Origin: a virus
IMG/VR virus record: IMGVR_UViG_3300050821_004028
Coordinates: 1 to 36,227 of that record
DNA: 36,227 bases
Strand: one strand, 5' to 3'
Shown here: in pieces, positions 1-36,227 of the stretch
Position numbering within the stretch: position 1 is the stretch's first letter
Layout of the letters: each line of letters begins with the position of its first letter
Notes under the pieces: model-generated
Databases searched by the model: none
Seen by the model: only the letters and a program-made list of their open reading frames with translations
Told to the model about the DNA's origin: nothing
Made by a program: the position numbers and the translations under genes

Positions 1-93
1 GGGAGAAGTGCTGGTCGCCGGCAGGGGCATGAAGTCGCCGCCTTTACCGGTATCGTATGCAGTCGGCCCCTTGGAACTTCCAATCGTAATCAT
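1..93 (-). CDS. N-terminus of unidentified late protein (partial)
   Basis: Only 31 codons are visible, starting MITIGSSKGP and running off the left edge. The ATG shares an ATGA overlap with the portal stop, so it is the next gene of the packaging/head operon. By position in podovirus operons it could encode a scaffold, decoration or capsid-associated protein. That is inference from order only; the visible residues do not identify a family. Confidence 0.7.
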   Translation of the reverse strand, partial: MITIGSSKGPTAYDTGKGGDFMPLPATSTSP

Positions 94-1988
94 CGCTGTA
101 TCCTCATGGTTCGGGCAAGATCGCCCATCTGTGGTCCCATCTGTCCGCTTCCTCCTTGGGCGGTAGGTCCACCCTTTTGCGGCCCTTTTCCCGGCCCGGC
201 ATTCTGCGCTTGCTGGAGAGGGGCTGCAATCTGTTGCATCATCTTCTCCCGATCACTCGCGGCGAACTGGGAAAGGTCGATGCCTGAAAGCTCGAACAGC
301 TTCTTCACGAACTTCTCTACGCTAATCACCTGGAGAAATTGCTGCATAAACACTTGGTTTGCGCCGATGATCTGCAAGATGGAGAGCAGGGACTTTAGCT
401 GGTTAGCTTTGAAGATGGTGTTGGAAATGCCGCGTGCTTGGAAGGTGAATGGGCGCTGGATAAGCTCACGTCTACGCCCCAAGAGCGCCCCTGCCATTTG
501 GTCTCCGGCTGCTGCCAGTATTTGTTTGTCAGATGCTTTAACGTGTTGGAGACCGGTCTTCCAGATAAGGTCGAGGTTTGGGTCGAGCCATCGTGTTTCA
601 ATCGTCTGAGCGATAGACCGAACGATTGCAGATGAGGACTGCTGAGTAGCATTAACCTCAGTAGCGCTAGTGCGACCCTTTGGAGCAAACTGGCCAATGC
701 CAATCTCATTAACCCCGGCCGCTTCCGTAAGCTCATTCTTCATCATCTCCCAGGCTTTAATGCTCTCTGGAGGGAGCGTCCCCAGATCAAGCGCCTTTGC
801 AAAGTCTTCGGGTCGCACTCCTTCCTCAAGCAGGAAAAGTTTATTCGGACTGATCCCTTCCGCAACTTGCTCCGGATTGAGAAGCATCCCCGGCACAATT
901 GCCCAAGCTTTAAGGGACACTGTATAGACAGCATCAAGGATGAGATTGGTAAGCTCGGTAAAGGTTTTCGCGACACTCCCGAAGTCCTCCATGTAGGTGC
1001 GGCCGTAGACCGAGAGAGGGGTGGGGATGAGCGGGGTGTAGACCAGCCAATCATTCCCGTGCCAGAAGGGGTTCTTCTCGGGGCCCCGGATGAGGTACTT
1101 CTGATTAGCCACCACCATCAAGGAGCGGTCGGCAATTACCTTTCCTTGCGCATCCACGACAGTAGCAATGTACTCGTCAAGGGTAATTGGACCACGGCTA
1201 GCAAGAGGCATGACCCCGTGTCCAGCCATCTCTGACTTGTAAACCATGTCATATAGAGTGAGAGAGTTGACCAGATTGCCCAGTTCACCAATATTCCAAA
1301 TGCTATCGCCGTTGCGATCCGTCTCTTTGAGCATCCGCTGCAAGTCATGGCGATCCACCTCGATCCTTCTTATCCGGTACATATCCCTGTAGGAGTGATC
1401 GAGCCACACAAACCTCGGGTCCACAGTCTCGACAGCCACTCGTCCACCAGGGATATCGTTCTTCCATGTGACGACATTGCTGAGGGCGGTCAAGGCTCCG
1501 AGCTTCATCTGCTCCTCGAAGAAGGCGGAGAACGGGACCAACTGCCCGACTTGATTTCTGCCGGTCTTTGTGAGCCATACGTCTGTCATCCTCTTAACAG
1601 CCTGTGCCACATCCCCTTCCTGGTCGGCTGGGTCCGTGACGGTGTAGAAGCCCTCGGGGGTAGCTACCAACGCTTCCTTCATCGCAGCCGCAAACCGGTC
1701 TACATACTGCGGCACCTCAGGCATGGTCTCCTTCGCCTGCCATGCGGCCTTCTTGGAGAAGTCAATTCGGTTCCAGTAGAGGTTAAGGTTGTCCCTCCAC
1801 TTATCATCCCTGGGGTTCAGACCGCTCTTGCGGTTGTTGTCAGCCTCATTCCAGTAACTCTGGAGAGCCATGGCAAGCTCCATGCTCTCCGGGTCACGGG
1901 CAATGGCGTCTACCTCCGGCACCTTGCTCGGAGAGAGACCAACCGCGCCTGCATCAAAGGTCGAGGGGAGAGCCGGGTTATCAGCCAT
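90..1988 (-). CDS. Portal protein (podovirus type)
   Basis: A 632-aa protein beginning MADNPALPST. It would form the dodecameric ring at the capsid vertex through which DNA is packaged and ejected. Length, composition and position directly after the large terminase fit podoviral portals. Visible hallmarks are an acidic, helical N-terminal half, a long central mixed region and a Gln/Gly/Pro-rich C-terminal tail (last ~40 residues, GPGKGPQKGG). The frame is open for 59 more codons upstream, but that stretch is Arg/His-rich and antisense-like. The ATG at 1988 shares a TAATG junction with the preceding gene, so it is the better start. The stop overlaps the next gene as ATGA. The portal family call rests on size, context and recalled resemblance rather than a catalytic motif. 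Confidence 0.85.
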   Translation of the reverse strand: MADNPALPSTFDAGAVGLSPSKVPEVDAIARDPESMELAMALQSYWNEADNNRKSGLNPRDDKWRDNLNLYWNRIDFSKKAAWQAKETMPEVPQYVDRFAAAMKEALVATPEGFYTVTDPADQEGDVAQAVKRMTDVWLTKTGRNQVGQLVPFSAFFEEQMKLGALTALSNVVTWKNDIPGGRVAVETVDPRFVWLDHSYRDMYRIRRIEVDRHDLQRMLKETDRNGDSIWNIGELGNLVNSLTLYDMVYKSEMAGHGVMPLASRGPITLDEYIATVVDAQGKVIADRSLMVVANQKYLIRGPEKNPFWHGNDWLVYTPLIPTPLSVYGRTYMEDFGSVAKTFTELTNLILDAVYTVSLKAWAIVPGMLLNPEQVAEGISPNKLFLLEEGVRPEDFAKALDLGTLPPESIKAWEMMKNELTEAAGVNEIGIGQFAPKGRTSATEVNATQQSSSAIVRSIAQTIETRWLDPNLDLIWKTGLQHVKASDKQILAAAGDQMAGALLGRRRELIQRPFTFQARGISNTIFKANQLKSLLSILQIIGANQVFMQQFLQVISVEKFVKKLFELSGIDLSQFAASDREKMMQQIAAPLQQAQNAGPGKGPQKGGPTAQGGSGQMGPQMGDLARTMRIQR

Positions 1989-2323
1989 TAGTAGTATTGG
2001 CGAGCAGCGGTGAGGTAGGCCGTGACAGAGGCGGCGATGGTGGTAAAGACGGGCCGGACGAGGTAGGGATGCTCGGCCATACGGGTGCTCACGCCTGTAA
2101 CGCTGTCGGTGTGGCCTGCCCCGATCGTGGCCCAGGTAGTGCCGCCGTCTACGGAGCCCTGCCAAGTGATGGTGGTAAAGGAGCTACCGATGGAAGCGTG
2201 GGTCATTTCCCCGAACGACAGCACACTAACCGGCGCACCCACATCGCCTTGGTTGGCGCTGGTCCAGGAATAGACCACTCCCTTGTCATTCGTCTCATTG
2301 GTAGCGGGTTGGATGGTTACCAT
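1988..2323 (-). CDS. Small virion-associated protein, function unknown
   Basis: A 111-aa protein starting MVTIQPATNE. It is rich in Thr, Ser, Val and Gly with alternating hydrophobic residues, as in small beta-sandwich virion proteins. The segment ITWQGSVDGGTTWATIG resembles the beta-repeat style of phage decoration or head-completion proteins. It lies between the large terminase and portal genes and is joined to the portal by a TAATG overlap. An AGGAGA ribosome-binding site precedes the ATG. A structural role is inferred from context and composition; no named family is recognised. Confidence 0.7.
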   Translation of the reverse strand: MVTIQPATNETNDKGVVYSWTSANQGDVGAPVSVLSFGEMTHASIGSSFTTITWQGSVDGGTTWATIGAGHTDSVTGVSTRMAEHPYLVRPVFTTIAASVTAYLTAARQYY

Positions 2324-2332
2324 GTGTTCTCC

Positions 2333-3757
2333 TTAGGTCTTCGTGTTAGATAGTATCTTAGAGGCTTCGGGGCCAGCCCCAGGGCCTATCCGGAACTGCT
2401 CCCTCCCTTGCCAGTAAGAGGCTTGGGGAGGGGCACGGGGGATGCGTCCTACCCCCGTCAAGCGGCCCAATGGCCATAGTACCGCAGCGCCGTAGCCCAT
2501 GGCGTCTCCTGGGTGGGAGTGGATATCTTTGACGGGCTCTCCGGAGGTGATGCCGGTGCGCGTAACATGGTATCGCCAACCGCCTCTAAGTGCTTGCCAC
2601 ACTGCTTGAGCACGCTCCCTATCCACTTGTATAACTCCCCGTCCATTGGTGAGCCGTGTAAGGACCGCTCTAAGAGGTTCAACGCGAGCCTCAGTTTTGA
2701 TAGGTCCACTACGCCAGTCCCCACCAAGCTCTCGCCGGATAAGCCTAACGGGGCTTTGAAGGATGGAAGTTTGCTCTCGTTGCCGTCCCTGATTGTCTCC
2801 AATGTGACGGATGGTGAGCCGCTGGTATCTATCTTTGAGGGTGGGTTTGACCCAATCTTGGATAAGCTCTGCCACTCCGATCCCATCCCCAACAGCGGCT
2901 TCAAGGATGTTCCAGTGTCCGAGCGGGGAGACTTGGGTGATGATGCAGGTGGGGTTGTGGCCGAAGTCCCAGAGGAGAACCAAGTCTGCGCCGCGAACGG
3001 GGATAAGTCCTTGGGAGAGGTGTATACGATCTGACCACTGTGGGGTAACGGCCTTTCCGTCTTGCTGGAACCCGAACTCGCCCTCGACGAAGCGGCGTAT
3101 AAGGTCCGGGCGATGTGCGAGGTTCTTACGCATATCTGCGTAATAGCTTGACGGAAGGTTGGTAGAGTTTTCGGGTTTGCTTGGTTGCCATATAGCATAC
3201 CCCTCAACACCTGGTTGAACAAACTTCTTATACGTCCAGTGTGTCTCATCAGGATTGTTCTCCGCCAGTTTCGCGCTATACCACTTCATGCCATCCTGCC
3301 TGAGGCGGGTCATGGCAATGTCAAAGATCATCTCATCAATGCCCACGCTACCAATAGCGGGTGCCGGCTCATCCATTCCAAAGCCAGCCATGGAGCGAGA
3401 CATAAGCTTAGTAGCGTCATCAGGGCTATCCATTCCCAGAAATCCCACCTTCCCCGATGCCACACCCTCCGCCCAGGTGAACTCCTTGTGGGTCTCATGC
3501 CACTGCCCCATCACTCCTGGCGGGAACCATTTGAAGAACTCTTCCATGGTTGTCTTGCGGATGTTCTCCCAAGTATCTCGGATAAGATACCACTGGGCTC
3601 CGGGATTGTGACGGGTATGGAAGAAGACGCTCCAGGCCAACGCCGCGCTTTTACCCTCACCCATTCGTGAGGAGAATAGGTCAGCGTTTGCGCGGCTCTC
3701 AATAAACTGGCGCTGGACGGGGTTGGGGATGAATTTGAGGATGTGAGCATCAGCCAT
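2333..3757 (-). CDS. terL: Terminase large subunit (packaging ATPase/nuclease)
   Basis: A 474-aa motor protein that drives DNA into the prohead and cuts the concatemer. The N-terminal ATPase domain has a Walker A-like SRMGEGKSA (residues 30-38) and a Walker B GFGMDE (125-130). The C-terminal RNase H-like nuclease domain has LLWDFGHNP (Asp264) and a late acidic motif, HPGDAMGYG. The length is normal for TerL. The frame extends 12 codons upstream, but the ATG at 3757 makes a 1-nt TGATG overlap with the preceding gene and gives the expected N-terminus MADAHILKFIPN. It belongs to the same operon as the small terminase and portal. Confidence 0.93.
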   Translation of the reverse strand: MADAHILKFIPNPVQRQFIESRANADLFSSRMGEGKSAALAWSVFFHTRHNPGAQWYLIRDTWENIRKTTMEEFFKWFPPGVMGQWHETHKEFTWAEGVASGKVGFLGMDSPDDATKLMSRSMAGFGMDEPAPAIGSVGIDEMIFDIAMTRLRQDGMKWYSAKLAENNPDETHWTYKKFVQPGVEGYAIWQPSKPENSTNLPSSYYADMRKNLAHRPDLIRRFVEGEFGFQQDGKAVTPQWSDRIHLSQGLIPVRGADLVLLWDFGHNPTCIITQVSPLGHWNILEAAVGDGIGVAELIQDWVKPTLKDRYQRLTIRHIGDNQGRQREQTSILQSPVRLIRRELGGDWRSGPIKTEARVEPLRAVLTRLTNGRGVIQVDRERAQAVWQALRGGWRYHVTRTGITSGEPVKDIHSHPGDAMGYGAAVLWPLGRLTGVGRIPRAPPQASYWQGREQFRIGPGAGPEASKILSNTKT

Positions 3758-3978
3758 CACTTCACAATCCAAGGTCGGGGGATGGTGATACAATCGCCCA
3801 CTTCAAGCCCGTGGTAGCTCCCGCAGATGGTGATTGTTTGTTTGGTCTTCTTCACCAGAAAGCCAGTAGTCTGCACCTTGGCAAGCTGGGGCAGGTCAGC
3901 AACACTCTTCCAAGCATCCTCGCTCACCGCGTCATACCACTCGACCGTGACGGTCGGGTATAGAGGCTTCTTGCTCAT
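3757..3978 (-). CDS. 73-aa unknown protein between the terminase genes
   Basis: Starts MSKKPLYPTV. The segment TGFLVKKTKQTITICGSY followed by EVGDCITIPRPWI suggests a compact beta-rich fold. The ATG overlaps the small-terminase stop as ATGA, and its stop overlaps the TerL start as TGATG, so the three genes are translationally coupled. A role in packaging is plausible only from position. Confidence 0.75.
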   Translation of the reverse strand: MSKKPLYPTVTVEWYDAVSEDAWKSVADLPQLAKVQTTGFLVKKTKQTITICGSYHGLEVGDCITIPRPWIVK

Positions 3979-4784
3979 GTCACTTCCCCTTCTTTCCCAT
4001 CGCTGGGGGTTTGCTCTTGTACCCCACCTTGCTCTGCCGCTGCAGCAGGGTCGGGAAGCGCTGGGTTTGCCGGATGAAGTTCCGCTGCCCCAGGCCCCTC
4101 GGGTCCTCCCCGATCGCTTGGTTGATCGCTTGCTGGCCGAACACGGGTAGAGACTGCTTTGCTTTTGCCATTGGTGTCCTTGTAGGTGTAGAAGGGGTTG
4201 CGAGGGGTTAGGACTTTCTTCCTAGGCCCCGTCCGGTCGGGTAACTCGGGAGTAGGGGGTTTCTCTTCCAGCAGCGGCTTAGGAGTTACGTCGATGGTAT
4301 ATATGTCGGCTGAGGTGGGACCGCCTCCCCCTCCCAGGTCAAGGGGAGTGATGATCTGGACCGGCACCCGGACGTTGATCTGGGACTTCTGGCCGTACTT
4401 GCTCGGGTCCCGGCGCTCCGCAGACCACCTCAGTTGCCCAAGCTTCACCTCCGCCGCCCTCACATGGGTCCCGTCCTTGGGGAGGAGAGCGATAGCGCGG
4501 GCGGTATCCAGGGCTTCCTCCTCTAAGGCGGTGGCGGAGATGATGAGAGCTTGGGTGTAGGCGTGGGCAAGGTCGGGGTTGTTCACGGCCCACCGTTTGA
4601 AGGTGGTTGGGGAAGGCATCCCCGGTACTCCCTTACAGATCGCGTTGAGGGTTTCTCCTCCAGCTATCCTCTCAACTATCTCCAGCGCTTTACTGGGGTC
4701 ATAGGTGGTTACGAACCGGTCCCCTAGGACGGCCTTTGGGAGCCCCTTATCCTGCGGCGGCTGTTGCTGGCGGCGCTGGGCCAT
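3975..4784 (-). CDS. terS: Probable terminase small subunit
   Basis: A 269-aa protein immediately upstream of TerL. Residues ~25-75 read like a helix-turn-helix: SKALEIVERIAGGETLNAIC, then PSPTTFKRWAVNNPDLAHAY. This is the usual start of phage TerS proteins that bind packaging sites. A helical segment follows (TALEEEALDTARAIA, VKLGQLRWSAERRDPSKYG), matching the TerS oligomerisation region. The last ~120 residues are Pro/Gly/Lys-rich and probably disordered. The ATG makes a TAATG overlap with the RepA-like gene. The call rests on HTH pattern and gene order, both typical of TerS. Confidence 0.8.
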   Translation of the reverse strand: MAQRRQQQPPQDKGLPKAVLGDRFVTTYDPSKALEIVERIAGGETLNAICKGVPGMPSPTTFKRWAVNNPDLAHAYTQALIISATALEEEALDTARAIALLPKDGTHVRAAEVKLGQLRWSAERRDPSKYGQKSQINVRVPVQIITPLDLGGGGGPTSADIYTIDVTPKPLLEEKPPTPELPDRTGPRKKVLTPRNPFYTYKDTNGKSKAVSTRVRPASDQPSDRGGPEGPGAAELHPANPALPDPAAAAEQGGVQEQTPSDGKEGEVT

Positions 4785-5893
4785 TACTTATTCCCTTTGG
4801 CCGCGAGGATTGCCTGTGCCATGGCGAGAGGCCCCTGGCCCAACATCTTGATCTGCTCCTGGGACGCCTCGTCGGTCGCGGGCATACCCTCCTCCCGCTG
4901 TATCCGCGCCATCTCTTCCGGATTGAGGCTCCATGTCCAGAAATCGCCGTTGTTATGGGAGGCAACTAGCCCCTGCTTTGCCCGCGAAAGGGTCCGCTCC
5001 GAGTACCCAAGGTCAGCGGCGAGGGTAATCATCTCCATCGCAGCCCTGGGCCCGCCCTTCAACTGCTCCCGCAGCCAATCCTGCACAACGCCCCTGGCGG
5101 TTTTCGATATCTCATGCCCGCTGTCGGGGGTTCCTGAGTACTCCCCCTGCCATTGGAAGCCGTTTTCGCCGAAATTATAGGCGAGTGTGGGGCCGTTTTT
5201 GGACCAATTGCTCTTAACATGGGCCATATACCGCTGCCCACCCTTACTAATGTCCACTAGCAGCGTGCTCCGCACCCCATTCACGAAGTCCGCGCTGCCC
5301 ATTACCTTGTGTTGCTGGGTCCCCTCGCCGGATTTACGGACGTGATGGACGGCAACTATGGCGGTGTCGGTATCGGCGGCCACATCCCGGAGTAGAGTGA
5401 GCATCGAGCGGGCTTCATTCGCGCGGAACATATCCACCTTACCCCCCAGATACACCACCAGCGGGTCGAAGAACACGATCGCTACATCGTACTCCTTGAT
5501 ATGCCTCACTAAGTGGATCATGCTGCTCTTATCGAGGGTAAATCCCCGGTCAGACGCGACAATGTTGTCCACATTCGCCTTAAGCAGCCGCATCTTGGGC
5601 TTTATAACCTGCCCCAGCCCATCCTCCGCGCCTACCATGAGTATCTTCTGTGGGGGTAGGGGCTCCTGGCCTGGGAGAGCGCGGCCTGTAGACAGGTCCG
5701 CAGCCACCGCACACGTCAGCCAACTCTTCCCATACCCTCCATCCCCTATCAGCATGGTCAGCGCCCCTCTTGGGATATAAGGCTTCCAGGCCCAATGGAT
5801 GGGTTTCTCCTCCACAGTAGCGAGGGAGACGAAGTTGAAGGGGTCCCCTGCCCCGGTGATGCTGGAGAGCGGCTTTACACTCGGCTTATCCAT
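4784..5893 (-). CDS. RepA-like hexameric helicase/ATPase (AAA_25 type)
   Basis: A 369-aa RecA-fold ATPase. Walker A is IGDGGYGKS (residues 49-57), Walker B is VAIVFFDP (137-144), and VAVHHVRK (181-188) matches the strand-4 motif of RepA/AAA_25 proteins. These act as replicative or plasmid-type hexameric helicases. The C-terminal ~90 residues contain a possible winged-helix segment (LAADLGYSERTLSRAKQGL). An AAGGAGG ribosome-binding site precedes the ATG. Its neighbours are packaging genes downstream and the repeat-rich region 5894-6772 upstream, an unusual place for a replication gene. It may be the phage helicase, since no DnaB-type helicase is present in the window. The primase-helicase fusion seen in other phages is absent. 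Confidence 0.85.
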   Translation of the reverse strand: MDKPSVKPLSSITGAGDPFNFVSLATVEEKPIHWAWKPYIPRGALTMLIGDGGYGKSWLTCAVAADLSTGRALPGQEPLPPQKILMVGAEDGLGQVIKPKMRLLKANVDNIVASDRGFTLDKSSMIHLVRHIKEYDVAIVFFDPLVVYLGGKVDMFRANEARSMLTLLRDVAADTDTAIVAVHHVRKSGEGTQQHKVMGSADFVNGVRSTLLVDISKGGQRYMAHVKSNWSKNGPTLAYNFGENGFQWQGEYSGTPDSGHEISKTARGVVQDWLREQLKGGPRAAMEMITLAADLGYSERTLSRAKQGLVASHNNGDFWTWSLNPEEMARIQREEGMPATDEASQEQIKMLGQGPLAMAQAILAAKGNK

Positions 5894-6721
5894 ATACCAT
5901 TCCTCCTTGGTGATGGTCGCGAGCCCAGCATATAGTGGCGGCCTGGGCGTACTTGCCAGAGTGCCAACCTTATAATCAGCGCCAGTATACTTTTCCCCAA
6001 TACTTCCAGTGCGCCACCCCTTTACACGCCCGCGTCAGCGGGCTTTTGAAGGATGCCAAGCTGGCCAGACCGCCATGGGTGTCAGCAAATATCCTGGCAG
6101 TCTTCCCCTTGGCATACTGGCAACCTTCTCCCACCCCTTTTTGGTTTTTCCTTCCCTGGGTACTGGAGTGGGGCCCCAACCCCGACCGCAAACACGAGGC
6201 CCCATGGGGGAAGTACCCTGCCGCCATACCTGTAAGCCTCTCCTGTTTGTTACAGGTGAAACAAACACCGGTACTCCGGAGTACCTAACAGGTTGCATAC
6301 CTGTATCTACTCACGTGTGTAGCTCGCCGGTATCTGTTACAGGTGTAACAAACAGGTGATGCTAGCACGGTACTTACCGGTACCTAAAAGAGGTGTTTTG
6401 CCGGGAAGCTTGCTCGGGGACGGGGACGCGGAGTTGCAGCTTGGTAACGGCAATGTGATGTTATAACCTAACCCGCTGCGAACGTAGGGATATGCTCAAT
6501 CTGAGCAAAACTATCCTCCCTGGTCAGAGCCCGGGCCCGAGCCTGGTTCCGAGCCCCGCTATGTAGGGTTGGCAGTGTGGCGAGGTAGCCAGTGTGCCAG
6601 CCTCCCCGCAGGGCGGTTACCACGGCCCCAAACGGCCCTACAGGCACCGGCAAGCTACTACCCTAGCGGCCCCTCCCCCAAAGGCCGCTGTACGGGCCCC
6701 GCTGCCCGTCCTAGGGGCATG
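5894..6721. other. Large non-coding region rich in palindromes
   Basis: About 830 bp with no ORF that looks real: the open frames have no good ribosome-binding sites, overlap one another on both strands and have Pro/Arg/Trp-rich shadow composition. The region holds the palindrome and repeat cluster at 6228-6390, a TGCTCA-ATC-TGAGCA inverted repeat at 6493-6507 and a TGGGGCCCCA palindrome near 6170. It lies upstream of the RepA-like helicase gene and behind a minus-strand terminator. It could hold the promoter of the packaging operon and/or a replication origin; that is inference. Confidence 0.7.
6228..6390. repeat. Duplicated composite of palindromic sites
   Basis: A 20-bp element, TGTTACAGGTGWAACAAACA, occurs at 6248-6267 and 6335-6354 with one mismatch, 87 bp apart in the same orientation. 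Each copy is itself palindromic: arms TGTTTGTT/AACAAACA around the first copy (6244-6267), and perfect TGTTACA-GG-TGTAACA in the second (6335-6350). Each copy is followed by a GGTAC palindrome ending in CTAA: the perfect GGTACTCCGGAGTACC at 6270-6285 and GGTACTTACCGGTACC at 6369-6384. The core ACAGGT or its complement occurs six times in 130 bp. This is the arrangement expected of operator or initiator binding sites. Confidence 0.75.
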
Positions 6722-6749
6722 AAAAAAGGCACCCGAGCATGGGTGCCTT
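6722..6749 (-). terminator. Rho-independent terminator, minus strand
   Basis: Arms AAGGCACCC (6726-6734) and GGGTGCCTT (6741-6749) pair perfectly around a 6-nt loop. On the minus strand the stem is followed by a T6 tract (6722-6727). It closes the small-gene operon whose last gene ends at 6773, separating it from the packaging operon. Confidence 0.9.
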
Positions 6750-6772
6750 GGCAGTCGCGCGGTAGCTGGCAG

Positions 6773-6970
6773 CTAGGCGACTTTGTGAGCCTCCCGGATG
6801 GCCGTGAGTATGCGGCCTGCGGCATAGCTGTTGCCGGACCGCTTGGCCTCCCCCAATGCTTCCCGTAGCCACGCTACAGCCTGTTGACCAAAGTAGCGGC
6901 GATCGGCGGCGAGCTTGCTGGCCTTGGCCGCTTCAAGGTATGTCTGCGCTGCTCTAAGATGGTAGCCCAT
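6773..6970 (-). CDS. 65-aa unknown protein
   Basis: Starts MGYHLRAAQTYLEAAKAS. It is Ala/Arg-rich and probably all helical, with repeated AxxxL spacing suggesting a helical hairpin. A strong AGGAGGG ribosome-binding site precedes the ATG at 6970, preferred over an in-frame start 27 codons upstream. It is the last gene before the terminator at 6722-6749. No family is recognised. Confidence 0.75.
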   Translation of the reverse strand: MGYHLRAAQTYLEAAKASKLAADRRYFGQQAVAWLREALGEAKRSGNSYAAGRILTAIREAHKVA

Positions 6971-7003
6971 ATCAACCCTCCTATGTGCTCCCCGGAATAG
7001 GGA

Positions 7004-7034
7004 AGGGCCACCCTCTAGCATGAGCGGTGGCCCT
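7004..7034 (-). terminator. Possible weak terminator or attenuator
   Basis: Perfect 9-bp arms AGGGCCACC (7004-7012) and GGTGGCCCT (7026-7034) enclose a 13-nt loop. On the minus strand the stem is followed only by TTCCCTATT, a poor T tract. It sits between the genes ending at 7093 and starting at 6970, so it may attenuate rather than end transcription. Confidence 0.4.
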
Positions 7035-7092
7035 CTGTCAACTCGCCCCAAACCGGTAGTAACCCGGTACTCTAAGGCGGCGAGCTACCCGG

Positions 7093-7368
7093 CTAGAAAG
7101 AGAACCCCTCAGAACCCTCCGCAGACTTGGCGCTCCCCGGTTCCGCAAAGGCAATCGCGAGCTTGCCCCAACGGTACCCGAAACGCGGCTCCATGCCGGC
7201 CGGAATGAGCTTCTTTGCAGAGAGGTGTTGCTTGATCGTATCCTCAAGCGCCACGCGCTCCTTATTGGTCGCCTCTACCGTCTTGCGATACGCCTTGTAA
7301 GCGGTGGCGATCTTGGGCGGCATCGTGTCCAATTGGACGGTTTGCCAATCGAGCTTGGGAAGTGCCAT
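7093..7368 (-). CDS. 91-aa unknown protein
   Basis: Starts MALPKLDWQTVQLDTMP. A basic helical middle (AYKAYRKTVEATNKERVALE) could form a short coiled coil, and the end is Gly/Ser-rich. An AGAGGG site precedes the chosen ATG. An in-frame ATG at 7437 would add 23 residues containing three closely spaced cysteines (CQCPRC), but its ribosome-binding site is weak. Function unknown; some resemblance to small phage proteins with an N-terminal helix pair. Confidence 0.7.
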   Translation of the reverse strand: MALPKLDWQTVQLDTMPPKIATAYKAYRKTVEATNKERVALEDTIKQHLSAKKLIPAGMEPRFGYRWGKLAIAFAEPGSAKSAEGSEGFSF

Positions 7369-7530
7369 TTCGATACCCTCTTGATAGTGGGGCAATCCCC
7401 TAGAACACCTAGGACATTGACAGGCTAGAACAGTCATCGCCTTTACCCCGGTTAGCGGCTTGCCCCCATTGGGCTTGCCTGATCGCCACACTGCAGGCCG
7501 AATAAGGCAGAATTATGGCAGGCAGAAACT

Positions 7531-7559
7531 ATTTTACAACCCGCTGAAAACTCATGCAA
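7531..7559 (-). promoter_or_regulatory. Possible sigma70-type promoter
   Basis: On the minus strand, TTGCAT (7559-7554) and TAAAAT (7536-7531) are separated by exactly 17 nt. The -10 matches consensus in 5 of 6 positions but the -35 in only 3. It lies in the 183-bp gap upstream of the gene starting at 7368. Weak evidence, based only on spacing and AT-rich context. Confidence 0.35.
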
Positions 7560-7767
7560 ATTTGCCAAGCATTTCCAAGTTGCGCAGGTACCGGTGCCCT
7601 GCCATTCGGGCCCGTTCGGGTGTGCGGTATTGCTTTCGACCTGTTGCGCGGACCCGCCAGAACCCCGCTCCATCGGCTTGCACAATGCGGTAGGCGTAGC
7701 CTGCAGTAAGCATAACCGCCTCTACCCCGTACCCCTTAGCATCATGCGCCGGATGTTGTGCTCTCAT
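7552..7767 (-). CDS. 71-aa unknown basic protein
   Basis: Starts MRAQHPAHDAKGYGVEAV. The middle YRIVQADGAGFWRVRATG looks like a beta-hairpin, followed by a basic helix (TPERARMAGHRYLRNLE). The pI is clearly basic, so nucleic-acid binding is possible but unproven. It is coupled by ATGA overlap to the 46-aa membrane protein upstream, with an AGGGGGAAG ribosome-binding site. Confidence 0.7.
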   Translation of the reverse strand: MRAQHPAHDAKGYGVEAVMLTAGYAYRIVQADGAGFWRVRATGRKQYRTPERARMAGHRYLRNLEMLGKFA

Positions 7768-7904
7768 GGCTTCCCCCTAGCAGCTAGGACAAGTAGGGCG
7801 AGGATTGCGAACACGCCCCACAACCCCGCTAAGGTATCAAGGTCTAGGACGGGTTGTGTGTAGGGCGTATAAGCGACAAGCAAGTATTGAGGATGATAGA
7901 ACAT
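7764..7904 (-). CDS. 46-aa single-span membrane protein
   Basis: Read directly: starts MFYHPQYLLVAYTPYTQP and ends with a hydrophobic span (AGLWGVFAILALLVLAARGK). A GAGGAG ribosome-binding site lies 9 nt before the ATG, and the stop overlaps the next start as ATGA. The size and the C-terminal transmembrane helix with basic end suggest a small inner-membrane protein; the role is unknown. Confidence 0.7.
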   Translation of the reverse strand: MFYHPQYLLVAYTPYTQPVLDLDTLAGLWGVFAILALLVLAARGKP

Positions 7905-7910
7905 AGTCTA

Positions 7911-8321
7911 TTACTCCTCAAAGCAAGTATAGTTAGGCCCGCAATAGCACAAATGCCCGTCGTCCCATATGCAGCGCCTATCTACCTGACACGCCTTGGC
8001 AGGCAAATGGAAATGGCAATAGAGCAGTAAAAGCCCCTCGGCTAGGGCCCTAAGCTCATGGTCCATAATGACCGGGAGGTGCCTCGGGTTATGGGGAAGA
8101 GGCGGCTTGTGCTCCTTAGCATCCATGTACGCATAGGCACTTGCGCTAAACGGGCCGTGCCATTCCCCTGCGCCTTCCCAGTACCATCCGGGTGGATAGT
8201 AGATATCCTCATATAACACAAGTACCTCGCCCGGATTGTAGAAAACAACAAAGTGCTCCGGCCTAGAGTGCCGGAATAGGTGTGGTCCCTCATGCGAGGT
8301 AGCTAGCGGGTTAGGTGTCAT
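7911..8321 (-). CDS. 136-aa unknown protein with Cys-rich C-terminus
   Basis: Starts MTPNPLATSHEGPHLF. The N-terminal half is rich in aromatic residues (YYPPGWYWEGAGEWHGP), giving a beta-like look. The C-terminus has cysteines and histidines (YCHFHLPAKACQVDRRC, then CYCGPNYTC) that could bind a metal or form disulphides. A GGAGGG ribosome-binding site supports the start. It belongs to the minus-strand small-gene operon. No known family is recognised. Confidence 0.7.
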   Translation of the reverse strand: MTPNPLATSHEGPHLFRHSRPEHFVVFYNPGEVLVLYEDIYYPPGWYWEGAGEWHGPFSASAYAYMDAKEHKPPLPHNPRHLPVIMDHELRALAEGLLLLYCHFHLPAKACQVDRRCIWDDGHLCYCGPNYTCFEE

Positions 8322-8324
8322 ATC

Positions 8325-8573
8325 TCAGCCCTCCGATTTGATTACTCTCTCATCCTCAATCACTACCAGCACTTGCACCCGTTTGGTATCAGGCCGTGCT
8401 AGCATCTTAGCCTTACACTCCACTACCTGCTCTAAGGAAGTGAAGTTGTAGGTTTGGCGTGAGAACACTCCCCTAGTGCTCCTATCCACTTGCACCTGAT
8501 ATGACGGGCTCATATCCATGCACTCACGTGGCACACAAGCCAAATTGCCCCTGCATACAGGACCAATTCCCAC
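8325..8573 (-). CDS. 82-aa unknown protein, start uncertain
   Basis: The conserved-looking part is MSPSYQVQVDRSTRGVF through VQVLVVIEDERVI, an alternating strand/helix pattern. The longest form begins with GTG at 8573. ATG codons at 8519 and 8513 are equally possible; none has a convincing ribosome-binding site. The stop lies 3 nt before the next gene's start. Function unknown. Confidence 0.6.
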   Translation of the reverse strand: MGIGPVCRGNLACVPRECMDMSPSYQVQVDRSTRGVFSRQTYNFTSLEQVVECKAKMLARPDTKRVQVLVVIEDERVIKSEG

Positions 8574-8594
8574 ACTTCCCCAAAGAAGCCCCCT

Positions 8595-8984
8595 TCATTT
8601 GCCTTGTCTACTAGCAACTTCACTAGCGATAGCACGGGTTGCCTCCTCTTGTATGATCTCTGTTGCTCTCACCATAGCGGCCTTATCAAACCGCCACCCA
8701 GCACTCACCGCTCTTTCGACCGCTTGCGTAAGTTGCTCCGCAATAACCACCGGTTTGATAGGAGCAACCCCTACCACAAGCTCCGGCCATTGGTGGCGCT
8801 TCACCTTAACCGACAATAGGCGCGGGATTGAGTACAGGGTAACATACCTACCTGTCACGCCTATTATGAGATAAGGCTTAACCCCACTCCCGAGCTTCTG
8901 AGTGGAGAAGTAGATGTTGACGTGTAACCCCTTGCGAGGAGTTACACTATTCTTGGGCTTACGCAGCGACATGCTAGGGTTCAT
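8595..8984 (-). CDS. 129-aa unknown protein
   Basis: Starts MNPSMSLRKPKNSVTPRK. A basic N-terminus leads into a beta-rich segment (VKPYLIIGVTGRYVTLYSI), then a helix-rich end (VVIAEQLTQAVERAVS, VRATEIIQEEATRAIA). The ATG overlaps the preceding stop as ATGA and is preferred over an in-frame upstream start. Nothing identifies a function. Confidence 0.7.
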   Translation of the reverse strand: MNPSMSLRKPKNSVTPRKGLHVNIYFSTQKLGSGVKPYLIIGVTGRYVTLYSIPRLLSVKVKRHQWPELVVGVAPIKPVVIAEQLTQAVERAVSAGWRFDKAAMVRATEIIQEEATRAIASEVASRQGK

Positions 8985-9190
8985 AGCACATTCACCACAA
9001 CGGTATAGGAGGCTAGCCGGCAATTCTCATGCCGTACCACCTCCAAGCCGAACCGGATCATAGAATGCGGCGGAGCGTTGCGGATATGCTCTTGCTGTTG
9101 CGGAGAGAGCAAATCCCCGTATATCCCCAACACCTCTTCCCGCTCATGGGGCATTACCATAAGCTCTACTGCTACTGTTTTCGCTACCAT
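8981..9190 (-). CDS. 69-aa unknown protein
   Basis: Starts MVAKTVAVELMVMPHERE and ends LASYTVVVNVL. The pattern is beta-alpha-beta with a central LLSPQQQEHI segment. A TAGGAG ribosome-binding site precedes the ATG. It is coupled to the next gene by ATGA. Unknown function. Confidence 0.7.
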   Translation of the reverse strand: MVAKTVAVELMVMPHEREEVLGIYGDLLSPQQQEHIRNAPPHSMIRFGLEVVRHENCRLASYTVVVNVL

Positions 9191-9205
9191 GGGAAGCTCC
9201 TAACA

Positions 9206-9242
9206 GAAAATGAGAGGTAGCTTGCGCTACCCCCCATCTCTC
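9206..9242 (-). terminator. Possible minus-strand terminator
   Basis: GGTAGC-TTGC-GCTACC (9216-9231) forms a 6-bp stem, extendable through GAGA/TCTC with a bulge of Cs. On the minus strand it is followed by ATTTTCTG. It lies between the genes ending at 9261 and starting at 9190. Moderate stem, short T tract. Confidence 0.4.
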
Positions 9243-9260
9243 ACACGCCCGGTTGCTGGA

Positions 9261-9503
9261 TCAGATATTGCCCAGGATATCCTGGATATCCGGCTCACCC
9301 ATGCCGTGCTCCGAACCTTGAGGGTGAACGGCCGCGAGCATGTTGAGCATTCCGTCCACACCTCCCGCGAAGTATCCGGCCTGGAAGGTCGTGATATCTG
9401 CGCCAGGATGATCCTTCTGCCACTCCAGGAACGCGGTATTGGTGGCCTCCTTGAAGCCCGGAGTGGAGAGGAGAGGATCGGTATTGGTCTTACGTGTCGT
9501 CAT
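9261..9503 (-). CDS. 80-aa unknown acidic protein
   Basis: Starts MTTRKTNTDPLLSTPGFK. It contains AFLEWQKDHPGADITTFQAG, a helix pattern also seen in small phage accessory proteins, and an acidic C-terminus (GEPDIQDILGNI). A TAGGAG site lies 10 nt before the ATG. It is flanked by terminators at 9577-9606 and 9206-9242, so it may be transcribed as a separate unit. Confidence 0.7.
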   Translation of the reverse strand: MTTRKTNTDPLLSTPGFKEATNTAFLEWQKDHPGADITTFQAGYFAGGVDGMLNMLAAVHPQGSEHGMGEPDIQDILGNI

Positions 9504-9576
9504 AGAGGTAGCTCCTAGTTGCTAGTCGCCGGCCGGAATGGCGGCGATTTGGCGAGCCTGGACCCAAATTGTGGCG

Positions 9577-9606
9577 AAAAAAAGGCCGCGCTTTTCGGCA
9601 CGGCCT
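9577..9606 (-). terminator. Rho-independent terminator, minus strand
   Basis: The minus-strand stem AGGCCGTGC/GCGCGGCCT has one G-T wobble and is followed by a run of seven T (9577-9583). It lies just downstream of the gene ending at 9633 and splits the small-gene region into at least two transcription units. Confidence 0.85.
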
Positions 9607-9632
9607 AGTAGGAGTTAGGAGTTTGCTAGAGG

Positions 9633-9743
9633 CTACTTGAGCACGACAACAAGTAGGCAAGCAAGGGGTAGTAGCACCACTACCGTTCCGAACAGGACGT
9701 TATCAACAATCTGCCACGCCCGATCTTTCTGTTTCCGGGTCAT
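9633..9743 (-). CDS. 36-aa membrane micro-protein
   Basis: Read directly: starts MTRKQKDRAWQIVDNVLFG, followed by a strongly hydrophobic C-terminal span (TVVVLLPLACLLVVVLK). The basic N-terminus and single helix predict N-in topology in the inner membrane. The ATG overlaps the upstream stop as ATGA, and an AAAGGGA site precedes it. Role unknown. Confidence 0.65.
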   Translation of the reverse strand: MTRKQKDRAWQIVDNVLFGTVVVLLPLACLLVVVLK

Positions 9744-9910
9744 ATCCCTTTCAACCCTCTTGCTCGCAGAGAGCGGAGCCTCTCCGCCGCTTGCATGGCC
9801 CTTCGCGCCGCTGTTGCACTGTCACGGACCTTGTAGATTGGCCGGTCCATAGGGGCCATATGCCGGTACCCATTCCGGGCTTGCCTCTGCCTTCTGCCTG
9901 AGGTGTTCAT
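9740..9910 (-). CDS. 56-aa highly basic protein
   Basis: Starts MNTSGRRQRQARNGYRH and is Arg-rich throughout (ATAARRAMQAAERLRSLRAR), so nucleic-acid binding is likely in principle. The frame is open far upstream, but the ATG at 9910 makes an ATGA overlap with the 32-aa membrane protein, and its own stop makes ATGA with the next gene. This start is the best supported. No family recognised. Confidence 0.65.
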   Translation of the reverse strand: MNTSGRRQRQARNGYRHMAPMDRPIYKVRDSATAARRAMQAAERLRSLRARGLKGI

Positions 9911-10005
9911 AGCCCGTTCCACATGACCAGTAAGGCCCATATTGCTCCGACGATAAGGCTGCTCCATCCTATTCCAGCCAAATTGCCTTTCCAGGATAGC
10001 TTCAT
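9907..10005 (-). CDS. 32-aa membrane micro-protein
   Basis: Read directly: starts MKLSWKGNLAGIGWSS, then a hydrophobic span (LIVGAIWALLVMWNGL) to the end. An excellent GGAGGAAAG-type ribosome-binding site precedes the ATG. It is joined by ATGA overlaps to both neighbours, which argues strongly that this very short frame is translated. Function unknown. Confidence 0.65.
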   Translation of the reverse strand: MKLSWKGNLAGIGWSSLIVGAIWALLVMWNGL

Positions 10006-10448
10006 GCCACTTTCCTCCGTTTCTCAGCCGATTTGCTCCGGTACTGAGGTGCATGAACCGGAGTATGTTGCTCCTCCAGAAACCTCGCGCTGTTTGCTTG
10101 GTTCCAAGCTTTATCTATCTCCTCCTTCTTCCGCTTCTTCTCCAACTCCACTCCCACCCTCACCAACTCATTCTCCCCAATCCACGTCCTGGGCTCCGTA
10201 GCCCTCAGGGCAGTCCGGGATTTGCAATCCTTATGTACCTCACTAGGAAGGCAGTACCCACGAGCAAGATAGAGAGCCACGCGAGGTCCCACATAAGGAT
10301 CACTATTGTCAAGTGCCGCCATGCACGCCACACTCTGCGCAATGAGCCTCCTATCCTTCCGATTATAGTGCGGAACCACATATGGCGGTAACTCCCATGC
10401 TTTGCGTGAATTGAGTAGTGCGAGTAGCTCACTGCGGGGTAACGACAT
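10002..10448 (-). CDS. 148-aa unknown basic protein
   Basis: Starts MSLPRSELLALLNSRKAW. The second half has a long charged helix (VGVELEKKRKKEEIDKAW), probably coiled coil, and a basic tail (RSKSAEKRRKVA). The middle (VACMAALDNSDPYVGPRVAL) may be a helical core. A GGGAGG ribosome-binding site supports the ATG at 10448 over an in-frame start nine codons upstream. Unknown function. Confidence 0.7.
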   Translation of the reverse strand: MSLPRSELLALLNSRKAWELPPYVVPHYNRKDRRLIAQSVACMAALDNSDPYVGPRVALYLARGYCLPSEVHKDCKSRTALRATEPRTWIGENELVRVGVELEKKRKKEEIDKAWNQANSARFLEEQHTPVHAPQYRSKSAEKRRKVA

Positions 10449-10719
10449 TGGTGCCTCCCTTGATCCGTCTTCCATTGAACCAACCCCTCGCCATGGCGTT
10501 CTCTACCAGGATGCGAGTGTAGTGCTTAGGTTTCGAGTTGCTGTTGCCGTTGTAGTTAGCCGCCCACTTCTTTAGGCGGAACATACCTCCTTCTTTGGTC
10601 TTGCTGCCGTATTTCCGGCCCCAATAGGCGTTGGGAGCCGGCATCTGTACTGGGTCCGTGATAGGTTCAAACCTCACAGGTGGTCCTCTGTATCCGGTGC
10701 ATAGTCGCGGCTTACTCAT
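10429..10719 (-). CDS. 96-aa unknown basic protein
   Basis: Starts MSKPRLCTGYRGPPVRF. It is rich in Lys, Arg, Gly and aromatic residues (YWGRKYGSKTKEGGMFRLKK), with a short helix near VENAMARGWFNGRR. A basic DNA-binding-like composition is all that can be said. The start overlaps the preceding stop by 8 nt, and the 3' end overlaps the next gene by 20 nt. Confidence 0.65.
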   Translation of the reverse strand: MSKPRLCTGYRGPPVRFEPITDPVQMPAPNAYWGRKYGSKTKEGGMFRLKKWAANYNGNSNSKPKHYTRILVENAMARGWFNGRRIKGGTNVVTPQ

Positions 10720-10945
10720 CCGTATCGAACAGTTGCTCCGCGTCATAGAGGCGCATAGCTTGATCAAGAGAGGCGTAGCGCGCTCTCCACTCCTCCTTCC
10801 AACTAGGGAAGTCAGGGTTGTCTAGGTAGGGATAGCCCTGTACCTTCGCTTCCAGCAGCCTATTCACATGCTGGACCGCGATCTGCAACTTCTCTGCCGC
10901 TTCCATCACCCTTTGCTCTTTACTCAAGGTTCCGTCCTCCGTCAT
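10712..10945 (-). CDS. 77-aa helical unknown protein
   Basis: Starts MTEDGTLSKEQRVMEAAEKL. It is predicted almost all helical, with heptad-like spacing (LQIAVQHVNRLLEAKVQG) and an acidic end (YDAEQLFDTDE). A GGAGGG ribosome-binding site decides the start. Function unknown. Confidence 0.7.
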   Translation of the reverse strand: MTEDGTLSKEQRVMEAAEKLQIAVQHVNRLLEAKVQGYPYLDNPDFPSWKEEWRARYASLDQAMRLYDAEQLFDTDE

Positions 10946-11171
10946 CGGCCCACCCTCCAATGGTGCGCCTATCCTGTTCGAGCAGCATGTCAGCCTTGGC
11001 CCATGCCACCCGTAGTGAACCCCACGCATTAACCCACACACTCGCAACCTCTTGGGTTACAGGGATAGGGCTCCCGTGTTGCTCCCAAGTCTCGCGGATA
11101 GCCCGAGTGTAGTTGTCGATCGCAGTCTTGATCCGCTTCCGGTAGAGGTAAGCTGCACCGGTGTTATCCAC
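10920..11171 (-). CDS. 83-aa helical unknown protein
   Basis: Begins with GTG (MDNTGAAYLYRKRIKTAI) and continues as helical text (YTRAIRETWEQ, LRVAWAKADMLLEQDRR). The GTG overlaps the preceding stop as GTGGATAA, with a GGATGGAG site before it. It is one of three adjacent small helical proteins of similar size. Function unknown. Confidence 0.65.
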   Translation of the reverse strand: MDNTGAAYLYRKRIKTAIDNYTRAIRETWEQHGSPIPVTQEVASVWVNAWGSLRVAWAKADMLLEQDRRTIGGWADDGGRNLE

Positions 11172-11394
11172 TGTGCCGCTCCATCCACTTGTCTATGTCA
11201 ACGAACGCGTGCTTAAGCTCCTCTCGCGCCGCTTTCAGCCTATTCACTCCCACTACTGGGTCGCCTTTCTCGATCGCGTCCCAGCCAAGCCGGACCCACT
11301 CCTCAGCGTTCCGCTCGGCTTGCTCCGCTCTCCTGATGAGGGCAATAGCGGCCCTCTCATCTCGTTCCCGCAAGTGCAGGTCTTCATTAGTCAC
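11164..11394 (-). CDS. 76-aa helical unknown protein
   Basis: GTG start, MTNEDLHLRERDERAAIA, followed by continuous charged helix (ALIRRAEQAERNAEEWVRLG, KAAREELKHAFVDIDKWM). The composition suggests a two-helix coiled coil. The GTG overlaps the upstream stop (GTGACTAA) and has a GGAG site. It may be distantly related to its neighbours; unconfirmed. Confidence 0.65.
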   Translation of the reverse strand: MTNEDLHLRERDERAAIALIRRAEQAERNAEEWVRLGWDAIEKGDPVVGVNRLKAAREELKHAFVDIDKWMERHSG

Positions 11395-11593
11395 CAGCTA
11401 ACTCCATTTGTAGATAGTGGGCGAGGATGGTAAGCACGAACAACCCGCCATAGACGGGAGAGAATGCGCTTGGGAAGGTACTCACAAACTGCTCCGCCCA
11501 ATACGCGCAATGTAGACAGGCAGCGGTGCGGCTCACATTCCGCCTCACCACCTTTGGACACTTCTTCAAGATCGAAGCGTAGGGAAGGTTCAC
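11387..11593 (-). CDS. 68-aa Cys-containing membrane protein
   Basis: GTG start at 11593, MNLPYASILKKCPKVVRR. Cysteines occur near residues 12 and 25-28 (CLHCAYW), followed by a C-terminal hydrophobic span (VYGGLFVLTILAHYL). The GTG overlaps the metallopeptidase stop as GTGA, with GGAGAT before it. The longer open frames here lack this coupling. It is the third gene of a unit with the two HELGH proteins and may act with them at the membrane; that is inference. Confidence 0.6.
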   Translation of the reverse strand: MNLPYASILKKCPKVVRRNVSRTAACLHCAYWAEQFVSTFPSAFSPVYGGLFVLTILAHYLQMELAGD

Positions 11594-12069
11594 GCCACAT
11601 CTCCGGGGTAGGAGGAGAGGTTCCGGATGCACAGTAGGAGTGAGTGATCCAGCCAACCAAAGGCAGGAGCATCCATAACCTTGTAATCCCCGTTGTAAAG
11701 ATGCTCATCTATCCCCATAAGCCGGCAGGCATATACCCACTCGGGACTGTTGTGATCCCCGAGTGTAGCAGCGTGACCAAGCTCATGGATCAAGGTGTAG
11801 GCCACCTTCTCCCCAAACGGCCGCAGCTCGCAATTTACGTCCGAGTGAAGGCGGATGTATTTACCATCCAGACCCCGATGTGTTACGGCATAGTCGCAGA
11901 GGTAGTCTCCTCCTGCCTGCAATAACGCCATAAGGTCGTATGCCTTTGTCTGCACATCACGCGGTTGCCACTGTAACTCAAACACCTCGGCCCTACGCCG
12001 GAGCAGCGCGGAAGGCAAGCGGGGAAGAACTATCTCCCGCACCGTTTCGAGGAAAGGTAGCATCTTCAT
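11590..12069 (-). CDS. SprT-like zinc metallopeptidase paralogue 2
   Basis: A 159-aa protein starting MKMLPFLETVREIVLP. Residues 95-99 are HELGH, and a likely third ligand follows in GDHNSPEWVYACRLMGI (His106). SprT/WSS1-type and related phage metallopeptidases use HExxH plus a later His in a GH-PEW-like segment. It ends YPGDVA, exactly as the upstream gene does, and shares its HELGH, MGI and LSSYPGDVA-type blocks, so the two arose by duplication. The ATG overlaps the upstream stop as ATGA. Substrate unknown: it could process a protein-DNA adduct, a host protein or a virion protein. Confidence 0.7.
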   Translation of the reverse strand: MKMLPFLETVREIVLPRLPSALLRRRAEVFELQWQPRDVQTKAYDLMALLQAGGDYLCDYAVTHRGLDGKYIRLHSDVNCELRPFGEKVAYTLIHELGHAATLGDHNSPEWVYACRLMGIDEHLYNGDYKVMDAPAFGWLDHSLLLCIRNLSSYPGDVA

Positions 12070-12578
12070 GCCACATCTCCGGGGTAGGTCGGGAGAGAGC
12101 GGATAGTGGCGAGGAGCCGGGGGTTGCAGAACCGGAACGTCCCACTTTCCACTTTTTCCGAGTACACGTACTCCGCAATCCCCATCTTCCGACACGCCCT
12201 TGCCCACCGCTCACTCTCATGCCCTCCGCTTGTGACGGCATGTCCCAACTCATGGATGAGCACGAACGCGAGTAGCTCCCCATACGGGCGAGGAAGATCA
12301 CTCTGTGGTACAGCCTCAAACGCATCCCGATAGAGGACAATCTCCATCGGTATCTTGGGAGAGCGCTCTGACGCGATCGAGGTACCGTCTGTGTAGAAAC
12401 ACTCCCCCAAATCCTCTCCGCCAAACAAAAGGGAACGAAACTTAGTTGCAGGTGTAGCCTCACGATAGGAGAGGCGAGGAGTAAGCGCCCTTTCTATCTC
12501 CCGCTGATCCTCCAACTCGGGGATAACCAAGTCCCGCACTTCATAGAGGTATTTCCGAATTTCCAATTCACTGCGCAT
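12066..12578 (-). CDS. SprT-like zinc metallopeptidase paralogue 1
   Basis: A 170-aa protein starting MRSELEIRKYLYEVRDLV. Residues 109-113 are HELGH, with His120 in SGGHESERWARACRKMGI as the likely third zinc ligand. A helical N-terminus precedes a strand-rich segment, then the catalytic helix. There is no signal peptide, so it should act in the cytoplasm. It is the older-looking or longer of two tandem paralogues (see 11590-12069); both active-site motifs are intact, so neither looks decayed. Protease activity is inferred from the motif, and substrate is unknown. Confidence 0.72.
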   Translation of the reverse strand: MRSELEIRKYLYEVRDLVIPELEDQREIERALTPRLSYREATPATKFRSLLFGGEDLGECFYTDGTSIASERSPKIPMEIVLYRDAFEAVPQSDLPRPYGELLAFVLIHELGHAVTSGGHESERWARACRKMGIAEYVYSEKVESGTFRFCNPRLLATIRSLPTYPGDVA

Positions 12579-12584
12579 TGGTGC

Positions 12585-12956
12585 TCATATCCTGTAGGGT
12601 TGTGGCCCATCGGCATACCGATAAGCCTTGGGGAAAGCAAGACACGCCAGCGTTACATGAGCGAAGGGTTGATTGAAGTAGTAAACGCACACGTCCTGAT
12701 GGCCCTCCTTCTGATACATCAGATACCTCCCGTTCCCATCCACCACGTTGTAGTCGGCCGAGACTAGCAGCGGCTTGTCCCGCAGTAGGGGGTTGGTAGC
12801 GGCTCGGGTATCGTGTAGACACTGCTCCATCCGCAGCACCCCGAGTGGTAGATGCACAAGGCTCCCCGTTATGCACCATTCCTGATCGAGGTACTTCAAC
12901 AACTCCTCCATATCAGCCTGGTCGATTTGGGGCATGAGCTTACGGGGTATACACAT
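12585..12956 (-). CDS. 123-aa unknown protein
   Basis: Starts MCIPRKLMPQIDQADMEE. It has an acidic helical N-terminus followed by alternating strands (CITGSLVHLPLGVLRMEQ, RYLMYQKEGHQDVCVYYF). An AGGGGAAAC site fits the ATG at 12956, giving a 17-nt overlap with the previous gene; an ATG at 12935 is the alternative. It precedes the two metallopeptidases in the same operon. Function unknown. Confidence 0.65.
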   Translation of the reverse strand: MCIPRKLMPQIDQADMEELLKYLDQEWCITGSLVHLPLGVLRMEQCLHDTRAATNPLLRDKPLLVSADYNVVDGNGRYLMYQKEGHQDVCVYYFNQPFAHVTLACLAFPKAYRYADGPQPYRI

Positions 12957-13188
12957 CCGTTTCCCCTATGGAGTGAGGGTCGAGGGCGTAGATGCTGAGT
13001 GGCTCGTTTGCCAGCCCGTCCAACCCCACAATCCCATAGTCATACTCCTCCGGATAGCAGTGGTACATCTGCACCCTCTTCCACGGCCATGCCCAGACCA
13101 TTCCCTTATCCTCCGTCCACACCGGGTGCCACGCAGTGTAGGGCCTCCACTTGGGACGGTCATCCAGGTAGTAGGTAGGTGTTACCAT
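12940..13188 (-). CDS. 82-aa unknown protein rich in aromatic residues
   Basis: Starts MVTPTYYLDDRPKWRPYT and is rich in Trp, Tyr and Pro (AWHPVWTEDKGMVWAWPW), followed by an acidic segment (YPEEYDYGIVGLDGLA). The ATG at 13188 overlaps the preceding stop by 7 nt, with AAGGATG upstream. An in-frame ATG 10 codons earlier is possible. No known fold recognised. Confidence 0.65.
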   Translation of the reverse strand: MVTPTYYLDDRPKWRPYTAWHPVWTEDKGMVWAWPWKRVQMYHCYPEEYDYGIVGLDGLANEPLSIYALDPHSIGETDVYTP

Positions 13189-13310
13189 TCGCTTAACATC
13201 CTTGCTAGAAGCAACCATATAGCCCCGATCACAGCAAGCACTCCCAGGACCATAGCCATAATGATTGCGACCAGGAACACTGGAAGTAGGAAGGCAAGAA
13301 TACCGCTCAT
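13182..13310 (-). CDS. 42-aa membrane protein
   Basis: Starts MSGILAFLLPVFLVAIIM and is hydrophobic nearly end to end (VLGVLAVIGAIWLLLARM), giving one long or two short transmembrane helices. A GGAGGG ribosome-binding site and an ATGA overlap with the preceding gene support translation. Function unknown; holin-like size but in the early region, so lysis is doubtful. Confidence 0.7.
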   Translation of the reverse strand: MSGILAFLLPVFLVAIIMAMVLGVLAVIGAIWLLLARMLSEW

Positions 13311-13465
13311 GCTCTGCCCTCCTTCCCGGTTATTTGCTTGTAGAGCTTGTTGAACTTCTTCCGATAAGGCTCCGCAATGACCCAATCCCAACTACCCTTT
13401 TCGAGTAGCTGTAGCAGCTTGTTAGCGATCTTCAACGCCCTCATGCACTTATCCTTCACAGCCAT
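13307..13465 (-). CDS. 52-aa basic helical protein
   Basis: Read directly: starts MAVKDKCMRALKIANKLL and continues LLEKGSWDWVIAEPYRKK with a basic tail (FNKLYKQITGKEGRA). The stop overlaps the next ATG as ATGA, and the start overlaps the DoxX-like gene by 10 nt. There is no strong ribosome-binding site, so translation may depend on coupling. Function unknown. Confidence 0.6.
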   Translation of the reverse strand: MAVKDKCMRALKIANKLLQLLEKGSWDWVIAEPYRKKFNKLYKQITGKEGRA

Positions 13466-13944
13466 GACCACACCATGGCATCAAGTGAGAGGTTCCCGGG
13501 CCCCATTGCGAGCAGAGCGAAAGCGATCGTGATATACACCCCCTCCACTCTCCACAGATAGCAGGACACGCAATCAATGCAGTCTACCGGCTTCTGCTCG
13601 CAGACCTTCTCCTTCGCCGTGCAGAAGGTAGCGAACAGTAGAACCGCCAGAAGCCCCAGAGTTGCCAGCATGGTAAGCAGTCCGAACACAACCGCGAACC
13701 CCGCTGAGACCTCCACACACGCCACGAACCCCACCAACAACGGGTGGTCGTAGTATCCGCAGCTACAGAGCTTCCACCGGAGATGCTTGTGGCGGAGAGC
13801 ATTGAACCACGGATCATCCGGCCGTGATGGATCGTAGAACCATCGGAACCGGGCGAGGATGAAGAATGTACCAAGGAGAACACGCAAGAGGAGGGAAGCA
13901 ACGTCAGGGTAGCCTATTCCAGAAAGCGTAAAGTCAAGGATCAT
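13456..13944 (-). CDS. DoxX-like four-helix membrane protein
   Basis: A 162-aa protein starting MILDFTLSGIGYPDVAS. Hydrophobic helices appear at about residues 15-33 (LLLRVLLGTFFILARF), 68-90 and 92-110 (LLTMLATLGLLAVLLFATF) and 135-150. The C-terminal GPGNLSLDAMVW matches the conserved end of the DoxX family, a group of small quinone-related membrane proteins. A Cys-rich loop lies between helices 3 and 4 (DCIDCVSC). The AGGAGT site and ATG at 13944 make it the first gene of the leftward operon. DoxX-like proteins are unusual in phages; a role in host membrane redox or takeover is speculation. Confidence 0.65.
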   Translation of the reverse strand: MILDFTLSGIGYPDVASLLLRVLLGTFFILARFRWFYDPSRPDDPWFNALRHKHLRWKLCSCGYYDHPLLVGFVACVEVSAGFAVVFGLLTMLATLGLLAVLLFATFCTAKEKVCEQKPVDCIDCVSCYLWRVEGVYITIAFALLAMGPGNLSLDAMVWSWL

Positions 13945-14204
13945 ACTACTCCTATGCGGCCACACCATGCGGCCGACCACAAACTTAATTCGGCCCCGAT
14001 TGCTTGGGAACCCGCAATGTGAGCTATTTTGCTCACAATCGCGTGAAAACGCGCAAATCATTGATAAATTTGGGGTTTTCGGCCTGGATTTCGCGACAAT
14101 TTGACGCAGGGGTCTGGCACGCCAAATTTCGGCCATCATTTAGCCACGCATCGGCCGCATTTTCGACCGGCCGGCAATAGGCCCTTAGAGGGCGAGGAGG
14201 ATAG
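13945..14204. promoter_or_regulatory. Divergent promoter/operator region
   Basis: A 260-bp AT-richer gap between the leftward and rightward operons. It contains a perfect 7-bp inverted repeat, TGTGAGC-N6-GCTCACA (14018-14037), and next to it CGCGT-GAAA-ACGCG (14040-14053). These look like operator sites for a regulator. Candidate -35/-10 pairs can be drawn in both directions, but none is convincing enough to place a start. A TTCGGCC heptamer recurs three times. Transcription of both early operons probably begins here. Confidence 0.65.
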
Positions 14205-14393
14205 ATGGCGAAAAAAGCAGGAACTATAGCGGAGTGGTATGTGACCACTTCTGATAACTATGAAATATTCTCAAATTTCGAGGATGCGATGGATGCGGCG
14301 CTGCAAGCTATCGCAGATGGGGATGAGTGGACCGACATTTCCAGCCGTATCATTCGCCTTACCCGCACCAACTCTCCCGTCTCAGCTTCATGA
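14205..14393 (+). CDS. 62-aa unknown protein, first rightward gene
   Basis: Starts MAKKAGTIAEWYVTTSDN. The order strand, helix (FEDAMDAALQAIADGD) and strand recalls small phage early proteins. A GAGGAGG ribosome-binding site precedes the ATG, and the stop overlaps the next gene as ATGA. First gene after the divergent region, so expected to be early. Function unknown. Confidence 0.75.
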   Translation: MAKKAGTIAEWYVTTSDNYEIFSNFEDAMDAALQAIADGDEWTDISSRIIRLTRTNSPVSAS

Positions 14394-14599
14394 CTGAGAG
14401 CAAGTGGCTTTACGCGGAGGTGGAGAAGCTCCGCAAAGAGAGCGAGCAGCAGACACTCCTTTTGACTTCGATACTGCGCTTGCTTGGCTCTCAGACAACC
14501 CTACCTTACGCAAGGCCGCCTCAGGTTCCTGGTCGGATAGTAACCGACGAGCCTGTTGACGGAAGAGTTGAAGGAAACCACCGTTGGGATGTTGTGTAA
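14390..14599 (+). CDS. 69-aa unknown protein with helical N-terminus
   Basis: Starts MTESKWLYAEVEKLRKES with heptad-like helix (EQQTLLLTSILRLLG), then a Pro-rich region. The ATG at 14390 overlaps the upstream stop as ATGA, preferred over an in-frame upstream start. Probable coiled-coil oligomer; function unknown. Confidence 0.7.
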   Translation: MTESKWLYAEVEKLRKESEQQTLLLTSILRLLGSQTTLPYARPPQVPGRIVTDEPVDGRVEGNHRWDVV

Positions 14600-14633
14600 G
14601 CATTCCCTCTATATAGGAAAGGATACCTAACAT

Positions 14634-14999
14634 ATGAAGAAGCTGTTCCCCGTTGCTATTCTGGCCTTTACCCTGGCCGCGTGTAATGAAGCTCCGACTG
14701 TTACCTCGGTGCCTACGGCTGATGCCTGTTACACCCGCGATCAGGTGATTACGGAGATTAGAGCCAATCATGATGTTCCCGTCTCCATCACAGGCTCACT
14801 CGCTACTGCACTCTTGGCTGCCCTTGGCGCTACAGGCGATGATGCAGATGTTGTGGATGAGCTTATCACCGTGAAGGTGCAGGAACCCGGCTCCGATCCC
14901 TCAGATATCATTGTTGGTATCAAGGATAACTGCATGGTTGGTAGGGGAGAAATGGATGACCAGGAGTTCCAAGCGCTCCTCGAACGCATCCAGCCTTGA
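14634..14999 (+). CDS. Lipoprotein of unknown function
   Basis: A 121-aa protein with a classic lipoprotein signal: MKKLFPVAILAFTLAAC, with lipobox LAAC and Cys17 as the predicted lipidation site. The mature part is acidic and Ala/Val/Asp-rich with two further cysteines. An AGGAAAGGA ribosome-binding site supports the start. Early phage lipoproteins sometimes block superinfection at the outer or inner membrane; here that is only a positional hypothesis. It could also be a lysis-related lipoprotein, but it lies far from the endolysin. Confidence 0.75.
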   Translation: MKKLFPVAILAFTLAACNEAPTVTSVPTADACYTRDQVITEIRANHDVPVSITGSLATALLAALGATGDDADVVDELITVKVQEPGSDPSDIIVGIKDNCMVGRGEMDDQEFQALLERIQP

Positions 15000-15282
15000 T
15001 ATCCCTCCATTCCTAAAGCGGGATAAGAACGGGCTCCTCCCCGTATGCAAGAAGCGGCGAGGGGCTCCGGCTCCCCGCTGCTCCTCCCCTGGCTCCCTGG
15101 ACTTTGCTAAGCAAGACCTTACGGGTTGGACGGAGGATGCTCTCTACGCATCCCTGAACTACCCCGAGCTTACAGTCCTAGATCGACAGCCGATCTATAA
15201 GGAGTTGCGGAGGCGGGAAGATAAGCTGAAAGCCCAGGAGAGGATACGGAAGATGAAAGAAAAGAAAGGCACAAACGGATGA
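14956..15282 (+). CDS. 108-aa unknown protein, start uncertain
   Basis: The C-terminal part (DLTGWTEDALYASLNYPELT, then LKAQERIRKMKEKKG) looks real: an acidic domain followed by a basic helix. The start is uncertain because no in-frame ATG follows the lipoprotein stop. The ATG at 14956 has GGGGAGA before it and overlaps the lipoprotein gene by 44 nt. The stop overlaps the next gene as ATGA. Function unknown. Confidence 0.55.
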   Translation: MTRSSKRSSNASSLDIPPFLKRDKNGLLPVCKKRRGAPAPRCSSPGSLDFAKQDLTGWTEDALYASLNYPELTVLDRQPIYKELRRREDKLKAQERIRKMKEKKGTNG

Positions 15283-15665
15283 TAAGCTTCCAGGAGTTTC
15301 TGGACCATGCTCGCCCAGGAGCACGCTACGTCTACCACATCGGTCTCCTAATGCGAGACAGGCAGAGGTATGAGCCATGGAGTGGGTCCTACGGTCATAA
15401 CGAACTTCACTACCAAGCCTTACAGGTTTGGAAAGCGTATGAGGAAGGAAAGGTACACCTTGTCCAACAAAGACAGCAAGCCGGACACGGCATCGGTGTC
15501 TACATCTACCACGCCATCAAGCGCCCAGGCCCATGGCGGCCCCACGTTGATGGATCGGATCATCGGGGACCAGAACTCTTTGGATCGTTTTCTGGACCGC
15601 GATCCCCACTCGCATCCCCTAACCGACGCGGACCTATTAGAGCTAATACGGACCGAGCGGGCTAG
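15279..15665 (+). CDS. Conserved small phage protein with extended C-terminus
   Basis: A 128-aa protein starting MISFQEFLDHARPGARYV. Residues 1-82 follow a pattern I recognise from many phage proteins: ARPGARYVYHIGLLMRDRQ, a helix, EEGKVHLVQQRQ and a final YHAIKR. In those relatives the protein ends about there. Here 46 Pro/Gly/Arg-rich residues follow, all overlapping the next gene in another frame, so the tail may be incidental read-through. The ATGA overlap with the upstream gene supports the start. Biochemical role of the family is unknown to me. Confidence 0.7.
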   Translation: MISFQEFLDHARPGARYVYHIGLLMRDRQRYEPWSGSYGHNELHYQALQVWKAYEEGKVHLVQQRQQAGHGIGVYIYHAIKRPGPWRPHVDGSDHRGPELFGSFSGPRSPLASPNRRGPIRANTDRAG

Positions 15666-15729
15666 GCGTACCGAGTGGAATATCAAGATTGAGAAAGCCA
15701 AAGCGAAGAAGCAAGGAGTAGAGGAATGA
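15439..15729 (+). CDS. 96-aa charged protein overlapping the preceding gene
   Basis: Starts MRKERYTLSNKDSKPDTA; the convincing part is the last ~50 residues (HPLTDADLLELIRTERARRT, KIEKAKAKKQGVEE), helical and highly charged. It overlaps the preceding gene by 227 nt. GGAAAG precedes the ATG at 15439; an ATG at 15550 would give a 59-aa product. The stop overlaps the next gene as ATGA, which supports this frame being translated. Function unknown. Confidence 0.6.
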   Translation: MRKERYTLSNKDSKPDTASVSTSTTPSSAQAHGGPTLMDRIIGDQNSLDRFLDRDPHSHPLTDADLLELIRTERARRTEWNIKIEKAKAKKQGVEE

Positions 15730-16046
15730 TGAAGATGAAAGCTACCCACCTTATGACCGCGAGTGGTGCGGTGATGCATGTGGCGAGTGACCGGACGAGG
15801 CTGCTAGCGTCCCTCTCTGACATTCAATCAGACGTGCCGGGGATGGACTTCGACGTGCTGGTGCGGAAAATCCCCTCCGCTCCATACCAAATCACCCAGG
15901 TATGGATGGGACTGGACGTGATCCTCGGCAGCATGGTGATGGGGGAGCATGAGGTGGAGGTGAGTGAGGAGCCATTCGTGATGGAGCCTGAGGCTGACAA
16001 CGGTCCTATCCCGACGAGTGATGAGATTGAGGTGGTGCTGCAATGA
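15726..16046 (+). CDS. 106-aa unknown acidic protein
   Basis: Starts MMKMKATHLMTASGAVMH. It is strand-rich in the middle (YQITQVWMGLDVILGSMVMG) and has a strongly acidic C-terminal third (EVEVSEEPFVMEPEADNG). It is coupled by ATGA overlaps at both ends. No family recognised; the acidic tail could mimic DNA, but that is speculation. Confidence 0.7.
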   Translation: MMKMKATHLMTASGAVMHVASDRTRLLASLSDIQSDVPGMDFDVLVRKIPSAPYQITQVWMGLDVILGSMVMGEHEVEVSEEPFVMEPEADNGPIPTSDEIEVVLQ

Positions 16047-16216
16047 CGATATATTTGGTAACGGAGTTCCCTTCTCCTTCCGAGAAGCAGCACCAAAATC
16101 TGGGGGAGGCTATTGAAGCCGCGATGCGAAAGACTTCTCGTTCCGGTCGTGTGCATGAAGTGTGGAAGCTGATTAAGACTGCCTATCCATCAGCAAAGAT
16201 AGCTGATGATGAGTGA
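16043..16216 (+). CDS. 57-aa unknown protein
   Basis: Read directly: starts MTIYLVTEFPSPSEKQHQ and continues LGEAIEAAMRKTSRSGRV with a helical end (EVWKLIKTAYPSAKIADDE). It has ATGA overlap with the upstream gene, and its stop overlaps the nuclease start by about 11 nt. Too short for most ORF filters but strongly supported by coupling. Function unknown. Confidence 0.7.
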   Translation: MTIYLVTEFPSPSEKQHQNLGEAIEAAMRKTSRSGRVHEVWKLIKTAYPSAKIADDE

Positions 16217-17321
16217 GGCTCCTTCGCCTTTCTCCTCCCACACCCCCAAGCTCCAAATAGCCTGGGACGCCACGTCCCTCCGCTCCCTCATGACCTGTCC
16301 ACGCCAGTACCAGTACCAGATCATAGAGGGATGGAGGCCAGTGCAGGATAAGATTGATCTGGAATTTGGAGGGTACTTTGCCTCAGCTATCGAACGTTAT
16401 AAGAAAGCGCGAATTGAGGGGAGCAGTAAAAGCGCTGCAACACTCCTTGCAGTACGGTATGCTGTCGAAGCCACCTGGACCGAAGATGGGCCATGGGGTG
16501 GTAGATATGAGGAGATGTGGCACTGTACCGGTAGCGAGCCTTTTAGGAATGCTAAGGGCAATCGAGCCAAGTGTCCCTACTCCCACAAAGGGAGTTGGTT
16601 CCCGGCTCCTGCACCTGGATATTGCTCCTGTGGAAGCGAGACTGCTACGGAGCGACAATGGGTAAGCAATGATCGAACCAAGGATCGTTACACGCTGGTC
16701 CGACTTGTCTCCTGGTACTGCGACGAGCAACCCGAGCATGTAGAGGACGGTGCATACCCATACGTGTTCCCGAACGGCCAGCCTGCAGTGGAGTTATCAT
16801 TTAAGATACCTCTGCCCTGGGGTACTTCTAGGCCCTGGGGTACTTCCCGGGAGGAGCCCTACATCCTCTGCGGCCATCTCGACAGCATCATGGCTTACGG
16901 GAATGAGCACCTGATCGCGGACAACAAGACTACCAAGAAAGCCCTGAACGCGCAGTACTTCCTGCAGTTCCAACCAAACATCCAGATGGATGTGTATGAC
17001 CTAGCAGGCACCACTCTCTACCCATCCCTGGATATTAAGGGGGTGATGATTGAAGCGGCCCAGACCCTTACCGATGGTGCGCGGTTTGGAGTAGGGATCA
17101 CCTACCGCACCGACAAGCAGCGTGAAGAACTCATGGGCGACCTTCACTACTGGATATCCCAAGCGGAGAAGTTTGCCCAGGATGACTACTGGCCCATGAA
17201 CCGGGCTAACTGCTACCTCTGCCCGTTCAAGGTTATCTGTAGTAAAGAGCCTGAGCAGCGGCAGAGGTATCTTGAGGCAGCGTTTGTGAAGCAACCATGG
17301 AACCCATTGGAGGAGAGATGA
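16206..17321 (+). CDS. Cas4/RecB-like PD-(D/E)XK exonuclease with Fe-S cysteines
   Basis: A 371-aa nuclease of the PDDEXK_1 (RecB/Cas4/AddB) type. The core motifs are GHLDSIM (Asp226), IADNKTT (Asp239-Lys241) and QPNIQMDVYDL (Gln256, Tyr264). Cys31 (TCPRQY) and Cys336/Cys339/Cys345 (CYLCPFKVIC) form the C-Cx2Cx5C set expected to hold a 4Fe-4S cluster. An insertion at residues ~105-145 adds cysteines 107, 123, 140 and 142, possibly a second metal site. The family resects DNA ends to make single strands for recombination, which fits the Sak4-like ATPase downstream. A tandem PWGTSR duplication lies at residues ~204-215. Confidence 0.85.
   Translation: MMSEAPSPFSSHTPKLQIAWDATSLRSLMTCPRQYQYQIIEGWRPVQDKIDLEFGGYFASAIERYKKARIEGSSKSAATLLAVRYAVEATWTEDGPWGGRYEEMWHCTGSEPFRNAKGNRAKCPYSHKGSWFPAPAPGYCSCGSETATERQWVSNDRTKDRYTLVRLVSWYCDEQPEHVEDGAYPYVFPNGQPAVELSFKIPLPWGTSRPWGTSREEPYILCGHLDSIMAYGNEHLIADNKTTKKALNAQYFLQFQPNIQMDVYDLAGTTLYPSLDIKGVMIEAAQTLTDGARFGVGITYRTDKQREELMGDLHYWISQAEKFAQDDYWPMNRANCYLCPFKVICSKEPEQRQRYLEAAFVKQPWNPLEER
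16815..16850 (+). repeat. 18-bp in-frame tandem duplication
   Basis: Two adjacent 18-bp copies (16815-16832 and 16833-16850), 16 of 18 identical, each encoding PWGTSR inside the Cas4/RecB-like nuclease. The copies keep the reading frame and sit in a loop just before the first catalytic Asp strand. Confidence 0.85.
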
Positions 17322-17322
17322 G

Positions 17323-17697
17323 ATGAGAGCGGACGTTAGGAAGTATGGGATGAAGCGGGTAGAGGACTTACTCTCTGATCGGTTAAATGCCCTGAGAGAG
17401 AAGCATACCAAGAAGGGGAAGGCAGCTACTCCCTTGGAGTTGTTCAAAGCCCTTAAGGCGGGCAAGCTTCCTTTCCGATCAGACGTGTGCTCGTCTGGCA
17501 TCAACAAGTATACAGGGCTGAAAGAGGTGTATGATCTCCATGCCCTGGATGTGGATGATAAGTTTGATGAAGCGGCTTACGAGAAAGCTGCAAAGCCTAT
17601 CATCAAAGCAGCTAACAAGGCAAAGGACTTCATCATGCTAGGTAAAGATGAGCCAGCCTTGGACGCGATCCGTGAGTTTGAAGCAGAGAATGAGTAG
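17323..17697 (+). CDS. 124-aa unknown protein downstream of the nuclease
   Basis: Starts MRADVRKYGMKRVEDLLS. It has a basic helical first half and an acidic second half (VDDKFDEAAYEKAAKPII). GGAGAG precedes the ATG, one nucleotide after the nuclease stop. It may be a partner of the nuclease or the Sak4-like ATPase by position only. Family unknown. Confidence 0.7.
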   Translation: MRADVRKYGMKRVEDLLSDRLNALREKHTKKGKAATPLELFKALKAGKLPFRSDVCSSGINKYTGLKEVYDLHALDVDDKFDEAAYEKAAKPIIKAANKAKDFIMLGKDEPALDAIREFEAENE

Positions 17698-17929
17698 AGG
17701 CCCCTGGAGGCGGAAGCCGGCAGCTACAGGTAAGCCTGTAGTCTTGCTCGACCACCCCGATCGGGCCGGGGAGTACGCCCGGAACCATAAGCGAAAGCAT
17801 CCAGACATTTCCCTCCTGCTTGAGGAGTGGTGTTCGTGGATCAACAGCACCAACGCCCATGAGCTTGCAGCCAGCCTGGGTAGATGGATGACGAAGAATG
17901 GCTTGCAAGTAATGGAGAAGCAGCAATGA
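17690..17929 (+). CDS. 79-aa unknown basic protein
   Basis: Starts MSRGPWRRKPAATGKPVV. A basic N-terminus leads into DHPDRAGEYARNHKRKHPD and a helical end (LAASLGRWMTKNGLQVME). The ATG overlaps the preceding stop by 8 nt, and its own stop overlaps the next gene as ATGA. Function unknown. Confidence 0.65.
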   Translation: MSRGPWRRKPAATGKPVVLLDHPDRAGEYARNHKRKHPDISLLLEEWCSWINSTNAHELAASLGRWMTKNGLQVMEKQQ

Positions 17930-18156
17930 CAAACCGCGTCTTTACTCCCGCCCTATCCCAACCGGTCTTGGATAGTATCCCCGAAGGGACAGTATTCAAG
18001 TATGTTAACTCTGGCTCCGACCAGGTATACATCAAAGGCTATAGCCACGACAATGGCAAGCTACACGCCACGTCTTTGCTTGACGGCCGAGTATACACTC
18101 CAAGCCCCAAGGCTCCGGTTGTTGTACTGCCTCATGTAACGGTAGACGCCCAATGA
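17926..18156 (+). CDS. 76-aa unknown beta-rich protein
   Basis: Starts MTNRVFTPALSQPVLDSI. Alternating strands (GTVFKYVNSGSDQVYIKGY, LLDGRVYTPSPKAPVVVL) suggest a small barrel or SH3-like fold. It is coupled by ATGA at both ends. Function unknown. Confidence 0.7.
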   Translation: MTNRVFTPALSQPVLDSIPEGTVFKYVNSGSDQVYIKGYSHDNGKLHATSLLDGRVYTPSPKAPVVVLPHVTVDAQ

Positions 18157-18410
18157 CTTGCCTCAAATCCCTGCGTGACGCCGCTATGCGGGAAGTAAAC
18201 CCCGAGAAGCAACGGCAGATGCTTCTCACGGCTGACAACCTGCACGAAGCTATCAATGAGTTCTGCCGCAACAACTCTACCGAGATGATGATTGCCCTTA
18301 ACGGGGCTTGGGTTAGGGCCAAGCGAGCGCTTGAACTCGCCACCCCTCCCACTTCCCCGACCGGGTTCCCATCTACGGTGAAGCAGGCGGAAGAGAGGAA
18401 AGCAGCGTGA
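18153..18410 (+). CDS. 85-aa helical unknown protein
   Basis: Starts MTCLKSLRDAAMREVNPE and is helical throughout (MLLTADNLHEAINEFCRN, WVRAKRALELA). It is coupled by ATGA upstream and GTGA downstream. Function unknown. Confidence 0.7.
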   Translation: MTCLKSLRDAAMREVNPEKQRQMLLTADNLHEAINEFCRNNSTEMMIALNGAWVRAKRALELATPPTSPTGFPSTVKQAEERKAA

Positions 18411-18595
18411 CCAACAGCATCATAGACCAGCAGCTACAAGATATAGAACTCTCAGCAGCATGTGCTCTGCAAGTTGCCGGAAGTGCTGAAGTAACTCTAG
18501 TGCTTGAGTTGATTGAAGGTCTGGCCCAAGCGGTACGCCAACTGGCGACCGAGCAGCAGCAGGGATGGGCTCCTGTTTTGGAGGAGAAACGATGA
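18407..18595 (+). CDS. 62-aa helical unknown protein
   Basis: GTG start, MTNSIIDQQLQDIELSAA, one or two helices (LVLELIEGLAQAVRQLATEQ). The GTG overlaps the preceding stop as GTGA, and its stop overlaps the next ATG as ATGA. Probably oligomeric; function unknown. Confidence 0.65.
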   Translation: MTNSIIDQQLQDIELSAACALQVAGSAEVTLVLELIEGLAQAVRQLATEQQQGWAPVLEEKR

Positions 18596-18873
18596 CTAAA
18601 GAGATGACGCGCGAAGAGATTAAGGCCCGGTTTGAAGGTGCTACTACCTCTCAAGAGTTGTATGAGCGGAGTGTAGAGCTTTCTGATGAGCTTGGCTTAC
18701 GCCTTCCTACCATTGTAGAAGTGGTGAAGGGTTATGCTATGGTTTTGACTGAGGTGTTTGGAGACAAAGATGCAAAGCTTCTCACTAAACTTGCCGCCAG
18801 GGCTACCAAGGTGGTGATGGAGCAGACAGACAGTGAGGATGAGGCGGCTGATAGTGAGGCGCAGTCCTTCTAA
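18592..18873 (+). CDS. 93-aa unknown acidic helical protein
   Basis: Starts MTKEMTREEIKARFEGAT. It is helical, with an acidic, Asp/Glu-rich tail (EQTDSEDEAADSEAQSF) of the kind found in ssDNA-binding or DNA-mimic proteins. Its stop overlaps the Sak4-like start by 1 nt. A link with recombination is positional only. Confidence 0.7.
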   Translation: MTKEMTREEIKARFEGATTSQELYERSVELSDELGLRLPTIVEVVKGYAMVLTEVFGDKDAKLLTKLAARATKVVMEQTDSEDEAADSEAQSF

Positions 18874-19748
18874 TGGTTAGCGGTACCTCACTCCTCGCCA
18901 GCAATCCCGTAAGGGCAATGCTAGTGGGGTACCCAGGCGCAGGGAAGACAGGTGCTCTCGCCTGTCTTCTCAACGCTGGGTTCAAGCTCCGCATCCTTGA
19001 CTTCGACGGCAACCTTGAACCACTCCTGCTGTATGCGGACAAGTCACGCCTGGGGAACCTGGATGTGATGAGCTTTGAAGATAAGGTCCGGATGGGCCAG
19101 GGAGGGTTGGAACCGATCGGCATTCCCACGGCCTTCGCCAATGCCTTCAAGGCGATGGACAAGTGGGACAACGGAGAGGAGAGTGCGAACTGGGGACTGG
19201 AGACGGTGGTGGTGCTTGATAGCCTTACCGCTATGGGTTCCGCTGCAATGGCCCGGTCCATGAAGCTCAACAACAAGACCCCCATGAACATGACTGATAG
19301 GGTGTGGGGTATGGCGATGGCTGAGCAGGAAGAGTTTGTGAAGCGGCTTACCTCCTCCGCCAACCGCCATCATGTGATCGTGCTTGCCCATCTCAAGATG
19401 ATCGGCCCGAAGGATGTGCGGAAGGGCGACAGTCCACTTACTACCCAGATCAAAGAAGAGGTAGGTAGTTTGATTGATACCCGGCTGTATCCCTCGGCCC
19501 TCGGCTGGCAACTGCCCCAGAACATCGGCCAACACTTCCCCACTCTACTTGAGGTTTCTGCTCAGGTAAAGGTTGGGACTGTGAAGCGGGTGCTCAAGCT
19601 GCAGCCGCGAGCCGAGTTGGATGTGAAGCTCCCATCTACTCTTACGGAGAAGGAGCTTGATATTAAGGACGGGATGCTCCAGATATTCCGTACCTTATCA
19701 CCGGCCAGCGTAGCGCTGGTCACTAAGCAAGGAGAAGTGAATGACTGA
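18873..19748 (+). CDS. Sak4-like RecA-fold ATPase (AAA_24)
   Basis: A 291-aa single-domain P-loop ATPase with Walker A GYPGAGKT (residues 19-26), a Walker B-like TVVVLDSLTAMGS strand near residue 113 and HHVIVLAHLKM near 170. This is the layout of the AAA_24/Sak4 phage family, which assists single-strand annealing recombination, usually with an SSB. The neighbouring nuclease upstream and a possible SSB downstream match such modules. The ATG follows the previous stop in a 1-nt TAATG overlap. The distinction between Sak4 and other short RecA-like proteins is from memory of the family. Confidence 0.8.
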   Translation: MVSGTSLLASNPVRAMLVGYPGAGKTGALACLLNAGFKLRILDFDGNLEPLLLYADKSRLGNLDVMSFEDKVRMGQGGLEPIGIPTAFANAFKAMDKWDNGEESANWGLETVVVLDSLTAMGSAAMARSMKLNNKTPMNMTDRVWGMAMAEQEEFVKRLTSSANRHHVIVLAHLKMIGPKDVRKGDSPLTTQIKEEVGSLIDTRLYPSALGWQLPQNIGQHFPTLLEVSAQVKVGTVKRVLKLQPRAELDVKLPSTLTEKELDIKDGMLQIFRTLSPASVALVTKQGEVND

Positions 19749-20199
19749 GAAGTATGAAGATATCCTGAACCGCTCATGGGATGAAATCCCTGTCCCCAAG
19801 CTGCTCCCGGTTGGTAGCTGGCTGCTTCGCGGCCGCAACGTCGCGCTGTTCCCTCCGAAGGAAGAGGGCCAGTCGATGCGGGTTGCGTTCTTCTATGAGG
19901 CGAAGGAACCCATGGATGACGTGTCCGAGAAGGAGCTTGCGGAGTTGGGCGATGATTACGCCTACAGCGAGAACGATATCGTGAAGCAGTTCTTCATCAA
20001 CCGCAACAAGGATTGGGATGCGGTGAGGAAGCATCTCGCCCTGCACGGCATTGATGGCGCTGGCAAGACCCAGGCCGACACGTTCAAGGAGTTTAAGGGC
20101 GCTGAGGTGATCTCCTACCTCACGACCAGGACCTTCACGGACGCCTCCGGCAATACCAAGGTGGATAATGATCCCACCTCGTTTGCCAAAGTCGAGTAA
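19741..20199 (+). CDS. 152-aa protein, possible SSB-type partner
   Basis: Starts MTEKYEDILNRSWDEIPV. It has a strand-rich first half (KLLPVGSWLLRGRNVALFPP, MRVAFFYEAKEPMDD) and a helical middle (NDIVKQFFINRNKDWDAV). It overlaps the Sak4-like gene by 8 nt (ATGACTGA) and is followed by a terminator. In phage recombination modules an SSB or annealing factor often follows the Sak4 gene, but no OB-fold signature is clear here. Confidence 0.65.
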   Translation: MTEKYEDILNRSWDEIPVPKLLPVGSWLLRGRNVALFPPKEEGQSMRVAFFYEAKEPMDDVSEKELAELGDDYAYSENDIVKQFFINRNKDWDAVRKHLALHGIDGAGKTQADTFKEFKGAEVISYLTTRTFTDASGNTKVDNDPTSFAKVE

Positions 20200-20217
20200 G
20201 AGTTAGCTGCGCAAACT

Positions 20218-20249
20218 CTCCCCAGGGTGAAAGCTCTGGGGAGCTTTTT
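20218..20249 (+). terminator. Rho-independent terminator, plus strand
   Basis: Arms CTCCCCAG (20218-20225) and CTGGGGAG (20236-20243) pair perfectly around a 10-nt loop, followed by CTTTTT (20244-20249). It lies between the possible SSB gene and the next gene within the replication operon, so it likely reduces rather than stops downstream expression, or a promoter follows it. Confidence 0.85.
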
Positions 20250-20268
20250 CATGTTGGAGGAACAAAGC

Positions 20269-20511
20269 ATGAAAACAATCATCCATGTAAACGGCCACAA
20301 CATTCGGGCCAATAAAACGGATGGACAGCGTAGACCGGTCTTCACTGTGAAGGACTGGAAGCAGAACCGGATAGGTAACTTCGTGAAGATGCTTGGGCCC
20401 GGGGTGCTGGTGTATAAGGAAGAGAAGGGCCAGCATAGGCACCATGGAGCAGCGGCCTGGATTGAGACACTGGACCCAGTAGAGGTGCATGATGAGGAGC
20501 CGCAAACATGA
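20269..20511 (+). CDS. Conserved phage protein of unknown function
   Basis: An 80-aa protein starting MKTIIHVNGHNIRANKTD. The pattern IIHVNxHxIRxN, PVFTVK, GPGVLVY and a final WIET is one I recognise from small proteins in many phages, always of unknown role. TTGGAGG precedes the ATG at 20269, preferred over an earlier in-frame start inside the terminator. Confidence 0.75.
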   Translation: MKTIIHVNGHNIRANKTDGQRRPVFTVKDWKQNRIGNFVKMLGPGVLVYKEEKGQHRHHGAAAWIETLDPVEVHDEEPQT

Positions 20512-20897
20512 AAGTAATCCGAGCCTACCCTCCTAACTTCTCCGAGCTTGCTAAGGTGTTCCCGATCAAGGGCAAGCCGGGTATCCTGTACGCCTGGGGT
20601 GACCGCCTCTACAATCCATCAGGAGTTAAGGTGACGCCTTGGATACTTGCCCATGAGGAGACGCACGGCAGCCAGCAAATGCATTTCGGCCTGGATGAGT
20701 GGTGGTGGAACTACATCAACAAGGCAGACTTCCGCCGCATAGAGGAGGTGCTTGCTCACCGATACGAGTGGTTGGCATACTCAGGCCCGGACCCTGACGC
20801 GTACCTGGATATGATGAGCAAGCGGCTGTCATCTCCCCTATATGGAAGGCTGCTAACTTACGATGCCGCAAGGAGGGCAATCACGAATGGCGTTTGA
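20508..20897 (+). CDS. Small HExxH protein, putative metallopeptidase
   Basis: A 129-aa protein starting MKVIRAYPPNFSELAKVF. Residues 49-53 are HEETH, in the context WILAHEETHGSQQ, which fits a zinc-binding HExxH helix; a third ligand is not obvious. Aromatic residues follow (DEWWWNYINKADFRR), then a helical tail. Similar short phage proteins exist without known function. ATGA overlap with the preceding gene. Distinct from the SprT-like pair. Confidence 0.6.
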   Translation: MKVIRAYPPNFSELAKVFPIKGKPGILYAWGDRLYNPSGVKVTPWILAHEETHGSQQMHFGLDEWWWNYINKADFRRIEEVLAHRYEWLAYSGPDPDAYLDMMSKRLSSPLYGRLLTYDAARRAITNGV

Positions 20898-21192
20898 TGT
20901 TGAAGAGTACTGGCAGATCAAAGCGCTCTCAGTCGAGTGGCTATACATGCTGCAGAAGCTCAAGGATAGCGTGGAGCCTCCGGAAGGAATACAGCACTGC
21001 ATCATCGGGCAAGGCTGGGACGGTCAGCCACTCTACCTCCTCCATCGAAAGGTCTACACCCCCACCACCCTCGGCGCTGCTTTTGGGTTGACCGAAGAGA
21101 AGCTCCTCTCTTACCGGGGTGTCATCACGCTCAAGAGCAAATACGCGGACGGGCTACCCGAGCCGACTGTGAGCTATTGGGGTACGGCGTGA
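20887..21192 (+). CDS. 101-aa unknown protein
   Basis: Starts MAFDVEEYWQIKALSVEW. The first half is helical and the second strand-rich (GQPLYLLHRKVYTPTTLG, GVITLKSKY). AAGGAGGG precedes the ATG at 20887, and the stop overlaps the glycosylase fusion start as GTGA, so the two are coupled. Function unknown. Confidence 0.7.
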   Translation: MAFDVEEYWQIKALSVEWLYMLQKLKDSVEPPEGIQHCIIGQGWDGQPLYLLHRKVYTPTTLGAAFGLTEEKLLSYRGVITLKSKYADGLPEPTVSYWGTA

Positions 21193-22241
21193 TAACCGTC
21201 CCTCCGCAGCTACCGTCCAGCATCCCCACTCCCATCGCCTTCATCGGCGAGGCTCCGTCATGGGATGAGGAGCTTAAAGGGAAGCCCTTTACCGGCCCCA
21301 GCGGTCGGCTGTTCAACTCACTCCTGCGAAGCGCCGGAATAGACCGGGAGGAATGCCTTGTCACTAATGTCTTTTCTGAGAAACTACCGGATAACGATGT
21401 GGGTAATTGGTGCAGTAATCTTAGAGATGCTCGTGCTGGTGGGTTTAGCGACCTTGCTCCTATTGGGGCTAGCGGCTTTCTTCAACCTGCTTATCGCCAT
21501 CATCTCGATCGGCTTAAAGGGGAGCTAGAGCAATGCCAGCCGAAGGTAGTTGTTCCATTAGGTGGAACTGCCCTATGGTCCCTGACGGGAAGCTCGAACA
21601 TCGGGAGTGTGCGGGGTACCGTGACGGCTGCGACTGCTCTCCTACCTGGAGCGAAGTTGTTGCCAACTTGGCATCCCACCTTTGTGATGAAGCAGTTCAA
21701 GTTCTACCCCGTAGTGGTCGGGGACCTACAGAAAGCCCTACAGGAGAGCAAACGTGACGGCATCTTCCTCCCCACCCGCGAACTCATCCTCGCCCCAACT
21801 CTCGATCAAGTTCGAGATGCTGTTCCTCGCCTACTTGATACAGACCTACTATCCGTTGATATCGAAACGGCCTGGGGACAGATTACTTGCATCGGTTTCT
21901 CTCCAAGCCCTGAATACGGCATCTGCATCCCCTTCGTGGACCGACGTAATCTTAGCCGTTCCTACTGGCCGACTGCAGAAGACGAGGTTAGAGCTTGGTC
22001 CTACTCCCGGTACATACTCGCGAGTGACGTACCAAAGTTGGGACAGAACTTCGGAGGCTACGATTTCTTCTGGCTCCTAGAGAAGTACCGGCTGGCGGTG
22101 AGGAATGTGAAGGAGGATACCCGCCTGATCCATCACGCGCTCTTTGCGGAGCTACCGAAGAGTTTGGAGTTTATGCAGGGTTATGGGACGCAAGGAGCTT
22201 GGAAGTATATGGGTAAGCATAAGGAGAAGAAGGATGACTAA
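21189..22241 (+). CDS. Uracil-DNA glycosylase fused to N-part of proofreading exonuclease
   Basis: A 350-aa fusion. Residues 1-195 match family 4-type uracil-DNA glycosylases: GEAPSWDEE (20-28), PFTGPSGRLF (33-42), VVVPLGGTALWSLTG and LLPTWHPTFV (158-166). The N-terminal CxxC that helps hold the family 4 Fe-S cluster is absent. Residues 215-350 begin a DnaQ-like 3'-5' exonuclease: VDIETAWG (ExoI, 223-230) and LGQNFGGYDFF (ExoII, Asn287 and Asp292). The protein stops before ExoIII, which lies on the polymerase gene downstream. GTG start at 21189 by GTGA overlap; a TTG four codons earlier is possible. Uracil sensing linked to replication is the likely role. Confidence 0.82.
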   Translation: MITVPPQLPSSIPTPIAFIGEAPSWDEELKGKPFTGPSGRLFNSLLRSAGIDREECLVTNVFSEKLPDNDVGNWCSNLRDARAGGFSDLAPIGASGFLQPAYRHHLDRLKGELEQCQPKVVVPLGGTALWSLTGSSNIGSVRGTVTAATALLPGAKLLPTWHPTFVMKQFKFYPVVVGDLQKALQESKRDGIFLPTRELILAPTLDQVRDAVPRLLDTDLLSVDIETAWGQITCIGFSPSPEYGICIPFVDRRNLSRSYWPTAEDEVRAWSYSRYILASDVPKLGQNFGGYDFFWLLEKYRLAVRNVKEDTRLIHHALFAELPKSLEFMQGYGTQGAWKYMGKHKEKKDD

Positions 22242-22545
22242 GGAGTACAGCTTATTAGCTCGACTAGCTGCCCCACATTACAATCCCAGGCGGAATACAT
22301 TCTCCCTTAAAATCCGGTGTGCGGATGATAAAGAGCGTGCCTGGATATGCTCTCATATCCTGGACTGGGGCTTTCCAAAACCGGCAGTGATCTTCACAGG
22401 AGAAGCTTGTTACCTACAAACTGTAGGAGCCGATCATGATGTGTTTGAAAAGGCCAAGGAGCTTCTGCCGTACCTGCCATCTTCTCGAAAAGCGGCAACC
22501 TGGAAAAGAGAGCTAGATGCATATGCCAGTCGTAACCCTCGCTGA
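22234..22545 (+). CDS. 103-aa unknown gene between exonuclease and polymerase parts
   Basis: Starts MTKEYSLLARLAAPHYNP. It overlaps the glycosylase-exonuclease stop by 8 nt and the polymerase start by 29 nt and is in a third reading frame, so it is not an in-frame intein. The layout FSLKIRCADDKERAWICSHI, GFPKPAVIF, CYLQTV and LLPYLPSSRKAA faintly recalls one half of a LAGLIDADG homing endonuclease, but the diagnostic LAGLIDADG helix is not seen. It could instead be a structural linker or an unrelated insertion. Confidence 0.6.
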   Translation: MTKEYSLLARLAAPHYNPRRNTFSLKIRCADDKERAWICSHILDWGFPKPAVIFTGEACYLQTVGADHDVFEKAKELLPYLPSSRKAATWKRELDAYASRNPR

Positions 22546-24127
22546 CGCCCAAGCTATGGCCCCAGGTCAGGAGCGTGACTGGGCCTACAACGCCTTAGAC
22601 GCTACCGGCACCCTAGAGGTAGCGAAGGAGTTGCTGCCTAAACTCAGCCCGCTCCAGGCCCGGACTTATGCTTTTGAGAAGCAACTGCAGGGTCCGGCGA
22701 TGAGTATGATGATGAGAGGGGTGAGGATCAACCAACCGCTACGTGCGGAGATGGTGAAGGAACTCAAGAAGGAGATGCAGAGAGATGAACGAGCCATTGC
22801 AGTTCACGATAAAGTCAAATCCGTCTGGGATGGAAGTGAGCTTGAAACCGGGGTATGCCCTGCTAACTTTGGTAAGCGACACAAGTGGCCAAGAGGCGTA
22901 CCTGATAGCCCCGACAAGCATTGCAGTGCTTGCGGAGTATCTCGGGTTTCGTACAAAGCCTTCGAGGCAACTAGCAGTTCCCAAACCTTCCGCCTGATCT
23001 ACACCCTGCACGGCATTCCGCCGTACATGAATAAGCAAGGGAAGCAAAGCACTGATGACGATACCCTTTCGCGGATTGCTCACAAGCATCCTGAGTTGGC
23101 TGGCTTGTGCGAAAGTATCCTGGCAATTCGCGACAAGCAGAAGCAACTTGGTGCGCTCTCTGCGCGACTTACACCTGATGGCAGGTATCCCTCCTCATTC
23201 AACGTTGGTGCTGCTTGGACCGGCCGCTTTAGCAGCAGCAAGAACCCTTATGGACTTGGAGGGAACCTCCAGAACGTCGCGCCTAAGCATCGAAAGGTTT
23301 TTATCGCTGACCCAGGGATGGAGATGGGTTACGCGGACTACATGCAAGGAGAAAGCAACATTGTTGCGCACCTGTCAGGCGATCCCAAGTATATTGAGGC
23401 GCACAAGGGAGGTGACGTTCACACCTACGTCACCCGCTACGTCTGGCCCGAGCTACCCTGGACCGGCGACCTAAAGAAGGACAAGAAGATAGCGAAGCAG
23501 AACCCACCCTGGGACCTTGCTGAGGGCCACGACTACCGCTTCCAGTGCAAGCGCATTCAGCACGGCAGCAACTACGGCCTCTCGCCTTTCGGCATTTCCA
23601 TGATCGCCAAAATACCGCTGAGAGAGGCGAAGACGGCCTACAATCGGTACATGTCCGAGTTCGACTACATCCCGGCATGGCAGGACTGGGAGCGGAAGAA
23701 TGTCACGGAGCACCGGCCCATCATCAACCCCCTCGGCCGAGTGTGGGTACCCTTCGGCCGCTCTTGGGACAAACACACATGGAGGCAAGCACTCTCCTTC
23801 AAAGCCCAATCTCTACTTGCGGACATTAACGATATCGCCCTCTACTATGTGTGGCTAGACTTAGAGGAGCAGCAGGTACAACTGCTCGCGCAAGTACACG
23901 ACGCGCTTCTACACCAGGTCCCTCAGGGTAGATATGACCTAGAACGAGACCTACTTAAGCGTATGGCAATCCCGGTTCCCGTCACCGACTTCCAAGGCAC
24001 GACGCGTATCATGACCATTGGAGTGGAGAGCGCGACCGGTAAGAACTGGGGCCACAAGTCCCCCGATAACCCGACCGGGATAGATGAGGGACCTATCGCG
24101 GCATACCTACAGGAGCATCCCCTTTGA
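22517..24127 (+). CDS. Family A DNA polymerase (exo remnant plus polymerase domain)
   Basis: A 536-aa protein. It begins with WAYNALDATGTLEV (residues 22-35), the ExoIII motif of DnaQ-like exonucleases, and then carries a full Klenow-type polymerase: RFSSSKNPYG and GNLQNVAP (~237-256), motif A YADYMQGES (Asp274), motif B RFQCKRIQHGSNYG (Arg341, Lys345, Tyr353) and motif C VHDAL (His461-Asp462). Cys114, Cys136 and Cys139 with nearby His residues form a possible zinc site in a thumb-region insertion. The rest of the exonuclease is on the upstream fusion. It overlaps the inserted gene by 29 nt; an ATG two codons later is also possible. Confidence 0.92.
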   Translation: MHMPVVTLADAQAMAPGQERDWAYNALDATGTLEVAKELLPKLSPLQARTYAFEKQLQGPAMSMMMRGVRINQPLRAEMVKELKKEMQRDERAIAVHDKVKSVWDGSELETGVCPANFGKRHKWPRGVPDSPDKHCSACGVSRVSYKAFEATSSSQTFRLIYTLHGIPPYMNKQGKQSTDDDTLSRIAHKHPELAGLCESILAIRDKQKQLGALSARLTPDGRYPSSFNVGAAWTGRFSSSKNPYGLGGNLQNVAPKHRKVFIADPGMEMGYADYMQGESNIVAHLSGDPKYIEAHKGGDVHTYVTRYVWPELPWTGDLKKDKKIAKQNPPWDLAEGHDYRFQCKRIQHGSNYGLSPFGISMIAKIPLREAKTAYNRYMSEFDYIPAWQDWERKNVTEHRPIINPLGRVWVPFGRSWDKHTWRQALSFKAQSLLADINDIALYYVWLDLEEQQVQLLAQVHDALLHQVPQGRYDLERDLLKRMAIPVPVTDFQGTTRIMTIGVESATGKNWGHKSPDNPTGIDEGPIAAYLQEHPL

Positions 24128-24894
24128 GCAGCGGAACCATCAAGATATACCCGACCAGCACCTTCACGGCCTTGATCGGGAGTGACGCCCATTACTGGCC
24201 CGGCAAGCCTAGCACCGGCCATAGGGCATTTGTCAAGTTTACAAAGACCCTCAAGCCCCAAGTGGTGATCCTGAATGGTGATGCGATTGACGCGGCAAGC
24301 ATCTCCCGTCACCCTCCGATCGGATGGGAATACTTTCCTACCGTGAAGCAGGAGTTGGAAGTCACCTATGAGAGGCTGCGCGAGGTAGAGCTTGCCTCTA
24401 CCGGGTCGCGGTTTATCTGGAACCTTGGCAACCATGATGCTCGGTTTGAGACGCGGCTCGCCTCGGTAGTGCCTGAGTTTAAGGGGGTTGCCGGCACCCA
24501 CCTTAGAGATCACTTCACTGCCTGGGAACCGGCCTGGGCTGTAGAAATAGGAGGAAAGAATGGGGCAACAATCAAGCACAGATTTAGCGGAGGTGTTAAC
24601 GCCGCCTACACCAACGCCCTCAAATCCGGCCGGACGACTGTTACTGGACACCTCCATCGTTTGGTCGTTAGACCGGTTTCAGATTACTCCGGGACCAGAT
24701 GGGGAGTTGAAGGCGGAATGTTGGCTGACCGCGACGGACCCCAGTTCCGGGGATATACTGAAAACAATCCCCTTGACTGGCAGCCTGGGTTCATTGTCCT
24801 GACCTGGAAGCAGGGGAAGTTGATGTGGCCTGAGGTGGTGCATGTGGTGAAGGAAGGGCAAGTGGAGTACAGAGGGGAGCTTATCAGTGTTTGA
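24124..24894 (+). CDS. Metallophosphoesterase
   Basis: A 256-aa calcineurin-like phosphoesterase. All the metal-binding motifs are present in order: GSDAH (19-23), NGDAID (51-56), GNHDAR (102-107) and GHLHRL (175-180). Such enzymes hydrolyse phosphodiesters, nucleotides or nucleic-acid ends. TTG start with a TTGA overlap of the polymerase stop and AGGAG before it. It sits next to the polymerase and may act on DNA ends or nucleotides; substrate cannot be read from sequence. Confidence 0.88.
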   Translation: MSSGTIKIYPTSTFTALIGSDAHYWPGKPSTGHRAFVKFTKTLKPQVVILNGDAIDAASISRHPPIGWEYFPTVKQELEVTYERLREVELASTGSRFIWNLGNHDARFETRLASVVPEFKGVAGTHLRDHFTAWEPAWAVEIGGKNGATIKHRFSGGVNAAYTNALKSGRTTVTGHLHRLVVRPVSDYSGTRWGVEGGMLADRDGPQFRGYTENNPLDWQPGFIVLTWKQGKLMWPEVVHVVKEGQVEYRGELISV

Positions 24895-25039
24895 CTTCTG
24901 CTTCTCCCTTGTCATGGCCGCGTCATGTTGTGCGATGGCGGTTAACAACTGGAACTCAAACCCCTCTATGTCCTTAGCCTTCCTGGGGTTTGGGGTTGGG
25001 TATGTAGGACTGGCCGGAATGTTCTGGCCAGGAACGTGA
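24887..25039 (+). CDS. 50-aa two-span membrane protein
   Basis: Read directly, GTG start: MFDFCFSLVMAASCCAMAV, a polar loop (NNWNSNPSM), then SLAFLGFGVGYVGLAGMFW. Two hydrophobic helices predict a hairpin in the inner membrane. GGGGAG precedes the GTG, which overlaps the phosphoesterase stop by 8 nt. Unexpected in a replication operon; function unknown. Confidence 0.65.
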   Translation: MFDFCFSLVMAASCCAMAVNNWNSNPSMSLAFLGFGVGYVGLAGMFWPGT

Positions 25040-25050
25040 AGGAGGAGTGA

Positions 25051-25299
25051 ATGCCGTATATCAAACAGGAAGCGCGAGATGAGATCATCAATGGAAGGAA
25101 GATGGCGGAGAACCCAGGGGAGCTTAACTACCTCCTCTCGGAGTTGGTCTACCAGTACTTCCAAGATAACGGTGGCAACTACCAAGCTATCAATGACGTG
25201 GTAGGTGCCTTGGAAGGAGCGAAGCTGGAGTTCTACCGCAGGGTAGCTGCTCCGTATGAGGATAGGAAGATCGAGGAGAATGGAGACGTGTATGTCTAA
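25051..25299 (+). CDS. DUF6899-like conserved phage protein
   Basis: An 82-aa protein starting MPYIKQEARDEIINGRKM. The pattern GELNYLLSELVYQYFQ, YQAINDVVGALEGAKLEFYR and APYEDRKIEENGDVY matches what I recall of the DUF6899 family, found in many phages without known function. GGAGGAG precedes the ATG, and the stop overlaps the next gene by 8 nt. Confidence 0.75.
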   Translation: MPYIKQEARDEIINGRKMAENPGELNYLLSELVYQYFQDNGGNYQAINDVVGALEGAKLEFYRRVAAPYEDRKIEENGDVYV

Positions 25300-25774
25300 G
25301 GTTTACCTTTCTGGCCCCATCACCGGCCTCACCTATGAGGATGCTAGGTATGGATGGCGGCAGGCCGTAGCAGATGCGATTGAGAATGGTCGCACTACGA
25401 TCCTCTCTCCTATGAGGCATGAGGGTCATCTTGCCGAAATGAAGACGGCAATGAGTGAGGAGGCTCTCCGGAAGTTCCAGCAAACCAACAACCACTTCTT
25501 TTCCCAACCTAAGATGATTGTGGCGAAGGACTTGCTGGACATTGACGAGAGCACCATTGTATTCGTCAACTTCCTCGGCGCGAAGGTTGTGAGTAAGGGT
25601 ACCATTGGCGAGATTGGGTATGCCTATGCTAAGGGGAAGACTATCATCACCGTGATGGAGCAGGAGGGAAACCCCAATGACGGACCCTTTACCCGCGAAA
25701 TGTCCGACACCGTTCTGGATAACCTCGGTGATGCAATCCTTGTTGTTAAGAGCCTCCTTAGCGAAGGGGTGTGA
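25292..25774 (+). CDS. Nucleoside 2-deoxyribosyltransferase-like enzyme
   Basis: A 160-aa protein starting MSKVYLSGPITGLTYEDA. The SGPITG start, a DxxxxIFVNF-type strand (DIDESTIVFVNFLGAK) and SKGTIGEIGYAYAKGK fit the nucleoside 2-deoxyribosyltransferase/DUF4406 fold; the Glu of GEIGYA would be the catalytic nucleophile. Family members move deoxyribose between bases or cleave deoxynucleotides. It overlaps the preceding gene by 8 nt and the dATP/dGTP hydrolase-like gene by 1 nt, so the two form a nucleotide-metabolism pair. Confidence 0.78.
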   Translation: MSKVYLSGPITGLTYEDARYGWRQAVADAIENGRTTILSPMRHEGHLAEMKTAMSEEALRKFQQTNNHFFSQPKMIVAKDLLDIDESTIVFVNFLGAKVVSKGTIGEIGYAYAKGKTIITVMEQEGNPNDGPFTREMSDTVLDNLGDAILVVKSLLSEGV

Positions 25775-26250
25775 TGATGGGCGGACCCTTTATAAATCCC
25801 AACGGACAGGTTATCCGTCCGACCCAGGAGAAAGACCCCCTTGGCAAGACCCAACACGAACTCGGAGCTAAACTGGATAGCGGTAAGGCTCCTCTCTTCC
25901 GTGGCGTCATCGCTTACTTCCCCCGAGCACTTACCAAGGTTGCAGAGCTTTCGGCTTATGGTGCCAACAAGTATGCTTGGAAGGGATGGGAGAAAGTCCC
26001 AGACGGGCCTAACCGCTACTCGGATGCTCTCGGTCGTCATATCACTAAGGAAGCGATCGAAGGCCCATATGACAAGGAGATAGAGAACGACCCCAACTTC
26101 CCGGCGTGTATCCTCCATGCTACCCAGGTGGCTTGGAATGCCCTCGCCCGGTTGGAGTTGATGTTGCGGCAAGGAGTAGGCTCTCGCTCTAAGCTGGTTA
26201 CCCCTCCTCATCCTGAGGTGAGAGAGCAAATGGACCCGAAAGGAGAATAG
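25774..26250 (+). CDS. dATP/dGTP diphosphohydrolase-domain protein
   Basis: A 158-aa protein. The block KLDSGKAPLFRGVIAYFPRA, ELSAYGANKYAWKGWEKV, YSDALGRHITKEAIEG and HATQVAWNALARLE matches the phage dATP/dGTP diphosphohydrolase N-terminal (MazG-like, all-alpha) pattern. Such proteins, called MazZ in 2-aminoadenine phages, hydrolyse purine dNTPs. No purZ-like gene is in this window. Start by TGATG overlap at 25774; GTG 25771 and ATG 25777 are alternatives. Probably shapes the dNTP pool together with the preceding enzyme. Confidence 0.78.
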   Translation: MMGGPFINPNGQVIRPTQEKDPLGKTQHELGAKLDSGKAPLFRGVIAYFPRALTKVAELSAYGANKYAWKGWEKVPDGPNRYSDALGRHITKEAIEGPYDKEIENDPNFPACILHATQVAWNALARLELMLRQGVGSRSKLVTPPHPEVREQMDPKGE

Positions 26251-26252
26251 GA

Positions 26253-26468
26253 ATGGTTGAGTATATGAAGTCTGACAAGGTGCTGGCCGCTGAGATACAG
26301 GATATCTTCGACCAGTATGTTGAGAAGGCGAACGAGCTTCTTGCTCGCGGCCTTGTTGTTAGCTTCTCCATGAGCAATGGTGCTGATGGGAAGCCGGTTG
26401 TCGTGAATAACTTTGTGGTCACGAAGAAGGTGCTGGAAGTGGCCGCAGCGAAACAGGACAATCAGTAA
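26253..26468 (+). CDS. 71-aa unknown protein
   Basis: Starts MVEYMKSDKVLAAEIQDI. A helical first half (YVEKANELLARGLVVSFS) is followed by VVVNNFVVTKKVLEVAAA. AAAGGAG precedes the ATG. TAATG overlap with the next gene. Function unknown. Confidence 0.7.
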   Translation: MVEYMKSDKVLAAEIQDIFDQYVEKANELLARGLVVSFSMSNGADGKPVVVNNFVVTKKVLEVAAAKQDNQ

Positions 26469-26701
26469 TGACCCTCCTCACCTACCTCTACAATCTTATC
26501 TGGGGCCGCTCTGTGGCCTCTATCACGGCCCCTCTCGCGTGGATCGTGACGGAGCTTGAGGGCCATTCTACGGACAAAGAGCAGGAAGCAGCGGAGCACC
26601 AGGAGTGGATTGACCACTATACCGCCAAGCGTCTTGACGCAACTACAGAGAGCATCCAAGCCCAAAACGTTGCGAGCAAGGTCAAAGCTCTCCTGAGCTA
26701 A
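26468..26701 (+). CDS. 77-aa unknown protein, last rightward gene
   Basis: Starts MTLLTYLYNLIWGRSVAS. A hydrophobic N-terminus (about residues 3-26) could be one membrane helix, followed by a charged helical tail (KEQEAAEHQEWIDHYTAK). It starts by a TAATG overlap and is followed by terminators. Function unknown. Confidence 0.7.
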   Translation: MTLLTYLYNLIWGRSVASITAPLAWIVTELEGHSTDKEQEAAEHQEWIDHYTAKRLDATTESIQAQNVASKVKALLS

Positions 26702-26717
26702 CCCGTATGCGAAAGAA

Positions 26718-26785
26718 CCCCAGGGCTCATCACCCTGGGGCCTTCGGAGGAGGAACGGCCCCTTTTCGAGGGGCCATTTTATATA
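26718..26785 (+). terminator. Tandem terminators after the rightward operon
   Basis: First stem CCCCAGGG (26718-26725)/CCCTGGGG (26733-26740), then a second stem GGCCCCT/AGGGGCC (26757-26775) followed by ATTTTATAT. Both fit plus-strand termination after the gene ending at 26701; the second has the better T-rich tail. Confidence 0.8.
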
Positions 26786-26789
26786 GGAA

Positions 26790-26811
26790 GACTAGGAAGC
26801 GTTTCCTAGTC
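26790..26811 (-). terminator. Inverted repeat after the leftward lysis genes
   Basis: Perfect 9-bp arms GACTAGGAA (26790-26798) and TTCCTAGTC (26803-26811) with a 4-nt loop, immediately downstream of the minus-strand gene ending at 26814. The T tail is weak (TTCCTATATAAAA), so termination is likely but not certain. Confidence 0.55.
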
Positions 26812-26813
26812 CC

Positions 26814-27344
26814 TTACGGGATAGCAACCGGAAGCTTAAACAGCCCCAAGGCACCACCCGACAGTACCGACCCTACCAGGGTAGCAATATCCTTCTGCGC
26901 CGCTTGCAGAGCAGGAGCACAGGCGAGGCTGAGGGTACTATCCGGCTGGAGGATGCGGAGAATTTCCGACATAAACTCCGCAGCCGTAATTGCATCCGGA
27001 TTAGGTTTGGTGAGGGTGTTCCCATTCGCGTCCTTGAGTGGGGTGGTCTGGGCAGTGAGCACCACAATCCAGGCTGCCCAGCACGGCTCTGTCACGACAT
27101 TCCCAAATGCCTTCGCCCTTGCATCGGCGTAGGTCACATCTGCCAGGATATCTGTGAGAGCTTTATCGGTCAGCTTCTCGAACGGATCGCTATTAACCAC
27201 AGTCTCCGGAGACTTCGGAGTAACGTCCTTGATGGCATTGGGGATATCCACAAATGGGTTACCGGTAGGGGCAGCCTTACCCGCTGCAAGAGCAGGACCC
27301 ATAAGCAGGGCGAGCCCCAGGATAGCGCCTAGGATGCGCTTCAT
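26814..27344 (-). CDS. Secreted protein of the lysis region
   Basis: A 176-aa protein with a clear signal peptide: MKRILGAILGLALLMGPALA, cleavage likely after ALA (~residue 21). The mature part is Ala/Asp/Thr-rich with two cysteines. It is the last gene of the leftward cassette, coupled to the holin-like gene by ATGA. It could be a periplasmic lysis factor or spanin-like partner, but no lipobox or coiled coil is evident. Function unknown. Confidence 0.7.
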   Translation of the reverse strand: MKRILGAILGLALLMGPALAAGKAAPTGNPFVDIPNAIKDVTPKSPETVVNSDPFEKLTDKALTDILADVTYADARAKAFGNVVTEPCWAAWIVVLTAQTTPLKDANGNTLTKPNPDAITAAEFMSEILRILQPDSTLSLACAPALQAAQKDIATLVGSVLSGGALGLFKLPVAIP

Positions 27345-27601
27345 GACTTCACCGCAGTAGCAGGAGTCGCAGCAGGAGTGGCCTGAGACTGCTTCAACGC
27401 AGCCAACTCAGCCGCAACCTTCTTCGCTCCCACCTTGTTCCACCAAGAGAGCGCAACACCGCCGAAAAGCATTACAGCCGAGACGAACATCTCGGACTGG
27501 TTACCAGACAGATAACCATCGGTTACCAGTATGCCGGCCGCAACCGTAGCGCCATGGCGTAGGGCCATACCGCCGAAGGTCGAAAGGGTATCCTGATCCA
27601 T
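27341..27601 (-). CDS. Holin-like membrane protein
   Basis: An 86-aa protein with two hydrophobic spans (GMALRHGATVAAGILVTDG and EMFVSAVMLFGGVALSWW) and a charged C-terminal helix (KKVAAELAALKQSQATPA). This is the size and layout of Pam3-gp28-type phage holins, which open the inner membrane for endolysin. It lies directly after the GH25 endolysin gene. The ATG at 27601 makes a TAATG overlap; an ATG three codons earlier is possible. Confidence 0.75.
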   Translation of the reverse strand: MDQDTLSTFGGMALRHGATVAAGILVTDGYLSGNQSEMFVSAVMLFGGVALSWWNKVGAKKVAAELAALKQSQATPAATPATAVKS

Positions 27602-28236
27602 TACATCCATCCTTGTTTGAGTTGATCGAGCGTGCCGTTAAAGCTAGACAGGTCTGCTCCCTGTTCAAGCCCGTCAAAGGTATGTGGGCCAGGGCCTACC
27701 CCGTCACCGGTATATTGCCAGAAGGTAGGAGCCGGCCACGGGAGAGGCTGCCCATTATCATCCCAGTTCTTCCAGCGTGGACCATACTCACAACCCCAAA
27801 ACGGATGTTGGGCGAGAAAGTCCCGCTGAGCTTGGGTGGCCTGGATGATATCACGCTTGATCTTATCCCCTCCATACAGCCAACCCACCCTTCCGAGTTG
27901 CTGGTCCAACTCCTCCATGAAATCGAGCGCTTGGGAGAAGGTCATCTCACTCTTGGGATTGCGTTCGTAGTCGAGCGCCATAATGGTGTGAGCATCAGGC
28001 TGTGCGACCGACACGAATTTCTTCACATCCTCGGGGATGTTGTCACTCATGTTGAAGTCATAGGCTCCCCATAGGAGCCCAGCACCAACCGCCATGGCTC
28101 GCCTTACCTGATAGGCTTCGTCAGTAAACCCCACCCCCTGGGTGGCTTTATGGATAACCCCGACCACCCCTGCCTTCGCCATTCGGCCGAAGTTCACCGG
28201 GTTGGCGTGGTTCATGTCCGCGATGTAGAGGATCAT
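27601..28236 (-). CDS. GH25 muramidase endolysin
   Basis: A 211-aa glycoside hydrolase family 25 lysozyme. Evidence: YIADMNHANPVNF with catalytic-site Asp7, GVIHKATQGVGF, GLLWGAYDF and IMALDYERN, the DxE pair at residues 89 and 91. It cleaves the N-acetylmuramyl bond of peptidoglycan to release progeny. No signal peptide, so it needs a holin, which is encoded next to it. No separate cell-wall-binding domain. ATGA overlap with the upstream gene. Confidence 0.9.
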   Translation of the reverse strand: MILYIADMNHANPVNFGRMAKAGVVGVIHKATQGVGFTDEAYQVRRAMAVGAGLLWGAYDFNMSDNIPEDVKKFVSVAQPDAHTIMALDYERNPKSEMTFSQALDFMEELDQQLGRVGWLYGGDKIKRDIIQATQAQRDFLAQHPFWGCEYGPRWKNWDDNGQPLPWPAPTFWQYTGDGVGPGPHTFDGLEQGADLSSFNGTLDQLKQGWM

Positions 28237-28436
28237 TCCTTATCCTTTCGGTTCCTATAGAGGAGGTTCTGGATGGTGTCCGTCTCGTAAATCCGGATAG
28301 CGACCCAGAGGATTGAAAGTAGTGAGGCGACAGGCGGAAGCCAAGAGGCCATAGAGGCGAGTATAAGCATGGCAGAAGTCAGGTCCCCGTAAAGCTTCCA
28401 CTGGAGAAGGGAGTTGATATCATCGTATATAGTCAT
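28233..28436 (-). CDS. 67-aa membrane protein, possible second holin
   Basis: Starts MTIYDDINSLLQWKLYGD. Hydrophobic segment TSAMLILASMASWLPPVASL continues into SILWVAIRIYETDTIQ, and the tail is basic. This resembles small class II holin-type proteins of podoviruses. The ATG at 28436 is the preferred start; the stop overlaps the endolysin as ATGA. It may be the holin, with the gene at 27341 as antiholin, or the reverse. Confidence 0.68.
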   Translation of the reverse strand: MTIYDDINSLLQWKLYGDLTSAMLILASMASWLPPVASLLSILWVAIRIYETDTIQNLLYRNRKDKE

Positions 28437-28437
28437 G

Positions 28438-31400
28438 TTACCGTCCCATGAATGGGTTGGATTTGCTCCACTCCGGAATACCGTTGCCGTGGAAGTCGGG
28501 AATGTCCCCGCCGTTCTCCACTCTATCATTCGCTTGCCGCGCAGAGCGGTTTACATTCACGATGGTTTGGTTCCGTTGGATGCCTTGAGAGGGGTTGCCA
28601 CTCTTGAGCATTTCCCCCAGGCTGCCCTCGATTGGGCCCTGGTATCCACGCCGGTCTTCTATCCGGGATGAGGGAGGAAGGTTTGTTAGGTCCATAGCAT
28701 TCGCGCTACCGATCGGGTTGAAGTCCATCAGGGATAGCGGCTGGCGATGGTCGATAGGGCCAGGGCCTTTGCCTTCCTTCTGGTATGCTTCATACGCGCC
28801 TCTAATCCCCACATCCGCTCTCAGTACTCTCCTCGCTAGCAGCATATTTGCAGCAGCTTCCTTTGTGGTCTCCGGCACCTTACTAAACATCTGCCGCTCC
28901 AGGGACGGGTTGCGGACAGCCTCAGAGAGTAACTGCACCGGGTCTACCTTCTTCCCATAGTTGCTGATGATCTTCTTCGCGGCTTCCGAGAACATGCTAG
29001 CCTGTTGGATTTCCCCTCCCTCACCAAACTTGGGCATGAGCGCAGAGAGGCGAACAGCCGCGATCCGACCTGCCCACATCTTCACCTCACCCCATGTGGA
29101 GTGCTGAGCTTGCTTCTCTACCTGCACGGAGACTGCTACCAGTCGGCGGAGCCGCTCACTCCGGTCTGCCCCAAGGGTGGTATCGAGCAGGCGCGAGATG
29201 CGGCCATCATTAAGGAGTTGGGCAACGCGGAATGGGTCGCGCTGAGCTTGGTCAAAGAGCTTATCCGTGATAGCCGCGCGGAAACCCTCAAGTGCGATCG
29301 GGTCAGTACGGAACCCACCAATCCCCGCTTCTCCATTCATAACCGCCTTCGCCACGGCAGCCGGGTTAGAAGAAGACCAAATACGATTGATCGCCGTAGT
29401 GGCGTCATTGCTCTCGAAATACTTGGAGAGTGCGCTTCCTTCTATCGCCCTTCGCTGTTGCACTCCCGTCATGGCTTGATCCATGGCCGAGACAAGCTCT
29501 CCTGCCGTGTCGCCAAACGCTTTGATGCGCGGCTCCCAGGTCTTGAGTAGTTGTTGCATTTTAGCTGCAGTAACGGCCGGGTCCATGGGGTTGCCCTTGC
29601 TGTCTGTAGAGGCAAGGGAGGCTTGCACGGCTTCCTGGAATGTTTGCTTCACCCCGTTCTCGATGTTGGATTTGAGTTCGGTGAGGGTACCTGCCTCCTC
29701 TGGGGTAAGCATCTTCGGGTTCTGCGCCTGACCCCCATAGAGGCTGTCCCTATTCATCGGCTGCATAGGGCCGGTGCGAGCAGCATTCCGAACACCCGGC
29801 ATTGGTTGGTTGGGGAGTTGCGGCTCCTGTCCTCCCCACTGTCTAGCCAGAGCGTCACTCATGCCAGCCGGCCTCATCCCCTGCAGCTTCTCGGTGAGGG
29901 TAGCAGGAGGGACAGGCATAGCTCTCTCACCCAAGTCCCGCAAGGTGATGGAGAAGTTGGGGTGAGCAAGCAACCGGTCAACCATGCTGTAGATATCCTC
30001 GATCGCATGAGGAGACGCGAGCAGCTTGGTGAGGGTGTCTTCCGGTCGGATCACATCCTGACCTCTCGCCCCTTGCTTGAGGAACGGGAAGATGGCCGAG
30101 CGAGAGAACATATCATGGTAAGTAGCAGAGAAGGCACGTGCTTGGGAGAGGGGGACATTATCCGGGAACGCATCCCCAATCCACTTATTCGCCATCACCT
30201 CCAGCTTCGTGAGGTTGGCTATCATGCGATAGTTAGGAGCCTCGCTGTTGATCTGTGCTGTCCGCTCCTGCCTCATGGCAGCAATCTCACCCCTCACACG
30301 CTGTACGGTCGGGAGTGGGTTCGGGTCACCATTCGCATCCTTTGCAGCAAACAGTTGATACATACCACGCACGCGATCTTGCGGAACATCCTCAGGAGCA
30401 AACTTCGCCTGCATCTCATCACTATAGTCATTCAGCCCCTCATTCACATTCCGCCGCGACGGCATCTGCTCCTTTAGGATATCCACCCTCTCCCAATATT
30501 TCCCCTCGATCCCACTGGCGAGCTTTTCCGCATCCTGCAGCCCTTGGCTAACCCGCTCCGCATAAGCCGCGCTGGGTACTCCCCTATCCTCCGGCTGTAC
30601 TTGCTGTAGGGATGCTTTGATCTTATCCGTTACTAGCTGCCGGTCCCCTTGTACTTGCTCCTCGGCAAACACCTTGGGATATACTGTGTCAGCGAACTGA
30701 GCGCGGATAGCCTCAGCCTCTTGGCTGTACTTTCCCCTCACCTGGGCCGGGATAGCATTGAAGGCGTCGTCCGCCTGCTTCGCAGCCGTGGCTTCGGCAA
30801 GCTTCGCCTCAGACAGCGCTTGAGCCGCTTCCGCGTGCTGGGGAGTGCCTGGGATAGCTTGCCGGTAGGCAGTAGCCGCTTGCACGGTGCTCTCACCCGC
30901 AGCCCTAGCCCTTGCCTCCGTAGAGCGGTAAGTGTCCAGTATCTCATCCGGAACGATCGGCTCCACAGCCTTCTGGCCCAGAGCCGCGATCGGCTCATTG
31001 TTACTCCCGACCTTCGCCGCGATCTTATCAACCCAGTTCGCAACCGACCCAGCAATATTCTTCACCCCCTTCACCCCTAGGCGTAGGGCTAGTTGGGCTG
31101 GCGCTGTGACAAGGTTGCCCACAACGCCACCTATTAATGCACCGGTAGGCCCAGCCTTCTCCTCCCCTACAGTTGACCCAGGCACACCTCCGATTACATC
31201 CGAAACAAGCTGCATCCAGGGATGGTCCTGGAGAGCTTGCCCAAGACCTTTGCCCAACAAGGCTAGGGATGAGGTGCCGGTCTGGGCCGCGAGAGAGGGA
31301 GCAGCCGCTTCCATAGCGGCAAAGGAGAACATAGCGTCGGCGGTGTTTACACCGATCTTCGCAGACATACTCCCGGTGTCGAAAGTCTTCTCATTGAACC

Positions 31401-31995
31401 CCAAATCCTTAAGCATCTGCACGCCATCGACTGGGTTCTTCTCCCCGGTCAGCAGATCAATCCCCTTCTGCACGAACTCGGATGGAGCATTGAGAGCATG
31501 GATGAGGCCGGCGTTAAAGCCCGCAAAGTAGTTGTGGATGTGGCCGAACTGGTCTGGGGGTTGCTTCTGTGCATCGGCCTGGGACTGCTGTAGGAGTGCA
31601 TCCAGGTCAGGCTCGCCCTCAGGTTGTACCTGTCCCTGCTCCTGCGATTGGGCGAGAAGCTGGTCCAGGTCCACATCTCCCTCAGGGTTCGCTCCTGCGG
31701 GAAGGCTTGCTGTGGCTCCCTGAGGAGCCCCAGGTTGCGGGGGAATAGCCCCGCCTGATCCTTCTCCCGGTGTACCAGCGGGCATTGGCGCAGGCGGGTT
31801 AGGGCTAGCGGAGGGTACGCTGCTTGGCCCAGGTTGCGGGGTGGATTGGGCTTGAGCCGGCTGAGGCTGCCCTCCACCTTGAAAGGGGTTGGAAGCAGGA
31901 GCCGGCTGCATAGCCGGAGCCGTCTGCAGAAGCGGCTGTTGCGCTTTCTGGAAGGGGTTAGGAACGCCGCCTAGTGCTTGCTGGAGAGGGTCCAT
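28438..31995 (-). CDS. Large internal virion/ejection protein
   Basis: An 1185-aa protein. Residues 1-130 are Pro/Gln/Ala-rich and probably disordered (MDPLQQALGGVPNPFQKA). A Gly/Ala/Val-rich stretch near 265-300 (GEEKAGPTGALIGGVVGNLV) could insert in membranes, as in ejection proteins. The rest is long helical text. No peptidoglycan-hydrolase motif is evident. Size and order (289, 670 and 1185 aa genes in a row) match the gp14-gp15-gp16-type ejection set of podoviruses, although residue similarity cannot be judged here. Confidence 0.72.
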   Translation of the reverse strand: MDPLQQALGGVPNPFQKAQQPLLQTAPAMQPAPASNPFQGGGQPQPAQAQSTPQPGPSSVPSASPNPPAPMPAGTPGEGSGGAIPPQPGAPQGATASLPAGANPEGDVDLDQLLAQSQEQGQVQPEGEPDLDALLQQSQADAQKQPPDQFGHIHNYFAGFNAGLIHALNAPSEFVQKGIDLLTGEKNPVDGVQMLKDLGFNEKTFDTGSMSAKIGVNTADAMFSFAAMEAAAPSLAAQTGTSSLALLGKGLGQALQDHPWMQLVSDVIGGVPGSTVGEEKAGPTGALIGGVVGNLVTAPAQLALRLGVKGVKNIAGSVANWVDKIAAKVGSNNEPIAALGQKAVEPIVPDEILDTYRSTEARARAAGESTVQAATAYRQAIPGTPQHAEAAQALSEAKLAEATAAKQADDAFNAIPAQVRGKYSQEAEAIRAQFADTVYPKVFAEEQVQGDRQLVTDKIKASLQQVQPEDRGVPSAAYAERVSQGLQDAEKLASGIEGKYWERVDILKEQMPSRRNVNEGLNDYSDEMQAKFAPEDVPQDRVRGMYQLFAAKDANGDPNPLPTVQRVRGEIAAMRQERTAQINSEAPNYRMIANLTKLEVMANKWIGDAFPDNVPLSQARAFSATYHDMFSRSAIFPFLKQGARGQDVIRPEDTLTKLLASPHAIEDIYSMVDRLLAHPNFSITLRDLGERAMPVPPATLTEKLQGMRPAGMSDALARQWGGQEPQLPNQPMPGVRNAARTGPMQPMNRDSLYGGQAQNPKMLTPEEAGTLTELKSNIENGVKQTFQEAVQASLASTDSKGNPMDPAVTAAKMQQLLKTWEPRIKAFGDTAGELVSAMDQAMTGVQQRRAIEGSALSKYFESNDATTAINRIWSSSNPAAVAKAVMNGEAGIGGFRTDPIALEGFRAAITDKLFDQAQRDPFRVAQLLNDGRISRLLDTTLGADRSERLRRLVAVSVQVEKQAQHSTWGEVKMWAGRIAAVRLSALMPKFGEGGEIQQASMFSEAAKKIISNYGKKVDPVQLLSEAVRNPSLERQMFSKVPETTKEAAANMLLARRVLRADVGIRGAYEAYQKEGKGPGPIDHRQPLSLMDFNPIGSANAMDLTNLPPSSRIEDRRGYQGPIEGSLGEMLKSGNPSQGIQRNQTIVNVNRSARQANDRVENGGDIPDFHGNGIPEWSKSNPFMGR

Positions 31996-34007
31996 TAGAG
32001 GGGTCCTTCATTTCCAGGGGTTCTACCCTTCCCACCTGTGGGGACGATCGTGTACCATTTTCCGTCCTTCTCCACATGCCATTGGTTATCCGAGCCCCAC
32101 TTCGCACCCTTAATGGTGTCGTTCGGTCCCTTATACAATAGGTTCCGCTCCCCTGCCGGGTTCTGTAGCCAATCCTCTAGCGGAGGAGTAGCGGCTTTGC
32201 TGGACTTCTGCAGATCATAATTGAGCGGAGCCCCAGAAGGAGTGGTGTTGCCGTTGTCAGCAGGAGCAGGCGGGTTGCCCTTGCCAGTAGTTGGCTTCTT
32301 CTTCCCCGCTCCCAACTCCCGCAGCCGTGCTTCATACGCGTCCCGCGCATCACTCGGGCCCGGAGGGAGAGCCTTCCCGGCAGCAGCAAGCTCTCTCGGC
32401 TGCATGGTCTTGAAGGTGGCGGGGTCCGGAGCCGCATTCTGTTGGGTAGGTTCCCCACCCAACGCTTCACCAACACCCGACACGGCAGCGCCAGCACCCT
32501 TGCCAATCATATCAAGCGCAGCAGCACCTGCCTTCCCAGGCGTAACCATCTGGCTAGCAGTGCCTTGCTTAATATCAGCCTGCATCTGGCTAATCTCAGC
32601 CATGGTTGGGAGAGTGGAGAGAACGTTCTGGAGTAGATCGAGGGTCTTGCGGCTGGTCTCAATCTCCTTATGCGTGCCGAGCCCAGACTTCGCTCTGTTA
32701 AGATTTGCGGTCTCGTTTGCGATTAGTTGGTCAACGTGTCCGTGCAGAATAGCAAGGTCATTGTAGGCATCGACCGGCGAAGTGAACTTGCTTGGTACAA
32801 GGTCAAGGAGGAGTTGCGTGTTGGTCTTGAGCCTACCACCCTCAGCGCTTCCCAGAGCGGAGATGCTGCTCTCCAGTGCATCAATCTGTTGATGCCGGAT
32901 GGAAGCAAGCTGGCTCATCTCCTCCTGGTTACCAGTATCAATTTGGCGAACGATGTGACCTGCAAGAGCAATGCCTGCCGGAAGCACTCCCGAGCCAAAC
33001 CCCATGTACTTGAGGCCTGTGAGCTTATTGCTGTTGATGCTCCCATCTGGATTGATCGCGCCTTGCGGCAGAACATACGGAGGAGCACCCGGAGCATTGC
33101 TCGGCAGCACCACATTTCCACCCGTACCTGCAGGCGGAGAGAGTGGCTGGCCGCCAGGACCAAGTAACGGAGTAGCAGTCCCATTGGCAAGGTCAATCAT
33201 CGCCCACTGCCCTGTAGGCTCACCCGCTTCGTTAAGCTGCTGGATAGGCTTCAACACCCCGGCGTTGATCTTATCCCCTTGGTCTTGATTGATAACTCCG
33301 GTCTTCACAAGCTGTTGGACTGCGAGAGCCTTCTGTTGTATCTCATTCGGGCTCAGAGCATTCTTTGCCAGCACTCCCAGGATACTCTGCGGGTCCGTTG
33401 CGGCGATCCTGGAGAGAGCGGAAAAGTTCTGCACCTCGCTTGTAGGCTGGCCTGGGCCATTGCTGACTTGCCCATTCTGAGAAACTGCCGATCCACCACC
33501 TGGAGGCAGAGGTGTAACAGCGGGAACACCAGCCCGCATATTCTGGGCCTCAGTGGGAGGTTGACTGACAGTCCCGATCTGCTTTCCGTTCTGCTGGAGT
33601 GTGCTCTGGGTACCTGCCGGGGTGTTGATGGCGGTGATCGGCGGAGGTGTGATACTGTCCGTCCATCGCTTGAGCGTATCTACCGCGCCAGGACGGGACA
33701 TGAGGCTTACCCCATCCGGGTCCTGCATGAACTTGAGGATAGCAGACTGCGGAGAACCGGTCTGCTGCATGAGGCCGGAGAGCTTCTGCATGATACTCGC
33801 GTCGGCACTCGCTTGCCTCTCTTGTTGGGTCGGTACACCCATCGCTTTCCCAAGCGTTCCCATCATATTGGCAAAAGGAGTGGAGGTGTTGCTCGGGTCG
33901 AAGAAGTTGTCGAACGGGGAGGATTGAGCGGCAGCCGGAGCACTTTGGGTACTCCCGCCTTGTCCTCCACCAATCAAACCGGATAGGAAATCGAAAGGAT
34001 TGGCCAT
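31995..34007 (-). CDS. Internal virion/ejection protein, 670 aa
   Basis: Starts MANPFDFLSGLIGGGQGG. Long low-complexity Gln/Ser/Pro/Thr-rich segments alternate with helical ones (EISQMQADIKQGTASQMVTP). The C-terminus is strand-rich (NQWHVEKDGKWYTIVPTG). It is joined to its neighbours by TAATG overlaps. By order it is the gp15-like component of a podovirus ejection apparatus; this is an inference. Confidence 0.7.
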   Translation of the reverse strand: MANPFDFLSGLIGGGQGGSTQSAPAAAQSSPFDNFFDPSNTSTPFANMMGTLGKAMGVPTQQERQASADASIMQKLSGLMQQTGSPQSAILKFMQDPDGVSLMSRPGAVDTLKRWTDSITPPPITAINTPAGTQSTLQQNGKQIGTVSQPPTEAQNMRAGVPAVTPLPPGGGSAVSQNGQVSNGPGQPTSEVQNFSALSRIAATDPQSILGVLAKNALSPNEIQQKALAVQQLVKTGVINQDQGDKINAGVLKPIQQLNEAGEPTGQWAMIDLANGTATPLLGPGGQPLSPPAGTGGNVVLPSNAPGAPPYVLPQGAINPDGSINSNKLTGLKYMGFGSGVLPAGIALAGHIVRQIDTGNQEEMSQLASIRHQQIDALESSISALGSAEGGRLKTNTQLLLDLVPSKFTSPVDAYNDLAILHGHVDQLIANETANLNRAKSGLGTHKEIETSRKTLDLLQNVLSTLPTMAEISQMQADIKQGTASQMVTPGKAGAAALDMIGKGAGAAVSGVGEALGGEPTQQNAAPDPATFKTMQPRELAAAGKALPPGPSDARDAYEARLRELGAGKKKPTTGKGNPPAPADNGNTTPSGAPLNYDLQKSSKAATPPLEDWLQNPAGERNLLYKGPNDTIKGAKWGSDNQWHVEKDGKWYTIVPTGGKGRTPGNEGPL

Positions 34008-34876
34008 TACGTTGCTCCAGTTCCGCCAGCGCCTGCTTGTCCACTACCCCCACCCTTTGGATTGAACAAGGCAGTAAGATCAGGCAAGATGCCGTTGGTC
34101 TGATCTGTAGTCCCAGTGCTCTGCGTGGTGTTGCCAATGATGGGCTTGCTGATACCACCAAGCGTCGAGAGCAGGTTCAGCACGCCGGAAAGGTTCTCCT
34201 GATAAAGCTGCAGCCCATTGCTGATACCTAGGTTCTGGATCATCTGCGGGAGCGCTTGCGCATTCAGGTTAGAGATGGTGGACTGTATCTCTTGCTGCGA
34301 CAAACCCGCAGCGGCGGTCATTTGCTGTACACCGGTATTGTAGGCGTTGCTGCTGATAGTGGAGGCGATGTTGCCCATGGTGGTTGCGGCGCTTTGGGTC
34401 GCGAGAGCGGCAGCCGTATCGAACGCGCTACTCCCACCCTGCCCATTATTGTTGGGGGAAAGCATCTGCCCGTTGGCAGTGAAGTACCCAGGGAGCGAGC
34501 GGGAAAGGGTTTGGGAAAGGTTGTTGATTGTCGGCTGTTGGGCAGCGGTGATGGACGCGGAAAGGAATGGGTTGCCGCTGGAAGACCCCGGCATGAAATT
34601 GCCACTCAGCACGTTCTGGAGATACTGATTGGTGCCAGGAGCGCTACCTCCCTGCGAGTTCTGGGTCATCAAGTTGTTGAGCAGGCTGGTCTGATTGTCG
34701 GTAATCGGGGCAGTCAGTGCGCCGTTATACTGTGGCAAGCCACCAGCTAGAGTAGACCCAAGTGTGTTGGTAGCTCCCCCTAACGAGCTAGTGAAGGGAT
34801 TGAGATTGCTCGGCGTCGAGGTGGACTGCTGATTGGTGGTCGAACCGCCGAAGATATCCTGAAAGACGTTTGCCAT
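34007..34876 (-). CDS. Internal virion-type protein, 289 aa
   Basis: Starts MANVFQDIFGGSTTNQQS. It is rich in Gln, Ser, Asn, Thr and Ala, with long helical stretches (AYNTGVQQMTAAAGLSQQEI). A Gly-rich tail closes the protein. Size and place fit the smallest ejection protein (gp14-like), which forms the outer part of the DNA conduit. It shares the MAN start and low-complexity style of the next gene. TAATG coupling at both ends. Confidence 0.68.
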   Translation of the reverse strand: MANVFQDIFGGSTTNQQSTSTPSNLNPFTSSLGGATNTLGSTLAGGLPQYNGALTAPITDNQTSLLNNLMTQNSQGGSAPGTNQYLQNVLSGNFMPGSSSGNPFLSASITAAQQPTINNLSQTLSRSLPGYFTANGQMLSPNNNGQGGSSAFDTAAALATQSAATTMGNIASTISSNAYNTGVQQMTAAAGLSQQEIQSTISNLNAQALPQMIQNLGISNGLQLYQENLSGVLNLLSTLGGISKPIIGNTTQSTGTTDQTNGILPDLTALFNPKGGGSGQAGAGGTGAT

Positions 34877-36227
34877 TATGCCGCCGTGGTTACGTTGGTC
34901 CAGGTAGTGGACCCGTTAGTATTGACATACAATCGCGTGCTGGTGCTAGACCCATCCGTCCGGATGTAGAGAGACCCTTGTGCGGCTGAGAGTGTAGGAG
35001 CGCCGGACCCGAAGAAGATACCCAGGTTTGCGGTGCTTGACATAAGCAAGCCTGCACCTGCCGTTCCACCAGCAGGGACAGCCGTGGCATTCTGTAGGGT
35101 GATGGATTTGTTTGCGACAATCGACCCTATACCACCGTCCGTAGTGGTGCCAACAGAGATGCCGCCGCTAGCTTGGACTTGCATGGCTACTGCACGAGTG
35201 GTTGATCCACTCGGGGTAGTTTCCAGCGTCATAATAGTGCTGGTGTCGGTGTTGCTCCAGGCATTGAGCGACTGCTGTGTAATTAGCGCTTTGCTACCAG
35301 TAAATGCACCATTGGAAAAGCCCGCACCACCCATAGCATTTAGACGGGTAGCTGCTGCTGTGGTGGACGGAGAAGCCGCTGTTCCTCCCGCTGAGGAGCC
35401 AATATACCCGTTAGTGCCTACTCCATAAGAAGTCAGAACAAAGTTTGCTGCCGTTCCATCAGCCGCCGCAATTTGCATTTGAGGCGCGGCTGCGGAGAAG
35501 GGATTTAACCCAGCGGTGATATTGCTGCTCACAGATAGCAATATTTGCGGGTTGGTATCCCCAATCCCAACAAACCCTGCGCTGGTCATGGTAACCTTGG
35601 GCGTAAAGCCACCGCCGTTGATCTGAGAGCTAAACACAAGGTTTGCCGTTGGTGCTGCAGCACCTTGAATAGGTTGAAGCTCCTCGATCCAGTCCACCGT
35701 TTGACTTGCGGCTGTGGTGTTCGTCTTCCACCCCTGCCCGGTAAAGTGCAAGCGAGGTGAGAATTGCTGAGCGCTAGCGGCAGCAGCAGTGGTGTTTTGG
35801 AGGATTAGCCCATCCCCAGACGTGCTGCCAATTGAATTGTTGTTGATAAGAAGGTTGCCACCGTTTGAACTGGTAGCTGTTACAGTAGTAACAAGAGCCG
35901 GAATGGTCGCACCTTGCGGAGCTACAAGGATGGTACAAATGGTCCCCATAGCGCTATCGGTGAAGTTCTGATTAGCAATGAACTTCATATGCCCGACTTC
36001 GTTCGCTACATATCCAGTAGCCCCATACCCTCTCGCCCCAAACTGGCACATAATCTCGCCATTCTGGACGGCAGTGGGAGCGGACGCAGGGCCGTCGGCA
36101 CGTTGTCCAAGGAATTGCACGAAGGAGCCAAAGCTCTCTCCAACGATGAATGAACCATTGTTGTTTGAGTTAGCGAAGTGGATAATCGTCCCAACCGGCA
36201 CACCCGGCAACGTTGTTGCTGAGTTTA
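34876..36227 (-). CDS. Tail fibre/spike-like protein (5' partial)
   Basis: At least 450 residues. The frame stays open to the right edge with no clear start, so the N-terminal anchor is outside the window. The visible part is Ala/Ser/Thr/Gly-rich with repeated short strands, as in beta-helical or triple-beta fibres; GFVGIGDTNPQILLSVSS is typical of phage fibre repeats. The C-terminal segment GSLYIRTDGSSTSTRLYVNT followed by TWTNVT is a motif seen at the end of phage tail fibres. It would bind the host surface. No chaperone (peptidase S74) domain is seen. Confidence 0.75.
   Translation of the reverse strand, partial: NSATTLPGVPVGTIIHFANSNNNGSFIVGESFGSFVQFLGQRADGPASAPTAVQNGEIMCQFGARGYGATGYVANEVGHMKFIANQNFTDSAMGTICTILVAPQGATIPALVTTVTATSSNGGNLLINNNSIGSTSGDGLILQNTTAAAASAQQFSPRLHFTGQGWKTNTTAASQTVDWIEELQPIQGAAAPTANLVFSSQINGGGFTPKVTMTSAGFVGIGDTNPQILLSVSSNITAGLNPFSAAAPQMQIAAADGTAANFVLTSYGVGTNGYIGSSAGGTAASPSTTAAATRLNAMGGAGFSNGAFTGSKALITQQSLNAWSNTDTSTIMTLETTPSGSTTRAVAMQVQASGGISVGTTTDGGIGSIVANKSITLQNATAVPAGGTAGAGLLMSSTANLGIFFGSGAPTLSAAQGSLYIRTDGSSTSTRLYVNTNGSTTWTNVTTAA

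What the first reader, a model, noticed from the sequence alone, without database searches (positions are those of the whole stretch)
21189..24127. DNA polymerase split inside its exonuclease domain by a small inserted gene
Seen directly: ExoI (DIET) and ExoII (N287, D292) lie at the end of a uracil-glycosylase fusion, while ExoIII (YNALD) opens the polymerase gene. A 103-aa ORF in a third frame overlaps both. The three genes use different frames, so this is neither an intein nor a simple frameshift. It looks like a fractured gene whose two parts must reassemble, or a selfish gene invading a conserved site. Inference: an exonuclease rebuilt from two polypeptides.
Basis: partly seen in the sequence, partly recalled or inferred. 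Interest (0 to 1): 0.85.

Follow-up and report, generated by a model that had tools for sequence, protein, structure and literature searches.

The report
Proofreading exonuclease shared by two proteins
In a large, mostly uncultured group of phages, the proofreading part of the DNA-copying enzyme was cut in two inside its active site, apparently once and long ago, and both halves still keep every catalytic residue, so the phage most likely rebuilds its proofreader from two separate proteins while unrelated genes come and go in the gap.

Summary
Window 21189-22241 encodes a uracil-DNA glycosylase (UDG) plus the ExoI/ExoII core of a DEDDy exonuclease; 22517-24127 encodes a family A polymerase that opens with ExoIII; a 103-aa ORF in a third frame overlaps both. 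The split is not peculiar to this genome: 67 representative loci (85% clusters; IMG/VR, Caulobacter phage Kuura, contigs in prokaryote MAGs) carry it at the same place and form one clade (99/99 support in a 49-row tree) nested among unsplit UDG-exo-polymerase fusions, with no re-fusion seen. In 100 split loci every alignable copy of the six ExoI-III residues is kept, and both genes are under strong purifying selection. Modelled, the products match Klenow 324-485 and 468-928. About a quarter of representatives have no insert; the rest carry 1-7 mostly unrelated small genes (four HNH nucleases). The window's 103-aa gene has no detectable relatives and looks like ordinary cargo. Best reading: an ancient, fixed gene fission whose products reassemble into a proofreading polymerase, like known fractured phage genes (Aeh1 nrdA, phage 25 gene 43) but cut inside the proofreading site and fixed across a clade. 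Reassembly itself is inferred.

The parts
21189..22241 (+). UDG plus N-terminal core (ExoI, ExoII) of the 3'-5' exonuclease, 350 aa
   Evidence: Pfam UDG; AF2 model pLDDT 92.3; residues 1-191 match family 4 UDGs, 194-350 match Klenow 324-485
21858..21869 (+). ExoI motif DIET (D224, E226)
   Evidence: translation; D and E kept in 98/98 alignable split loci
22047..22064 (+). ExoII motif N287...D292
   Evidence: translation; N 99/99, D 100/100 in split loci
22221..22226 (+). AAGGAG inside the last exo codons, 7 nt before the ATG of the 103-aa ORF: candidate ribosome-binding site
   Evidence: sequence; SD-like run in 46/64 exo tails against 19% of in-gene windows
22234..22545 (+). 103-aa ORF in the slot between the halves; cargo gene of unknown function
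   Evidence: no relatives; comparable slot genes in 48 other representatives
22517..24127 (+). Polymerase half: ExoIII helix plus family A polymerase, 536 aa
   Evidence: Pfam DNA_pol_A; AF2 model pLDDT 89.9; matches Klenow 468-928, Z 30.3
22586..22600 (+). ExoIII motif YNALD (Y24, D28), the part of the exonuclease site carried by the polymerase gene
   Evidence: translation; Y and D kept in 99/99 alignable split loci

Best explanation
A UDG-exonuclease-polymerase fusion gene, of the kind still whole in related phages, broke once between the codons for ExoII and ExoIII in the ancestor of a large phage clade. Since then one polypeptide carries the UDG and the beta-sheet core of the proofreading exonuclease (ligands D224, E226, D292), and the other carries the last exonuclease helix (Y24, D28) joined to the polymerase. 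Neither half alone holds a complete two-metal site. The UDG-exo subunit is inferred to dock on the N-terminal helices of the polymerase and complete the site in trans. The genes stay neighbours in one apparent operon: the last exo codons double as the ribosome-binding site of whatever gene follows, and in no-insert forms the polymerase start overlaps the exo stop. The gap is a tolerated slot that repeatedly fills with small cargo genes, of which the window's 103-aa ORF is one. Shown: the split, its conservation, its single main origin, the retained residues, purifying selection and complementary folds. Inferred: physical docking and proofreading activity.
For: Same break in 100 loci, none with one half missing where the contig covers both. 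Split clade 99/99, derived within fused outgroups. All six ExoI-III residues kept on both sides. dN/dS mostly 0.02-0.2 in exo gene, ExoIII region and rest of polymerase; distances of the halves correlate, r 0.90. Models match adjoining parts of Klenow. Overlapping start/stop in no-insert forms and an SD in the exo tail. Precedent: split 43A/43B of phage 25 co-purify and are active; split Aeh1 NrdA is fully functional (PMC2988022).
Against: No biochemistry; no complex could be modelled with the tools allowed. Exo tail and polymerase head are low-confidence when modelled alone. Conserved end sequences may partly reflect overlapping signals, not docking.
Confidence: 0.85

Rival explanations
1. 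Origin: a homing endonuclease gene (HNH type) invaded the conserved ExoII-ExoIII region, split the gene, and was later lost or replaced by cargo. Compatible with the best explanation; it concerns how the split arose.
For: HNH_3 genes sit in 4 slots (L007, L049, L058, L081); HNH/seg insertions split nrdA, gene 60 and possibly gene 43 in T4-like phages (PMC2988022); SPO1-group polymerase is interrupted by an HNH gene elsewhere.
Against: HNH slots are few and lie in late branches; 15 of 64 have no insert; L155 shows an independent split by a simple stop and restart; the window's ORF has no HNH, GIY-YIG or LAGLIDADG match.
Confidence: 0.3
2. The halves are joined after all, by RNA splicing, protein splicing or ribosomal frameshifting.
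For: Introns and inteins are known in phage polymerases (SPO1 group; MIJ3, PMC6892783).
Against: Both ends have their own stop, ribosome-binding site and start; no-insert forms leave no room for an intron or intein; exo half ends 12 residues after the invariant W; inserts hold full genes in other frames. Rfam negative but weak.
Confidence: 0.03
3. Proofreading has been lost; the UDG-exo half does something else (for example UDG-based processivity or repair) and ExoIII stays only for structure.
For: UDG subunits serve as polymerase cofactors elsewhere (vaccinia D4, PMC3946371); no direct evidence here.
Against: Every alignable ExoI, ExoII and ExoIII catalytic residue is kept in 100 diverged loci, unlike dead exonuclease domains.
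Confidence: 0.07
4. The 103-aa protein is a required third subunit that bridges the two halves.
For: It lies exactly in the gap and overlaps both neighbours.
Against: No relative at this place in any other locus; most slots hold unrelated genes and 15 of 64 hold none.
Confidence: 0.05

Closest known systems
Unsplit UDG-exonuclease-polymerase fusions (MW202489, Microcystis phage Mel-JY34; more distantly the SPO1 group; solved phiLo polymerase 9qhs)
   Same: Same domain order and homologous domains
   Different: One chain; here two genes with about 16 extra residues at the new ends and a cargo slot
Fractured phage genes: Aeh1 nrdA/mobE, T4 gene 60/mobA, Aeromonas phage 25 and 44RR gene 43 (43A/43B)
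   Same: An essential replication enzyme split within a critical region into two polypeptides that reassemble; small gene between (PMC2988022)
   Different: Those involve other enzymes and few phages; here the cut is inside a proofreading site, is fixed across a deep clade, and the slot mostly holds non-endonuclease cargo
MEP401-type split polymerase (OM43 phages, Zobellviridae)
   Same: Family A polymerase in two ORFs with a small unknown ORF between (PMC10580990)
   Different: Break lies in the polymerase domain just before motif A; the exonuclease is intact
Caulobacter phage Kuura
   Same: Same break, isolated phage, member of the split clade
   Different: Two unrelated small genes in the slot; annotated only as hypothetical protein and DNA polymerase, and the paper's polymerase passages (PMC9959647) mention no split

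Membership tests
Family A DNA polymerase | PF00476 with motifs A, B and C | tested here: met
   E 1.5e-33; motif A D, motif B R/K/Y and motif C D conserved
DEDDy 3'-5' proofreading exonuclease | ExoI DxE, ExoII D, ExoIII YxxxD all present | tested here: met
   all present across the two proteins and conserved in 100 loci
DEDDy 3'-5' proofreading exonuclease | one contiguous domain in one chain | tested here: not met
   ExoI/II and ExoIII lie in different genes
DEDDy 3'-5' proofreading exonuclease | exonuclease activity | not testable with these tools
   needs biochemistry
Fractured phage gene with homing endonuclease (Aeh1 nrdA/mobE type) | coding region split within a functionally critical part, related phages unsplit | tested here: met
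Fractured phage gene with homing endonuclease (Aeh1 nrdA/mobE type) | inserted gene is a homing endonuclease | tested here: not met
   103-aa ORF has no Pfam or PHROG match; HNH in only 4 other slots
Fractured phage gene with homing endonuclease (Aeh1 nrdA/mobE type) | the polypeptides reassemble into an active enzyme | not testable with these tools
   inferred from conservation only
Split intein | intein N- and C-fragments at the break | tested here: not met
   exo half ends 12 residues after the invariant W; polymerase head is about 23 residues; no Pfam intein match
Group I intron | intron RNA fold between exons | tested here: inconclusive
   no Rfam match, but the interrupted SP8 gene is missed too; start, stop and SD signals and no-insert forms argue against
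Family 4 UDG | UDG fold | tested here: met
   Pfam PF03167; Z 21.4 to 1ui1
Family 4 UDG | iron-sulfur cysteines and glycosylase activity | not tested
   not examined residue by residue; no assay

The most novel reading that the evidence does not exclude
The split has turned proofreading into a detachable function: the polymerase works alone without proofreading, and the separately translated UDG-exo subunit switches on proofreading and uracil removal together, so the phage sets its mutation rate or uracil handling by the dose of one subunit. The split would then be selected for, not just tolerated, which would explain why the clade never re-fused the gene.
Probability: 0.18. Interest if true: 0.82.

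Novelty: new variant of a known kind. Interest (0 to 1): 0.63.

Why it matters
Proofreading sites are normally built from one chain. Here a replicative polymerase's exonuclease site appears to be shared by two proteins and has been kept that way through deep divergence (roughly 30-47% identity to the window within the clade) with no re-fusion seen. It gives a natural two-part system for testing how split enzymes reassemble, whether proofreading can be titrated independently of synthesis, and how a broken gene becomes a landing slot for cargo. It also warns annotators: such genes are recorded as 'hypothetical protein' plus 'DNA polymerase' and would wrongly be read as exonuclease-deficient. The papers I could search do not describe it.

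Tried and rejected
Relatives of the 103-aa ORF: none in Pfam, PHROGs, phages (tblastn, E up to 1), IMG/VR or among + strand ORFs of the loci then fetched. Single-sequence scan of IMG/VR with the polymerase found nothing; the four-sequence alignment found 356 relatives. Kuura's two inserts do not resemble the 103-aa ORF. MEP401 was first thought to be the same split; its break lies before motif A. Rfam for introns: negative but uninformative, since the SP8 interruption is missed too. Exo-tail conservation as a docking peptide cannot be separated from the Shine-Dalgarno sequence it encodes. Dassa et al. 2009 on fractured genes was not held.

Full report
WHAT IS THERE. The window is a whole 36,227-base IMG/VR virus record. 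On the + strand lie UDG-exo (21189-22241), a 103-aa ORF (22234-22545) and a family A polymerase (22517-24127), in three different frames. Pfam gives UDG (E 2e-18) and DNA_pol_A (E 1.5e-33), and nothing for the 103-aa ORF. ExoI (D224, E226) and ExoII (N287, D292) are in the first protein; ExoIII (Y24, D28) opens the polymerase.

UNSPLIT RELATIVES. tblastn against phage records found relatives with UDG, exonuclease and polymerase in one ORF (MW202489, Microcystis phage Mel-JY34) and one isolated phage with the same break, Caulobacter phage Kuura, where two other small genes lie between the halves. Aligning them places the break between ExoII and ExoIII.

THE SPLIT IS A CLADE TRAIT. Two profile scans of IMG/VR gave 159 loci. 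With Kuura, MW202489, Mel-JY34 and the window added, 100 were classed as split and 55 as fused, the rest being cut off at contig ends; the best 80 relatives of the polymerase half were all split or truncated. After clustering at 85% identity, a quick tree put 64 of 66 split representatives in one group; the exceptions were L155 and L128 (L128 breaks further downstream). With outgroups and three contigs from prokaryote MAGs added, 67 split rows form one clade at SH-aLRT 100 inside fused outgroups (leaving out L155, the exo-only tree needs 2 changes and the polymerase-only tree 1). A careful mixture-model tree of 49 rows gives 99/99 for the split clade, recovered in 99% of bootstrap trees. So the split arose once in this clade and did not revert among the rows sampled. 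L155 is a second, independent split at the same place: GGAGGATAACCCATG, an in-frame stop with a ribosome-binding site and new start; it rests on one contig.

BOTH HALVES ARE KEPT AS AN EXONUCLEASE. Across the 100 split loci every alignable copy retains the ExoI D and E, ExoII N and D, and ExoIII Y and D residues. Pairs of close relatives show dN/dS mostly 0.02-0.2 in the exo gene, the ExoIII region and the rest of the polymerase. Distances of the two halves correlate (r = 0.90, against 0.96 for fused forms). AlphaFold2 models (pLDDT 92.3 and 89.9) align to adjoining stretches of Klenow: 324-485 for the exo half (Z 13.5) and 468-928 for the polymerase half (Z 30.3). Profile comparison agrees. 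In Klenow the ExoIII residues are Y497 and D501 (established knowledge), so the site spans the break. Neither product alone has the full set of metal ligands; that they dock is inference.

THE JUNCTION. The new ends are conserved: the exo tail reads roughly WKxMR..TIKRD(D/E) and the polymerase head M(K/R)IIxT...W.YNGLD. From the invariant W to the ExoIII Y there are about 20 residues in a fused form and about 36 in the window. The exo tail codons double as a Shine-Dalgarno sequence: 46/64 tails have an SD-like run of at least 4 nt against 19% of in-gene windows, and AGG is 20 of 37 Arg codons there against 148 of 1551 elsewhere. In 15 of 64 representatives the polymerase start overlaps or directly follows the exo stop (ATGA, TAATG). 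In 49 an insert of 155-1804 nt is present; its first gene usually overlaps or abuts the exo stop and its last usually overlaps or abuts the polymerase start. In the window AAGGAG at 22221-22226 lies 7 nt before the ATG of the 103-aa ORF.

THE SLOT. 98 ORFs were called in the 49 inserts, 90 on the + strand, 65 without a relative in other slots; presence or absence of an insert changes at least 11 times on the tree (ORF calling was mechanical, so some small ones may be spurious). Known families among 88 scanned: DUF7768 or nucleoside deoxyribosyltransferase-like (7-9), KTSC (6), DUF1937 (4), HNH_3 (4), dNMP kinase, metallophosphatase. The 103-aa ORF matches none and has no relative in any other slot. 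It is best read as ordinary cargo of unknown function.

ALTERNATIVES. A split intein or frameshift is excluded by the short ends, separate starts and long inserts. An intron is unlikely for the same reasons; the Rfam negative is weak because the SP8 interruption was also missed. Loss of proofreading is hard to square with invariant residues on both sides. Origin by an HNH homing endonuclease is plausible, with 4 HNH slots and the precedents of Aeh1 nrdA/mobE, T4 gene 60/mobA and phage 25 gene 43 (PMC2988022), but L155 shows the same split can arise without an insert. No other DEDD exonuclease turned up among the window ORFs scanned (not every ORF was scanned); the other nuclease found is PD-(D/E)XK. 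The record may be incomplete.

KNOWN OR NEW. Fractured phage enzymes that reassemble are known, and MEP401-type phages have a polymerase in two ORFs with a small ORF between, but cut before motif A with an intact exonuclease (PMC10580990). I found no description of a proofreading domain split between ExoII and ExoIII, nor of a clade in which this is fixed; only open-access full text could be searched. I rate it a new variant of a known kind.

Noticed in passing
L110, L141, L144, L160, L182 (Vibrio phage ABTNL-3, MF497422); nearby second position in L138, L151, L156 and MEP401 (L164): The same polymerase family is split again, repeatedly, just before motif A (after NLQNIPKGDE or after DIRSMLIP), with inserts of 0 to about 960 nt; the SPO1-group HNH interruption (SP8, L188) lies close to the first of these positions.
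   Followed up: partly
L155, about 3230-3260: Independent split at the same ExoII-ExoIII position inside the fused clade: in-frame TAA with GGAGGA before it and a new ATG after it; single contig, so a sequencing error is not excluded.
   Followed up: partly
L180 3319-7158 and L128: Break just after the exonuclease domain (ExoIII stays with the exo half), with a gap of about 1.2 kb in L180.
   Followed up: no
L174 4747-8010 (contig in a Candidatus Nealsonbacteria MAG): Single 1088-aa UDG-exo-polymerase ORF with about 320 extra residues near motif B, a possible intein.
   Followed up: no
window 23897-23905: Motif C reads HDA instead of the usual HDE; A or S at this position throughout almost the whole split clade and in most fused forms.
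   Followed up: no
L165, L166, L167, L168: Split pairs on contigs binned with Terriglobia, Acidobacteria, Phycisphaerae and Actinomycetes MAGs, a weak hint at hosts.
   Followed up: no
window 24124-26250: Downstream genes (metallophosphoesterase, nucleoside 2-deoxyribosyltransferase, dATP/dGTP diphosphohydrolase-like) include families that sit inside the slot in relatives, so slot and flanking operon may exchange genes.
   Followed up: no
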